This document shows, piece after piece, positions 1 through 55,306 of a stretch of 55,306 nt of DNA. The first letter of the stretch is position 1. The number at the start of each line of letters is the position of its first letter. Origin of the DNA: Burkholderiales bacterium (GTDB lineage Bacteria > Pseudomonadota > Gammaproteobacteria > Burkholderiales > Burkholderiaceae_C); the NCBI GenBank assembly GCA_947377275.1, contig CANCFV010000012.1:1-55306 (forward strand). The letters are read 5' to 3'. The translations under genes and the position numbers were made by a program. The notes under the pieces are model-generated. The model was not told the DNA's origin. It did not search any database and saw nothing but the letters and a program-made list of their open reading frames with translations.

Positions 1-369
1 CACCGCGTGATCAAGGGCTTCATGGTCCAAGGCGGCGGCTTTGAAGCGGGCATGAAGCAAAAGGCCACGCGCGGCGAGATCCAGAACGAAGCCAACAACG
101 GCCTCAAGAACGACAAGTACACCCTGGCCATGGCCCGCACCAGCGCGCCCCATTCGGCCAGCTCCCAGTTCTTCATCAATGGCACCGACAACGACTTCTT
201 GAACTTCAAGTCCGAGTCGCCACAAGGCTGGGGCTATGCGGTGTTCGGCAAAGTGGTTGCAGGCACCGAAGTGGTCGACCAAATCGAGAAGGTCAAGACC
301 GGCCGCAAGGGCTTCCATGACGACGTGCCACTCGAAGACGTCGTGATCACCAAAGCCGTTGAAGTTTGA
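1..369 (+). CDS. ppiB: Peptidyl-prolyl cis-trans isomerase, cyclophilin type (3' part)
   Basis: This is the C-terminal part of a cyclophilin; the 5' end lies outside the window, and the frame is open from base 1 (His-Arg-Val-Ile-Lys). The protein catalyses cis-trans isomerisation of Xaa-Pro bonds. Visible cyclophilin signatures are the FMVQGGGFE segment, the SSQFFIN active-site stretch and a C-terminal [13 protein letters not shown] segment. The short end after [16 protein letters not shown] suits the small cytoplasmic PpiB form, although an exported PpiA-like paralogue cannot be excluded without the N-terminus. lpxH starts five bases after the stop, and ppiB-lpxH adjacency is common in Burkholderiales, which suggests co-transcription. 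Confidence 0.93.
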
Positions 370-373
370 TGTG

Positions 374-1159
374 ATGGGGGAGACACCCTTCCCCCTCCAC
401 ACGGCCCATGTGCATGCACCGCCCTCGTGGCGGTGCATTGATTTCATCTCTGACATTCACTTGCACGAAGGCCTGCCCAGGACCACCGAGGCCTTGGGCG
501 CTTACCTGCGTAGCACGCCCGCAGACGCAGTCTTCATTTTGGGCGATCTGTTTGAGGCCTGGGTGGGCGACGACATGCGTTCGCAAGCCTACGAGGCCGC
601 CTGCACGCAGATGCTGTCACAAGCGGGTCAGCGACTGCATCTGGCCATCATGGTCGGCAACCGCGATTTTTTGCTGGGCCCTGATGCCTTGCAAGCGTGC
701 CACGCGCACAACATGGTGGACCCCACCGCGATCCACGCCTTCGGCAAAACCGTGCTGACCGTCCATGGCGATGAGCTGTGCCTGGCCGACGCCCCCTACT
801 TGAAGTTCAGGGCACAGGTGCGTCAAAGCACCTGGCAGCAAGCCTTCTTGAGTGCGCCGTTGCCGGCACGTTTGGCGCAAGCCCGCCAAATGCGCGAGGC
901 AAGCCAAGCCCACCAGCAAGGTCAAGCCAAAATCGAAGGCTATGCCGATGTGGACGAAGCGACCGCTGGCGCGTGGATGCAAGCCGTCGGTGCAGACACG
1001 CTGGTACATGGCCACACGCACCACCCAAAAAGCCAGCCCTTTGGCCTGCCCGGTGGCACACGCCACGTGCTGAGCGATTGGGATCTGGACCATGGCCAGC
1101 CACGCGCCGAGGTGCTGCGCTGGCAGGCCACCGGTTTTGAGCGCATCCCGCTGGTTTGA
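374..1159 (+). CDS. lpxH: UDP-2,3-diacylglucosamine diphosphatase LpxH
   Basis: LpxH hydrolyses UDP-2,3-diacylglucosamine to lipid X and UMP at the inner face of the inner membrane, an early step of lipid A synthesis. The calcineurin-like metallophosphatase motifs are all present in the 261-residue protein: DIH (about 27-29), GDLFEAWVGDD (57-67), GNRDF (95-99), HGDE (131-134) and GHTHHP (213-218). Start: ATG at 374 is preferred because it clears the ppiB stop; a TTG at 359 would overlap ppiB by 11 bases, and GTG at 371 is also in frame. No strong ribosome binding site separates them. About ten residues precede the usual LpxH start, so the N-terminus is a little longer than in typical family members. 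Confidence 0.93.
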   Translation: MGETPFPLHTAHVHAPPSWRCIDFISDIHLHEGLPRTTEALGAYLRSTPADAVFILGDLFEAWVGDDMRSQAYEAACTQMLSQAGQRLHLAIMVGNRDFLLGPDALQACHAHNMVDPTAIHAFGKTVLTVHGDELCLADAPYLKFRAQVRQSTWQQAFLSAPLPARLAQARQMREASQAHQQGQAKIEGYADVDEATAGAWMQAVGADTLVHGHTHHPKSQPFGLPGGTRHVLSDWDLDHGQPRAEVLRWQATGFERIPLV

Positions 1160-1187
1160 TGCGGCCAAGGCGGGGCTGAGCCGCATC
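1158..1187. terminator. Possible weak terminator between convergent lpxH and fabR
   Basis: GATGCGGC at 1158-1165 and GCCGCATC at 1180-1187 form an 8-bp perfect inverted repeat with a 14-base loop between two convergent genes. There is no T-run on either side, so an intrinsic terminator is only a possibility. Confidence 0.3.
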
Positions 1188-1210
1188 GCCCCCGCTCACT
1201 TCAAATCGCC

Positions 1211-1864
1211 TCAGCGAACGACCTGAGGCAACGCGGCCAAGGTCTGCGTGCCGGTGACGATCATGCGCACCATCAGCGCCAGCTCTTCGGTGAAGGATGC
1301 GAACTTGTCGTCAGGCAAGTCCATGGCTGTGGCGCCCATGGCGAACACGAGCCGGGTGATGGCCTTGGCCGTCAACGCAGGCTGGAACAAGCCCGTGCCA
1401 TTGGCTTGGGCCAAGCGCACCAGGTCATGCTGCAGCTCGTCTTCGAAGAACTGGAGTTGCCGGTCCACGGCCTGCTTGAAGGCGTCAGACCCCACCGTGC
1501 CCTCACGCAACAAGATGTGCAGCAAGCGGTCGTCTGAGCGCAGCTGCTCCATGAAAGCCTCAATGGAGCTGCGAACGACACTGCGGTCTTGCGTGGCACG
1601 TTTGCGGGCCTCGCCAATGATCTCGCGCAGCGATTGGCCTGCACGCTCGATGATGGCCACGGCCAGCTCGTCCATGTCGCGGAACTGACGGTAAAAGCTG
1701 TTGGGGGCAATGCCTGCCTCGCGCGTGACCTCGCGCAAGCTGAGCGTCGACACGCTTCGGCTCGGACCCGCGAGCTTGATCGCTGCGGCGATGAGGTCGT
1801 CACGCGAAATCACGGGCTTGCGGCCGGGCAAGGCCCCTGAAACAGGGGGCAGGTTGCTGCTCAT
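1211..1864 (-). CDS. fabR: TetR-family repressor, FabR/DesT type
   Basis: This 217-residue protein has an N-terminal TetR helix-turn-helix (LREVTREAGIAPNSFYRQF, about residues 43-61) and a helical ligand domain. The GRKPVISRDDLI entry and the APNSFYRQFRDMDEL segment match my recollection of FabR-type repressors, which sense the unsaturated/saturated acyl-CoA or acyl-ACP ratio and repress unsaturated fatty acid genes; DesT does this for a desaturase/reductase pair in Pseudomonas. The context fits exactly: the gene diverges from a ferredoxin reductase and an acyl desaturase, with a palindrome in the shared control region. The family call is firm; the FabR versus DesT label is inference. Confidence 0.85.
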   Translation of the reverse strand: MSSNLPPVSGALPGRKPVISRDDLIAAAIKLAGPSRSVSTLSLREVTREAGIAPNSFYRQFRDMDELAVAIIERAGQSLREIIGEARKRATQDRSVVRSSIEAFMEQLRSDDRLLHILLREGTVGSDAFKQAVDRQLQFFEDELQHDLVRLAQANGTGLFQPALTAKAITRLVFAMGATAMDLPDDKFASFTEELALMVRMIVTGTQTLAALPQVVR

Positions 1865-1887
1865 TGATGCCTGTCAAAAGGTGTTCG

Positions 1888-1914
1888 ATTATAACGTGCC
1901 CAATTAATGCACAA
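1888..1914 (-). promoter_or_regulatory. Probable promoter of the fabR-like gene
   Basis: On the minus strand a perfect -10 hexamer TATAAT (1893 to 1888) lies 24 bases before the fabR start. The best -35 candidate is TTGTGC (1914 to 1909), with a short 15-base spacer. The palindrome at 1921-1932 abuts this -35, so one regulator could control both directions. Confidence 0.5.
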
Positions 1915-1919
1915 GTGTA

Positions 1920-1947
1920 TAGACAAATGTCTCTCTGTGCGTATACT
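1920..1947 (+). promoter_or_regulatory. Promoter of the reductase-desaturase operon with overlapping palindromic operator
   Basis: TAGACA (1920-1925) and TATACT (1942-1947) are separated by 16 bases and form a good sigma-70 promoter. The 12-bp inverted repeat AGACA-AA-TGTCT (1921-1932) overlaps the -35. A TetR dimer bound there would block the reductase-desaturase promoter and sit next to the fabR promoter. That the adjacent FabR/DesT-like protein binds it is inference from position and symmetry; I did not match it to a published operator sequence. Confidence 0.55.
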
Positions 1948-1974
1948 TTGCTCAGTTTGCTTTGGAGCCCGTCC

Positions 1975-3102
1975 GTGTCCGCCACTGTTCCTGCCCCCAC
2001 TTCGCGTCCCGACGCCGCCCGCAGCAGCGCCATTCGGCAGCTGCTGTCGCCACTGATCGACGCCGGCGTGTTCGACTTCTGGGCCGGCATGGTCAATCCC
2101 GCATGGTCATGGAACCGGCCCCTGGCACGTGTGGTCGAGCGCCGCGTCGAAGCGCAAGACACGGTCACCCTGATCCTCAAGCCCAATGGCAACGTGGGCA
2201 GCTTCAAGCCCGGCCAGCACGTGAACGTGAGCGCCGAGGTCAATGGCCGCCGAACCACGCGCAGCTACAGCCTGACGGGCCTGCCCCTGCGCGACAAGAC
2301 CTTGTCCATCACGGTCAAGCGCGTGGAAGCCGGCCGCTTGAGCACCCACCTTTGCCAACACACCCGCGTGGGCGATGTGCTGGAAGTCGGCCCCGCCTTT
2401 GGTGAGATGACCTTGCCCGCCCAGCCAGAAGGCGCTTGGCTCTTCTTGGCCGCCGGCAGCGGCATCACGCCTTTGATGGGCTTGACCCGCGCCTTGGCAC
2501 AGCAAGCCATGCCGCTTGACCTGACCTTGATCTACTGGGCCAAAACCCGCGCCGAGCTGTGCTTTGCACGCGAGTTGCGCGAACTGGCCTCCAAGCACGC
2601 ACGCTTCACGCTGCACCTGGTGCTGACCCACGAAGCACAGCGCCTGGCCGACGAGCACGAAGGCCTGATCAGCGCCGAGCAGTTGCAACAGCTGGTGCCT
2701 GATCTGGCCCAGCAGCAGGTGTATGCGTGCGGCCCTGGCGGCTTCGTGGACGCGGCCCGCAGCCTGACGCAAGGCCAGGTGCGCAGCTTCATGGCCGAGG
2801 GCTTCACGCCTGTCTCACCCAACACACAGGGGCTGGACACCACCAGCACCGTGCGCGTGCTGCTGCAACGCAGCGGCCGTGAACTCGCGGTGTCCTCAGG
2901 CATGCGCCTGCTCGACGCCCTAGAAGCGCAAGGCCTGAACCCAGAATCGGGTTGCCGCATGGGCATCTGCCACACCTGTGTCTGCACCAAGCACAGTGGC
3001 ACCACCCAAGACGTGAACACCCAAGAGCAGGACACCGAGCCAGACACCACCGTGCGGCTTTGCGTGAGCCGCGCCTGCACCGACATTTCGCTGGACCTTT
3101 GA
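1975..3102 (+). CDS. Ferredoxin-NAD(P)H reductase with 2Fe-2S domain (desaturase electron donor, DesC-like)
   Basis: This 375-residue flavoprotein should pass electrons from NAD(P)H through FAD and a 2Fe-2S cluster to the desaturase encoded next. It has an FAD-binding RSYSL motif (96-100), a nucleotide-binding GSGITP loop (161-166), and a C-terminal plant-type ferredoxin domain with cluster ligands Cys327, Cys332, Cys335 and Cys363 (C-x4-C-x2-C-x27-C). Start: GTG at 1975 follows GGAG (1964-1967) by seven bases and lies downstream of the promoter at 1920-1947; the longer frame from 1864 would place the promoter inside the coding region. The desaturase begins 13 bases after the stop, so the two form an operon like desCB of Pseudomonas. 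Confidence 0.9.
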   Translation: MSATVPAPTSRPDAARSSAIRQLLSPLIDAGVFDFWAGMVNPAWSWNRPLARVVERRVEAQDTVTLILKPNGNVGSFKPGQHVNVSAEVNGRRTTRSYSLTGLPLRDKTLSITVKRVEAGRLSTHLCQHTRVGDVLEVGPAFGEMTLPAQPEGAWLFLAAGSGITPLMGLTRALAQQAMPLDLTLIYWAKTRAELCFARELRELASKHARFTLHLVLTHEAQRLADEHEGLISAEQLQQLVPDLAQQQVYACGPGGFVDAARSLTQGQVRSFMAEGFTPVSPNTQGLDTTSTVRVLLQRSGRELAVSSGMRLLDALEAQGLNPESGCRMGICHTCVCTKHSGTTQDVNTQEQDTEPDTTVRLCVSRACTDISLDL

Positions 3103-3115
3103 AGAGTCAGTCCTC

Positions 3116-4237
3116 ATGAACACCACTTCACTGCACCGCCACCTCAGTGGCGACGAACTCAAGCGCTTCGGCGCTGAAATTGACGCGCTGCGCGCACGCA
3201 CCGTGGCGGACCTGGGTGAGCGCGATGCGCGCTACATCCGCAACATCGTCAAAGCCGTGCGTTTCACCGAGCTGGCCGGCCGCGCCCTGCTGATGGCTGG
3301 CGCCTTCCTGCCTTCGACCTGGATGTGGATGGCGTGGGCAGCGGGCGCCGTGATCCTGGGCATGTCCAAAATCTTGGACAACATGGAGTTGGGCCACAAC
3401 GTGATCCACGGTCAGTACGACTGGATGGGCGACCCACACCTCAATGGCAAGACCTTTGAGTGGGACATCGTCGGCACCAGCGAGAACTGGCGCAAAACGC
3501 ACAATTTCCGTCACCACACGTACACCAATGTGCACGGCATGGACGACGACATTGGCTACGGCGTGCTGCGCTTATTCCCCGAGCAGAAGTGGTCGCCTGG
3601 CCGACTGGGCCAGCCGCTGTACGCGCTGATCTTCGCCATCCTGTTCGAATGGGGCGTGGCCATCCAGGCCCTGCGCATCGGCCGTTACTTCACTGGCCGC
3701 ATGAGCAAGGCTGAGTTGGGTAAGCAGTGCGCGCCAGTGCTCAAAAAAATGCGCCGCCAGCTCATCAAGGACTACGTGGTCTTCCCTTTGCTGGCTGGAC
3801 CTGGCTTCTTGACGGTGCTGACGGGCAACATGGTCGCCAACGTGATCCGCAGCATGTGGACCTACACCGTGATCTTCTGCGGTCACTTCACGACCGACGT
3901 CGAGACCTTCCACAAGAGCGTGCTCAAGAACGAAACACGTGCGCACTGGTATTTGCGCCAAGTGCGTGGCTCGTCCAACCTGTCGGGTGGTTTTTTGCTC
4001 AACGTGATGACGGGCAACCTGAGCCACCAGATCGAGCACCACCTCTTCCCCGATGTGCCCGCCAACCGCTACGCCGAGATGGCTGTGCAGGTGCGCGAGA
4101 TCTGCGCTCGCTATGGCCAGTATTACAACACCGGCTCGATGGTGGGCCAGTTCAGCCAGGTGTTGTGGCGCATCTTGCGTCACTCCTTCCCCAGCAGCCC
4201 AGTCAAGATGGCGGGCGACTTGCAGACCAGCAAGTGA
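3116..4237 (+). CDS. Membrane fatty acid (acyl-CoA/acyl-lipid) desaturase, DesB-like
   Basis: This is an integral-membrane di-iron desaturase of 373 residues that introduces a cis double bond into a saturated acyl chain. The three histidine boxes are intact: HNVIH (94-98), HNFRHH (129-134) and HQIEHH (304-309). Hydrophobic segments lie around residues 55-82 and 222-245. The preceding gene encodes the matching reductase, and the divergent gene a FabR/DesT-like repressor, so this is a regulated route for tuning membrane fluidity from preformed saturated chains. The regiospecificity (probably delta-9) cannot be read from the sequence. It ends four bases from the convergent glk. Confidence 0.92.
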   Translation: MNTTSLHRHLSGDELKRFGAEIDALRARTVADLGERDARYIRNIVKAVRFTELAGRALLMAGAFLPSTWMWMAWAAGAVILGMSKILDNMELGHNVIHGQYDWMGDPHLNGKTFEWDIVGTSENWRKTHNFRHHTYTNVHGMDDDIGYGVLRLFPEQKWSPGRLGQPLYALIFAILFEWGVAIQALRIGRYFTGRMSKAELGKQCAPVLKKMRRQLIKDYVVFPLLAGPGFLTVLTGNMVANVIRSMWTYTVIFCGHFTTDVETFHKSVLKNETRAHWYLRQVRGSSNLSGGFLLNVMTGNLSHQIEHHLFPDVPANRYAEMAVQVREICARYGQYYNTGSMVGQFSQVLWRILRHSFPSSPVKMAGDLQTSK

Positions 4238-4241
4238 CCAG

Positions 4242-5201
4242 CTAAGCCCGGCTGGCGCCAATGAGCGCCGGGAAGGGCGAGTGGATCACATAGACCGGGA
4301 TGCGCTGCAGGTAAGGGCCAAAGCGACCTTTGGATTCGAAGCGGGCCCGAAACGCAGAGCGCTCGAAGAAGGCGCCGAGGCGGGGCACGATGCCACCACC
4401 CACGTAGACACCGCCCTGCGCCCCGAAAGTCACGGCCAGGTCGGCCGCCACGGTGCCCAGCATGGCGCAAAACGAATGAAGCGCGGCCACGCACAAGGCG
4501 CAACTGCCCTCCACACCTCGCTGGCTGACATCGGCGGGCGACAAGGGTTCGGGCACGGCACCTTGCAGTTGGGCGTGCGCGTGGTACAGGGCCACCAAGC
4601 CAGGCCCTGACAAGGCTCGCTCGGCAGACACGTGCGGAAACAGCGTGCGCAGCACCTCAATCACGCGGGTCTCTTCGGCATCAAAGGCCGGCAAAGTGAC
4701 GTGGCCGCCCTCGCCTTCAATCGGCACCCACAGCTCACCGTTTGCGGGGATCAAGGCCGACACGCCCAGGCCTGTGCCCGCACCCACCAGCGCCAGCGCT
4801 TTGCCAGGCATGGGCTCGGTGCCACCGACTTGCTTGAGCTCATGGGCTGGCAGTGCTGGCAAAGACAAAGCCAATGCCGTGAAGTCGTTGATGAAGCGCA
4901 GGCTGGCCAAGCCGAGGGCGTCGCGCAAGCGCCTGATGGAGAACGCCCAGTGGGCATTGGTCATCTTGACCTCGTCGCCCAAGATGGGGTTGGCGATGCC
5001 GATCACGCCGGTGCGCGGCACGCCGCACCCCGCCAAAGGTAAGACCTGTTCGAGGTAGTGCAGGATGGCTTCGAGCGGGCCAGCAAAGTCACCGCACGAG
5101 AGGTTGACGATGTGCTCGATGGGCGCGCCAGCGGCGCTTTGCAGGGCCAGGCGGGCGTTGGTGCCGCCCACATCGCCCAGCAGCTTGGGGAAGTCGCTCA
5201 T
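4242..5201 (-). CDS. glk: Glucokinase
   Basis: Glk phosphorylates glucose with ATP to glucose 6-phosphate in the cytoplasm. The 319-residue protein has the full bacterial glucokinase signature: GDVGGTNARLAL (9-20) for phosphate binding, a TNAHWAFS sugar-binding segment (81-88), INDFTALAL with catalytic Asp106, GAGTGLGVSALIP, EGEGGHVTLPAF, and a C-terminal GGGIVPRLG adenosine motif. Start: ATG at 5201 puts the motif at residue 9 as in E. coli Glk; an in-frame extension to 5459 overlaps pgl and has no such support. It is the last gene of zwf-pgl-glk, 32 bases after pgl. A second, degenerate glucokinase-like domain is encoded at 10162-12168. Confidence 0.95.
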   Translation of the reverse strand: MSDFPKLLGDVGGTNARLALQSAAGAPIEHIVNLSCGDFAGPLEAILHYLEQVLPLAGCGVPRTGVIGIANPILGDEVKMTNAHWAFSIRRLRDALGLASLRFINDFTALALSLPALPAHELKQVGGTEPMPGKALALVGAGTGLGVSALIPANGELWVPIEGEGGHVTLPAFDAEETRVIEVLRTLFPHVSAERALSGPGLVALYHAHAQLQGAVPEPLSPADVSQRGVEGSCALCVAALHSFCAMLGTVAADLAVTFGAQGGVYVGGGIVPRLGAFFERSAFRARFESKGRFGPYLQRIPVYVIHSPFPALIGASRA

Positions 5202-5233
5202 GAGGGGTCTCGCTCTGTCAGGATCAGCCGTGT

Positions 5234-5937
5234 TCAATCGGCATGGAAGGCGTGCACTGGCACGGCCTGCTGGCGCACCACCAAGCGGATGGGCCACTCG
5301 GCCACCGGGCCAAGCTCGCAGGCTTGTTGCAGCAAGGCCCACTTCGAGGCGCCCGTGATGTGCACCACGGCCACGCGCGTGTCGAGCAGCGCACGGCGGC
5401 TCAAGGTCAGGCGCGGCACCGGCACATTGGGCAGCAAGGGGGCCGACACGGCCATGCACAAGGGTGCGTGGGCGTCGTCCAGGGCGGTGGTCAGCTCCGG
5501 CGTGAACGGGAACAGCGAGGCCGTGTGCCCATCGCCACCCATGCCGAAAATGGTGACGTCAGCCGGCCAAGGCAGCGTCTTCAGGCGGGCCTCAATGGCG
5601 GGCTGGCCTTCGGAGGGCGTGGCCGCATCGGTCACCAAGGACACGAACTTGGCTTGCGCAGCCGGGCCTTGCAACAGGCTGGCACGCACGGTGCGCTCGT
5701 TGCTGTCGGCATGGTCGGGCGGCAGCCAGCGGTCGTCGGCCAGGGTGATGCTGACCTGGGACCAGTCCAAGTCCACCTGAGACAAGGCCTTGAAGAACGG
5801 CAAGGGCGTGTTGCCGCCCGAGACCACCAGCAGTGCTTGACCACGCTCGGCCAGGGCCGCACGCAAACGCGCGGTCACGAATTCGCACAAGGCCAGGGCC
5901 AGTTGGGCCGCATCGGGTGCGGTGTGAGATTGCAAAG

Positions 5938-5941
<4 letters not shown>
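5234..5941 (-). CDS. pgl: 6-phosphogluconolactonase
   Basis: Pgl hydrolyses 6-phosphoglucono-1,5-lactone, the product of Zwf, to 6-phosphogluconate. The 235-residue protein carries the [13 protein letters not shown] nucleotide-sugar-isomerase-like loop, [16 protein letters not shown], and the [13 protein letters not shown] signature of the SOL/DevB family. The start codon at 5941 overlaps the zwf stop in an ATGA arrangement, which decides the start against upstream in-frame options and indicates translational coupling. It fills the second step between glucose 6-phosphate and the Edd substrate. Confidence 0.95.
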
Positions 5942-7410
<1,469 letters not shown>

Positions 7411-7427
7411 GCTTCCTCATCGCGTGG

Positions 7428-7456
7428 TTGTATTTGTAGTAATACTACTTTAATAA
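7428..7456 (+). promoter_or_regulatory. edd promoter with HexR-like operator, shared with divergent zwf
   Basis: TTGTAT (7428-7433) and TAATAA (7451-7456) are spaced by 17 bases, a good sigma-70 promoter for edd. TGTAGTAATACTACT (7435-7449) fills the spacer. It contains the inverted repeat GTAGTA-A-TACTAC and closely follows the HexR consensus TGTARTNNNAYTACA as I remember it, missing only the last base. A divergent promoter for zwf (CTTAAT, 17 bases, TACAAA) can also be drawn over the same site. HexR repressors leave such sites when they bind 2-keto-3-deoxy-6-phosphogluconate. Binding by the regulator encoded at 10162-12168 is inference. Confidence 0.7.
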
Positions 7457-7560
7457 TTAAGAAGCGTCTACATGCAGCTTTTCCCAATGCCTAAGGCAAG
7501 ACAAACGCATGAAACTTCGCTACATTGACACCTCAATACACGTTTTTCGAGCTCGACACC

Positions 7561-9426
7561 ATGGCCCTGCCCTCCGCGCCCCTGCACCCGCAACTGCTGG
7601 CTGTGACCCAGCGCATCCGTGAGCGCAGCGCGGCCACGCGTGCGGCCTACCTTCAAGGCGTGGACAACGCTGCCCGCGACGCACAGGTCGAACGCGCACA
7701 ACTGGGCTGCACCAACCTCGCCCACGCCTATGCCGCTTCACCCCCCACTGACAAGATCTGGCTGCGCGAACAACGCGCACCCAACATCGCGATCGTGTCC
7801 AGCTACAACGACATGTTGTCGGCCCACCAACCGCTGGCGGCTTACCCAGAATGGCTCAAGCAGGCGGCACGCGAGGTGGGTGCCACGGCGCAGTTCGCAG
7901 GCGGTGTGCCCGCCATGTGCGATGGCGTGACGCAGGGCCAAGCGGGCATGGAGCTGTCGCTGTTCTCGCGCGATGTGATCGCCATGTCCACAGCCATCGC
8001 TTTGTCGCACAACATGTTCGACGCCACGCTGTGCCTGGGCGTGTGCGACAAGATCGTGCCCGGCTTGTTGATTGGCGCCTTGACCTTCGGGCACCTGCCC
8101 ACTGTGTTCGTGCCCGCAGGCCCCATGGGCACGGGCTTGAGCAACGACGACAAGGCCAAGGTGCGCCAGCGTTACGCCGCGGGCGAGATCGGCAAAGACG
8201 CCTTGCTGGAAGCCGAAGAAAAGGCGTATCACAGCGCAGGCACCTGCACCTTCTACGGCACGGCCAACAGCAACCAGATGCTCATGGAGATCATGGGCTT
8301 GCACCTGCCGGGCTCGGCTTTCGTGTCTCCAGGCACCCCGCTGCGTGAAGCTTTGACCCGTGAGGCCGCACGCCGTGTGGCCCACCTCACCCGCAAGGGC
8401 ACGCAGTACACGCCGGTGGGCCGCATGGTCGACGAGCGCGTGATCGTCAACGGCCTGGTGGGTCTGTTGGCCACGGGCGGCTCAACCAACCACACGCTGC
8501 ATTTGGTGGCCATGGCACGCGCGGCCGGCATCGTCATCAACTGGGATGACTTTCACGACCTCTCGGCCGTGACGCCACTGCTGGCCCGCGTCTACCCCAA
8601 CGGCAAGGCCGATGTGAACCAGTTCCATGCGGCTGGTGGCATGGCTTTCTTGATCCGCGAATTGCTCGGCGCCGGCTTGCTGCATGGCGATGTGCAGACC
8701 GTGGCCAACGGCCTCAATGGCTTGCAGGGCCTGCATGCATACACGCAACTGCCCACATTGGAAGGTGGCCAACTCCGCTGGATCGACGCCCCCGCACTGA
8801 GCGGCGACGGCACCGTGCTGACCACTGCGGCACACCCCTTCTCTGCCGATGGCGGATTGCGCGTGCTCAAGGGCAACCTGGGGCGCTCGGTGATCAAGGT
8901 GTCGGCCGTCAAACCCGAGAACCGCGTGGTGCAAGCGCCCGCCGTGATCTTCAACGACCAGAGCGAGCTGATCGCCGCCTACAAGCGCGGTGAACTGGAA
9001 AAAGACTTCGTGGCTGTGGTGCGCTTCCAAGGCCCACGCGCCAATGGCATGCCCGAGCTGCACTCGCTCACACCCACGCTGGCCAATCTGCAGGACAAAG
9101 GCTTCAAGGTCGCACTGGTGACCGATGGCCGCATGTCGGGTGCCTCGGGCAAAGTGCCTGGCGCCATCCACGTCACACCGGAGGTCAGCGCAGGTGGGCC
9201 CTTGGCCAAAGTGCGCGCAGGCGATGTGATCCGGCTGGACGCCGAAGCCGGTACGCTCGATGCCCTGGTGCCCGATGCCGAATGGTTGACCCGCGAAGTG
9301 GCCCAGGCCGACCTCAGCGCCAACGCGCATGGCACGGGCCGTGAACTATTTGGCGCGATGCGCCACGCCGTGAGCGGTGCCGAGCAAGGCGCCATGACGT
9401 TTGGCATGACCATGCCGAGTGCCTGA
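7561..9426 (+). CDS. edd: Phosphogluconate dehydratase
   Basis: Edd dehydrates 6-phosphogluconate to 2-keto-3-deoxy-6-phosphogluconate using an oxygen-sensitive iron-sulfur cluster. The 621-residue protein belongs to the IlvD/Edd family. Visible signatures are [26 protein letters not shown] with a cluster cysteine, [12 protein letters not shown], and the C-terminal [18 protein letters not shown]. Start: ATG at 7561 gives the usual N-terminus; a TTG at 7525 is also in frame. It is transcribed divergently from zwf and followed 46 bases later by eda. Confidence 0.95.
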
Positions 9427-9472
9427 ACCAGGGTCACGAGCCCTGCCCCTCAAACCTCAAGAAACGAGCCCC

Positions 9473-10132
9473 ATGAGCAACCGTAACCCCGCCCTGAAGC
9501 AGGCCATGAGCCTGAGCCCCGTCATCCCCGTGCTGGTCATTGATCGCACCGAAGATGCTGTGCCCCTGGCCCGCGCCCTGTTGGCCGGTGGCCTCAAGGT
9601 GCTGGAAGTGACCCTGCGCACGTCCAATGCCATGGACGTGATCGCCGCCATTGCCAAGGAAGTGCCCGAAGCAGTGCTGGCCGCAGGCACGGTGACCACG
9701 CCCCAACAGTGGGAAGCGGCCACCGCCGCAGGCGTGCAGTTTGTGGTGTCACCTGGTCTGACACCGGCCCTGGCAGAGGCCGCACAAGCCAGCAACCTGG
9801 CACCGCTGTTGCCCGGCGTGGCCACCGCCTCCGAATTGATGTCGGCGATGGACGCGGGTTTTGCCTGTTTCAAGTTCTTCCCTGCCCAACAGGCTGGCGG
9901 CGTGCCCATGCTCAAGGCCTTGGGTGGGCCCTTCGCCGAAGCGCTGTTCTGCCCGACAGGCGGCATCACGCTGGAGACCGCACCGAGCTTCTTGGCGCTG
10001 CCCAACGTGGCCTGCGTGGGTGGCTCTTGGCTGGCGCCCGTTGATGCCGTCAAGGCCGGCGACTGGGCCCGCATCCAGCAACTGGCATACGAAGCCGCCC
10101 ACTTACCTGGCAAGCCCAGCCTGATCCGCTGA
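9473..10132 (+). CDS. eda: 2-keto-3-deoxy-6-phosphogluconate aldolase
   Basis: Eda cleaves KDPG to pyruvate and glyceraldehyde 3-phosphate, the last Entner-Doudoroff step. The 219-residue protein is a class I aldolase TIM barrel: LEVTLRT near residue 42 carries the catalytic glutamate, AGTVTTPQQWE and FVVSPG follow, and FKFFPAQ holds the Schiff-base lysine; CPTGGI closes the phosphate site. Start: ATG at 9473 lies after a purine-rich AAGAAACGAG stretch. It follows edd by 46 bases and is almost certainly in the same transcript. It converges on the regulator-kinase gene. Confidence 0.95.
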   Translation: MSNRNPALKQAMSLSPVIPVLVIDRTEDAVPLARALLAGGLKVLEVTLRTSNAMDVIAAIAKEVPEAVLAAGTVTTPQQWEAATAAGVQFVVSPGLTPALAEAAQASNLAPLLPGVATASELMSAMDAGFACFKFFPAQQAGGVPMLKALGGPFAEALFCPTGGITLETAPSFLALPNVACVGGSWLAPVDAVKAGDWARIQQLAYEAAHLPGKPSLIR

Positions 10133-10161
10133 GCCAATGCGTCGTTGAGCTGCCGAGCGGC

Positions 10162-12168
10162 TCAGCGCGCGTGCGAGATCCAATCGACCCAGGGTTGCAA
10201 GCCCGCCGCGTCGTCGCGCAAACCGAAAGGTGTGCGGACAGCATCGGGGCGCTGCATGGCCAGGCCCACGGCCAGCACGTCGATCATCAACAAGTGCAAG
10301 ATCCGCGAGACCATGGACAACTGCACGGTGCGGCCCTCGACGTGGTCCACCGCCAGCGTCACCGTGGCCTTGCGAGCCAGGGGCGAGTCGCTGGCAGTGA
10401 TGGCCACCACCGAAGCGCCGGCTGCCAGCGCACGGCTGACCGCAGTCAACAGCTCGGGCACCGCCCCTGAGCGCGACACCGCCACCACCACATCGCCCGG
10501 CATCAACAGATCGGCCGCCATCGACTGCAGAGCGCTGTCGGCGTGCGCGGTGGCCGAGATGCCAAAGCGCAAGAACTTGTACTGCGCGTCAACGGCCACG
10601 ATGTGCGAGTTGCCCACGCCGTGGAACTCCACCCGACGCGCCTGTCGCAGAAGATCGATCGCCCGCGCGACAGCCTGCCCATTGAGGCCGTCGCGCAAGG
10701 CCACGATGGCCGCCACGGTGTTGTCCAGCACCTTGGCTGACAAATCGGGCGCGCTGTCACCCACCCGCACCTGGCTGTGGGCCAAGGGCACCGCACCGCT
10801 GAGGTGAGAAGCCAACTTGAGCTTGAAATCAGACAAGCCATCAAAGCCCAGGCTGCGGCAAAAACGGATCACCGTGGGCTGGCTCACCGACGCCATGCGT
10901 GCAATGTCAGACACGGGCTCATTGACCACGCTGCGGGGGTGCGCCAGCACATGGTCGGCCACCCTTTGCTCGGCAGGACTGAGCTCGACACGGTGGGCCT
11001 GGATGCGCGCCAGCAAAGCACTGGGCGCGGGGCCCTGCGCTGTTGCATCAGCTGCATCAGCTGCATCAAGCCTTGAGGCGGCCTTGCCTGAGGGCCCAGC
11101 GGGCAGCACCCGCACCTGCTCGGCCAGCAACATGGCCAGGCCCTGCCACAGCGGCGGGGCTTCGGTCACCAACCAGGTGGGCACCTTGGCCAGGTAAGGC
11201 GCCAGGCGCCCCTTGGCCTCAAAGCGCTCCCGAAAGCCAGACGACGCCAGCAGGGGCCCGACCTGACGCAACAACTCGCCGCACAGGTACACCCCACCAG
11301 ACGCGCCCAAGGTCAAGGCCACATCGGCAGCCAGCGTGCCCAGCATGCGGCACCACATTTGCACGGCGCGCAAGCTGCGTGCATCGCCTGCGTGGGCTTG
11401 CGACACCACCTGCAAGGCCGGTAAGGCCACGTCATCAGAGGACGCGGCCTCGTCCATGGCCAGGCACTGACCTTGGTGATCAAGCGCAGACCAAACAAAG
11501 CTCAGGCCGGCCGCCGACACCATGCGTTCGGCCGAGACGTGAGACCAACGCTGCCAAGCAGCCTGCAGCAATCGCAACTCGTCGGCATCGGCAGGTGCAA
11601 AGGTCGTGTGACCGCCTTCACTGCCCAGGGTAATGCGGCGGTCAGCAGACGGGATCACGCCCGACACACCCAGGCCCGCACCCTCGCTCAGGCTGGGGCC
11701 GATCACAGCTTGCACCGCGCCAGGCACGGCCTGCCCGACACCCACCGCTGACAAGGCTTGAGCGCCCAACTGAGGCACGGCCATGGCGAGCGCGGTGAAA
11801 TCATTGACCACCAGCAGGGTCTGCGCCGACAAAGCTTCACGCCACGCCTGCACCGAGCCGCTCTGCGCCACCGCAGAACCCGGCACCGTCAGGTGCACAA
11901 GATCGCCATGGATGCTGCCAGGCACCGCCAAGGCCACATGCCGTGGTGCATCGCCGCTGGCATCGACCAAGCGGTCGCCGTTCAAAGCCCGCCACGCAGC
12001 CAGCAACGCCACAGGCACGTCGTCCGGCGATGGGCAGAACTGTTTGTGAACCATGGCCTGCCCGGGGCGCTGCACACTCAACTGACCCGAAGCGTCCAGC
12101 ACGGCCAACGCACAAGTGGCATCCAGGTTCACGAACGGTGTCGAGGGCAAAACAGGCGTCAGGTCCAT
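10162..12168 (-). CDS. hexR: Glucokinase-like domain fused to HexR/RpiR-family regulator
   Basis: The 668-residue protein has two parts. Residues 1-350 are glucokinase-like: VNDFTALAM keeps the catalytic-type Asp123, and GSEGGHTTFAP (182-192) and TLGASGGVYL (286-295) are clear. After an Ala/Asp-rich linker (about 364-380), residues 385-668 form an RpiR regulator, with a helix-turn-helix (DIARMASVSQPTVIRFCRSL, 421-440) and a SIS sugar-phosphate domain (GVGNSH, VSRSGAVPE). Burkholderia has a bifunctional Glk-regulator of this plan. Here the kinase half is unusual: the DVGGTN motif is NLDATC (14-19), the TNxxW sugar motif is absent, and GGGIVPR has become CGELLRQ. The kinase half is probably inactive or a sensor. 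The regulator half is the best candidate for the operator at 7435-7449. Confidence 0.88.
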   Translation of the reverse strand: MDLTPVLPSTPFVNLDATCALAVLDASGQLSVQRPGQAMVHKQFCPSPDDVPVALLAAWRALNGDRLVDASGDAPRHVALAVPGSIHGDLVHLTVPGSAVAQSGSVQAWREALSAQTLLVVNDFTALAMAVPQLGAQALSAVGVGQAVPGAVQAVIGPSLSEGAGLGVSGVIPSADRRITLGSEGGHTTFAPADADELRLLQAAWQRWSHVSAERMVSAAGLSFVWSALDHQGQCLAMDEAASSDDVALPALQVVSQAHAGDARSLRAVQMWCRMLGTLAADVALTLGASGGVYLCGELLRQVGPLLASSGFRERFEAKGRLAPYLAKVPTWLVTEAPPLWQGLAMLLAEQVRVLPAGPSGKAASRLDAADAADATAQGPAPSALLARIQAHRVELSPAEQRVADHVLAHPRSVVNEPVSDIARMASVSQPTVIRFCRSLGFDGLSDFKLKLASHLSGAVPLAHSQVRVGDSAPDLSAKVLDNTVAAIVALRDGLNGQAVARAIDLLRQARRVEFHGVGNSHIVAVDAQYKFLRFGISATAHADSALQSMAADLLMPGDVVVAVSRSGAVPELLTAVSRALAAGASVVAITASDSPLARKATVTLAVDHVEGRTVQLSMVSRILHLLMIDVLAVGLAMQRPDAVRTPFGLRDDAAGLQPWVDWISHAR
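11042..11068 (-). repeat. Three tandem 9-bp units in the interdomain linker
   Basis: Three copies of a 9-bp unit (GTTGCATCA, then GCTGCATCA twice) encode DAADAADAT on the minus strand, in the linker between the glucokinase-like and regulator domains. Slippage here would change linker length in steps of three residues without shifting the frame. Confidence 0.8.
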
Positions 12169-12348
12169 GCGCTCAGTGTAGCCAGCGGACCACCTGCTTG
12201 AAGGGGTAGGCCACGCAATCCCTTAGCACTCGCACCAAGGGCATGCCGTAGCCTTCAGCTTCGTTCAGCCGTTAGCCATCACCCGCACCTCAGCCGCACA
12301 CCGCACCCCATCGCGGCCCCACAAAGGCCCGTGCACCGTGCCCGCCCC

Positions 12349-13716
12349 ATGACGACCCCATTTGTGCCCAAACACATTGTGCTGACCACCTTCGGTACCC
12401 ACGGCGACATCGTGCCCTTCATCGGCATCGCCAAACAGCTTCAGGCGCTGGGGCACCGACCTGTGTTGGCCACCTCCAGCTTCTTTGCGCCGCTGGCCGC
12501 GCAGCACGGCGTTGAATTTCACCCCGTGGCCCCGCACCACAGCCAGCACGACAAAGACCTGGGGCTGCTCCAAACCGAACGTCTGCAAAAAGCGTTTCAC
12601 CCGCTGACCGGTGGCAAGTTCGTGATGGAAAAACTGGTCTACCCCTACATGGACCAGATCTGCGACGAGCTGGCCCAGGCATGCGAAGGCGCCGACCTGC
12701 TGGTCGCCCCACCGACGACCCCTTGGGCACACCTGGTGGCACACCGCGTGGGCATGCCATGGAAGTCACTGATCGTGCAAGCGCTGACCTTGAGCGTGCA
12801 ATCGGCGCAAGACCCTCCGGTGGTGTCCAACCACTTGTCGCTGCGCCCCCTGCCCAAATGGATCGGCGAGCGCAACTATGCAAGGGCTTTCAAGTGGCTG
12901 CGCGACAGCAGCCGAGCCATGATCAAACCGCTGGATGACAAAGCCCGCGAGTACGGCATCTTTAACAAGCAAAGCAACCCGATGTTCGAAGGCTGCATCT
13001 CACCCCGGGGCAGCATCGCGCTGTTCCCAGAATTGATGATGCGCAAACCCTTGCCCACCGACCTGCCGGGCCAGGTGAGCTTTGCGGGTTTCAATTATTT
13101 CGATGGCAACACGGCGCCCTTGTCAGATGAGCTTGAGGCCTTCTTGCAGGCTGGCGAGCCCCCGGTGGTGTTCAGCCTGGGCTCGTCGCTGTGGTTCCAG
13201 GCCAAGCGCTTTTACCCTGTGTGGTCACGCATGTGCGAACGCCTGGGCGTGAGGGCCATCTTCTTGGCCGGCGAAGGCGCGTTGCCCACACCTTTGCCCG
13301 CCGGACAGGTGGTGGCCGGCTGGGCCTCTGTCGGCGCCTTGTTTCCTCGTTGCAAAGCGGTGGTGAACCCCGGCGGCTGCGGGATCTCGTCTCAGGTCAT
13401 GAATGCCGGCATCCCACAACTGATCGTGCCCTTCGGCATGGACCAGCCCGACAACGCCGCGCGCCTGACCCAGCTGGGCGCGGCCCTGAGCGTCAAGCCG
13501 GGCCAGGCCAAAGACAAGACCTTCGAACTCGCTCTGCACCGACTGGTCAAGGACACGGCGTTGCACGCCCGTGCGAAATCCTTGCGCCAAGAGATCAATG
13601 CCGAATGCGGCACGGTGGAGGTCGCACGTTTGTTGGATCTGGAGTTGCAAAACACAAGCCATGTCGCAAAAAATCCCTGTGTCCACCCTGTAAACCCTGC
13701 CCGAGCCCCTATCTGA
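12349..13716 (+). CDS. GT1-family glycosyltransferase (UDP-glucosyl/rhamnosyl-transferase-like)
   Basis: This 455-residue protein has the GT-B architecture of family 1: an N-terminal acceptor half beginning TTFGTHGDIVPFIGIAKQL (about 14-32) and a C-terminal donor half with FSLGSSLW, the VNPGGCGISSQVMNAGIPQL donor-binding segment and PFGMDQPDNA. Relatives act on sterols, lipids, rhamnolipids and antibiotics; the acceptor cannot be read here. Start: ATG at 12349 is chosen over an in-frame codon at 12331. An ABC export system begins 73 bases downstream, suggesting but not proving a link such as glycolipid modification and transport. Confidence 0.85.
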   Translation: MTTPFVPKHIVLTTFGTHGDIVPFIGIAKQLQALGHRPVLATSSFFAPLAAQHGVEFHPVAPHHSQHDKDLGLLQTERLQKAFHPLTGGKFVMEKLVYPYMDQICDELAQACEGADLLVAPPTTPWAHLVAHRVGMPWKSLIVQALTLSVQSAQDPPVVSNHLSLRPLPKWIGERNYARAFKWLRDSSRAMIKPLDDKAREYGIFNKQSNPMFEGCISPRGSIALFPELMMRKPLPTDLPGQVSFAGFNYFDGNTAPLSDELEAFLQAGEPPVVFSLGSSLWFQAKRFYPVWSRMCERLGVRAIFLAGEGALPTPLPAGQVVAGWASVGALFPRCKAVVNPGGCGISSQVMNAGIPQLIVPFGMDQPDNAARLTQLGAALSVKPGQAKDKTFELALHRLVKDTALHARAKSLRQEINAECGTVEVARLLDLELQNTSHVAKNPCVHPVNPARAPI

Positions 13717-13722
13717 GGGACG

Positions 13723-13743
13723 GTCTAACGCCAATCGTTAGAC
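13723..13743. promoter_or_regulatory. Perfect 8-bp inverted repeat upstream of the ABC operon
   Basis: GTCTAACG (13723-13730), CCAAT, then CGTTAGAC (13736-13743) form a 21-bp symmetric element between the GT1 stop and the ABC adaptor start at 13790. There is no T-run, so an operator is more likely than a terminator. No local regulator gene is obviously paired with it. Confidence 0.5.
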
Positions 13744-13789
13744 ACCCCAGAAGCATGCACAATCCTTCTTTCTTTCGCCTCGAAACGCC

Positions 13790-15019
13790 ATGTCAGATGT
13801 ACCCGCTCCCTCGGCTTTGTCCAAACTGAAAATCGACCGAGGTGCTGCCGCCCCGGTCAAGAAGAAGTCGAGTCTCATGCCTTGGCTGTTAGCCGCTGGC
13901 GTGGCCGCCGCTGCTGGCGCGTACTTCCTGGCGCCTCGAACCACCGAAGTCAAAACCACCTCGGTCGTCTTCAGCACCCCATCGCAGCAATACGTGCAGC
14001 TCACCGCCTCTGGTTATGTGGTGGCGCAACGCCGCGCTGCCGTGGCGTCCAAAGCCGCTGGCCGACTGGTCGAGCTGAACGTGCGTGAAGGCTCGAAGGT
14101 CAAGACCGGCGACCTGCTGGCCCGCCTGGATGCCAGCGACATCCGTGCCGCCATGCTGGGTGCCGAAGCCGCCATCCACCAGGCCGAAGCCAACGTCAAA
14201 CAAGCCCAGGTGCAGTTGATCAACGCCCGCGCCGAAACCGCACGCACACGCGGACTCGAGGCCCAAGGCTTTGTCTCGCCACAGTTGGTTGAGACCACCG
14301 TGAGCAAGAACAAAGCGGCCTTCGCGCAGGTGTCTGCCGCTGAAGCCGCCTTGGCCCAAACCCAAGCCCAGTTGAAGGTGCAGAAGGTCAACCTCGACTA
14401 CACCGAAATCCGCGCGCCCTTTGACGGCGTCGTGCTGGTCAAGAACGCCAACGTGGGCGACATGATCACCCCCATGTCGAGTGCCGCCGGCGCGCAAGGC
14501 GCCGTGGTCACCATGGCCGACATGAGCACGCTCGAAGTCGAAGCCGACGTGTCCGAGGGCAACCTGTCCAAGACCAAGACCGGCCAGCCGGTCGAGATCA
14601 CGCTGGACGCCCTGCCCGCGGTGCGCTTCCGCGGCCATGTGGCGGGCATCGTGCCCACGGTCGACCGCGCCAAGGCCACGGTCATGACCAAGATCAAGTT
14701 CGACGAACTCGACACCCGCATCCTGCCCGAGATGAGCGCCAAGGTCAGCTTCTTGTCGCAAGGCATCACCGCCGCTGACCAACAACCCGTGCTGGCCGTG
14801 GCCAACAACGCCGTTGTCACGCTAGACGGCAAGAGCGTGGTCTACCGCATCAAGTCGGTGGATGGCAAAGACATTGTCGAAGAGGTCGTGATCAAGGCCG
14901 GCCGCAAGCTGGGTGACCTGCGCGAAGTCAGCGGCGACATCAAGTCGGGCGACAAGCTCGTGACAGATCCGGCTGGCCACGTCAAGAACGGCGCCAAAGT
15001 CAGCATCAGCGCTTCGTGA
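13790..15019 (+). CDS. Periplasmic adaptor (membrane fusion) protein of an ABC exporter, MacA-like
   Basis: The 409-residue protein has a cytoplasmic tail, one membrane anchor (about 29-48), then the adaptor plan: a lipoyl half (QRRAAVASKAAGRLVELNV), a coiled-coil hairpin rich in Ala/Gln/Glu (about 118-200), the second lipoyl half (LDYTEIRAPFDGVVLVKNAN), a beta-barrel and a membrane-proximal domain. It would link the inner-membrane ABC complex encoded next to an outer-membrane channel, which is not present locally. Four genes follow in tandem with gaps of 10 to 20 bases, so this heads an operon. The perfect inverted repeat at 13723-13743 lies just upstream. Confidence 0.88.
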   Translation: MSDVPAPSALSKLKIDRGAAAPVKKKSSLMPWLLAAGVAAAAGAYFLAPRTTEVKTTSVVFSTPSQQYVQLTASGYVVAQRRAAVASKAAGRLVELNVREGSKVKTGDLLARLDASDIRAAMLGAEAAIHQAEANVKQAQVQLINARAETARTRGLEAQGFVSPQLVETTVSKNKAAFAQVSAAEAALAQTQAQLKVQKVNLDYTEIRAPFDGVVLVKNANVGDMITPMSSAAGAQGAVVTMADMSTLEVEADVSEGNLSKTKTGQPVEITLDALPAVRFRGHVAGIVPTVDRAKATVMTKIKFDELDTRILPEMSAKVSFLSQGITAADQQPVLAVANNAVVTLDGKSVVYRIKSVDGKDIVEEVVIKAGRKLGDLREVSGDIKSGDKLVTDPAGHVKNGAKVSISAS

Positions 15020-15032
15020 TCGGCCCCACACC

Positions 15033-15752
15033 ATGAGCGCACACGCCGAACACGCCGACAGCGATCTGCTGATCCGCATCGATCACCTGACCAAAACCTA
15101 CACGCGGGGCGACCAGCTCATCCAGGTCTTGCGAGACATCAACCTGGAAGTGCGCAAGGCCGAGTTCGTCTCTTTGATGGGGCCCAGCGGTTCCGGCAAG
15201 AGCACGCTGCTCAACCTGATCGCCGGCATCGACCAGCCCAGCTCGGGCACCATCGCCATTGGTGGCGTTGACATCGCCACCCTGGACGAAGGCGCCCTGG
15301 CCGACTGGCGCGCCGCCAACGTGGGCTTCATCTTCCAGTTCTACAACCTCATGCCCGTGCTCACGGCGTTTGAGAACGTTGAGCTGCCCCTGCTGTTGAC
15401 CAACCTCACGCGCAAGGAGCGCAAGGCGCACGTCGAGGCGACGCTGGAGATGGTCCGCCTGGCCGACCGCATGGACCACTACCCCAATGAGCTGTCGGGT
15501 GGACAACAGCAGCGCGTGGCCATTGCCCGTGCCCTGGTGACCGACCCCGCGCTGATCGTGGCCGACGAGCCCACGGGTGACCTGGACCGCGCCACCGGCG
15601 AAGAAGTGCTGCTGCTGATGGACGAGCTGCACCGTGACCTGGGCAAGACCATCGTGATGGTGACGCACGATCCCAAGGCGGCCATGCGCGCCAGCCGCAT
15701 GATCCACCTTGAAAAAGGTGTGCTGGTGGACGACCCCGCCGACGCGCACTGA
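15033..15752 (+). CDS. ABC transporter ATP-binding protein, MacB/LolD type
   Basis: This 239-residue ATPase powers the two FtsX-type permeases encoded downstream. Walker A is GPSGSGKST (50-58), the Q-loop is [10 protein letters not shown], the signature is LSGGQ (154-158), and Walker B is LIVADE (174-179) followed by PTGDLD and the H-loop VTHD. The sequence belongs to the LolD/MacB/FtsE group, which performs mechanotransmission rather than classic substrate translocation. It lies 13 bases after the adaptor gene. The substrate is unknown. Confidence 0.92.
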
Positions 15753-15772
15753 AGCAGACGAGCACGCAGTAC

Positions 15773-16933
15773 ATGTTCATCTTCAAGCTCCTGCTGAAAA
15801 ACGCTTTCAGGCACAAGCTCCGCACCCTGCTGACCATGGTCGGCTTGATCGTGGCCATTAGTGCCTATGGCCTGCTGCGCACCATCGTCGATGCCTGGTA
15901 CGCCGGTGTCGACGCCACGTCCAGCACCCGCCTGATCACGCGCAGCGCCATCTCGGTGGGCTACCCGCTGCCCCTTTACTACGCGGACCGCATCCGCAAG
16001 GTCGAAGGTGTCAGCGAAGTGACCTGGGCCAACTGGTTTGGCGGCATCTACATCGACCGCAAGAACTTCTTTGCCCGCTTTGCCGTTGATGGCCCGAGCT
16101 ACTTCAAGATCTACCCCGAGTACCGCATCAGCGACGATGAAAAGGCCGCCTTCCTGGCCGACCGCCAGGGCGCCGTCATTGGTCGTCAGTTGGCGCAGCG
16201 CTATGGCTGGAAGGTGGGCGATGTGATCCCGCTCAGCGGCACGCTCTACCCGGGCAAGTGGAACTTCAACATCCGTGGCATTTACCACGGTGACGACGCC
16301 CGCACCGATGAGTCGCTGATGTTGATGCATTGGACGTTGTTGTCGGAGAGCGTGCGCAAACAGCTCAATTCAGGTGCTGCCAACCAGGTCGGCATCTACG
16401 TGGTCAACATCAAGGACCCGACACGTGCGGCGGCGATCTCACAAGAGATCGACAAAATCTTCCACAACTCGTCGGCCGAAACGCGCACCGAAACCGAAAA
16501 GGCCTTCCAGCTGGGCATCGTCTCGATGAGCCAGGCCATCTTGCTGGCGATCCGGGCCGTGAGCTTCGTCGTGATCCTGATCATCATGGCCGTGATGGCC
16601 AACACCATGACCATGACCGCACGTGAGCGCCTGGCCGAGTACGCCACGCTCAAGGCCCTGGGTTTCTCGCCCGGCTTTGTGGTCAAGCTGCTGTTTGGCG
16701 AAAGCCTGATGATCGCGGCGATTGGCGGCGGGGTGGGCATTGCCATGACCTTCCCTCTGGCCATGGGCTTCGTGTCGCAAACCGGCACGCTGTTCAAGGT
16801 GTTCGAAGTGTCGCAAGGCACGATGGTGTTCCAGGCGCTGGCAGCGCTGGGCGTGGGCTTGATCGCCGCGGCTTGGCCCGCCTGGAAGATGTCGCGCATC
16901 GACATCGTTCAAGGCCTGCGCCACGTCGCTTGA
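15773..16933 (+). CDS. ABC transporter permease, FtsX/MacB family (first of two)
   Basis: The 386-residue protein has one N-terminal membrane segment (about 17-40), a large periplasmic domain (about 45-250) and three C-terminal membrane segments, with the FtsX-type sequence [20 protein letters not shown] before the penultimate helices. It should pair with the second permease at 16944 as a heterodimer on the shared ATPase. Separate, unequal permeases distinguish this system from MacB, which is a single ATPase-permease fusion. Confidence 0.9.
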
Positions 16934-16943
16934 GGTTCTACAC

Positions 16944-18113
16944 ATGCGAGCGATTCCCCTGTCTTACGTCCTGCGCAACCTGTGGGTGCGCCGGGTCACC
17001 ACCTTCTTGACCGCCGGCGGCATGGCCCTGGTGGTGTTCGTGTTCGCCACCGTGCTGATGATGAGCGAGGGCATCAACGAAACGTTGGTGGCCACCGGCC
17101 AGATCGACAACGTCATGGTGCTGCGCAAAGGCGCCGGTGCCGAGATCAACTCGGCCATCACGCGCGAGCAGGCCAGCACCATCGACAACGTGCCCGGTGC
17201 GGCCACCGACAGCCTGGGCCGCAAGCTCGTGTGCAAAGAGGTGGTGGTGCTCAACAACCTGCCCAAGCGGGGCTCTGAAGACATGAGCAACGTGACGGTG
17301 CGCGGCACTTCGAGCGTCGGCTTAGACCTGCGCCCGCAGATCAAACTGATCGAAGGCCGCATGTTCCGCCCCGGCACCTCCGAGATCGTGGCCGGCCAGG
17401 CCATTGCCCGGGGCTTCGACAACGTCAGCGTCGGCCAGACCTTGCACTTTGCCGGACGCGACTGGCTCGTGGTGGGCCTGTTTGACGCCGGACGCAGCGG
17501 CTTTGACTCCGAGATCTGGGGCGATGTGGACCAGATCATGCAGGGCTTCCACCGCGGGGTGTACTCCAGCGTGCTGTTCCGCCTCGCCAGCCTCGACTCG
17601 TTCAAAGTGGCCCGAGACAGCATGGAGGGCGACCCCCGCCTCCAGATGGACATCAAGCGCGAGCAGCAGTTCTACGCCGAGCAGTCTGAAACGCTGTCCA
17701 AGTTCATCCGTTTGCTGGGCTTATCGCTCTCGGTGATCTTCTCGATCGGCGCGGTGGTTGGCGCCATGATCACGATGTTCGCTGCGGTGGCCTCGCGCAT
17801 CGGCGAAATCGGCACCTTGCGCGCCTTGGGCTTTCGCCGTGAGGCCGTGCTGATCGCCTTCCTGGGCGAGTCGCTGGGCCTGTCGCTGGTGGGCGGCTTG
17901 GTGGGTCTGGGCGGCGCATCCTTGATGCAAACGGTCGACATCTCGACCGTCAACTTCACCACTTTTTCTGAACTGGCTTTCCGTTTCCGGTTCACATGGG
18001 ACGTGGCTGCGCAGACCATGGCCTTCTCGCTGTTGATGGGCGTGCTGGGCGGCTTCATCCCGGCCTGGCGAGCAGCCAAACTCAACATCATCGATTGCCT
18101 TCGACAAGCCTGA
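16944..18113 (+). CDS. ABC transporter permease, FtsX/MacB family (second of two)
   Basis: This 389-residue protein has the same plan as the preceding permease: N-terminal membrane helix, MacB-like periplasmic core, and three C-terminal helices with SRIGEIGTLRALGFRREAVL. The two permeases are clearly diverged rather than a recent duplication. The start is 10 bases after the upstream stop, and the alpha/beta hydrolase gene begins 11 bases after its own stop, so all five genes are probably one transcript. Confidence 0.9.
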   Translation: MRAIPLSYVLRNLWVRRVTTFLTAGGMALVVFVFATVLMMSEGINETLVATGQIDNVMVLRKGAGAEINSAITREQASTIDNVPGAATDSLGRKLVCKEVVVLNNLPKRGSEDMSNVTVRGTSSVGLDLRPQIKLIEGRMFRPGTSEIVAGQAIARGFDNVSVGQTLHFAGRDWLVVGLFDAGRSGFDSEIWGDVDQIMQGFHRGVYSSVLFRLASLDSFKVARDSMEGDPRLQMDIKREQQFYAEQSETLSKFIRLLGLSLSVIFSIGAVVGAMITMFAAVASRIGEIGTLRALGFRREAVLIAFLGESLGLSLVGGLVGLGGASLMQTVDISTVNFTTFSELAFRFRFTWDVAAQTMAFSLLMGVLGGFIPAWRAAKLNIIDCLRQA

Positions 18114-18124
18114 GGTTCCACACC

Positions 18125-19564
18125 ATGGCCAAGCGGTTTCGTGGCTGGAAATGGAGCGTGATCAGGCTGACTGCCCTTGCGGTGGCCAGCGTCGTCAGCG
18201 TGGCATGCGTTCAGAGCATTGTCCTGCCCAGCCACACGGTGGAATGGCCACAAGGCCTCAGCGAAGCGCCCACCGACAGCGGGCCTGCCACCAGCCGGTC
18301 TGTCGCGCTGACGCCCGCCACGGGCTACGACGAAAAAGAGTTCTTCTTCAAGGGACGCGCACGCCGCTTTGCGCCCAAAGGGGACTGGGGTGACGATGGG
18401 CATTGGGCTGTCCAAGCGGCCAATCACACAGAGCCCTTCGGTACCCGCCTGCTTGTGCGCCGCCCCATCGACCCGCAACGCTTCAATGGCATCGTGGTGG
18501 TGGAGTGGTTGAACACCACCCCCGGCTTCGACCTGGACGGTGGCTGGCTGCTGCTGAGCCAGGAGTTGATGCGCGAAGGCTATGCCTGGGTGGGTGTGAG
18601 CGCGCAACCCGAGGGGCTGAACGGCATCAAGCAGGCCGACCCCGCACGTTACGCTGGGGCCCACATCGACAGCAACGACCTGCCCTGGGACATCTTCACT
18701 CAGGCCGGTCTGGCCATCCAAGCCGAGCCGCTTCGGGTGCTGGGCAGCACGCGCGCTCACAAGCTCGTCGCCATGGGCTATTCCCAATCGGCGGTTTGGC
18801 TCAACACCTACATCAACGCCATCGCGCCTTTGAACAAGGTCTACGACGGCTTCTTGCTGCATGGTGGGGCCCCCATGGCCATCTGGACGGACACCGACAA
18901 GGGCGTATACCTGAACCCCAAGTTGCGAGCTGACCCGAGCGCACCCGTGCTGCAGGTCCAAACCGAAATGGAAGTCATGGTGAGCTGGAGCCTGTCCAAA
19001 ACGCCTGACACCGACCTGCACCGCTATTGGGAGATCACCGGCGGGGCCCACATGCACGACGTGATCCAAGAGGGTCTCAAGGCGATTGCACCGGCCTCCT
19101 TCCTGGAGGGGCAACAAAGCTGCATCAAGCCCATCAACAACCTGCCGACAGAGCGCTTCGATCATGCCGCGCTGAACGCCATGCGCCTGTGGATGACCCA
19201 TGGCACACCGGCGCCAAAAGCCCCCAGGCTGGCGCGCAATGGCCTGGGCTTTGTCAAGAACGACGACGACGGCAATGCGCTGGGCGGCCTGCGCTTGCCC
19301 GAGTTGGATGCCCCCACGGCGCAATACGGCATGTACACCAACATGACCAACAGCGCACTGTCGGTCAAGCACATCTACCTGTGTGTGGCCGGGGGCGACC
19401 GCAGGCCTTTCAACGCCAAGCAGTTGAAGGCGCACCACCCTGACCATGCCGCTTACGTCGAGCGCTATCGCGCAGCGTCAGACGCACTGGTGGCGCAAGG
19501 CCTGCTGCGCCCGGCAGACCGCGATGAGGGCCTCGCACAAGCCCAGGCGGCTCAGGTTCCTTGA
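18125..19564 (+). CDS. Exported alpha/beta hydrolase-domain protein, probable lipoprotein
   Basis: The 479-residue protein begins with basic residues and a hydrophobic stretch ending SVVSVAC, a plausible lipobox with Cys28, so it is probably anchored in an envelope membrane. The body resembles the poorly characterised alpha/beta hydrolase family with a VVVVEWLNTTPGFD segment and a nucleophile elbow GYSQS (218-222, Ser220). Substrate unknown. Start: ATG at 18125 rather than an upstream in-frame codon inside the permease gene. It closes the ABC operon, so it may act on the exported molecule, but this is only inference from position. It ends four bases before a convergent gene. Confidence 0.75.
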   Translation: MAKRFRGWKWSVIRLTALAVASVVSVACVQSIVLPSHTVEWPQGLSEAPTDSGPATSRSVALTPATGYDEKEFFFKGRARRFAPKGDWGDDGHWAVQAANHTEPFGTRLLVRRPIDPQRFNGIVVVEWLNTTPGFDLDGGWLLLSQELMREGYAWVGVSAQPEGLNGIKQADPARYAGAHIDSNDLPWDIFTQAGLAIQAEPLRVLGSTRAHKLVAMGYSQSAVWLNTYINAIAPLNKVYDGFLLHGGAPMAIWTDTDKGVYLNPKLRADPSAPVLQVQTEMEVMVSWSLSKTPDTDLHRYWEITGGAHMHDVIQEGLKAIAPASFLEGQQSCIKPINNLPTERFDHAALNAMRLWMTHGTPAPKAPRLARNGLGFVKNDDDGNALGGLRLPELDAPTAQYGMYTNMTNSALSVKHIYLCVAGGDRRPFNAKQLKAHHPDHAAYVERYRAASDALVAQGLLRPADRDEGLAQAQAAQVP

Positions 19565-19568
19565 GGAC

Positions 19569-20897
19569 TCAGGAGAGGCCAACCAAGCTGGCCTTGAGCG
19601 CCGCCAACTCGCGCGGATGCGCAGTGAAATGCAAGTCGACCCCACCGTCTTTGGCGGGCGTCTGAACGACCATCAACATGCGGAAGGCCACAGCGCAGAC
19701 GTCGTACCAGGCCGGTGTGCCCGTCCCGAAGTCGATGCCATACATCGGGAAGTGGATGCAGTTGTTCAAAATCAAACCAGCGCGCAGGGTTTCACCCGCC
19801 GAGCGCCAGAACAGCTTCCACACGGCCTTCTTCTGGCGATACGCCTCCATCAGGCCCAAGAAGTTGAACAGGACCTCGGTGCTGATCTGATCTGGCGCCG
19901 GGCGGCACTGTTGCGCCAGCACCGACAAGCCTTGGGTGGCCAGGTCGTGCGTGCTGTAGCGCGCCTCACCATAGCCCAAGGCGTTGCCAAAGTGGTCACG
20001 AGGGATCTTGAGGCGGCGTTTGTGGCGCAGGTCCAGCACGATGCCCACGGCCCGCTCGTGCTGCGCCGGCAACAAGGGCGAGATGGTCTTGAGGCAATGC
20101 GCCGTCACCAACTCCACTGAACTCACGCCCACAGCGTCGGCCGGCAACTCGCGGCGCGCCTCGTCTTTCCAACGCTCGATGGTGGCGGCGTTCACCCTGA
20201 ACACGCCCTTCTTCAACCACAACGCGCGCCAGCCCAGTTGCGCGAACATCGCGATGCGCTCGCCCATGCTGGGATCGTAGATCAGGCCCGTCTGGTCAGG
20301 TGGGGCATCGCCTTGTCCCGCGGCGATCACCAAGCCCCGGTCAAAGCTCACCGGCTTGACCTCCAGCCCACGGCAGGCTTTGGACCAGTCCACCATGAAC
20401 TGCCAATAGGCCGAGCCATCGAACACCGAATGGGGGCCGTAGCAACAAAGCACCATGCCACCATCGTCGAACACATGCACATCGACTTGCAGCAAGGGCA
20501 GGTCTTTATCGACCACCTGCCAGGGCATGAAAGCCTTGAAAAACCGTTTGATGGACGCCCCCACCGGCTGCTGATGGCCATAGGCGGGCACGGCACCAGA
20601 ACACCGGTGCACGCGGTAGGCCATGCCTGCGTCATTGGCATCGATGAAGGCGTGACCATCGGGGCCCTTTTTGATGCGCCCGCACACGATGGGATAGTTC
20701 TTGAGCGTGGCCTGCAAAGCCTGCTCAAGTCGCGTCAGATCGGGCCCTTGCCGATACACCAGCACCACAGGAATGCCTATATGGCCTGCAAAAATGTCAA
20801 CACCTGCGAGCGGCTGGGGCGCGCAGGCCACGCCCGCGTGCAGGCGCTTGTCGACCACCCGTTGAGATGTGAACGCGGCCATGGCCTTCGCCCCCAT
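19569..20897 (-). CDS. BAHD-type acyltransferase homologue
   Basis: The 442-residue protein has the hallmarks of the BAHD acyl-CoA transferase fold known mainly from plants and fungi: HSVFDG with the catalytic HxxxD (His156, Asp160), an FGNALG segment (303-309, compare the family YFGN), and DFGTG (389-393, compare DFGWG). It also keeps the LKNYPIVCGRI entry. The length matches the plant enzymes. Such proteins move an acyl group from CoA to an alcohol or amine. Start: ATG at 20897 is two bases after the upstream stop, implying translational coupling; ATG at 20882 is an alternative. Substrates unknown; the neighbouring methyltransferase-like protein may act in the same pathway. Confidence 0.78.
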   Translation of the reverse strand: MGAKAMAAFTSQRVVDKRLHAGVACAPQPLAGVDIFAGHIGIPVVLVYRQGPDLTRLEQALQATLKNYPIVCGRIKKGPDGHAFIDANDAGMAYRVHRCSGAVPAYGHQQPVGASIKRFFKAFMPWQVVDKDLPLLQVDVHVFDDGGMVLCCYGPHSVFDGSAYWQFMVDWSKACRGLEVKPVSFDRGLVIAAGQGDAPPDQTGLIYDPSMGERIAMFAQLGWRALWLKKGVFRVNAATIERWKDEARRELPADAVGVSSVELVTAHCLKTISPLLPAQHERAVGIVLDLRHKRRLKIPRDHFGNALGYGEARYSTHDLATQGLSVLAQQCRPAPDQISTEVLFNFLGLMEAYRQKKAVWKLFWRSAGETLRAGLILNNCIHFPMYGIDFGTGTPAWYDVCAVAFRMLMVVQTPAKDGGVDLHFTAHPRELAALKASLVGLS

Positions 20898-20899
20898 CG

Positions 20900-21502
20900 T
20901 CAATACACAAAGGGGATCAGGCGTTTGCGCGTTTTCTTGAACTGCGTGTAGGGCTCACCCAGTGCCGCCTCCAACGCGGCCTCTTCTGCCTCGATGCGGT
21001 ACACGTAAATGGCGGCCGTGCCCAGCACGATCAACACCATGCTCGCTTGGCTGCCCAAGGCCAGGCCCAAGCCCAACAAGGTCAGCACCGCCCCCAGGTA
21101 AGACGGGTGACGCACCCAGCGATAAGCGCCGTTGTCCACCAGTTGATGGTCTTTGACGATGGTCACGGTGTGGGTGAAGAACTCGCCCAGCACGCGCCAG
21201 CAATGCATGCGCAGCAACATGCCCAGCACGATCACGGCCAAGCCAGCCCAGTAGGCAGGCACCAAAACGTGGCCTCGAAAGCGCCACTGCGGCTGAAAAG
21301 CCAGCACGAACGCGCCGACTTGGATCACCGAGGACCCGATCGAGATCACCAGCCCCGAGTAGCGATCGGCGCCGCCGTGCGAGCCCGAGACCGCGCGCTT
21401 GCGCTGCATCTGCCGCCACTCCATGAAGTAGGCCCAAGCCATCACCCCCCAGAACGCAAATGCAAACGGCGCGACGAACACAAGGGGGAGGGCATCTGAC
21501 AT
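20900..21502 (-). CDS. Isoprenylcysteine carboxyl methyltransferase-family membrane protein
   Basis: The 200-residue protein has about five hydrophobic segments and the ICMT/PEMT-like core: LRMHCWRVLGEFFTHTV, then NGAYRWVRHPSYLGA, then a C-terminal RIEAEEAALEAALGEPY. The RHPSY segment and the EE pair are the usual SAM- and acceptor-site residues of this superfamily. Bacterial members methylate small molecules or lipids; no prenylated protein is expected, so the substrate is unknown. Start: ATG at 21502 (TTG at 21514 is less likely). It is coupled to the BAHD-type gene downstream. Confidence 0.8.
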   Translation of the reverse strand: MSDALPLVFVAPFAFAFWGVMAWAYFMEWRQMQRKRAVSGSHGGADRYSGLVISIGSSVIQVGAFVLAFQPQWRFRGHVLVPAYWAGLAVIVLGMLLRMHCWRVLGEFFTHTVTIVKDHQLVDNGAYRWVRHPSYLGAVLTLLGLGLALGSQASMVLIVLGTAAIYVYRIEAEEAALEAALGEPYTQFKKTRKRLIPFVY

Positions 21503-21598
21503 GACAAGGTGCAAAGGGATTGAGGGCCACCTGATTGTCAGCGTCGAGGTCAGACAGAAACGGGAGGAGTTTCCCGGTGCATGCCCCCTCGTTCACAT

Positions 21599-21615
21599 GG
21601 GCGCAAGATGCGCCC
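21599..21615. repeat. Perfect 7-bp inverted repeat in the ICMT-bktB divergent intergenic region
   Basis: GGGCGCA, AGA, TGCGCCC form a tight hairpin in the 234-bp gap between the divergent methyltransferase and thiolase genes. The rest of the gap holds a CATAAT -10-like hexamer at 21659-21664 facing bktB, without a convincing -35. Confidence 0.4.
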
Positions 21616-21736
21616 TCATCACCATGATGTGGCGCATCGAACCGAGCCCCAAAGGGACCATAATCTGACAATGCCTTCAGCCAGACCCCATCTGGCCAGC
21701 AGTTTTTGATCCCCCCATCCCTTGAAGGAAAGCAAC

Positions 21737-22921
21737 ATGACACGTGAAGTCGTCTTCGTGGGCGCAGCCCGCACCGCCATCGGCTCTTTCGGTGGCTCGC
21801 TCAAAGACGTGCCGCCCGCCGAACTGGGCGCGCTGGTCATCAAAACCGCGCTGGAGCGCGCTGGCGTCAAGCCTCAAGACGTCGGTCATGTGGTCGTTGG
21901 CCACGTGATCCCCACCGTGCCACAAGACGCTTACATCAGCCGCGTGGCCGCCCTGAACGCTGGCGTGCCCCAAGAGGCCCCCGCCTTCAACGTGAACCGC
22001 CTGTGCGGTTCGGGCCTGCAAGCCATCGTGTCGGCCGCCCAGTCCATCCAACTGGGTGACTGCGATGTGGCCGTGGGCGCTGGCGCCGAATCCATGAGCC
22101 GTGGCGCTTACTTGGTCACCAGCAACCGCTGGGGCGCGCGCATGGGCGACGTCAAGATGCTGGACTTCATGCTGGGCGCCCTGCACGACCCCCGCATGCA
22201 CATCCACATGGGCATCACCGCCGAAAACGTGGCGGCACGCTACGACATCACCCGCGACCAGCAAGACGCTTACGCCGTGCAGTCGCAACAGCGCGCGGCC
22301 AAGGCCCAGGCCGCTGGCCTCTTCAAGGACCAGATCGTCCCCGTCGAGATCAAGACCCGCAAAGGCGTGGTGCTGTTCGACACCGATGAAGGCGTCAAGG
22401 CCGACACGACCGTGGACAGCCTGGGCAAGATGAAGCCGGCGTTCAAGAAGGAAGAAGGCACCGTCACCGCTGGCAACGCCTCGACCCTGAACGACGGCGC
22501 GGGCGCCGTGGTCATGGCCTCGGCTGAAAAGGCCAAGGCCTTGGGCCTCAAACCCCTGGCCCGCTTGGTGTCTTATGGCCACGCCGGTGTCGACCCTGAG
22601 TACATGGGCATTGGCCCCGTGCCTGCCTCTAAGGCCGCCTTGGCCAAGGCCGGCTTGACCGTGGCCGACATGGACCTGATCGAAGCCAACGAAGCCTTCG
22701 CTGCGCAAGCGTGCGCCGTGTCGAAAGAGCTGGGCCTGGACAACGAGAAGACCAACCCCAATGGTTCGGGCATCTCGCTGGGCCACCCCGTCGGTGGCAC
22801 CGGTGCCATCTTGGTGACCAAGGCCATCTATGAGCTGCAACGCACGGGCGGCCGCTATGCCCTGATCACCATGTGCATTGGCGGCGGCCAAGGCATTGCG
22901 ATGATCATCGAACGCGTCTGA
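21737..22921 (+). CDS. bktB: Beta-ketothiolase (acetyl-CoA acyltransferase)
   Basis: This thiolase condenses or cleaves 3-ketoacyl-CoA with CoA. The 394-residue length and the opening MTREVVFVGAARTAIGSFGG match BktB of Cupriavidus necator as I remember it. The catalytic residues are visible: Cys90 in NRLCGSGLQA, the histidine in SLGHPVGGTGA near 350, and the second cysteine in CIGGGQG near 380. The start at 21737 follows a GAAGGAAAG ribosome binding site. It could serve polyhydroxyalkanoate precursor supply or beta-oxidation; no phaA/phaB/phaC gene is nearby. It stands alone with its own terminator. Confidence 0.9.
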   Translation: MTREVVFVGAARTAIGSFGGSLKDVPPAELGALVIKTALERAGVKPQDVGHVVVGHVIPTVPQDAYISRVAALNAGVPQEAPAFNVNRLCGSGLQAIVSAAQSIQLGDCDVAVGAGAESMSRGAYLVTSNRWGARMGDVKMLDFMLGALHDPRMHIHMGITAENVAARYDITRDQQDAYAVQSQQRAAKAQAAGLFKDQIVPVEIKTRKGVVLFDTDEGVKADTTVDSLGKMKPAFKKEEGTVTAGNASTLNDGAGAVVMASAEKAKALGLKPLARLVSYGHAGVDPEYMGIGPVPASKAALAKAGLTVADMDLIEANEAFAAQACAVSKELGLDNEKTNPNGSGISLGHPVGGTGAILVTKAIYELQRTGGRYALITMCIGGGQGIAMIIERV

Positions 22922-22945
22922 TCAGACGCGCTTTGTGAGCGATGC

Positions 22946-22976
22946 AAAAAAGGGGCTCCTTCGGGAGCCCCTTTTT
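22946..22976. terminator. Strong bidirectional intrinsic terminator
   Basis: GGGGCTCC, a TTCG tetraloop and GGAGCCCC make an 8-bp GC-rich stem (22952-22971) flanked by six A on the left and five T on the right. It serves bktB rightward and the RND pump gene leftward. Confidence 0.93.
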
Positions 22977-22995
22977 CATGGGTGCGAGGTGCGCA

Positions 22996-25900
22996 TCACG
23001 GTGCCGTGACAGGATCGGCGGGCTCGGCCGGCTCAGGCGCCTTGCCGCGCTGGAGCAGCCTCGCCGTCAACACCATCAGGTCTTCCACATAAGTGAACAC
23101 CACCGGGATGACCAGCAGGCTCAAGAAGGTCGAGGTGATCAAGCCACCGATCACCACGATGGCCATGGGCGCTCTGAAGCTGGGGTCCACGCCCAGGCCC
23201 AGCGCAATGGGCACCATGCCGGCGCCCATTGCGATGGTGGTCATGATGATGGGGCGGGCGCGTTTGCGGCAAGCGTCGATCACAGCCTCCCATCGTGACA
23301 AGCCATGCGCGTTGCGGGCAATCAGCACGTAGTCCACCAGCAAGATCGAGTTCTTGGTGGCAATGCCCATCAGCATGATCAGCCCAATCATCGAGGGCAT
23401 GGACAAGGCCGTGTGCGTGATGAACAGCGCCACGAATGCGCCAGGGATGGACAGCAACAAGGCCGCCAAGATGGTCACCGGCTGCACAAAGCCCTTGAAC
23501 AACAGCACCAGCACGATGTAGATGCAAAGCACCCCGGTCAGCATGGCCAAGCCAAAGCTGGCGAACAGCTCGCCCATGGCCTCGGCATCGCCCACGGTGC
23601 TGCGGCTCACGCCGGGCGGCAGCTTTTGCAAGCTGGGCAAGGCCAGGGCCGCTTGCTCAACCGCACCCAGCGGCTGCTGGTTCAGCTCGACCTCGATGTT
23701 GACGTTGCGCTGCCGGTCGTAGCGGTCGATCTGGGCAGGGCCCGAGTCGATGCTGAGCGTGGCCACATTGCCCAAGGGCACCGGGCCCCGGCTGCCGGGC
23801 ACGGGCAGGCGCGCCAACAGGTCAAGATCGGTGCGCGCGCCATCGGGCAGGCGCACCACCACGGGCACCTGCCGTTGCGACAGGTTGAGCTTGGGCAGGC
23901 TCTGGTCATAGTCGCCCAGGGTGGCGATGCGCAGCGTGTCGGCCAAGGCCTGCGTGCTCACGCCCAGGTCGGCTGCACGCGCCGCATCGGGTTTGACGAT
24001 GAGTTCAGGGCGGACCAGGCTGGCCGTTGAGGTCACGCTGCCAATGCCCGGGATGCTGCGCAACTCGCGCGCCACCACGTCGGCATGCTCCGCCAGCACA
24101 CGGCCATCTTCACCGGCCAAGACGAGCACGTACTTGTCAGACGACGCCCCAAAGCCCACATTCACGCGCGCACCGGGCAGCACCTGCAAAGCGTCCCGCA
24201 ACTGGCCTTCGATGGCCTGCTTGCTGATGCCGGGGCGGTTCTTGCGGTGCGTCAGGTTCAGCGTGAGCACGGCCTTGCGCACCTCGCCCGCACCTTGTGG
24301 CGAGAAGGGATCGCTGCCAGCCGCACCGCCGCCAATGGCCGTGTAGACGAGTTTGACGTGTGGGTTGCGCTGCACCAACACGCGCGCCTGCTCCGCCACC
24401 TTGTGGGTTTGCGCATAGTTGCTGCCCGGTGGCAAAGACAAGCTCACCTGCGTTTGCGACAGGTCGTCAGGTGGAATGAAGCCCGTGGGCAAGAGCCCGG
24501 CCAAGCCAAATGAGCCCACCGTGAACACCGCCACGGCCAGCAAGGTCAAGACGCGGTGTCGCAAACACCAGCGTGCCCAACCCAGGTAAAACGCCATCCA
24601 GCTGGGTTCGGGGTGTTCCCCCTTGGGCGCCTTGAGGATGAAGGCCGCCATCATGGGCGTGAGCACGCGGGCCACCACCAGTGAAAAGAACACGGCAATG
24701 GCCGCCGTCCAGCCGAACTGGACGAAAAACTTGCCCGGCACGCCGGCCATGAAGGCCGTCGGCAAGAACACCGCGATCAAGGTGAAGGTGGTGGCAATCA
24801 CCGCCAGCCCGATCTCGTCGGCCGCTTCCATGGCCGCCTGCATGGGCGTCTTGCCCATGGCCAGGTGGCGCATGATGTTCTCGATCTCGACGATGGCGTC
24901 GTCCACCAAAATGCCCACGACGAGTGACAGCGACAGCAGCGTCACCGTGTTGATCGAAAAGCCCAGCAAGTGCATGGCGCCAAAAGCCGGGATCACCGAC
25001 AAAGGCAAGGCGGCCGCGGCGACCAAGGTGGCGCGCCAGTCGCGCAAGAAGAACCACACCACGATCACCGCCAAGATGGCGCCCTCGTAGAGCAGGTACA
25101 TCGACCCCTCGTAGTTCTCTTGCACCGGGTCCACGAAGTTGAAGGCCTCGGTCACGACCACATCGGGGTGCGCCTGCTGGAGTTCGGCCAAGGCCGCACG
25201 CACGCCAGTGGCCACGTCCACCTCGCCGGCTTTGAGCGCACGCGTGATCTCAAAGCCCACCACACGCTGGCCATTGAGCAAGGCACCCTGGCGCTGTTCA
25301 CTCACGGTGTCGCTCACGGTGGCGATCTGGTCCAGGCGCACACGGCGGCCATCGCTCAGGCTGATGTCCATGGCACCCAGCTCGGCGGCCGTTTGCACGG
25401 TGGCCACGGTGCGCACCGACTGCTCGGCACCGCCCAGGCTCATGCGGCCGCCCGATGCATCTTGCTGCACGCTGCGCAACTGGCGCGACACGTCGGCGGC
25501 GGTGGCGTTCAGTGCCAGCAACCGGGCCGGGTCCAGCTCTACGCGCACTTCTCGGCTGACGCCACCCACGCGCGACACGGCCCCCACGCCCTTGACGGCC
25601 AGCAGCGCCTTCGACACGGTGTGGTCCACATACCAAGACAAGGCCTCATCGTCCATGCGGGGCGAGGCCACCGTGTAGGTCAGGATGGGCGCACCAGAGA
25701 GGTTGACCTTCGAGACCACCGGATCACGCAGGTCACCAGGCAGGTCGGATCGCACGCGGGCAATGGCGTCGCGCACGTCGTCCACCGCCTCTTGGGTGGG
25801 CTTTTCAAGGCGAAACTCCACCGTGATCAAGACGTTGCCGTCTTGCACCTTGGTGTAGATGTGCTTGATGCCCTGCAGCGTGGCCAGCGAGTTTTCGAGC

Positions 25901-26097
25901 TTGCGGGCCACCTCGGTTTCGAGCTGCGCAGGCGCCGCCCCGGGCAAGGCGGCACTGACCGTGACGGTGGGCAGGTCGATGTCAGGGAAGTTCTGGATCT
26001 TCATGCCGCCAAAGCCCATGAAGCCCCACAGCGTGAGCATCACGAACAACATCACCGCCGGAATGGGGTTGCGGATGGACCAGGTCGAGACGTTCAT
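22996..26097 (-). CDS. RND efflux pump inner-membrane transporter (AcrB/MdtB-like)
   Basis: The 1033-residue protein is a full-length hydrophobe/amphiphile RND pump that exports substrates from the periplasm or inner leaflet using the proton gradient. It begins with the first helix and FPDIDLPTVTVSAALPGAAP, has two large periplasmic loops, and keeps the proton-relay aspartates in VVGILVDDAIVEIENI of TM4. The C-terminal half has the matching IPGAFVALFIT and GLIMLMGIATKNSILLVDY segments. Its start overlaps the adaptor stop in ATGA. No outer-membrane channel gene follows. Substrate range cannot be read from the sequence. Confidence 0.93.
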   Translation of the reverse strand: MNVSTWSIRNPIPAVMLFVMLTLWGFMGFGGMKIQNFPDIDLPTVTVSAALPGAAPAQLETEVARKLENSLATLQGIKHIYTKVQDGNVLITVEFRLEKPTQEAVDDVRDAIARVRSDLPGDLRDPVVSKVNLSGAPILTYTVASPRMDDEALSWYVDHTVSKALLAVKGVGAVSRVGGVSREVRVELDPARLLALNATAADVSRQLRSVQQDASGGRMSLGGAEQSVRTVATVQTAAELGAMDISLSDGRRVRLDQIATVSDTVSEQRQGALLNGQRVVGFEITRALKAGEVDVATGVRAALAELQQAHPDVVVTEAFNFVDPVQENYEGSMYLLYEGAILAVIVVWFFLRDWRATLVAAAALPLSVIPAFGAMHLLGFSINTVTLLSLSLVVGILVDDAIVEIENIMRHLAMGKTPMQAAMEAADEIGLAVIATTFTLIAVFLPTAFMAGVPGKFFVQFGWTAAIAVFFSLVVARVLTPMMAAFILKAPKGEHPEPSWMAFYLGWARWCLRHRVLTLLAVAVFTVGSFGLAGLLPTGFIPPDDLSQTQVSLSLPPGSNYAQTHKVAEQARVLVQRNPHVKLVYTAIGGGAAGSDPFSPQGAGEVRKAVLTLNLTHRKNRPGISKQAIEGQLRDALQVLPGARVNVGFGASSDKYVLVLAGEDGRVLAEHADVVARELRSIPGIGSVTSTASLVRPELIVKPDAARAADLGVSTQALADTLRIATLGDYDQSLPKLNLSQRQVPVVVRLPDGARTDLDLLARLPVPGSRGPVPLGNVATLSIDSGPAQIDRYDRQRNVNIEVELNQQPLGAVEQAALALPSLQKLPPGVSRSTVGDAEAMGELFASFGLAMLTGVLCIYIVLVLLFKGFVQPVTILAALLLSIPGAFVALFITHTALSMPSMIGLIMLMGIATKNSILLVDYVLIARNAHGLSRWEAVIDACRKRARPIIMTTIAMGAGMVPIALGLGVDPSFRAPMAIVVIGGLITSTFLSLLVIPVVFTYVEDLMVLTARLLQRGKAPEPAEPADPVTAP

Positions 26098-27257
26098 GGC
26101 TGCCCCTTCACAAGGCGCACCGTGTCGCCGTCAGACAAGAAGCTGGCGCCCACGGCCACCACCTGGTCTTGCGCGTTCAAACCTTGTGTGACCTCCAAGC
26201 GGTCACCCACACGGCGGCCCACACTGAGCTTGACCTGACGGACCACGTGGAGCGTGCCTTGAGGCTGCAGCTTGAAGGCGTAGGCGAAGCCATCGCGCAG
26301 CAAGACGGCGCTTTGCGGCAGGGTCAAACCTTGTGCGGTCCCCAGCTCGATGCGGCCAGGCGCAAACATGCCGGCGCGCGCGCCCTGGGCCAAAGCCGAT
26401 GGGGGCAAGTCCACATAGACCAGGCCACTGCGGGTGTTGCCATCCACCGTGGGGGCCACTGTGCGGACGCGGCCTTGCACCTCTTTGCCACCGGGCGGCG
26501 TGGCCCAAGCCACCTGCCCAGGCTTGATGCGCTGCAAATCGCTGGAAGGCAACTCGGCACGCCACTCGAGGCGACTTTGACGGATCAGGCGGAACAGCTC
26601 TTGACCAGGCTGCACCACGGCGCCCAAGGTTGCGGCGCGGGCCGAGATCACACCGTCATCGGCCGCCAACACGCGTGTCTGGCGCAAACGCAAAGCCTGA
26701 GTGGCCAGTTGTGCCTGCGCTGAGGCCACGCGCGCTTGCGCCGTTTGTTCACTGGTCAATGCGCGCTGGGCTTCTTGGGCACTGATGGCTTCACCGGCGC
26801 GAAGCACGCGCGCACGGTCAGCATTGGACTTGGCCTCGGCCAACAGAGCCTGCGCCTCTTGTAAGCCGGCCTGGGCCGCGTTCAGTTCGGCCTGCACCGA
26901 CTCGGCGTTCAAGGTGGCCAGCACCTGGCCTCGCTTGACCACGTCGCCCACCGCCACCTGCACCGTGGCCAGCCGCAGCCCCGACAACTCAGCGCCCACC
27001 ACGGCCTCTTGCCACGCGGCCAGCGCGCCATTGGCCGTCAAGCTGATCGGCCACTGCCCCGCCAAGGGCGATGTTGCCTGCACGCTGAGCGCTGCCTTGG
27101 GGGGTGCCGATGCCGCTTTGGCAGGCTCTGCCGCCCATGCCCAAGCAGGCGCCAGCGACAAGACACACCACAAAGCCCCCGCCGACAAGGCATGGCGCGA
27201 AACGCCACCTCGATTCAAGGGTTCAAAGAAAGCTGATTGCGTCGCCGCGTTGGACAT
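26094..27257 (-). CDS. RND efflux periplasmic adaptor protein
   Basis: The 387-residue adaptor has a probable signal peptide ending AWAWA (about residue 43), a lipoyl half (VGAELSGLRLATVQVAVGD), an Ala/Gln-rich coiled coil (about 110-195), a second lipoyl half and beta-barrel. Start: ATG at 27257 follows GGGAG by seven bases, which decides it against longer in-frame options reaching 27845 that would overlap the TetR gene. It overlaps the pump gene by four bases and follows the regulator by 29 bases, giving a regulator-adaptor-pump operon. Confidence 0.9.
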   Translation of the reverse strand: MSNAATQSAFFEPLNRGGVSRHALSAGALWCVLSLAPAWAWAAEPAKAASAPPKAALSVQATSPLAGQWPISLTANGALAAWQEAVVGAELSGLRLATVQVAVGDVVKRGQVLATLNAESVQAELNAAQAGLQEAQALLAEAKSNADRARVLRAGEAISAQEAQRALTSEQTAQARVASAQAQLATQALRLRQTRVLAADDGVISARAATLGAVVQPGQELFRLIRQSRLEWRAELPSSDLQRIKPGQVAWATPPGGKEVQGRVRTVAPTVDGNTRSGLVYVDLPPSALAQGARAGMFAPGRIELGTAQGLTLPQSAVLLRDGFAYAFKLQPQGTLHVVRQVKLSVGRRVGDRLEVTQGLNAQDQVVAVGASFLSDGDTVRLVKGQP

Positions 27258-27286
27258 GGAATGGCTCCCGTGAGCGTTTGTCATCA

Positions 27287-28003
27287 TCAATTGGAAGACG
27301 GTGAACCCAGCGCGCGCTTGCGCATCTGGCGTTCGTGTTTGACCAGGGCTTCGCCGTAACCCACCAAGCGATTGAGCACCACCTCGGCCTGGCTCTCGTC
27401 CAGCAGGCCCGGCGCCAAAATGGCCATGAAGGGCCCTGAGATGCTGTAGTCCTGCACCATGGCCACCAAAGCGAAGGCCAGTTGCTGCAAGGCGTGGTCG
27501 GTTTGCTGCGCGCCCACATGGCGGGCCAGCAGGCTCAACACCCGCTCGTGCATGGGCAAGATGTGCTGCACCACGATGCCGTGGAAAGCCCCACTGGGCT
27601 CGAGCATTTCGCGAAAGTGCAATCGGGTGCAGGGGTCCATGCCCTGCCCTTGCACCGGCAGCCACAAAAACGCCGACATCAAGCGGTGCAAAGACTCGCG
27701 CAGCGACAAGCCCGGCTGATCGAACTCGGCAAAGCTGCTCTCGCCCACCGCCTCGATCGGCTGCAGCAAGGCCGCGCGGTACAAGCCCGCCTTGTCGCCA
27801 AAGTAGTAGTGGATGGACGCCACGTTCTGCCCGGCGGCCTGGCAAATCTCGCGCGTTGACGCCTTGGCAAAACCCTTGTCCGCAAAGATGCGAACGGCCT
27901 CTTGCAGCAAACGCTCACGCGCCCGGGCGCCCCGCTCTTGCACGGGCGTGCTGTCATGCGCGGCTGGCGTCAAATGACAATCAAGCGCTTGTTTAACTTT
28001 CAT
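27287..28003 (-). CDS. TetR-family regulator of the RND efflux operon (CecR-like)
   Basis: The 238-residue protein has the TetR helix-turn-helix (ASTREICQAAGQNVASIHYYF, with YYFGDKAGLY after it) at about residues 47-70 and a long C-terminal ligand domain resembling the CecR/YbiH type (FREMLEPSGAFHGIV). It lies first in the operon with the adaptor and pump and probably represses it until an inducer binds. Palindromes lie at its start codon (28001-28012) and just inside the gene (27982-27991), both plausible operator sites for autoregulation. Confidence 0.85.
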   Translation of the reverse strand: MKVKQALDCHLTPAAHDSTPVQERGARARERLLQEAVRIFADKGFAKASTREICQAAGQNVASIHYYFGDKAGLYRAALLQPIEAVGESSFAEFDQPGLSLRESLHRLMSAFLWLPVQGQGMDPCTRLHFREMLEPSGAFHGIVVQHILPMHERVLSLLARHVGAQQTDHALQQLAFALVAMVQDYSISGPFMAILAPGLLDESQAEVVLNRLVGYGEALVKHERQMRKRALGSPSSN

Positions 28004-28012
28004 GCGCGCATG
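28001..28012. promoter_or_regulatory. Perfect 12-bp palindrome at the TetR start codon
   Basis: CATGCGCGCATG reads the same on both strands and includes the start codon of the leftward TetR gene. It lies between that gene and the rightward hydrolase at 28067. A second palindrome, CAAGCGCTTG, is at 27982-27991 inside the gene. Either could be the operator. Confidence 0.4.
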
Positions 28013-28066
28013 CTAACGAACTTAGGCACAATGGCGCAAGCCCTTATTCATGAGCAGCGCCCGACC

Positions 28067-28951
28067 ATGCAGTTGAACCAATGGACCCACCCCACCCCCC
28101 CGGGATTCAACTTGCGCGGCTGGCACAGCGAGCCCACCGGCAAACCGCTGCTGCACTTCATCCATGGCAATGGCTTTTGTGGGCGCGTGTACGAGCCCAT
28201 GCTCAAGGGCCTGGCCCAGCACTTTGACCTGTGGCTGTTCGATGCCCAAGGCCATGGCGACAGCGACCACGGCGGCAGCTTCCTGGGCTGGAACCGCAAC
28301 GCCGAGATGGCCGCGCAAGCACTGCAAGCCCAAGGACAGGCCTTCGCCAAGGTGCCGCACTACGCCGTGGGGCACAGTTTCGGCGGCGTGCTCACTGCCC
28401 TGATCCTGGGCGAGCGCAGCCTGAGATTCGAGCGTGCCGTGCTGCTCGACCCCGTGATATTCACCCCTGCCATCCTCATGGGCCTGGCGCTGGGCGAGTT
28501 CACAGGCATTGCCAAACACACCCCGCTGGCGCGCCAGGCCAGCGCCCGCCGCGCCCAATGGGGCAGCCGAGACGAGGCCAAAACAGCACTGTGTGGTCGC
28601 GGCACCTACAAGGGCTGGACCGATGACGCGCTGCAAGCCTTTGTGGACCACGCCCTGCGTGACGACCCGGAGGGCGGTGTTCGTCTCAAGTGCAACCCCA
28701 GCCGCGAGGCCGAAATCTTCAGCAGCGGCCCCGACCGCCTCTGGTCGGTGCTGGGCCGCGTGCGCACGCCCACACAGGTGTTGTACGCCGAGCACACCTT
28801 CCCCTTCGTGTCCGAATCGGTCAAGCGCTGGCAATCGATCAACGACGCGGTGCAAGCTGCGCCGATGCCGGGTGGCCATTGCTTCATGCAAGAAGCCCCC
28901 GCACAAGCCGCAGAGCGCATCACGCAGTTTTTGCTGCAAGACAAGGGCTGA
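28067..28951 (+). CDS. Alpha/beta hydrolase
   Basis: The 294-residue cytoplasmic protein has the alpha/beta hydrolase pattern: HFIHGNGFCGRVYEPML oxyanion region near residue 30, FDAQGHGDSD, a nucleophile elbow GHSFGG near residue 105, and a C-terminal GGHCFMQE with the catalytic histidine. Substrate unknown; the family includes esterases and C-C hydrolases. Start: ATG at 28067 gives the usual N-terminus; ATG at 28031 adds twelve residues and lies just after a CACAAT -10-like hexamer. It diverges from the TetR-RND operon and may share its control. Confidence 0.78.
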   Translation: MQLNQWTHPTPPGFNLRGWHSEPTGKPLLHFIHGNGFCGRVYEPMLKGLAQHFDLWLFDAQGHGDSDHGGSFLGWNRNAEMAAQALQAQGQAFAKVPHYAVGHSFGGVLTALILGERSLRFERAVLLDPVIFTPAILMGLALGEFTGIAKHTPLARQASARRAQWGSRDEAKTALCGRGTYKGWTDDALQAFVDHALRDDPEGGVRLKCNPSREAEIFSSGPDRLWSVLGRVRTPTQVLYAEHTFPFVSESVKRWQSINDAVQAAPMPGGHCFMQEAPAQAAERITQFLLQDKG

Positions 28952-29016
28952 ACTGCCCCGTAAAACAAGCGCTTCATGGGCGACTGTGACGGCGCGCTGG
29001 CTGGCAGCATGCCCGC

Positions 29017-29508
29017 ATGACGCGCCCACCTGCACGCACCATCTCCGCACGCCACGGCTGGCAACTGCTGGCTGCCTGGGTGACCCTCAGTGCGCTGACG
29101 GCGTGCGCCCTGCGCCCACCGGCCAGCAGCGAAGAACTCACCGCCGACAGCCAGACCTTGCCGCTGTCTGTGGTCGCTGGCGCCGCGGTCAGCCCACCCT
29201 TTTGCTTGCACATCCTCTACCGCAACGCCTTCTACGCCATCGTCAGCGACAACCGGGCCGAGGCCTGGGTCACCGATGGCAGCTGCGCCAGCCAAGGCGC
29301 ACGGCGCGTGGTCGATGGCATCCGCCTGAGCTGGCGCTACGACGCGTTTTGGGACGCCCAGTCCAACCGCCAGTGCCTGCGCACGGACACCTGCCGCAAG
29401 CATGAGCAAAACATGATCGAAGGCAAAAACATCCGCTGCGCCGCCGCCTGGGTCAGTGAAGGCAACCAGACGGCCTTCATCAGCAGCGATCAGACCGCCT
29501 GTCGCTGA
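29017..29508 (+). CDS. Small predicted lipoprotein of unknown function
   Basis: The 163-residue protein has a basic start, a hydrophobic run and the lipobox LTAC with Cys30. The mature part is short and Cys-rich (FCLHI, GSCAS, QCLRTDTC, IRCAAA, TAC), suggesting disulfides in the periplasm. I do not recognise the family. Its last 19 bases overlap the convergent nuclease gene. It follows the hydrolase by 65 bases and may share its transcript. Confidence 0.65.
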   Translation: MTRPPARTISARHGWQLLAAWVTLSALTACALRPPASSEELTADSQTLPLSVVAGAAVSPPFCLHILYRNAFYAIVSDNRAEAWVTDGSCASQGARRVVDGIRLSWRYDAFWDAQSNRQCLRTDTCRKHEQNMIEGKNIRCAAAWVSEGNQTAFISSDQTACR

Positions 29509-30890
29509 GGCCTCGGCAAACGCTCGACCTGCATCGACGGCAGCCGGCTGACCAAGATCTTGTAAGTGTCCTTATCGAAGGCGGGCTTGCCCGTCAGCAA
29601 CAAGGCTTCGATGGCCTCTGGCGTGGAGGCCGTGCCCAGGTAACACCAGGCGTCCAGCACATGCCAGGCCTTGCCCTCTGCCACCTTGACCGGGCCACCG
29701 TAAGGCCACACCTGCACTTGCCAATCGGCCAACACCGTTTGCAGACGCTGACTGTGCGCCGTCAAGGTCTCTTGTCCCACACACACGCCACTGCACTGAC
29801 CCAGTTGGTGACCAAAGCACGGCCTGCCGGCGGGCAGCTTGTCCAAGCCCAGGGTCGCCAGACACAGCTGGGCACCTTCGGCGATCTCGCGCAAGGTCTT
29901 GACCGCGTCACGCTGGCTGCTGAACAGGCCATACACCGCATCTTGATGCCCCCAGTCGAGGTCACGCGCCCAAGCCAGTTCAGGCTTGACGCCCGTCTCG
30001 TCGCCACGTTGCGTGGGCACCAGGCGCCACGTGCACAAATCACCACTGCGGCGCAGGCGCCGGTTGTGGATGGGCTGGTGATGTTTGATCAGCTGCGCCT
30101 CCAACAGCAAGGCGCCCATCTCGCCGGGTGCTTCGACCCATTCAATGCGGCGCACCTGCTGCGACAGGCTCATCTCTTTGGCCAACCGGTGATCGGCGCT
30201 GAAATGCGACATCACCCGCTGGCGCAGGTTGTTGGCCTTGCCGATGTAGAGCGGCAGCTGGCCCTCGCCGTGGAAGGTGTAGACGCCATGGCGCTCTGGC
30301 AAGTCGTCCAGCAAGGTGGCGTCCAGGTGGGCGGGCCAACTGCTGTGCCCCGTCAGCTCGCCCACGGCCTGCGACAGCTCGGCCTCGGGCAGCTCTCGTT
30401 TCAGCACCTGCCAGAACTGCCACAGCACATCGGCATCGGCGAGTGCGCGATGGCGCGCGGGCGTGCTCAAGCCATGGCGCGCCACGAGCGCATCGAGGTT
30501 GTGCTTGCTGTGCTGTGGAAACAGGCGCCGCGACAGCTTGACCGTGCACAGCACGCTGGCCTTGAAGTCCAACCCGAGGCGCTTGAACTCGTTTTTCAAG
30601 AAACCGTAGTCGAAGCGGGCGTTGTGGGCCACAAACAAACGGCCATGCAGGCGCAACAGCACCTCTTCGGCCACCAACTCGAACGCCGGCGCCTGAGCCA
30701 CCATCTCATCGGTGATGCCCGTGAGCCCCTGGATGAAACTGGGGATGGGCGTTTGCGGGTTGATCAGGCTGGACCATTGACGCGCCTCACCATCCTCATT
30801 GACTTCGACGATGCCAATTTCGGTGATGCGGTCAACAACCCCATTGGAGCCCGTGGTCTCCAAATCAACAAAAACCATTGGCATACCCAT
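29490..30890 (-). CDS. DnaQ-like 3'-5' exonuclease fused to a UvrC-type GIY-YIG endonuclease domain
   Basis: The 466-residue protein combines two nuclease modules. Residues 5-170 are a DEDDh exonuclease: VFVDLETTG (about 6-14), AHNARFDYGFL and the HRALADADV ExoIII motif. Residues 200-290 are a GIY-YIG domain: GVYTFHGEGQLPLYIGKANNLRQRV and the later EAQLIKHHQP. The tail contains a Cys-rich GRPCFGHQLGQCSGVC segment. This fusion is a known proteobacterial architecture, annotated as an epsilon-like exonuclease with UvrC/Cho-like nuclease. It probably acts in DNA repair, but the exact role is undefined. Start: ATG at 30890; ATG at 30884 is close. Confidence 0.85.
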   Translation of the reverse strand: MGMPMVFVDLETTGSNGVVDRITEIGIVEVNEDGEARQWSSLINPQTPIPSFIQGLTGITDEMVAQAPAFELVAEEVLLRLHGRLFVAHNARFDYGFLKNEFKRLGLDFKASVLCTVKLSRRLFPQHSKHNLDALVARHGLSTPARHRALADADVLWQFWQVLKRELPEAELSQAVGELTGHSSWPAHLDATLLDDLPERHGVYTFHGEGQLPLYIGKANNLRQRVMSHFSADHRLAKEMSLSQQVRRIEWVEAPGEMGALLLEAQLIKHHQPIHNRRLRRSGDLCTWRLVPTQRGDETGVKPELAWARDLDWGHQDAVYGLFSSQRDAVKTLREIAEGAQLCLATLGLDKLPAGRPCFGHQLGQCSGVCVGQETLTAHSQRLQTVLADWQVQVWPYGGPVKVAEGKAWHVLDAWCYLGTASTPEAIEALLLTGKPAFDKDTYKILVSRLPSMQVERLPRPQRQAV

Positions 30891-31186
30891 GCGCGCACCC
30901 AGAGAAAATGAAGAAACAAGGTTCAGTTTGAATTTTCGCGGCGAATGCGCTCAAGTCATGGCGCCAGGATTCCGAAGTCCCCCAGACGCCCTGCCAACCT
31001 CGCATTTTGCATGTGCCACGCCGCCAAACCCAAAACGCCGACGGGCACAACCCCCAAGTGCGCACCCTTACACTGGGGAGTCACCTCCGCACCCACATGC
31101 CTTGCGCCGCACATAATCAGAGCCGCATTGCATGGGCTCGCCGGCAGGCCGCGGCCTGATTGCCCAAGCCCCAACCACGCCACCCC
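30891..31186. other. 296-bp intergenic region upstream of the polysaccharide operon
   Basis: This gap separates the leftward nuclease gene from the rightward seven-gene polysaccharide run and must hold both promoters. I see a CATAAT -10-like hexamer at 31112-31117 with no convincing -35, and a short inverted repeat TTCGC-G-GCGAA at 30935-30945. No coding region is supported. Confidence 0.4.
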
Positions 31187-32347
31187 ATGTACGCGCTGAA
31201 ACTGATATTTTTTGTTTGCGCTTTTTTGATCGTGCACCACTATGTGCTGTATCCGGCGCTGGTCATTTGGCTGGCTCGGTCGAAATCGACTCAAACACCT
31301 CAACGCCCCTTCTTGCCCGACGCACAAACCCCGAGCATCACGGTGGTCATTGCCGCGTACAACGAAGAACGCGTGATCGCAGCCAAACTGCGCAACACAC
31401 TCTCGCTCGATTACCCGCGCGAGAAATTGCGTGTGATGGTGGCCGCCGACGGGTCCGACGACGGCACTGTGGGCTTGGCACAAGGGTTTGCCGACCAAGG
31501 GGTTCGGGTGCTGCACCACCCCGCACGCAGGGGCAAAACCGCAGCGCTGAACCGCGCCGTCGCCGACGCCACGTCTGAGGTGATCGTCTTTTCTGACGCG
31601 AACAACATGTTCAACCCAGATGCCCTTCGGCATTTGGTCAAGCACTTCGCGGATGAGCAGGTCGGAGGCGTGTGTGGCCTCAAGCACATCGTCGAATCTC
31701 ACGACCGCGAAAGCGCCGCCGGCGACAGCATGTACTGGCGCTACGAATCGGCCATCAAGATGGCCGAGAGCCACCTGGGCTCCATCACCACAGCCGACGG
31801 CGAGATTTTCGCTGTGCGCAGGTCGCTGTACCACGCGCTGGACGAGGCCCTGATCAACGACGACGCGGCCATCACCTTCGACTTGATTCGCGCCAATCGC
31901 AGGGTGCTGTACGAGCCGCAAGCCAAATCCAGCGAGCAAGCCTCCATCTGCATCGAAGACGACTTCAACGTGAAGGTGCGCATGGTCAGCGGCGGCTTCC
32001 AAACCTTGGCGCGCGAGTGGCGCTACCTGATACCTCCCCGACACGCATTTGCATGGACCTTCCTGTCCCACAAAGTTTTGCGGTGGACCGCCCCTGAGTT
32101 GCTGCTCATCGTGATGGCCTTGTCGATCGTTCTGAGCCTGGCTGGCGACCCGCTGTTCATGGTCTTCCTCGCGCTGCAAGTGATGTTCTACGCATTGGCC
32201 CTGCTGGGCTGGCAACGCCGTCACCGAGGGCCACTGCCCATGCACCTCTACGTTCCTTTTTACTTCTGCGCCATGAACACTGCCGCCTTGTTCGGCCTGC
32301 ACCGCCACCTCACGCGCAGCACACAATGGAAGAAAGCCGCACGATGA
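31187..32347 (+). CDS. GT2-family membrane glycosyltransferase
   Basis: The 386-residue protein resembles processive GT2 enzymes such as PgaC/BcsA relatives. It has an N-terminal membrane helix, SITVVIAAYNEERVI, AADGSDDG, a FSDANNMF metal-site region, and GGFQTLAREWRYL (a QxxRW-like acceptor motif), then two or three C-terminal membrane helices. It likely extends a polysaccharide at the inner membrane. Start: ATG at 31187. Its stop overlaps the next start in ATGA. It opens the seven-gene coupled polysaccharide run. Confidence 0.85.
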   Translation: MYALKLIFFVCAFLIVHHYVLYPALVIWLARSKSTQTPQRPFLPDAQTPSITVVIAAYNEERVIAAKLRNTLSLDYPREKLRVMVAADGSDDGTVGLAQGFADQGVRVLHHPARRGKTAALNRAVADATSEVIVFSDANNMFNPDALRHLVKHFADEQVGGVCGLKHIVESHDRESAAGDSMYWRYESAIKMAESHLGSITTADGEIFAVRRSLYHALDEALINDDAAITFDLIRANRRVLYEPQAKSSEQASICIEDDFNVKVRMVSGGFQTLAREWRYLIPPRHAFAWTFLSHKVLRWTAPELLLIVMALSIVLSLAGDPLFMVFLALQVMFYALALLGWQRRHRGPLPMHLYVPFYFCAMNTAALFGLHRHLTRSTQWKKAAR

Positions 32348-33468
32348 GCATCGTCCTCTTGTTGGCCCTGGCCGTGCTCGCCTTCGCTGCGGCGGTGCAC
32401 AAGGTGATCCGCTCACGCAACATGCAGTACTGGATCGGCTCACACCTGGCCGCGCTGCTGCACCCCAAGGCCGCAGTGCCTGCAGGCGCACATCGCCACG
32501 TGTACTTCTGCTTTGCCGACCACTATGAGCCCTACGGAGGCACCTCCGACAAGGCCATGGCCCACCGCCGCGTGGCGCAATGGCTGCGCGACTACCCCGC
32601 TGTGGCAGACCGGCACCGCGACAGCAATGGCCGCAAGCCCGTGCACAGCTTTTTCTACCCGGCGGAAGAGTACGACGAAGCACTGCTGGATGACGTCGCA
32701 GGCCTGTGCAAGGCGGGCTATGGCGACGTCGAGGTGCACCTGCACCATGACAACGACACCGCCGACAACCTGCGCCAGACGCTCAACGCCTTCGCCGACA
32801 CCCTGCACCACCGGCACGGGCTGCTGCGCAAAGATCCGGCCACCGGCCAAATCCAGTGGCTTTTCATCCACGGCAACTGGGCGCTGGACAACTCCCGTCC
32901 TGACGGTCGCTGGTGCGGCGTTGACAACGAACTCGACATCCTGGTCGAGACCGGCTGCGTGGCCGACATGACCATGCCATCGGCACCCAGCGACACCCAA
33001 ACCCGCCGCATCAACTCGATCTACTTTGCCAAGGGACACGCGGGCTGCCGCAAGTCGCACGACGATGGCCGCCCCGTCAAGGTGGGGCAATGGGCTCAGC
33101 CTGGCGAGTTGCTGATGATCCAAGGCCCACTGACGCTGAACTGGCGCGAGGGCAAGTTCGGCCTGATTCCCCGCATCGAAAGTTCAGAGCTGTCGCTTGA
33201 CGCCCCCCCAACCGCACACCGCGTCGGCTTGTGGGGCCAATGTGGCATCTCGGTCGAGGGTGCTGCAGAGCACGTCTTCATCAAGGTCCACACGCACGGC
33301 GCCACCGAAAAATCGATGCGCATGCTCTTTGAGCAAGGCGGCTTTGACGCCTTGTGGCAGCAACTGGAAGCGCAGTACCGCGACCAACCGGGCACCTCGC
33401 TGCACTACGTCACCGCGTGGGAGATGTACAGCAAGATCCGCGAACTGGCTCAAGCCCAGCCTGCATGA
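32344..33468 (+). CDS. Unknown polysaccharide-locus protein, deacetylase-like
   Basis: The 374-residue protein begins with a hydrophobic segment (MSIVLLLALAVLAFAAAV), probably an anchor, and the rest is soluble. I do not recognise a named family. Its His/Asp-rich motifs, FCFADHYEPYGG, SFFYPAEEYD, VEVHLHHDNDTADNL and FIHGNWALDNS, look like the metal-binding strands of a polysaccharide-deacetylase-type barrel, but the canonical TFDDG and HxxxH are absent. It could be a divergent esterase or an inactive relative. It overlaps both neighbours by four bases. Confidence 0.6.
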   Translation: MSIVLLLALAVLAFAAAVHKVIRSRNMQYWIGSHLAALLHPKAAVPAGAHRHVYFCFADHYEPYGGTSDKAMAHRRVAQWLRDYPAVADRHRDSNGRKPVHSFFYPAEEYDEALLDDVAGLCKAGYGDVEVHLHHDNDTADNLRQTLNAFADTLHHRHGLLRKDPATGQIQWLFIHGNWALDNSRPDGRWCGVDNELDILVETGCVADMTMPSAPSDTQTRRINSIYFAKGHAGCRKSHDDGRPVKVGQWAQPGELLMIQGPLTLNWREGKFGLIPRIESSELSLDAPPTAHRVGLWGQCGISVEGAAEHVFIKVHTHGATEKSMRMLFEQGGFDALWQQLEAQYRDQPGTSLHYVTAWEMYSKIRELAQAQPA

Positions 33469-34589
33469 CCGGCATGCGCATCCTCCACATCATCGACACC
33501 CTGGACTTCGGCGGCGCCGAAAAGGTGCTCGTCGCCCTGGCCAACGACAGCGCACGGCGCCACACCGTGCAAGTGTGCTGCCTGCGCCAAAGTGGGGTGC
33601 TGGCCAAAGAACTGGCGCCTGGCATCGAAGTTCAGGCCATGGGCAAAGGCGATGGCGACGACGCGCTGCTGCCCTGGCGCCTGGGGCGCCACATTGCCGG
33701 TCAGTTTGATGTGGTGCACACGCACAACTGGGCCACCTTCATCGAAGGCGGCTTGGCGGCGGTCATTGGCGGCATTCCCACCCGGGTACACACCGTGCAC
33801 GGCCCTTACGGCGGAGGCACACCGAGCGGCGCCCTGCCTCGCGTCAAACGACAAGCCAGGCACCTGATCGAGCGTGCGGTGGCAACACGTTTTCAGCACA
33901 TCGTGGCCGTCTCCGACGCCATCCGGCGCTACATCCCTGACACGGTCGGGATCCCATTTGATCGCCTGCAGACCATCCACAACGGCATTGCGGGTCGGGC
34001 AGCTGGCCAACGCATGCCCAAACCTGCAGGCCAAGGCATGCGCTTCATCAGCGTGGGGCGACTCGACGCCATCAAGAACCACCAGATGATGCTCAAGGCC
34101 TTTGCGTCGGTGCTGCGCCAACATCCCAACGCCACGTTGCAGTTGGTGGGCGATGGCCCTTGCCGAGAAGACCTTGAAGGCCTGGCGCGACAGCTGAAAC
34201 TGGGCGAGGCGATCGAGTTCGCTGGCTTCAGAAGCGACATCCCCGACCAACTCGCGCAGGCCGACGCCTTCTTGCTCTCGTCTCACTACGAAGGCGTGTC
34301 GATTGCCGTGCTGGAGGCCATGCGTGCCGGCCTGCCCGTGATCGCCACCGATGTGGGTGGCTTGCCTGAAACTGTGGAGCACGGGCAAAGCGGTTTGCTC
34401 ACACCCGATGATGACGCGACCGCCTTCGCCCAATCCATGCTGCGCTTGGCAGGCGACGAGGCTTTACGGCACAGCATGAGCCTGGCAGCGCTGGCGCACC
34501 AGCAAGCGAAGTTCTCGCTTGAGCGCATGGTGCAGTCCTACGAACACCTCTACTCGCATCCGAAAGGACCCGTCACACCATGGGCCTGA
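33465..34589 (+). CDS. GT4-family glycosyltransferase (first of three)
   Basis: The 374-residue GT-B enzyme starts MRILHIIDTLDFGGAEKV, a standard GT4 N-terminus, and has the donor-half signature SHYEGVSIAVLEAMRAGLPV containing the E-x7-E pair, then DVGGLPE. It should add one sugar to a lipid-linked or soluble polysaccharide precursor on the cytoplasmic side. Start: ATG at 33465 overlaps the upstream stop by four bases; longer in-frame options lie inside the previous gene. It overlaps the next gene by ten bases. Confidence 0.85.
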   Translation: MTGMRILHIIDTLDFGGAEKVLVALANDSARRHTVQVCCLRQSGVLAKELAPGIEVQAMGKGDGDDALLPWRLGRHIAGQFDVVHTHNWATFIEGGLAAVIGGIPTRVHTVHGPYGGGTPSGALPRVKRQARHLIERAVATRFQHIVAVSDAIRRYIPDTVGIPFDRLQTIHNGIAGRAAGQRMPKPAGQGMRFISVGRLDAIKNHQMMLKAFASVLRQHPNATLQLVGDGPCREDLEGLARQLKLGEAIEFAGFRSDIPDQLAQADAFLLSSHYEGVSIAVLEAMRAGLPVIATDVGGLPETVEHGQSGLLTPDDDATAFAQSMLRLAGDEALRHSMSLAALAHQQAKFSLERMVQSYEHLYSHPKGPVTPWA

Positions 34590-35797
34590 ACATCCTCTAC
34601 CACCACCGCACCCAAGGTCGCGGCGCCGAAGGCACCCACATCACCAGCATCGTGCGTGCACTGCAGGAAGATGGGCACACGGTCACCATCGTCTCGCCTC
34701 CCGGCGTGGACCCGCTTGACCCCAAAAACAGCGCACCAGTGGACAAAGCCAAGGTCCAAACGGGCGGCATGCAATCGGTGTGGAAATGGCTCAGCACCCA
34801 CCTGCCCGATGGCCTGTTTGAGCTGGCTGAAATCGCCTACAACGTCCCGGCCTACTTCAGGCTGCGCAAAGCGCTGAGCGAACAACACTACGACCTCGTC
34901 TACGAACGCTACGCCTTCTACCTGCTGGCTGGGGCTGTGGCCGCCAAGCAGCGTGGCATCCCCTTCGTGCTGGAAGCCAACGAGGTCAGTGGCATCGAAA
35001 GCCGTGCACGCCCGCAAATTTATCCGCGCCTGTGCGGCTTCTTCGAGCGCGCACTGTTTGCACGCTGCAAAGCCATCTTGCCGGTGTCATCGCACCTCAA
35101 AGCCATGGTGCTCAAACAGGGCGTGCCAGACAGCGCCGTGCACGTCGCGCCCAATGCCTTCGACGTGCGCAAGCTGCGCAGCAACCTGACGCGATCCCCA
35201 GAGGTGCGCGCCAAGTTGGGCTTGGCGCCCGACAACTTCACCATGGGCTTTCTGGGCTGGTTCGACCACTGGGACCGGCTGGACATGACCATCGACGTCC
35301 TGGCCGAGTTGCTGCCCCAGCACCCCCATGCCCGTGTCTTGCTGGTAGGCGATGGGCCGATTGCGCCCTCGCTGAAAGACAAGGCCAAAAGCCTGGGCAT
35401 CGCTGACAAGGTCATCTTCACCGGCGCCGTGCCACGCGCCGAGGTGTTCGATCACATCGCGCAAATGGACCTGGCCGTGTTCGCGCACTCCAACGACTTT
35501 GGCTCACCGGTCGCCATGTTCGAGTTCATGGCCATGCGCATCCCCATCGTCGCCCCCCGGCTGGGCCCCATCATGGACGTGCACATCGACGGCCAAACGG
35601 CCCTGATCTTCGACCGTTTGGACCGCGCCCAATGCACCGCCGCCGTGCGCCGCATGATCGAATCGGCCGAGTTGCGCCAAACCATCGCCAACCGGGCCTA
35701 CGACAAGCTGCTGGCCCAGCACACCTGGCAGCGCAACGGACGCCAGATCCTGGAAGTCGCAGGCTTGGTGACCCCAGAGATCCCGCCTCAGGCATGA
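34580..35797 (+). CDS. GT4-family glycosyltransferase (second of three)
   Basis: This 405-residue GT-B protein starts MGLNILYHHRTQGRGAEGTH. It has LVGDGPIAPSLKDKAKSLGI and a donor motif DFGSPVAMFEFMAMRIPIV in which the first acidic residue of E-x7-E appears as Asp-Phe-Gly. Donor and acceptor cannot be read. It overlaps the upstream gene by ten bases and the next by four. Confidence 0.83.
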   Translation: MGLNILYHHRTQGRGAEGTHITSIVRALQEDGHTVTIVSPPGVDPLDPKNSAPVDKAKVQTGGMQSVWKWLSTHLPDGLFELAEIAYNVPAYFRLRKALSEQHYDLVYERYAFYLLAGAVAAKQRGIPFVLEANEVSGIESRARPQIYPRLCGFFERALFARCKAILPVSSHLKAMVLKQGVPDSAVHVAPNAFDVRKLRSNLTRSPEVRAKLGLAPDNFTMGFLGWFDHWDRLDMTIDVLAELLPQHPHARVLLVGDGPIAPSLKDKAKSLGIADKVIFTGAVPRAEVFDHIAQMDLAVFAHSNDFGSPVAMFEFMAMRIPIVAPRLGPIMDVHIDGQTALIFDRLDRAQCTAAVRRMIESAELRQTIANRAYDKLLAQHTWQRNGRQILEVAGLVTPEIPPQA

Positions 35798-36897
35798 GCC
35801 TCAGCCAGCCCCCCCTGAAAGGCAGCGCCGCACGCGACAGCGTTTGCGTCGTGTGCGAGCTGCCCCCGCCAACGGGCGGCATGGCCATCCAGGCTGAGCG
35901 ACTGGGCCAAGGCCTGCGCGAAGCAGGCCATGCGGTGCAACACCTGCGCACCAACCGCATGTCACCGCAATCGCGTTGGCGACGCGTCAAAGGCGTCGGG
36001 GCGCTGCTGAACTTCACGCTCTTCCTGGGTGCGGTGCTCGTGGGCCTGCCACGGTCGCAGGTGGTGCACATCTTCAGCCACTCTTACCTGAGCTTTTGGC
36101 TGTTCACCGCGCCGCCGGCCCTGTGGGGAAAGCTGCTGGGCAAGCGCATCGTGATCCATTACCACGGGGGCTCGGCAGACGACTTCTTGACCCGCTCTGG
36201 CCCGCGCGCCAAACAGATCTTTGCGTGCGCGCAAGCTTTGCTCGTGCCCTCGCAGTTTTTGGTCGATGTGTTTGCCAAACATGGCTTGACGGCCAGCGTT
36301 CTGCCCAACATCATGCCCCTGGAGCGCTTCACATACCGCGAGCGCTCGCCCCTGCAAGCTCGCATCCTGATGGCCAGACACCTCACCCCCGTCTACAACC
36401 CGGCCTGTGGGCTGCGGGCCTTCGCCTTGTTGCAGGCAAAGCACCCCGAAGCACAGCTGACCGTGGCTGGCGATGGCCCCGAGCGAGATGCCATGCACTT
36501 GCTGGCCAAAGAATTGGGCATCGCGGCGCGCGTGGACTTCATTGGCAACGTCAACAACGATCGCATGCTGGCCCAACTGCAGTCGCACGACATCTTGCTC
36601 AACACATCGCGGGTCGACAACCAGCCCGTTTCATTGCTCGAAGCCTTTGCTTGCGGGCTTCCCGTGGTCAGCACCGCCGTGGGTGGCATCACCTACATGA
36701 TCGAACACGGGCAAAGTGGCTTGCTGGCGCCCAACGATGACCATGAGGCCCTCAGCGCACTCATTCACCGCCTGTTGACCAACGCAGACATGGGCGAGCG
36801 GATCACTCGCAACGCACGCGCCCAGGTGCAGGCCCATGGCTGGCAACACATCCACCCCCTGCTCCTCCAAGCGTATTCCCCCCAAGCGACAGCATGA
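35794..36897 (+). CDS. GT4-family glycosyltransferase (third of three)
   Basis: The 367-residue GT-B protein has CELPPPTGGMAIQAERLGQ near the start, HYHGGSADDFL in the acceptor half, and the donor segment VDNQPVSLLEAFACGLPVV with VGGITYMIEHG. The usual first E of E-x7-E is replaced (VDNQPVSLLE), so the catalytic detail may differ. Start: ATG at 35794 in an ATGA overlap with the upstream stop. It overlaps the capK-like gene by four bases. Confidence 0.83.
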   Translation: MSLSQPPLKGSAARDSVCVVCELPPPTGGMAIQAERLGQGLREAGHAVQHLRTNRMSPQSRWRRVKGVGALLNFTLFLGAVLVGLPRSQVVHIFSHSYLSFWLFTAPPALWGKLLGKRIVIHYHGGSADDFLTRSGPRAKQIFACAQALLVPSQFLVDVFAKHGLTASVLPNIMPLERFTYRERSPLQARILMARHLTPVYNPACGLRAFALLQAKHPEAQLTVAGDGPERDAMHLLAKELGIAARVDFIGNVNNDRMLAQLQSHDILLNTSRVDNQPVSLLEAFACGLPVVSTAVGGITYMIEHGQSGLLAPNDDHEALSALIHRLLTNADMGERITRNARAQVQAHGWQHIHPLLLQAYSPQATA

Positions 36898-38282
36898 ACC
36901 TCTACCAAGACGTTTTTTTCCGAGCCATGGACACGCTCCGCGGCCGTCGCACCATCGAGCGACTGCACTTCCTGCGCCGCTCACAGCATTGGACGCCGCA
37001 TGAGCTCGCTCAATGGCAGCTCGATCGCTTGAACGACTTGTTGGCACAGGCCAAAGCCAATTCGCCCTACTACGCCAAAGCGCTGGCACACATCGCCTTG
37101 CCGCTGAAAGCGTTGAGCGACATCGAGCAACTGCCTGTGCTCGACAAACCCATCATCCGCGCCAACTTCGAAGGCTTGCAGTGCACGAATTTGCCTCGCT
37201 CACGTTTCGTGCAGAACCGAACAGGGGGATCGACAGGCGAGCCCACGATCTACTTCTGGGACAAGCGGGGCATGGACTGGAACCGCGGCAGCGTCTACCG
37301 AAGCGCTGAATGGGCGGGCACAGCGCTGGGCGAGCGCACGGCCCAAATGTCGGGCTCGATCCATGACCGAACCGAGTCTCAAAAGCTGCAAAACCGCATC
37401 GTTTACTTCCTGCAGCGGTACCGCGACTTTCCTGTCGGCACACTGACCGACGAGATCCTAGAAACCTACTTCCAAGAGATCTGCGCCTACAAGCCCACCG
37501 CCATCTGGGGCTATGCCAGCGGCGCCAATGCGTTCGCCGAATACATCGAGCGCGAACACCCGGGTGCCGACCTGCGCTTCCTCAAGGCCATCATCACCAG
37601 TTCTGAAACCCTGCGCGATGACCAGCGTGAGCGCATCAACCGCGTGTTCGGCTCAACCGTGGTCCACGACAACTACGGCAGCCGTGAGATGTACATCGGC
37701 GCCGAATGTTCACAACACGATGGCTACCACCTGCACGCCGATGTGCTTTACGTCGAAGTCGTTGACGAGCACAACCGCGCGTGCAAACCAGGCGAGCGCG
37801 GCCGCATCCTGTTGACCGACCTCTCGAACCACGCCTTCCCCTTCATCCGCTACGAGATCGGCGACGTCGGCATCATGGCCGAGCCCAAGCCCTGCCCTTG
37901 CGGCGTGACGCTGCCCAAGCTGGCCAAGGTCGAAGGGCGCATCGCTGACCTCATCACACTCAGCGACCGCGTCCTCACCGCGCCGAACCTGACCCTGCAG
38001 TTCATCAACCTCGGCGGGGTCAACGGATTCCAGGTCCGGCAAGACGCGCCCAACCGCTTGGACCTGTACATCGTCCCTGGCGAGGGCTATGGTCCCGCCG
38101 TTCGTGCCTACGCACTCAACGCCCTGCGCCTCATCGCCGGGCCCACCGTGAACGTTGCGTTGCATGAGGTGGACGACATCGCCGTTCCAGAATCAGGCAA
38201 ACGCCGCTTTGTGATCTCGACAGTCACCCCGGCGCAGGTGCGTGCCTACGCACTCGAGCAACAGCAAGCAGGCTCGGCATGA
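36894..38282 (+). CDS. CapK/PaaK-like adenylate-forming enzyme
   Basis: This 462-residue protein belongs to the phenylacetate-CoA ligase/CapK branch of the ANL superfamily. The AMP-binding loop TGGSTGEP is at 110-117, followed by a Tyr/Gly-rich DNYGSREMYIGAE segment and the LLTDLSNHAFPFIRYEIGD hinge. CapK homologues recur in capsule and exopolysaccharide loci without a defined reaction. It may activate an acid for attachment to the polysaccharide, which is inference. It overlaps both neighbours in ATGA. Confidence 0.85.
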   Translation: MNLYQDVFFRAMDTLRGRRTIERLHFLRRSQHWTPHELAQWQLDRLNDLLAQAKANSPYYAKALAHIALPLKALSDIEQLPVLDKPIIRANFEGLQCTNLPRSRFVQNRTGGSTGEPTIYFWDKRGMDWNRGSVYRSAEWAGTALGERTAQMSGSIHDRTESQKLQNRIVYFLQRYRDFPVGTLTDEILETYFQEICAYKPTAIWGYASGANAFAEYIEREHPGADLRFLKAIITSSETLRDDQRERINRVFGSTVVHDNYGSREMYIGAECSQHDGYHLHADVLYVEVVDEHNRACKPGERGRILLTDLSNHAFPFIRYEIGDVGIMAEPKPCPCGVTLPKLAKVEGRIADLITLSDRVLTAPNLTLQFINLGGVNGFQVRQDAPNRLDLYIVPGEGYGPAVRAYALNALRLIAGPTVNVALHEVDDIAVPESGKRRFVISTVTPAQVRAYALEQQQAGSA

Positions 38283-38932
38283 TTGGCGCACTGCTCAAAG
38301 AGGCCATCGCCATGCTGGCGCCGCAGGTGCTGGCCATCCATGGCGACCGGCGAACAAGCCGCGTGGCGATCACGTTCGACGATGGGCCACACCCAGAGCA
38401 CACACCGACGCTGCTCGACATCCTCGACGACTGCGGCACCCCCGCCACTTTCTTCCTGCAAGGTTCACAGGCCCAAAAGCACCCAGAACTCGTGCGTACC
38501 ATCCACCAACGTGGGCACGAGATCGGCAACCATGGCAGCACCCACCAAAAACCGGGTGAGCTGGGCACCGCCGCTTATGTGCAAGAGATCGTTGACACCC
38601 ATGCGCTGCTGTGTGACATCGTCGGACAGAGCCTCGCCAAGCACTTTCGCCCGCCCTATGGCGCCACGAGCCCAAGCACCTTCATTCAACTGGCTCGCCA
38701 AGGATTTCAGTTCATCTACTGGTCCAGGGACAGCAGAGACTCGTGGCTCAAGCAATCTGCAGAGCTGAGCGCGGCATTCGAAAAAGAGCCCGTGCGTCCC
38801 GGTGACATCGTTCTCTTCCACGATGACTATGCACAAACGGCAAAGGCTCTGCCCAGCATCCTCCGCACATGGGCGCACCAAGGCCTGCAAGTGCAAGCCT
38901 TGAGCGACATGTTGGCATCCAGGAGCCGCTGA
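38279..38932 (+). CDS. NodB-family polysaccharide deacetylase (cytoplasmic form)
   Basis: The 217-residue protein has the canonical carbohydrate esterase 4 motifs: ITFDDGP with Asp34 and Asp35, HGSTH (His85 and His89), and FRPPYGAT. No clear signal peptide is visible, only a mildly hydrophobic start. It likely removes N- or O-acetyl groups from a sugar or lipid-linked intermediate. It is the last of the seven coupled genes. A leftward hydrolase gene ends 27 bases beyond its stop. Confidence 0.87.
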   Translation: MIGALLKEAIAMLAPQVLAIHGDRRTSRVAITFDDGPHPEHTPTLLDILDDCGTPATFFLQGSQAQKHPELVRTIHQRGHEIGNHGSTHQKPGELGTAAYVQEIVDTHALLCDIVGQSLAKHFRPPYGATSPSTFIQLARQGFQFIYWSRDSRDSWLKQSAELSAAFEKEPVRPGDIVLFHDDYAQTAKALPSILRTWAHQGLQVQALSDMLASRSR

Positions 38933-38959
38933 GCCCCCATCAGCAGACCAACGCCCCGC

Positions 38960-40714
38960 TCAAGCCAGCGTCAACAAATCGGTCAACACCTGGATCAGTT
39001 CCGTGCGAGCCGCCAGGGAAGTGAAGGTGTGGTCTGCACCTTGAATGACTTGCACGCGCAGGGCGTCTTTGGCTGCGAGTTGGTTGACCACCACCTCGGC
39101 CTGGGCATGGAGCAACTCCAATCCTGGCTCTGCCGCAGCGAACACAAAATGCATGGGCACGCCCCGCTTCGCAATGGCTTGAAGGTCATGCGCCAAGCTG
39201 CCAGCCGGCAGCCAACCCAGTCGCTGGGTGACACGGGTGCTCTGCGCCTTGAGCCACCACACCAGCGACTGGCGCAAAGCCAAGGAAAGGTGACGCGCCG
39301 AAAACTCGCCTTTGAGCAAGCGGCGCCAAGGCTCACCAGAGCGCAATGCTTGACGCCGGTGAGACATGTCTGCTGCGTCTCGAAGCGCCCCCTCGGCCCC
39401 GGCGTCCAGTGACATGCCCTCGCGCCACCGGAACGTCAGTGGGTTGATCATGATGGCTCGCTTGACCGGCAAGCCCGTCAACGCCGCCTGGAAGGCGTGG
39501 TAAGCCCCCGAGCACAAACCCATCACTTGCACAGGCGATGGCCCAAACCGCTGGGTCAGCCAACGCAGGGTGGCGGCCACATCGGCCATGGCGTGCGGGC
39601 TGTAGACCTGACCTGCCGCCTGTGCAGGCGGCGGAGCACTGTCGCCTAAACCGGCCAGGTCAATGCGCAAAACCGCGTGCCCCTGAGAGGCCCACTGCCG
39701 GGCCAGTCGCACGTAAAGCCGGCTCGGCCCTACCAGACGAATGGCTCCCGCATTGAGCATCAACACAACCCCTTTGGGTTTTTCATCGCGAGGCTCTGTC
39801 AGCACACCGCGCAGCGCTTGGCCCGCCTCAAGCGGAATGCGCACAGCCGCCTCCCGCGCGTTTTGCAGCTCGCAGGCCGTGCTGGGCTGGCTCACTCGCA
39901 CCGCAAACGCGGAGAGTTCACCTTCCACATGCCCGACACGCACCTGCGACCAATGCAAAAAAGCATCCACCATGGCCTGAGGGACCTCGGCATGGTGGGG
40001 GTCCACAACCATGCCATGAAAGCCAGGCAGCGCCTGCCGTTCCACAGCGGCACCCAAACACCTCAGATGCTCAGCCCACTTGGCACTGCCCGGCAAATCG
40101 TCGCGATCCAAAATCAGCACATCAGGTGCAGGCGAACGCTCCAGTGTGAAGAGGTCTAGCCCCTCCAAGGTTCGACGCAGCTCCCCGCCCATGGCGAAAC
40201 CGCCCGACTCGATGCCATCGAAACCATCCGCCGCAGGTCGGCCCGAAGCTCCTGCCAGCGCAGTCAACTCACGCACCCAAGCCCGCCCCTTGAGCACGGG
40301 GGCAATCAGCGCCAGTCCCAGCACATCGGTTCGACCGAGGCTGGCCAGGCACGCAATCGCAGCGCCAACGCGAACGCCCACAAGCAAAACGCGACTGACA
40401 CCGCTGATGGCCTTGAGGTGCTCGATCGCCTGGATCGTGCTGTTCACCCACGCTGAAAAATCGTCGACAACGTCCTCGAGCGGCATGGCGTTGCCGCATC
40501 CAGCGTAGTCAAACCTCAAGGTCGGCATGCCCGCCTTCGCACTGGATTGCGCGAAAGCGCTCAATGCCAAGTGGGCACTGGCCTCTTCTCGCCCGATGGG
40601 TGCACACAACAAGACACCAACGTGCGCATTTCCAGCCGATGCAGCTGGATGGAAGTAGCCCGACAAGACTGGCTCGACGCCGAAGTAGATTGCCTCAAAA
40701 GAACACGCAGCCAT
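38960..40714 (-). CDS. Tandem alpha/beta hydrolase, resembling fused exosortase-A-associated hydrolases
   Basis: The 584-residue protein contains two alpha/beta hydrolase domains. Domain 1 (about 10-270) has LLCAPIGREE, LRFDYAGCGN, and an elbow reading GVRVG, where the nucleophile is Arg. Domain 2 (about 300-584) has VLMLNAGAIRLVGPSRLYV, LRIDLAGLGDS and the elbow GLCSG, with Cys as likely nucleophile. From memory, exosortase-A-associated hydrolases type 2 and type 1 carry GLRLGA and GLC-type elbows, so this looks like a fusion of both. Start: ATG at 40714 (MAACSFEAIYFG) fits the family; a longer frame runs to 40852. It is separated from the upstream gene by a terminator. Confidence 0.75.
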   Translation of the reverse strand: MAACSFEAIYFGVEPVLSGYFHPAASAGNAHVGVLLCAPIGREEASAHLALSAFAQSSAKAGMPTLRFDYAGCGNAMPLEDVVDDFSAWVNSTIQAIEHLKAISGVSRVLLVGVRVGAAIACLASLGRTDVLGLALIAPVLKGRAWVRELTALAGASGRPAADGFDGIESGGFAMGGELRRTLEGLDLFTLERSPAPDVLILDRDDLPGSAKWAEHLRCLGAAVERQALPGFHGMVVDPHHAEVPQAMVDAFLHWSQVRVGHVEGELSAFAVRVSQPSTACELQNAREAAVRIPLEAGQALRGVLTEPRDEKPKGVVLMLNAGAIRLVGPSRLYVRLARQWASQGHAVLRIDLAGLGDSAPPPAQAAGQVYSPHAMADVAATLRWLTQRFGPSPVQVMGLCSGAYHAFQAALTGLPVKRAIMINPLTFRWREGMSLDAGAEGALRDAADMSHRRQALRSGEPWRRLLKGEFSARHLSLALRQSLVWWLKAQSTRVTQRLGWLPAGSLAHDLQAIAKRGVPMHFVFAAAEPGLELLHAQAEVVVNQLAAKDALRVQVIQGADHTFTSLAARTELIQVLTDLLTLA

Positions 40715-40813
40715 CCAACAACTTTCACCCGTCAGCGACGAACGCACCGCCGTGCCAATGCACTCCAAAAAAGCATTCCCAACCCGAATGATGCCAAGGC
40801 AGGAAAACGAAAT

Positions 40814-40842
40814 CGGCGAGGAGGCATTGAGCCTCCCCGCCG
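40814..40842 (-). terminator. Intrinsic terminator after the beta-helix lipoprotein gene
   Basis: Twelve paired bases with one mismatch (40814-40825 with 40831-40842) enclose an ATTGA loop. Reading leftward the stem is followed by ATTTCGTTTTCC, a T-rich tail, so it terminates the leftward gene at 40902-42647. Confidence 0.8.
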
Positions 40843-40901
40843 AACCATACACGAGAGATCAAGTCAGCTGATCATCTCAGCGTCAGGCAACCGACTCTGT
40901 A

Positions 40902-42647
40902 TCAGAAAGTCGACGGCATCCGGTTGCCCATCAACTCCCAGATGTAGGAAGTGAAGGTCACAGAACTCACGCCGTCGAGCGCCTTGCCCGTCGAGCAGAA
41001 GCCGCGCGTGGTGTTGGCGCACATGTCGGTTTTCATGCGGTCTTGGTTAGGCCAAGGCCACAGGGCTGTTGTCGACAGAGCGTTGTAGTTGGTATCGCCA
41101 TGACGGCTGCCATCCACACCGTAGCGATAGATGATGCTCGGGCCCACGTCCGCACCACCCAAGCCCTTGCCCTTCAGGTAAGAGCCTGCCTCAACACGAG
41201 TCACGTGTTTCAAGTTATTGCCAGTCAGGGGGGCGCCGGCCACCGTGTTGGTCGGGGTCGTCTGGTTGTACAGGCCGCCAGACCAAGTTCCAGTGACGTT
41301 GACATACGACGCCGACACCGAAGCGTTCAAACCATACGTACCCGAGCCCAGGATGAGCAAGTTGCTCAGCGCATTGGTGTTGGTGCTGTCACTCAACTCC
41401 GGCGCAAAACGGAAGCCTTCGCCGCTTCGGGCCTTGGCCAAGATGTTCTGCACAACGATGTTCGTGCCACTGCGAGCAATGTTGAACCCTTCGTCCGTGG
41501 AGTTCCACGCCACGGCGTTGGAGATCTTGATGGTCTTGTCCAGCGCGGTGCCCACATCGGGCTCCATGTAGTAGCCAGAGTCCGGCGAGTTGGCCGAGAT
41601 CGTGCCCAGCCACTCGTTCCGGCCGAAGGAGTACTGCCCGCCGGTGTGCGATGCGATCGCAAAGTCGGAGTAACTCGAATCATTCGCCAACAACACGCGG
41701 TCAACCACCATCACGTTTTGTATCGACACGTCGTGCGAGTCATAGACGGTGAAGCCGACGTTGGGGTTGCCGCTGCCTTGGCAAGCCGCGACACCGCAAC
41801 CGTCGCCTCGCACCACCACTCGACGCCACACGCTGTTATGAGCGCGGTAATTGATCGCGATGATGCGCTTGCCGGAAGCCCAAACCCAGACGTCCTGGAT
41901 CAGGTTGTAGGTGTTTCCATTGTCGTGGTCATTGGTGCCAACGTCGAGCGAGCCATGCACACCGCTGTCAGACAAAGTGACGTTGTTCGTGTTGTAGAGG
42001 CTGACGCCCCCTTCGAACTTGACACCACTGACCGTGATGTACTGGTGCTTGGTTGCCGAGCGTCCAACAAACCACTCCCCGTTGATCACCACCTTGCCAG
42101 GATTCTTGGCATGAACATACGTGTTGGCTGTCTTGGACGTACCCGATGGAATCTGAGCAGACCTGGTGGTGTAGGCGCTGGTGTCCCAATGCATGACACC
42201 CGTGGTGGACGGGTCGTAAGTGCCATCGGCCAAGATCACTTCGCCACCAGCGGGGGTGCGAGCGAATGTGTATGCGAAGGTCTTGCAAGGCGTGGCTTGC
42301 ACAGCGCACGAGTTGGACGTGTCAGACCCGGTCGGCGAGATGTAGCGCGCATTCGGATTTGCGGCAGCAGGAGCAGGAGCTGGAGCTGGAGCTGGCGTGG
42401 GTGCAGGTGCTGGTGCTGGTGTGGGTGCAGGCGCAGGTGCTGGCGTAGGTGCTGGTGCTGGTGCTGGTGCTGGAGCAGGCGTGGGCGCTGGCGCCGGCGC
42501 GCTGCTGTTCGTCGTGTTGTTGGGAACAGGAGCAGGCGCTGGGGTGAGCACTGTCTTTGCACCGGCGCCACCACCGCAGGCTGTCAGGGTGCCGCTTGCG
42601 ATCAACAGAGTGAGAATCAGCGAGGGGCGAAAACCGTGCTTGGTCAT
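40902..42647 (-). CDS. Surface lipoprotein with Pro-Ala linker and probable right-handed beta-helix
   Basis: The 581-residue protein starts with a signal peptide and lipobox LTAC (Cys24), then Gly-rich residues, then a 60-residue Pro-Ala-Thr linker (about 34-97), then an Asn/Gly/Thr-rich body. The body opens with ARYISPTGSDTSNSCAV and VILADGTYD, followed by repeated strands such as HQYITVSGVKFEGGVS and NNVTLSDSGVHG, typical of a parallel beta-helix. Such folds include polysaccharide lyases and adhesins. No catalytic residues can be assigned. It is probably displayed on the outer membrane. AGGAAG lies five bases before the ATG. Confidence 0.8.
   Translation of the reverse strand: MTKHGFRPSLILTLLIASGTLTACGGGAGAKTVLTPAPAPVPNNTTNSSAPAPAPTPAPAPAPAPAPTPAPAPAPTPAPAPAPTPAPAPAPAPAAANPNARYISPTGSDTSNSCAVQATPCKTFAYTFARTPAGGEVILADGTYDPSTTGVMHWDTSAYTTRSAQIPSGTSKTANTYVHAKNPGKVVINGEWFVGRSATKHQYITVSGVKFEGGVSLYNTNNVTLSDSGVHGSLDVGTNDHDNGNTYNLIQDVWVWASGKRIIAINYRAHNSVWRRVVVRGDGCGVAACQGSGNPNVGFTVYDSHDVSIQNVMVVDRVLLANDSSYSDFAIASHTGGQYSFGRNEWLGTISANSPDSGYYMEPDVGTALDKTIKISNAVAWNSTDEGFNIARSGTNIVVQNILAKARSGEGFRFAPELSDSTNTNALSNLLILGSGTYGLNASVSASYVNVTGTWSGGLYNQTTPTNTVAGAPLTGNNLKHVTRVEAGSYLKGKGLGGADVGPSIIYRYGVDGSRHGDTNYNALSTTALWPWPNQDRMKTDMCANTTRGFCSTGKALDGVSSVTFTSYIWELMGNRMPSTF
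42357..42548 (-). repeat. Low-complexity Pro-Ala coding repeat
   Basis: This tract encodes the PAPAPTPAP-type linker of the lipoprotein. On the plus strand it is built from GCTGGT, GCAGGT, GGAGCT and GTGGGT-type hexamers in imperfect tandem. Slippage by six bases would change the linker by two residues and keep the frame. Confidence 0.9.
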
Positions 42648-43163
42648 GAATACTTCCTGTGAAGGGAAAGGGACTGCGGTACCAAGTGACTGCTTGAGCC
42701 GAAACTTGTAAAGCGCCGCCGATGAAACAAATTCTGCCCCACCCCCTCAGTAACAAGGCGCAACGAAGAGGCGGCAAGTGTATCGCGCACCTCCTCTCTG
42801 ATTGGCCCGACAGAGTGACAAAAAGGTCACGAAACGTAATGCCAACAAACCCCGATCGTGAAGGACTTGGCACCCTGAATCGGTAATATGTCTCGCTTGA
42901 AGCAAACGACTGCCCAGGATTCCCCGACTCACGCGACGCACGCTTACAAACGGTGCACGGTTCGCTGGCCGCTGAGTCCGCTCGTAAACCCCATGATCTG
43001 AAAAGGACGGCCGACTGGCGTGGATCGCCAAGCACATGGCAAAGATGGCCACCGCCAGGTGGCGCCACCCTAAGCAGGGGGCGTAACAGACAGGCGCATT
43101 CGCGTTGAATAGCAGAAAATCAAAGCTTTTGGCGCCAGCAGGGCATCCCGACCGTCGCACGAC
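42648..43163. other. 516-bp gap with inverted repeats between divergent genes
   Basis: This is the longest non-coding stretch in the window, between the leftward lipoprotein gene and the rightward acyltransferase gene. It holds GTGAC-AAAAAG-GTCAC (42815-42830), a 12-bp palindrome GGTGGCGCCACC (43058-43069) and AT-richer patches. I found no supported gene; open frames across it have no recognisable protein and lack start signals. It is a likely control region. Confidence 0.6.
42815..42830. promoter_or_regulatory. Candidate operator, 5-bp inverted repeat
   Basis: GTGAC and GTCAC flank AAAAAG in the divergent control region. It lies 168 bases upstream of the lipoprotein start, too far for a simple repressor site on a nearby promoter but compatible with an activator. 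No regulator is assigned. Confidence 0.35.
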
Positions 43164-44324
43164 ATGAGCAACACAACACCACAGGCAAAGCCCACTTGGG
43201 CGCAACTGCCTCAGCACTACGCAACGCTCGACGGCGTGCGGGGATTGGCGATTTTGTGGGTGATTCTGCATAACACGTCGGTTGCTGAGGAATCGATTCT
43301 GAACAATTTGCAAGGCAAATTGCTGGTCGCCTTTCTGGACAGCGGTTGGGCAGCGGTCACGCTGTTTTTCTCGCTCAGTGGCTTTTTGATCACCGGCATA
43401 TTGCTGGATTATCAAAAGAATCATCGTTATCGGGATTTTTACGTCCGGCGAACATTGCGCATTTTCCCGTTGTATTACGCCGTTTTGTTTGGCGCCTTTT
43501 TCATATTGCCGCATCTCAGCGCGGAACTGCCACGGCGCTTGGTTCTGGACCAGCCACAGCAATGGTGGCTCTGGCTCTATGTATCCAATTGGGCGAGCCC
43601 GCTCGGCATGGCGGGGCACGTCTTTCCCCATTTTTGGTCTTTGGCCGTCGAAGAGCAGTTTTACCTCGTCTGGCCACTGCTGATTGGACAGCGGTCACCG
43701 CGAACCATCTTGCGCATCAGCATCATGTTGATTGCCATCGCGCAAGCGTTCCGGATCGCGCTGTACCTGTATCACGCACCTGACGATGCCAGCTACATGT
43801 TCACCCTGTCGCGCATGGACGCGTTGGTCATGGGTGGCGCCGCCGCGGCACTGCTGCGCATCCCTGCGTGGTCCGCGACGCTGGTTGCCAGGGCACCCTC
43901 GCTCTTGGCCTTTTCAGCCTTGAGCTTTTTGGCGCTGTTCGCAGAGGAGCGAGGTTTGTCGCCCCACTCAAGCGACACCATTTTGTTCGGCCACCTCACC
44001 TTAGGCATCAGCTTCACAGCCTTGATCTTGGGCTTGGCCACATTTGACATGAGCGGCAAATCAGGCTGGTGGATTGACCTGTGGCGCAGCAAGCTGCTTG
44101 GGGTGCTGGCAAAATACAGCTACGGCATGTACGTGTTCCACAAAATCATTGGTGACGCCGTCGGACGCCCCTTCATGCGAGCCCATCCGGCCTGGCTGTC
44201 TTCCATACCCGCACAGCTCATTTATGGCACGGCCAGCATCTTGCTCAGCTTGGGCGCTGCGTTCCTGTCATTCCATTTGCTTGAAAAGCATTTTCTGAGC
44301 TTGAAAAACAAGCTGTCTGGCTGA
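43164..44324 (+). CDS. Acyltransferase-3 family membrane O-acyltransferase (OafA/YrhL type)
   Basis: The 386-residue protein has about ten hydrophobic segments and the acyltransferase-3 pattern: YATLDGVRGLAILWVILHN (19-37), FFSLSGFLITGILL, FYVRRTLRIFPLYY and SLAVEEQFYLVWPLL. The RGLAIL, R-R-L-R-I-F-P and E-E-Q-F-Y positions match the family active site. It should O-acetylate a polysaccharide sugar at the inner membrane. Codon use is visibly more A+T-rich (ATT, TTT, AAT) than in neighbours, which hints at recent transfer of this one gene. Confidence 0.88.
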   Translation: MSNTTPQAKPTWAQLPQHYATLDGVRGLAILWVILHNTSVAEESILNNLQGKLLVAFLDSGWAAVTLFFSLSGFLITGILLDYQKNHRYRDFYVRRTLRIFPLYYAVLFGAFFILPHLSAELPRRLVLDQPQQWWLWLYVSNWASPLGMAGHVFPHFWSLAVEEQFYLVWPLLIGQRSPRTILRISIMLIAIAQAFRIALYLYHAPDDASYMFTLSRMDALVMGGAAAALLRIPAWSATLVARAPSLLAFSALSFLALFAEERGLSPHSSDTILFGHLTLGISFTALILGLATFDMSGKSGWWIDLWRSKLLGVLAKYSYGMYVFHKIIGDAVGRPFMRAHPAWLSSIPAQLIYGTASILLSLGAAFLSFHLLEKHFLSLKNKLSG

Positions 44325-44393
44325 CAGCGCCCCGCGCGAGGGCTGCCCGCGACGGGCTTATGCTCTGCGCATCGACAGCCACCCCGCACCAAG

Positions 44394-45650
44394 ATGCTTC
44401 CCGTCTGGCTTTACCTTTGCACCCTTTTCGTTGCGCCGCAATTGTGGGTGCCGCCATTCATTGACTGGCGAACCGACTTCATCGTCTATCCCCTCTGGTT
44501 GATGTGGCTGGCCGGCCGGGGACGACTCGGCCTCGTGTTTCAGTTCCGAGCGCAGGACTGGTGCATGGCTGGATTTGTGCTCTGGGTCATCATGAGCATG
44601 TACCTCAAGAACCCGCCGAGCACCGCGGGTGAGTGGACACAGAAATACATCAAATGGATGTTGCTCTACCGAATGGTGGCCGCCAGTATCGACTCTGAAA
44701 AAACCCTGCGCAAAGTGATTGTGGCGCTGATGACCACCATTGGTTTCGTGGCCGTCCAAGCCTGGTCGCACCTGCATTCTGCCGACGGGCTGGGCTGGGC
44801 TGGGCAGAGTTTCGCCTGGGTCGACCCCAGTGCGGCCAGCGCCGGAATCGTGAACCGCACCCGCTGGATCGGCATCTTCGACGGCCCAGGTGTGTTTTGT
44901 GTGATGTTCACCATCGCGGTGGCTTTCGCCCTGCACTACGTGGCCAAGGCCTACGACAGGCGAACGCGCATCTTCGCAATGGTGGTACTGGTCCCGCTGT
45001 TTGCCTACGCAACGTTTGCCACCGGATCGCGGGGCGGGCTTCTCAGCGCGCTCGCTGTGCTGGGCTGCTGGGTGATCAGCCGCTACGAGCTGTCGGTCAA
45101 ACGCGTCGTGACCGTCAGTGTGCTGGGCATGGCTGGCCTGATGGTTGGCCCGTCCTACCTCACACAGACCAAAGACTCCAGCAACTCGGCACAGCACCGG
45201 GTCGACATGTGGGCCGAAGGCATCGAAATGGCAGAGACCAATCCCGTCTTGGGGATTGGTCGGGGCAACTTTGCCAACTACACAGGCTTGCTGATCGCCC
45301 ACAACTCGGGCATTGAACTCATGGGAGAAACCGGCTTCATGGGCTTGTTCATGTGGCTGGGCGTGAGCTACATGGGCTTTCGCAACTTGGCAGCGCGAAC
45401 CAGAGAAAGCAAATCCGACACCGAGAAAGAGGTCTTGATCGGAGTGGGCTTGTGCATCATCGGCTACATGGTGAGCTCGCTGTTCGTGACACTGGAGTTC
45501 GAAACCCTCTACTTCATGCTTGGTATGACCGCCGGTGTACGCAACTTCACGAAAGAAAAGGCAGTGTTCACGCTGCACGACGTCAGCATGATCGGTCGCA
45601 TCATTTTTTTCTTTTACGCTGCCATGAAGATGTTTGTCATGACCTACTGA
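44394..45650 (+). CDS. O-antigen ligase/polymerase-like membrane protein (Wzy/WaaL superfamily, exosortase-A-associated type)
   Basis: The 418-residue protein has about ten membrane segments and the ligase-polymerase loop: ATFATGSRGGLLSALAVLG, then AEGIEMAETNPVLGIGRGNF and AHNSGIELMGETGFMGLF. The HN-S and GIGRGNF elements resemble the putative O-glycosylation ligase of exosortase-A loci. It may polymerise repeat units or join the chain to an acceptor. It follows the acyltransferase by 69 bases and converges with the flippase gene with a seven-base gap. Confidence 0.82.
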   Translation: MLPVWLYLCTLFVAPQLWVPPFIDWRTDFIVYPLWLMWLAGRGRLGLVFQFRAQDWCMAGFVLWVIMSMYLKNPPSTAGEWTQKYIKWMLLYRMVAASIDSEKTLRKVIVALMTTIGFVAVQAWSHLHSADGLGWAGQSFAWVDPSAASAGIVNRTRWIGIFDGPGVFCVMFTIAVAFALHYVAKAYDRRTRIFAMVVLVPLFAYATFATGSRGGLLSALAVLGCWVISRYELSVKRVVTVSVLGMAGLMVGPSYLTQTKDSSNSAQHRVDMWAEGIEMAETNPVLGIGRGNFANYTGLLIAHNSGIELMGETGFMGLFMWLGVSYMGFRNLAARTRESKSDTEKEVLIGVGLCIIGYMVSSLFVTLEFETLYFMLGMTAGVRNFTKEKAVFTLHDVSMIGRIIFFFYAAMKMFVMTY

Positions 45651-45657
45651 CCCACGC

Positions 45658-47115
45658 TCAATCAGTGCGCGCGTTTCGCCAAGCATGCACGCGCATTTTG
45701 ATCGCCATGGCCTCGTGCGGTTGCAACTGGGTTCGGTATAGCAGTCCGGCAAATACACACAACAGCACCAGTTTCGATGACACGCCCAAGGTGCCTGCCA
45801 GGCCTGCGACCTGGAGTGCGGCGAACAAGACGCCCACGCCTACCAGAACGCAAGCGCGACGCATGTCATAACGAACGGGGAAATACGCCTGAGAAATCCT
45901 GTGCGTCATGACGGCACCGATGATGGCGTCGCACAGTTGCAAGATGCAAGCGCCCTGCAAGCCAAAAAACCATATCAATGGCGTCCCCAGAATGGGCAAA
46001 GCCAAACTGCGCACCAGGGTCACACGCACCAGCTTTTGCGTGTCTTTGCTGACCAAAATGCCCGTTTGCAAAATGTAGATCAGCATCTGGATGCTCGCGG
46101 CCATCACCAACAAAGGCATCAGTGCAGCGGCGCCGGCGTACTCCGGTGTGGCCACCCAATGCAAAACATCCTCTGTGAAGTAGATGATGGCCAGGCTGAT
46201 GAAAGCCAATGCGGCGGACACGTAGCGCATGATGTTGGCCTGCAACTCAGCCGCATCAGGGCCTTTCATCACGCTGAACCGGAATGCGCCATACGCCCGG
46301 TTGAAGGGTTCGCCGAGCAAATCAGAAATCAATTTGGAAAACTTGGTTGCCAGCGCGTAAACGCCCAAGGCCTCGATCGAGAGCATCCGGTTGAGCGCAA
46401 ACTTGTCGAAGTTACCGGCAGCGGCACCAATGATGCTGATGTACAAAAAGGGCAGGCTGTACTTCAACACCGGAAACAGCTTGTCAGATTGGAAGCTGAG
46501 GCCGCACTGGCGCAACGTATAGCCCCCCACAATCAGCCAGCCAAGGGCGACGGCCAAGAAGTTACCCGCCAAGACGCCATCCACACCCATGTTGAAATGT
46601 GACAGCAGCAGTGCGTTGGCTGTGCACTGCACCACGAGTTTGGCGAACGAGACGCTGATGAACAGCACCGACATTTCCTTGGCACGGAGATACGAAATAC
46701 CGACTTGCCCCGACAACTCCAAAACCAGGGTCATCAAGACCAGCATCAGCCCCGTGGATGACGGTGCCCGTCCGAGCACATGTGTGGCCAATGGCTGCGC
46801 AACCAGCCCGATCAACGCAGCGCCAGCACCACAAATCACAAGCGATGCCATCAAGTTCGTGCTTACCAATGCTTTCCGATCCTCCTCCCGGTCATGGTCG
46901 AAGTAAAAACGCAAGGTCGCGTGTGCAATCCCCACGGAAAGCAGGCTGGAAACCACGGCCGAGATGGAATAGAAAATCTCTAAGGCACCGTAATCGCCAA
47001 CGCTGAGGTAGCGGGTGTAGAGCGGCAGCAGCAAAAATGCCCCCACCCGGTTGAGCGCATTGCCAAAAGCGTAAATGGCTGAATGCTTGAAAAAACGACT
47101 TAACGAACCACTCAT
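45658..47115 (-). CDS. Wzx-like polysaccharide flippase (MATE/MVF family)
   Basis: The 485-residue protein has about 14 hydrophobic helices and the polysaccharide-biosynthesis entry SRFFKHSAIYAFGNALNRVGAFLLLPLYTRYL at the start. The polar remainder matches lipid-linked oligosaccharide flippases. It would turn the lipid-linked repeat to the periplasm. Start: ATG at 47115, preceded by AGAAGGG; a GTG/ATG further upstream adds 19 basic residues that do not belong to the family. It is divergent from the second NodB gene. Confidence 0.87.
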   Translation of the reverse strand: MSGSLSRFFKHSAIYAFGNALNRVGAFLLLPLYTRYLSVGDYGALEIFYSISAVVSSLLSVGIAHATLRFYFDHDREEDRKALVSTNLMASLVICGAGAALIGLVAQPLATHVLGRAPSSTGLMLVLMTLVLELSGQVGISYLRAKEMSVLFISVSFAKLVVQCTANALLLSHFNMGVDGVLAGNFLAVALGWLIVGGYTLRQCGLSFQSDKLFPVLKYSLPFLYISIIGAAAGNFDKFALNRMLSIEALGVYALATKFSKLISDLLGEPFNRAYGAFRFSVMKGPDAAELQANIMRYVSAALAFISLAIIYFTEDVLHWVATPEYAGAAALMPLLVMAASIQMLIYILQTGILVSKDTQKLVRVTLVRSLALPILGTPLIWFFGLQGACILQLCDAIIGAVMTHRISQAYFPVRYDMRRACVLVGVGVLFAALQVAGLAGTLGVSSKLVLLCVFAGLLYRTQLQPHEAMAIKMRVHAWRNARTD

Positions 47116-47403
47116 GAACCGAGCCCTTCTGGGAACCTTGCGCTGGCCTCGCTTGAGGCACTTTCTGCTCACGTGTCAGAGCACACACCCATGCAAGGGA
47201 GTCAGTCCAGTGGACGTGAGGCTGGCATTGTCAGCGCGGGTATCATGCCTGACAACAGCCCTGATCCAGCACGCTTCTGACGGTCTTCGGCCGTCATTAC
47301 CCCTCACCCTCGTCGACATGCCCGGCTCGCCCCAAAGACACACAAACCCGCCCGACACCTGCGGGGTTTGCGCCACGTCTAAATGCGCCGTCGAGGTCCC
47401 CCG
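47116..47403. other. 288-bp divergent intergenic region with inverted repeats
   Basis: The gap between the flippase and the NodB-type gene has TTGTCAG (47228-47234) and CTGACAA (47249-47255), a perfect 7-bp inverted repeat with a 14-base spacer containing TATCAT, and a smaller hairpin TGACGG/CCGTCA (47278-47283 and 47291-47296). No gene is supported. Confidence 0.5.
47228..47255. promoter_or_regulatory. Candidate operator: long-spaced inverted repeat
   Basis: TTGTCAG and CTGACAA are separated by 14 bases in a divergent promoter region of two polysaccharide genes. The spacer could hold a -10 (TATCAT, 47241-47246), though no matching -35 is present. Confidence 0.35.
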
Positions 47404-48441
47404 ATGATGGGAAAGAAGGAAGCCTTGGGCAATCTGCTCGGCATCAGCGGCGTGTCTGGCCTGGCATTGAAGCTGCTCAATGGCGCCGACCATCGCCTGA
47501 TGGTGCTGGCTTACCACCGCGTGGTGGACATGGGAGACGAAGACCGATTTCTGCAAGACCCAGAACTCGTGAGTGCCACGGTCGGTGACTTCGAACGCCA
47601 GATGCGTTTCGTCCGAGACCATTGCCATCCACTCACACTGGCCGAGGTGATCAAGCACCTCGACAAACGCACCCCGCTGCCCCCCCGCAGCGTGGCCATC
47701 ACTTTCGACGACGGGCACATCGACAACCACACGCACGCTTTTCCGGTGCTTCGCGAGCTGGGCTTGTCGGCGTGCATTTTCTTGTCGACCGACTACATCG
47801 GCAGCAAGCACATGTTCTGGTTTGACCGTGTTGCCTTCCTGATCAACGCCGCGCCAAGTGGCCAGTGGTGGCTGGGCGGCTGCGACGTTGTGCTTGATGA
47901 AACCCGCGCATCTCGGCGGCAGGCCGCGGGCCAATTGCTCAGGGCGCTCAAACGCGTGCCCAACCAGGAACGACTGGACGTGCTGAATCAGCTGGAAAAT
48001 GCCTTCGCCGAGCATGTCCAGCCAGGAACCGAGCCTCAACGGTCCGCCATGGACTGGGATGAAGTGCGCGAAATGCACAAGGCAGGCATCGAGTTTGGCT
48101 CCCACACTTGCTCTCACCCTATCCTGACCCAGTTGGACGACGTCGGCCTGCGTTTGGAATTGACCCAATCGCGACGGGTGCTGGAGCGCGAACTAGGCTG
48201 CAGCGTCGACACCATTGCGTACCCCGTTGGCAAAGTGGGCGCGTTCGACGAACAAGTGATCGCGGCCAGCGAAGCGGCCGGCTATCGCTTGGGCCTGTCC
48301 TACGAATCTGGCGTGAACCTGCTGCACCCCAAGGGGCAAGCGGCAGAGCACCTGTATGGGCTCAAGCGACTGGCAGTCGAGCGCTACACCAGTTTTGCGT
48401 TCTTCAAATCGATGCTGGCTTTCCCAGCCTTGCTGAGCTGA
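47404..48441 (+). CDS. NodB-family polysaccharide deacetylase (long form)
   Basis: The 345-residue protein has LMVLAYHRV (32-40), ITFDDGHIDNH (99-109) and a late FGSHTCSHPIL with the second metal histidine pair, then TIAYPVGKVGAFDEQV. The middle insertion (about 125-210) separates the two metal motifs, unlike the short NodB protein at 38279. No signal peptide is apparent. It probably removes acetyl groups from a sugar polymer or intermediate. Start: ATG at 47404; the next ATG is at 47407. The methyltransferase/kinase gene follows 27 bases later. Confidence 0.85.
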   Translation: MMGKKEALGNLLGISGVSGLALKLLNGADHRLMVLAYHRVVDMGDEDRFLQDPELVSATVGDFERQMRFVRDHCHPLTLAEVIKHLDKRTPLPPRSVAITFDDGHIDNHTHAFPVLRELGLSACIFLSTDYIGSKHMFWFDRVAFLINAAPSGQWWLGGCDVVLDETRASRRQAAGQLLRALKRVPNQERLDVLNQLENAFAEHVQPGTEPQRSAMDWDEVREMHKAGIEFGSHTCSHPILTQLDDVGLRLELTQSRRVLERELGCSVDTIAYPVGKVGAFDEQVIAASEAAGYRLGLSYESGVNLLHPKGQAAEHLYGLKRLAVERYTSFAFFKSMLAFPALLS

Positions 48442-48468
48442 GTACAAATTGACGCACAGGACCCTCCA

Positions 48469-50175
48469 GTGATCCCCGTTTCGCAAACGGACACCTATGT
48501 GTTTTGGACGCACGCTGAAGCCGCGGGCTGGATGCATGTGCTGCCCCCCCTGCATGAGACGCGGGTGCTTTGTGTCGACCCCAAGGGGGCTGTGGCCTGG
48601 AGTTTGAAACGAGAGGCTCGTCAGGTGACATGCCTTTCAGCCCCGCCGTCTTGGGCATGGCCTCAAGGCACTGAGTGCCAACAACTGCCCGGGCTGGATT
48701 GCTTGACGCTGGAAGTGCTACTGCGCGAGAGCCGCGCGCAAGGCTTCGAGCCCTACGATGGCCTGGTCATACACGACGTCTTGGGCGCCCATGCGGGGCC
48801 AGATGCCGACGCCACACTGAAGGCCCTGCTCGATGCACATGGGCAGTGGCTCAAGCCCGGCGGCTGGGTTTATGTGGGCGCAGCCAACCCCCGCTCGCTC
48901 AACACCTGGCAAGAGAGGCTGCGTAAGCGGGCGCCTCAAGCACGCAAGGCCTTGTCTCGCCCAAAACTCATCGCCCTGTTGCGAGCCGCGGGCCTTGGGC
49001 AATGCATCACGCACCCCTACCTGATCGAACACGGCAAGGTCAGCGAAGTGATTCCGCCATCGGGCTACCGTTCGACCAAAAACAGCGAGCGACGGTCTGA
49101 AAAAATCAAATCTCTGGCCTATGGTCGGTGGACTGCTGCGGCACTGAGCCCGGCCTATGGGGTGCTGGCGAGCGCTCAAAAGCAAGCTCTGCGCAGCTCA
49201 CTGGACGCGCTGCTCGACACCCTGGGTGCCTTGCGGCAGCCTCCAGGGAGCGCACCGGCCCCGGCGATCTTGAAACAGTACCTTGTGTTCAATGGGCACA
49301 AGGCGATCGTAACGCTCGGCCCGCGCGGACGAGATGACCGTGACGTTGTGGCGGTGCTGACAGGCGATGCACTGGCCACAGGGGGGCGCACCAAAGAGGC
49401 GCCGTTTTTGTCCATGCTTTCCAAACAGCGTGGCGTGGCCAACATGGTGCCCCTGCTGCTCAAGCAAATGCCATGGGGCGCAGGCCAATGCTTTGTGATG
49501 AATCGCATCCTGGGCGTGACACTGGATCAGCCCATCCCACAGTTGGGCGCCCTGACCGAACGGGCGGCCGCGTTCATCACCGATTGGCACGCGCACAACC
49601 ACGAGATGGTCGTGATGGATGAGGCCAAAGTCGATGCCCTGATCACGCCTTTGGTCAAAAGCGCCAGCGTGCGCAATCCCATGCTGGCAGACACGTTCAA
49701 TGCCTTGTACATCGAGTTGCGTTCACAACTCCTGGGCCGAGCCCTGCCGCTGGTGCTTCAGCACGGAGACTTCAAGGTCGAGAATGTCATTTACGATCCA
49801 CGCCGTTTGGACCTGCGCGCCGTGATCGACTGGGAGCACGCCAGTTCGCCCGGACTGCCCTTGCTGGACCTGCAATACCTGCTGGTCTACAACCGCATCA
49901 TCTCGGGCGCACACTGGTCAGACGCTTTGCGTCCGTCGATCGTCGAAGACCAATGGGCACCCGAAGAAAGTGACATGCTGCAGACCTATGTCACGCGCGT
50001 GGGACTCGCCTCGGATCTGGTTCCTGCCATGCGGGCGATGTTCATGGTCCATCACCTTGGACGAAGGCTGCACATTCCCCAAGACACTGACCTACAAAAC
50101 AAGGTCAAGGCCTTGCTGACAGCGCTGCTGACTGCACTCAGCGGTGCAGGCCAAGCGAACCGGCCATCGCCTTGA
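48469..50175 (+). CDS. Methyltransferase-like domain fused to APH-family phosphotransferase
   Basis: The 568-residue protein has two parts. Residues 1-190 resemble a SAM methyltransferase-like Rossmann fold (TRVLCVDPKG, YDGLVIHDVLG, WLKPGGWVYVGAANP) but lack a clear glycine-rich SAM loop. Residues 255-568 are an aminoglycoside-phosphotransferase/choline-kinase-like domain: QHGDFKVEN (431-439, catalytic Asp434, Asn439) and VIDWEHA (metal Asp454). It probably phosphorylates a small sugar or alcohol rather than an antibiotic. The pairing suggests modification of a polysaccharide component. It overlaps a convergent glycosyltransferase gene by 38 bases. Confidence 0.75.
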   Translation: MIPVSQTDTYVFWTHAEAAGWMHVLPPLHETRVLCVDPKGAVAWSLKREARQVTCLSAPPSWAWPQGTECQQLPGLDCLTLEVLLRESRAQGFEPYDGLVIHDVLGAHAGPDADATLKALLDAHGQWLKPGGWVYVGAANPRSLNTWQERLRKRAPQARKALSRPKLIALLRAAGLGQCITHPYLIEHGKVSEVIPPSGYRSTKNSERRSEKIKSLAYGRWTAAALSPAYGVLASAQKQALRSSLDALLDTLGALRQPPGSAPAPAILKQYLVFNGHKAIVTLGPRGRDDRDVVAVLTGDALATGGRTKEAPFLSMLSKQRGVANMVPLLLKQMPWGAGQCFVMNRILGVTLDQPIPQLGALTERAAAFITDWHAHNHEMVVMDEAKVDALITPLVKSASVRNPMLADTFNALYIELRSQLLGRALPLVLQHGDFKVENVIYDPRRLDLRAVIDWEHASSPGLPLLDLQYLLVYNRIISGAHWSDALRPSIVEDQWAPEESDMLQTYVTRVGLASDLVPAMRAMFMVHHLGRRLHIPQDTDLQNKVKALLTALLTALSGAGQANRPSP

Positions 50176-51073
50176 GCAGCACCTTGATCGAGTCGCTGCG
50201 CCACCCGCTGCGCCATGGCAAAGCAGGTGCGAGCGCTTGGCGATATTGACCGATCAACACATGGGTTTGCGCGGCCTCCAATTGCGCGTGTTGAAGCATT
50301 TCTCGCCTGACCGACGGCCACACGGCACGCAACCATGGCGCACGGCTTTGAACCAAGTCGTCCATGCGCTGGACCAGTTGAACACGCCCATCGAACATGC
50401 GTTGCACGTTCTTGGAGATGTTGTTGCCATGAACCCGATAGATGGCCAGGCTCTGTGCTTGGTAATGAAACTGGCGCTCGTTGACCAGCCAACGACACCA
50501 CATTTCTTTGTCTTCGACGCTGCGGAACTTCGGGTCAAAAAAACCGATGTCGGCACCCGCAGACCGCCTGATCATCACGGTATTGACCGCCACGTAATTG
50601 CTTTTCAGCATGCCAACGCATGCATCGAGCAATGACTGCTCGTTGACTTTGAGTGGCCTGGGCTCCCTTTTCTGCACCTGGGACGAGTCATCTCCCTGAA
50701 GCAAGTCAGACGATGCGTGCAACAAGGCCACCTTGGGGTGGGCCTGGATGTGATCGAGTTGCACCTGCAGCTTGTGGGGATACCAGAGGTCATCCGAGTC
50801 CAGGAAGGCGATGAACGGCGCGTCCGACGAGGCAATGCCCAGGTTACGCGCAGCTGGCATGCCTTGGTTCACGCTTTCGATGTAAGTGACGCGTGGCTCA
50901 TTGAGATCGACCAGCCAGGCCTTGAACGCCGCCGTGTAATCGGCCGCAGAGCCATCGTTGACAAGCACCACGCGCCAATCGGCCACCGTCTGGTCCTGGA
51001 CGCTTTTGACAGCCGCCTGGACGTAGGCCAGCTTCGTGTTGTAGACAGGGATGATGACGTCAACGATCGGCAT
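50138..51073 (-). CDS. GT2-family glycosyltransferase
   Basis: The 311-residue protein is a classic GT-A enzyme: MPIVDVIIPVYNTKLAYVQ (1-19), VLVNDGSAAD, NQGMPAARNLGIASSD and FLDSDDLW with the metal-binding D-x-D. No membrane segment is obvious. It should add a single sugar to the polysaccharide precursor. Start: ATG at 51073; earlier in-frame codons lie in the tRNA and terminator region. Its 3' end overlaps the convergent kinase fusion. Confidence 0.87.
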   Translation of the reverse strand: MPIVDVIIPVYNTKLAYVQAAVKSVQDQTVADWRVVLVNDGSAADYTAAFKAWLVDLNEPRVTYIESVNQGMPAARNLGIASSDAPFIAFLDSDDLWYPHKLQVQLDHIQAHPKVALLHASSDLLQGDDSSQVQKREPRPLKVNEQSLLDACVGMLKSNYVAVNTVMIRRSAGADIGFFDPKFRSVEDKEMWCRWLVNERQFHYQAQSLAIYRVHGNNISKNVQRMFDGRVQLVQRMDDLVQSRAPWLRAVWPSVRREMLQHAQLEAAQTHVLIGQYRQALAPALPWRSGWRSDSIKVLLKAMAGSLGLHR

Positions 51074-51125
51074 GGCGGGACACCTGTTGGTTCTGTTGGG
51101 CGCCGGGTCAATGGGGCCCAGAAAC

Positions 51126-51153
51126 AAAAAAGCCCAGTCGGAAGGACTGGGCT
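51126..51153 (-). terminator. Intrinsic terminator of tRNA-Thr
   Basis: AGCCCAGTC, a GGAAG loop and GACTGGGCT form a 9-bp perfect stem (51131-51153). Leftward it is followed by TTTTTTGTTTC, an ideal terminator for the leftward tRNA. The leftward glycosyltransferase therefore needs its own promoter or readthrough. Confidence 0.85.
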
Positions 51154-51169
51154 GAATCGATGATTGAAA

Positions 51170-51245
51170 TGGTGCCGGAGAAAGGAATCGAACCCTCGAC
51201 CTTCTCATTACGAATGAGCTGCTCTACCGACTGAGCTACACCGGC
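51170..51245 (-). tRNA. tRNA-Thr (CGT anticodon)
   Basis: On the minus strand a 76-base cloverleaf begins GCCGGTG and ends with encoded CCA. The anticodon loop is TTCGTAA with anticodon CGT, reading ACG (Thr). The D-arm GCTCAGTCGGTAGAGC and T-arm GAGGGTTCGATTCCTTT are standard. The 27/43 G-A mismatch also occurs in E. coli tRNA-Thr(CGT). It lies inside the polysaccharide region, between a glycosyltransferase and a deacetylase. Confidence 0.95.
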
Positions 51246-51282
51246 TTCCACACACAGGCATTGCTGCTTTGGTGAGACCGAC

Positions 51283-51288
51283 ATTATA
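51283..51288 (-). promoter_or_regulatory. Perfect -10 of tRNA-Thr promoter
   Basis: TATAAT on the minus strand lies 37 bases before the mature tRNA. A -35 would overlap the end of the deacetylase gene; none matches well at 16-18 bases. Confidence 0.6.
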
Positions 51289-51300
51289 GCCCGAATTCAG

Positions 51301-52152
51301 TCAGTGAGCGGCAAAACCAAAAACACGGTCTACCCGATCCCATTGGAAGTCTTGCACCAAACGGCGCAGACGTCCTTCGGTACGCCCCAGGTTCACGTAG
51401 TGGCGGAAGCGGGTCTTGAGGTCGACGCCACTCACTTTGGGCTGTTCGGGGTCGAACTCCCAGGGGTGCGTGTAAAAGATGGCCGGCTTGCGGTCGTCTT
51501 GGTTGACTCGGTTGATGGCCCAACGCGACGCCGCGTATGGCAAGAGGCGGAAATAGCCCCCACCACCTGCAGGCAGGTTCCGCCCGAAAGCGCGCGCCGT
51601 GGTCACCGGGATTTCAGTGAGCTGACCGCCCGGGCTGTAAGGAAAGCGCGGGGCATCGGGCATGCCGTAGTGGTCGTGATGGACTGGGTAGACGCTGGAG
51701 CTGTAACGGTAGCCCGCTTCTTCGAGGCAATCAAAGGCCCACAGGTTTTCTTCGCTGATCGAAAAGCTGGGGGCGCGGTAGCCTTGAACAGGCTGCCCGG
51801 AGATGTCTTGCAAGATGACCTTGGCCTTGACGATGTCGGCCAAGAACTCGGCACGCGTTTGCTCAGAGGCGCGCAGGTGGGCATCGCCGTGGCTGGCCAG
51901 CTCGTGACCCTCGGCGACGATGCGTCGCACCATCTCGGGGTGGCGCTGCGCAATCCAGCCCAGCGTGAAGAAGGTGGCCTTCGCACCGTTGTCCGCAAAG
52001 ATACTCAGCAACAAGTCCACATTGCGCTCGATGCGGCAGGGAATGCGATCCCACTCGGCGCGGTCAATGTGCTGCGCCATGGCCGAAACCTGGAAGTAAT
52101 CTTCCACGTCCACGCTCATGGCATTGACGATCTTGTGGGGGGTGCTGGTCAT
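51301..52152 (-). CDS. XrtA-system polysaccharide deacetylase (DUF3473 type)
   Basis: The 283-residue protein matches the exosortase-A-associated deacetylase: AMSVDVEDYFQVSAMA (11-26, metal Asp15/Asp18), a TFFTLGWIAQRHPEMV segment (60-75), HGDAH (His88 and His92), YRAPSFSISEENLWAF, and the C-terminal PAGGGGYFRLLP and FYTHPWEFDPEQP extension. It likely deacetylates a polysaccharide in loci tied to PEP-CTERM/exosortase systems. No exosortase is in the window. Start: ATG at 52152, since the upstream extension is not conserved in type. Confidence 0.9.
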   Translation of the reverse strand: MTSTPHKIVNAMSVDVEDYFQVSAMAQHIDRAEWDRIPCRIERNVDLLLSIFADNGAKATFFTLGWIAQRHPEMVRRIVAEGHELASHGDAHLRASEQTRAEFLADIVKAKVILQDISGQPVQGYRAPSFSISEENLWAFDCLEEAGYRYSSSVYPVHHDHYGMPDAPRFPYSPGGQLTEIPVTTARAFGRNLPAGGGGYFRLLPYAASRWAINRVNQDDRKPAIFYTHPWEFDPEQPKVSGVDLKTRFRHYVNLGRTEGRLRRLVQDFQWDRVDRVFGFAAH

Positions 52153-52264
52153 CCAAAAAGTATAGCCGGCCCCCCTTCGCGAGTCGCCCTTCAATCAGGG
52201 GCTCGCACGCGCTGGCGTGGCGTCGGTTGTGCGACGGTTCACACATCCGCCACCCAGGCGAGAC

Positions 52265-53269
52265 TCACTGGGCTTCGCGGTGATACGCCGTGACGCGATC
52301 GACCTCGTTCTTCGAGCCCAACACGACGCTGACGCGCTCGTGCAACTGCCCGGGCTGCAGATCCAGGATGCGCTGCAAACCATTGGTCGAAGCACCACCG
52401 GCTTGCTCAACCAAGAAACTCATGGGGTTGGCTTCGTACAGCAGGCGCAGCTTGCCAGGCTTGGTCGGCTCGCGCTTGTCCCAGGGGTACATGAACACGC
52501 CGCCACGGGTCAGGATGCGGTGCACGTCGGCCACCATCGAGGCCACCCAGCGCATGTTGAAGTCTTTGCCGCGAGCGCCTTCTTTGCCTTGCAAGCACTC
52601 GTCGATGTAGCGCTTGACCGGGTCGGCCCAGTGGCGCATGTTCGACATGTTGATGGCGAACTCTTTGGTGTCTGCAGGGATCTGGACTTGGTCTTGGGTG
52701 AGCACGAACGAGCCTTGCTCGCGGTCCAGCGTGAACATCGCCACGCCCTGCCCCACCGTCAACACCAGGGTGGTCTGGGGGCCGTAAACGCAGTAGCCAG
52801 CGCACACTTGCTCGGTGCCAGCTTGCAAGAAGCTGTCGTTGCTGACCTCACCACCTTGGTGCTTGAGCACCGAGAAAATGGTGCCAATGCTGACGTTGAC
52901 GTCGATGTTGGACGAGCCATCAAGGGGGTCGAACAGCAGCAGGTATTCGCCTTGCGGGTAATGCAAAGGCACGGCGTGCATGTCGTCCATCTCTTCAGAG
53001 GCCATGCCAGCCAAGTGGCCGCCCCATTCGTTGGCTTCGATCAGCACATCGTTGGCAATGATGTCCAGCTTCTTTTGGACTTCGCCTTGCACGTTCTCGC
53101 TGCCGGCGGTGCCCAGCACATCACCCAAAGCGCCCTTGTTCACGCTGATGGCGATGCTCTTGCAAGCACGAGCGACCACCTCGATGAGCAGGCGCAATTG
53201 AGGGGGCAACTGGGCAGTGCCACGTTGCTGTTCGATCAGGTACTGCGTGAGGCTGATGCGTTTGGACAT
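52265..53269 (-). CDS. fbp: Fructose-1,6-bisphosphatase, class I
   Basis: Fbp removes the 1-phosphate from fructose 1,6-bisphosphate in gluconeogenesis. The 334-residue protein has the class I signature [20 protein letters not shown] (Mg-binding D-x-D-G-S-S) and the downstream [19 protein letters not shown] substrate segment. In an Entner-Doudoroff organism it supplies hexose phosphates, useful for the sugar nucleotides of the neighbouring polysaccharide locus. It is leftward, 45 bases after pepN. Confidence 0.95.
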
Positions 53270-53314
53270 GTTGAAGACTCAAAGAAGAGATGTGAAAAAA
53301 AAGAGGCGCCGGGC

Positions 53315-55306
53315 TCAGTCTTGCAAGGCGCGCGAGACGATTTCGCGCACGTCGTCCGACAGGTCGGTGCGCGCTGCCACGCGGGCAATGGCTTCGTGGG
53401 CGGCCGAGCGGTAAGGCTCTGCCAAGCGACGCCAGTGGTCCAGGGCGCGAGCCAGGCGGGACGCGAGCTGCGGGTTGATCGGGTCGATCTCAATGACGCG
53501 GTCTGCCCAGAACACGTAGCCCGCAGCGTCCGCGCGGTGGAAGGCGGCAGGGTTGCTTTGGCACAGCGCCATCAACAGGCTGCGCGCGCGGTTGGGCGTG
53601 CGCAGTGTGAAGTCGGGGTGCTGCGTCAGGGCTTTGGCGCTCGCAAAAACCTTGCCGTCCTTTTCAGGAGCGGCGGCTTGCAGCGTGAACCACTTGTCGA
53701 TCACCAGCGCCTCGGCCTTGAACTGGGCATGGAAGCGCTCCAGCGCCTGCGCAGCCAAGTCGGCATGGCTGTTGACCAGGGCTGCCAGGGCGCCCAGTCG
53801 GTCGGTCATGTTGTTGGCGTCTTTGAAGCGCTGCAGGGCCTTGCCCGCCCACACAGGGTTGTGGCTCGCCGAGGCGTCCAGCACCAGCATGCCCAGGGCC
53901 AGGTTGCACAAAGCACGGCGGCCGGAACTCACCGAGTCGGGCGAGTAACCGCCGTTGTCTTGGTGGCTCTCGTAGGCCCACACCCAGTCGTCGTGCAGGG
54001 CATGCGCCAGCTGCAGCTTCATGGCTTCGCGGGCCGCGTGGATGCGTTGCGGGTCGACCACGTGGAGCTGCTCGGCCACATAGGCTTCGCTGGGCAGGGT
54101 CAGCACGAGGTCTTTGAACGCAGCGTCCAGATCAGGGTTGCGCAGCACATCGCGCAAGGCGTGCACGAAGCGTGCGTCCAGCTCAGCTTGAGCCTGGCCG
54201 GTGACGGCCGCCAGCAAGCGGCGCAGGGCCAGCTTTTGGGCGGCTTCCCAGCGGTTGAAGGGGTCGCTGTCGTGGCTCAGCAAGGTGAACAGCGCGTCGT
54301 CGCTGAGCTCAGCCTCCAGCACCACAGGCGCAGAGAAGCCGCGCAACAACGAAGGCACCGGCTCAACGGGCACGTGCACAAAGGTGAAGGTTTGGGTGTA
54401 CTCGCTCAGCACCAGCACTGTATCGTGGCCCAGCGGGTTGAGCTGGCCTTCGAGGTGAAGGTTGATGTGGCGACCATCCACGCCCACCAGGCCCATGGCC
54501 ACGGGGATCACGTAAGCGTACTTGGCAGGCTGGCCCGGCGTGGGCAGGCTGTGCTGGTTGAGCGTGAGCGTGTAGGTTTGGTTGGCGGCGTCGTACTGAC
54601 CTTGGGCCGTGACGCGGGGCGTGCCCGCTTGGGCATACCAGTTCTTGAACTGGTAGAGCTTGGCGTTGAGGTCAGAGTGCGGGTTGGCGTCGGCAATGGC
54701 CTGAGCGAAGTCGTCGCAGGTCACGGCTTGGCCATCGTGGCGATCGAAGTACAGCTTCATGCCAGCCGCAAAGCCCGCTTCGCCCACCAGGGTGTGCATC
54801 ATGCGCACCACTTCGGCACCCTTTTCGTACACGGTGGCCGTGTAGAAATTGTCGATCGCCATGTAGCTGTCAGGCCGCACAGGGTGGGCCATCGGGCCCG
54901 CGTCCTCAGGGAACTGCAACTGGCGCAGGGTGCGCACGTCTTCGATGCGCTTCACAGCCCGGGCGCTGGTGCTGCCGGCCATGTCTTGGCTGAACTGCTG
55001 GTCGCGGAAGACGGTCAGGCCTTCTTTGAGCGAGAGCTGGAACCAGTCACGGCACGTGACGCGGTTGCCCGTCCAGTTGTGGAAGTACTCGTGCGCGACC
55101 ACGCTTTCGACGTTGCCGAAATCAACGTCGGTGGCGGTGGCGGGATTGGCCAGAACGAACTTCGTGTTGAAGATGTTCAGGCCCTTGTTCTCCATGGCGC
55201 CCATGTTGAAGTCGCTCACGGCGACGATCATGAAGCGCTCCAGGTCCAGGCTCAGGCCGAACTTGGCTTCGTCCCACGCAATCGACGCGATCAGCGAGTT
55301 CATCGC
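53315..55306 (-). CDS. pepN: Aminopeptidase N (N-terminus outside window)
   Basis: This is the last 663 codons of a M1-family zinc aminopeptidase; the start lies beyond the right edge. The catalytic zinc motif HEYFHNWTGNRVT is intact (HExxH with the downstream glutamate in KEGLTVF), and the GAMENKGL substrate-binding motif lies just before it. The C-terminal helical domain, with ARALDHWRRLAEPYR, is typical of the proteobacterial PepN form. It removes N-terminal residues from peptides in the cytoplasm. Confidence 0.95.
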   Translation of the reverse strand, partial: AMNSLIASIAWDEAKFGLSLDLERFMIVAVSDFNMGAMENKGLNIFNTKFVLANPATATDVDFGNVESVVAHEYFHNWTGNRVTCRDWFQLSLKEGLTVFRDQQFSQDMAGSTSARAVKRIEDVRTLRQLQFPEDAGPMAHPVRPDSYMAIDNFYTATVYEKGAEVVRMMHTLVGEAGFAAGMKLYFDRHDGQAVTCDDFAQAIADANPHSDLNAKLYQFKNWYAQAGTPRVTAQGQYDAANQTYTLTLNQHSLPTPGQPAKYAYVIPVAMGLVGVDGRHINLHLEGQLNPLGHDTVLVLSEYTQTFTFVHVPVEPVPSLLRGFSAPVVLEAELSDDALFTLLSHDSDPFNRWEAAQKLALRRLLAAVTGQAQAELDARFVHALRDVLRNPDLDAAFKDLVLTLPSEAYVAEQLHVVDPQRIHAAREAMKLQLAHALHDDWVWAYESHQDNGGYSPDSVSSGRRALCNLALGMLVLDASASHNPVWAGKALQRFKDANNMTDRLGALAALVNSHADLAAQALERFHAQFKAEALVIDKWFTLQAAAPEKDGKVFASAKALTQHPDFTLRTPNRARSLLMALCQSNPAAFHRADAAGYVFWADRVIEIDPINPQLASRLARALDHWRRLAEPYRSAAHEAIARVAARTDLSDDVREIVSRALQD

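Follow-up and report, generated by a model that had tools for sequence, protein, structure and literature searches.

What is the role of a glucokinase-like domain that is fused to a transcriptional regulator and encoded a few kilobases from an intact glucokinase gene: is it a second enzyme, a sensor of sugar or a dead scaffold? This question is raised by a single open reading frame on the minus strand (10162–12168, 668 aa) of the window, i.e. the whole 55,306-nucleotide stretch of a Burkholderiales genome that was analysed here. The sequence-only reading had described its product as a regulator fused to a glucokinase-like domain, and the Pfam and NCBIfam searches bear this out, as one 668-aa chain carries the Glucokinase, HTH_6 and SIS domains.

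The fusion gene and its Entner-Doudoroff cluster

The N-terminal half of the protein (approximately aa 1–350; 11119–12168, minus strand) matches the Pfam Glucokinase family PF02685 with 214.7 bits, above the gathering cut-off of 22.1 (E-value 2e-63 at aa 69–349). The match spans only positions 48–312 of the 314 in the profile, and thus the phosphate-1 end of the domain is left unmatched. In the C-terminal, RpiR/HexR-type half (10165–11016, minus strand) the Pfam analysis identified HTH_6 at aa 385–457 (72.1 bits, cut-off 28.3) and SIS at aa 507–634 (58.3 bits, cut-off 25), both as expected of an RpiR-family protein, and the GNS and SRSG motifs of the SIS domain are kept. The best NCBIfam match of the full-length protein is NF010701 (615.9 bits), which has the same composition of Glk, HTH and SIS on one chain and whose equivalog cut-off of 920 is not reached; the score against the HexR subfamily PRK11302 (222.2 bits) also lies below its cut-off of 296. 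No ROK domain was found by Pfam at an E-value of 1e-3. An AlphaFold model built from an alignment of two window proteins had a pLDDT of 37.9, too low to use. A search of genome contigs for related loci returned 10 loci in which only the RpiR half was matched (Planococcus, Planomicrobium and Peribacillus), and a DNA search of plasmids gave a single partial match, in Ideonella dechloratans.

The fusion is the end member of an Entner-Doudoroff cluster, glk-zwf-edd-eda-fusion, in which glk (4242–5459) and zwf (glucose-6-phosphate dehydrogenase, 5938–7410, identified by Pfam) lie on the minus strand, and edd (6-phosphogluconate dehydratase, 7525–9426) and eda (KDPG aldolase, 9419–10132), both identified by Pfam and NCBIfam, on the plus strand. 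The earlier statement that an intact glk is encoded about 5 kb away in the same cluster proved accurate: the separate gene lies 4.7 kb from the fusion and matches PF02685 with 350 bits (4245–5183). Its listed ORF has a GTG start about 90 codons ahead of the Glk match, and the true start is probably internal. Apart from the fusion and the intact glk, the genome (86.9% complete) has no PF02685 match, and the fused Glk domain is 35% identical to the separate Glk. The same gene order is found in four relatives for which the cluster was fetched whole; in G006 the cluster is divided among contigs, and the start of the fusion gene there is cut by a contig end.

The fusion occurs in six of the 42 genomes of the genus, each time with the loss on the ATP side described below. 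A sequencing error or frameshift could be ruled out as the source of the motif loss, because five other congeneric genomes carry a similarly altered fusion. The possibility that the Entner-Doudoroff pathway of the genus requires the fusion was rejected as well, with edd present in 39 of the 42 genomes and the fusion in six. In one congener (G004, locus L186) the fusion is replaced by a stand-alone 289-aa HexR-like protein encoded about 8 kb from glk.

The ATP side and the sugar side of the fused domain

The catalytic residues were examined in an alignment of 108 distinct fused Glk domains (including that of the window) and 118 other Glk rows, among them E. coli Glk, whose numbering is used for residues D9 to R286. 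The 118 rows are Glk matches whose open frame encodes no regulator half, so that a few of them are fragments or one half of a broken fusion (e.g. G199). Among the 108 fused rows identical Glk-domain sequences were collapsed (e.g. G131); for some genomes a second copy of the fusion was left out, as were matches interrupted by a stop. The rows that lack the regulator half show no variation at D9, G11 and G263 (115 of 115 with a letter there) or at D100 (117 of 117).

All three ATP loops, DVGGTN, GTGLG and GGGIVPR, are absent from the window fusion, in which D9, G11, T137 and G263 are altered and T13 falls in a gap. Where the phosphate-1 loop used to be (aa 14–27, NLDATCALAVLDAS; 12088–12129, minus strand), DVGGTN is no longer found. 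In the family alignment the loop reads VLDAS (aa 23–27), one residue short; the register is unsure because the whole clade has one residue fewer at this place (G025 lacks one more). The proposal that NLDATC stands for DVGGTN is therefore right about the loss, which holds in either register, and probably off in the register, as NLDATC lies upstream of the loop. In the phosphate-2 loop, GPSLSEGAGLG (11668–11700, minus strand), T137 is replaced by A and four residues are inserted, an insertion unique to the window among the 108 fused domains. The replacement of GGGIVPR by CGELLRQ (11263–11283, minus strand), with G263 changed to E, was recognized correctly before, and so was the loss of phosphate-binding motifs in general, to which the phosphate-2 loop, missed earlier, has to be added. 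Each of the fusion-bearing congeners that has the position is altered at D9, T137 and G263, where all or nearly all non-fused rows are canonical, and all six have a destroyed phosphate-1 loop and an acidic residue in place of G263. With its ATP motifs lost and an intact glk in the cluster, the fused domain is very probably not a working ATP-glucokinase, in agreement with the earlier words "rather than a second enzyme".

The sugar side gives a different picture. According to the available portions of two reports, glucose is bound in E. coli Glk by N99, D100 (the catalytic base), H160 and E187 (PMC13133996), and the adjoining anion site comprises H160, H183, S185, R188 and R286 (PMC13133996; PMC12312565). 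Their equivalents in the fusion (all on the minus strand) are N122 and D123 (11800–11805), E184-G-G-H187 (11608–11619, corresponding to E157..H160), H210, S212, E214 and R215 in H210-V-S-A-E214-R215 (11524–11541), and R321 (11206–11208). Together with E157, which we take to be a further glucose contact, nine pocket residues are kept in all six members of the clade. N99, H160, E187, S185, R188 and R286 are present in 108 of the 108 fused domains, E157 in 107 and H183 in 99 (R in the other nine). Seventy-three positions are conserved in at least 85% of the 118 rows; 50 of them are kept by the clade, i.e. 9 of 9 in the pocket vs 41 of 64 elsewhere (Fisher p 0.0495), and this enrichment, with p only 0.05, is a weak point of the sensor reading. 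The TNxxW motif is indeed absent from the window fusion, as had been noted together with the presence of Asp123 and SEGGH; its Asn is lost in all five clade members that have the region, three of which retain T and W (THKGW). The claimed loss of the sugar-binding motifs has to be abandoned, as the alignment, with all nine glucose and anion residues in place, rules out a loss of the sugar-binding residues. Judged from the alignment, the ATP side is lost and the sugar side kept, the opposite of what had been assumed for sugar, and this combination favours a sugar sensor over a dead scaffold. The suggested sharing of the motif losses by a whole clade with a separate intact glk likewise holds for the ATP side (six of six) and fails for the sugar residues.

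Is the dead domain still under selection? For the pair G005/G041, dN/dS is 0.087 in the dead domain, 0.095 in the separate glk and 0.011 in the RpiR half, which indicates that the dead domain is under purifying selection and favours a sensor over a relic. In pairs with the window copy, where dS is near saturation, the values are 0.28–0.42, 0.20–0.23 and 0.14–0.18, respectively, and the dead domain has a likewise high dN/dS (0.28–0.42) in pairs with G025, which is why the copy of the window species may be freer, with constraint partly relaxed. Within the clade, erosion has gone furthest in the window copy, which has an end branch of 0.74, the substitutions N76V, W79S, T137A, G261C and P266R, the loop insertion and a 22-residue linker. 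The mean identity among five members in residues 95–111, 132–145 and 146–192 is 0.93, 0.91 and 0.87 in the dead domain and 0.89, 0.91 and 0.81 in the separate Glk; in residues 1–20, 21–60, 112–131 and 301–320 the dead domain falls to 0.56, 0.49, 0.57 and 0.55, and the separate Glk has 0.86, 0.76, 0.86 and 0.93. The pair G006/G038 (loci L106 and L102) was left out of the dN/dS analysis, as its fused Glk domains differ far more (dS 0.74) than the other parts of the locus (glk dS 0.03, RpiR half dS 0.07), a mismatch suggestive of recombination or a chimeric contig end. As to the earlier alternative of a sensor or a dead scaffold, the probable death of the kinase, the sharing of the loss within the clade and the purifying selection all stand; the presumed loss of the sugar side does not, and the sensor is now favoured.

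Loss of phosphotransfer residues across the fusions of the order

Among 399 genomes of the family 93 matched NF010701, 85 of them over both halves and eight over the Glk half or little more. Of the 108 fused domains, which come from both the family and the order, 18 have D100N and ATP loops that are otherwise mostly canonical (T137A in two). These rows (G262, G179, G390, G222, G118, G328, G106, G389, G259, G248, G136, G428, G320, G159, G232, G367, G305 and G424) form one clade (SH-aLRT 100), with one change on the tree. An acid-loop state, i.e. G11D combined with G263 changed to D, E or N, is exhibited by G184, G286 and G123, and likewise by the window clade, where G11D depends on the alignment. 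Comparison of G184 with its close relative G394 shows ADIGGTYARF turned into AAIDGSEARF between well-kept flanks. Milder cases are G12R with G263R (G124), T13L (two rows), G12S (five rows) and E157Q (one row). By the same rule none of the 118 rows that lack a regulator half has non-canonical residues.

The parsimony reconstruction (G619 left out) requires at the fewest four changes for the acid-loop state and one for D100N; one of the trees is from FastTree and the others are from 'quick' mode, and the placement of the window clade, on a long branch (1.29), is unsettled. The AU tests, in which the groups were named after the tree had been seen, reject grouping of the window clade with G184 (p 0.0004; G619 left out), G286 (p 0.022), G123 (p 3e-5) and all three (p 5e-8), and do not reject that of G123 with G286 (p 0.146); all of them except that with G184 were run on 55 of the 108 rows. 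With only G123 and G286 escaping rejection, at least three separate origins of the acidic loops are supported, and four on the best tree, besides D100N. Altogether, phosphotransfer residues appear to have been lost at least four times among the fused domains. Phosphotransfer stopped by differing routes around a constant pocket is the pattern that would be expected from selection for binding without turnover.

The second putative ligand site of these proteins, the SIS domain, varies as well. Its serines (in GNS and SRSG) are presumably the phosphosugar-type ligand residues, and they are kept in the window clade (GNS and SRSG, 6 of 6) and in the D100N clade (GNS and SSSG, 18 of 18). At position 14 of the Glk domain most of the 108 fusions have Y (65), F (16), H (9) or N (8). 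The largest remaining group comprises 66 fusions, 63 with Y or F at this position and three with the end missing; the first SIS serine (that of GNS) is gone in all 66, mostly to Tyr, and also in all three acid-loop singles (G184, G286 and G123). It is kept in five of the eight N14 rows and in two of the six H14 rows with letters there. The idea that death of the Glk domain and loss of the SIS serine strictly exclude each other was considered and rejected: the serine is retained in the window clade (6) and in the D100N clade (18), and missing from the acid-loop singles.

If the fused domains had lost kinase activity, a second glk should accompany them. Kinase-dead fusions are never the sole PF02685 gene (0 of 27), and non-dead ones are the sole Glk gene in 3 of 80 cases (G712, G551 and G441), or 4 of 80 counting G619, which is the better figure since the second Glk match of G619 is a weak fragment (E-value 4e-5). 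The tally covers 107 fused genomes with counts (G638 left out), and 'canonical' in it signifies merely not kinase-dead by the list used, so that this class includes G12S (G107, G257, G263, G180 and G810), T13L (G127 and G364), G12R with G263R (G124) and E157Q (G649). The direction of the difference is as expected, and weak on its own. The four sole fusions have near-canonical loops and all are N14.

It is conceivable, and we put it forward tentatively, that the Glk-RpiR fusions of the order are a nursery of sugar receptors, in which, beside a separate glk, phosphotransfer has been stripped repeatedly and convergently while the pocket stayed fixed, and that the largest group looks as if the Glk pocket had taken over signal input from the SIS domain.

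Candidate operator, proposed mechanism and known systems

Palindrome search revealed a candidate operator, TGTAGTAATACTACT, at 7435–7449, between the divergent zwf and edd genes, which matches the 15-bp RccR-type site TGTAGT-N3-ACTACA (given in the available part of PMC5489143). Weaker sites, with two mismatches each, lie at 36578 and 47783, and the HexR-type operator TTGT-N7-8-ACAA has no match in the window. An RccR-type site upstream of edd, with one mismatch, was found in all six fusion genomes, and none with three or fewer mismatches in the 29 congeners that lack the fusion; composition shuffles of the edd-upstream stretches reached two mismatches in 3 of 1,050 cases and never fewer. The survey covered 35 of the 39 genomes with edd (G040, G036 and G030, with no edd start, and G028 were left out). 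As operator and fusion belong to the same clade, their co-occurrence may reflect a single event.

In the window clade, the 450 bp ahead of the fusion itself contain no RccR-type site (best 3–5 mismatches in five of five). Over the same distance a site with at most two mismatches is present in 46 of the 63 members of the largest group with enough sequence, in 3 of 3 acid-loop singles, 3 of 17 D100N fusions, 0 of 7 H14, 2 of 8 N14 and 0 of 5 window-clade fusions; shuffles of all fusion-upstream stretches gave such a site in 12 of 1,030 cases, and 5 of the 108 stretches were too short. With its site at zwf/edd and not at the fusion, the window clade suggests that the DNA-binding half is probably a regulator of zwf and edd. 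In L166 and L179 (two of three loci; 10 neighbouring ORFs tested) the fusion adjoins an alpha-amylase-type gene and not edd-eda, so that the regulon probably differs between clades. In G710, G622, G681 and G791 the two halves align collinearly with the fusion profile, but a single in-frame TGA separates or interrupts them, so that Glk and RpiR are probably separate genes there.

On balance we incline to the view that the protein represses zwf and edd-eda and senses sugar through a pseudo-glucokinase domain. The predicted RpiR-family repressor would act on zwf and edd-eda from the palindrome at 7435–7449. Its N-terminal half would be a descendant of glucokinase that has kept the fold and given up the use of ATP, and since the sugar/anion pocket is kept, it would most likely bind glucose or a close relative (e.g. 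glucose-6-phosphate) with no turnover. Opening and closing of the glucokinase cleft could then be relayed to the RpiR half. Because the phosphosugar-type serines of the SIS domain are kept too, the protein would have two inputs: its Glk domain would respond to free sugar, and its SIS domain to KDPG or some other phosphosugar.

Or perhaps the Glk domain is a relic or a structural scaffold, serving dimerization or stability, and the SIS ligand alone matters? The Glk domain has a higher rate of evolution than the RpiR half, erosion is strongest in the window copy and the SIS serines are intact in six of six, all as such a relic would have it. However, nine of nine pocket residues have outlived the ATP side, N99, H160 and E187 are present in 108 of 108 fused domains despite the loss of phosphotransfer by different routes, and in G184, G286 and G123, which have lost the first SIS serine, the Glk pocket is the sole canonical ligand site left; we therefore regard a relic or scaffold as rather unlikely. 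Bacterial Glk dimerizes, and the dead domain might form mixed dimers with the intact Glk, the repressor thereby reading the amount or occupancy of Glk or tuning its activity. The syntenic separate glk in the four relatives with a whole cluster would fit such pairing, but the fused and the separate Glk of the window genome share only 35% identity, and we consider this improbable. Residual sugar-kinase function of the domain, with a different phosphate donor or at low activity, would agree with D100 being kept in six of six clade members, but is very improbable given the destroyed phosphate-1 loop and acidic G263 in the same six, the loss of the base itself in the D100N clade and the presence of an intact glk.

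How does the putative sugar-sensing repressor compare with known systems? The two-domain protein itself, present in databases and in Paraburkholderia, and the principle of a kinase turned sensor are known already. NF010701 (PRK14101), the bifunctional transcriptional regulator/glucokinase, has the same two-domain order as the window fusion, and 3 of the 399 genomes of the order have matches above its cut-off. These fusions are the sole Glk gene in two of three cases (G712 and G551) and have near-canonical loops in all three (P266 is L in two), whereas the window fusion is accompanied by a separate glk and has lost its ATP loops. A 'bifunctional glucokinase - HexR' of Paraburkholderia xenovorans is named in an in silico reconstruction (PMC12568896, in the part available), and among the matches listed in the literature on Glk-RpiR fusions, as far as their accessible text goes, no kinase-dead form or recurrence is described. 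In Pseudomonas, HexR represses zwf and edd until its SIS domain binds KDPG (available parts of PMC5489143 and PMC5902321). The KDPG-responsive RpiR-family proteins HexR and RccR resemble the window fusion in the HTH and SIS half, in the neighbouring zwf and edd and in the RccR-type palindrome, and differ from it in the extra N-terminal Glk domain of the fusion; as to HexR, the window lacks a TTGT-N7-8-ACAA site and the fusion stays under the PRK11302 cut-off.

The annotations 'glucokinase' and 'bifunctional glucokinase' in this order may not denote enzymes, which matters for metabolic models. Sugar-kinase folds serve as sugar sensors in transcription control in the ROK repressors (NagC, Mlc and XylR) and in yeast Gal3, and the principle would be the same in the window fusion. 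The latter differs in using another kinase family and another DNA-binding part and in having a second, SIS ligand domain. Moreover, enzyme-to-sensor changes are, to our knowledge, usually seen as single old events, whereas among these fusions the change recurs in a single family, which seems to exhibit the stages side by side (a sole canonical fusion, a canonical one with a second glk, a base-dead one and an ATP-site-dead one) and would open the route from enzyme to receptor to direct testing.
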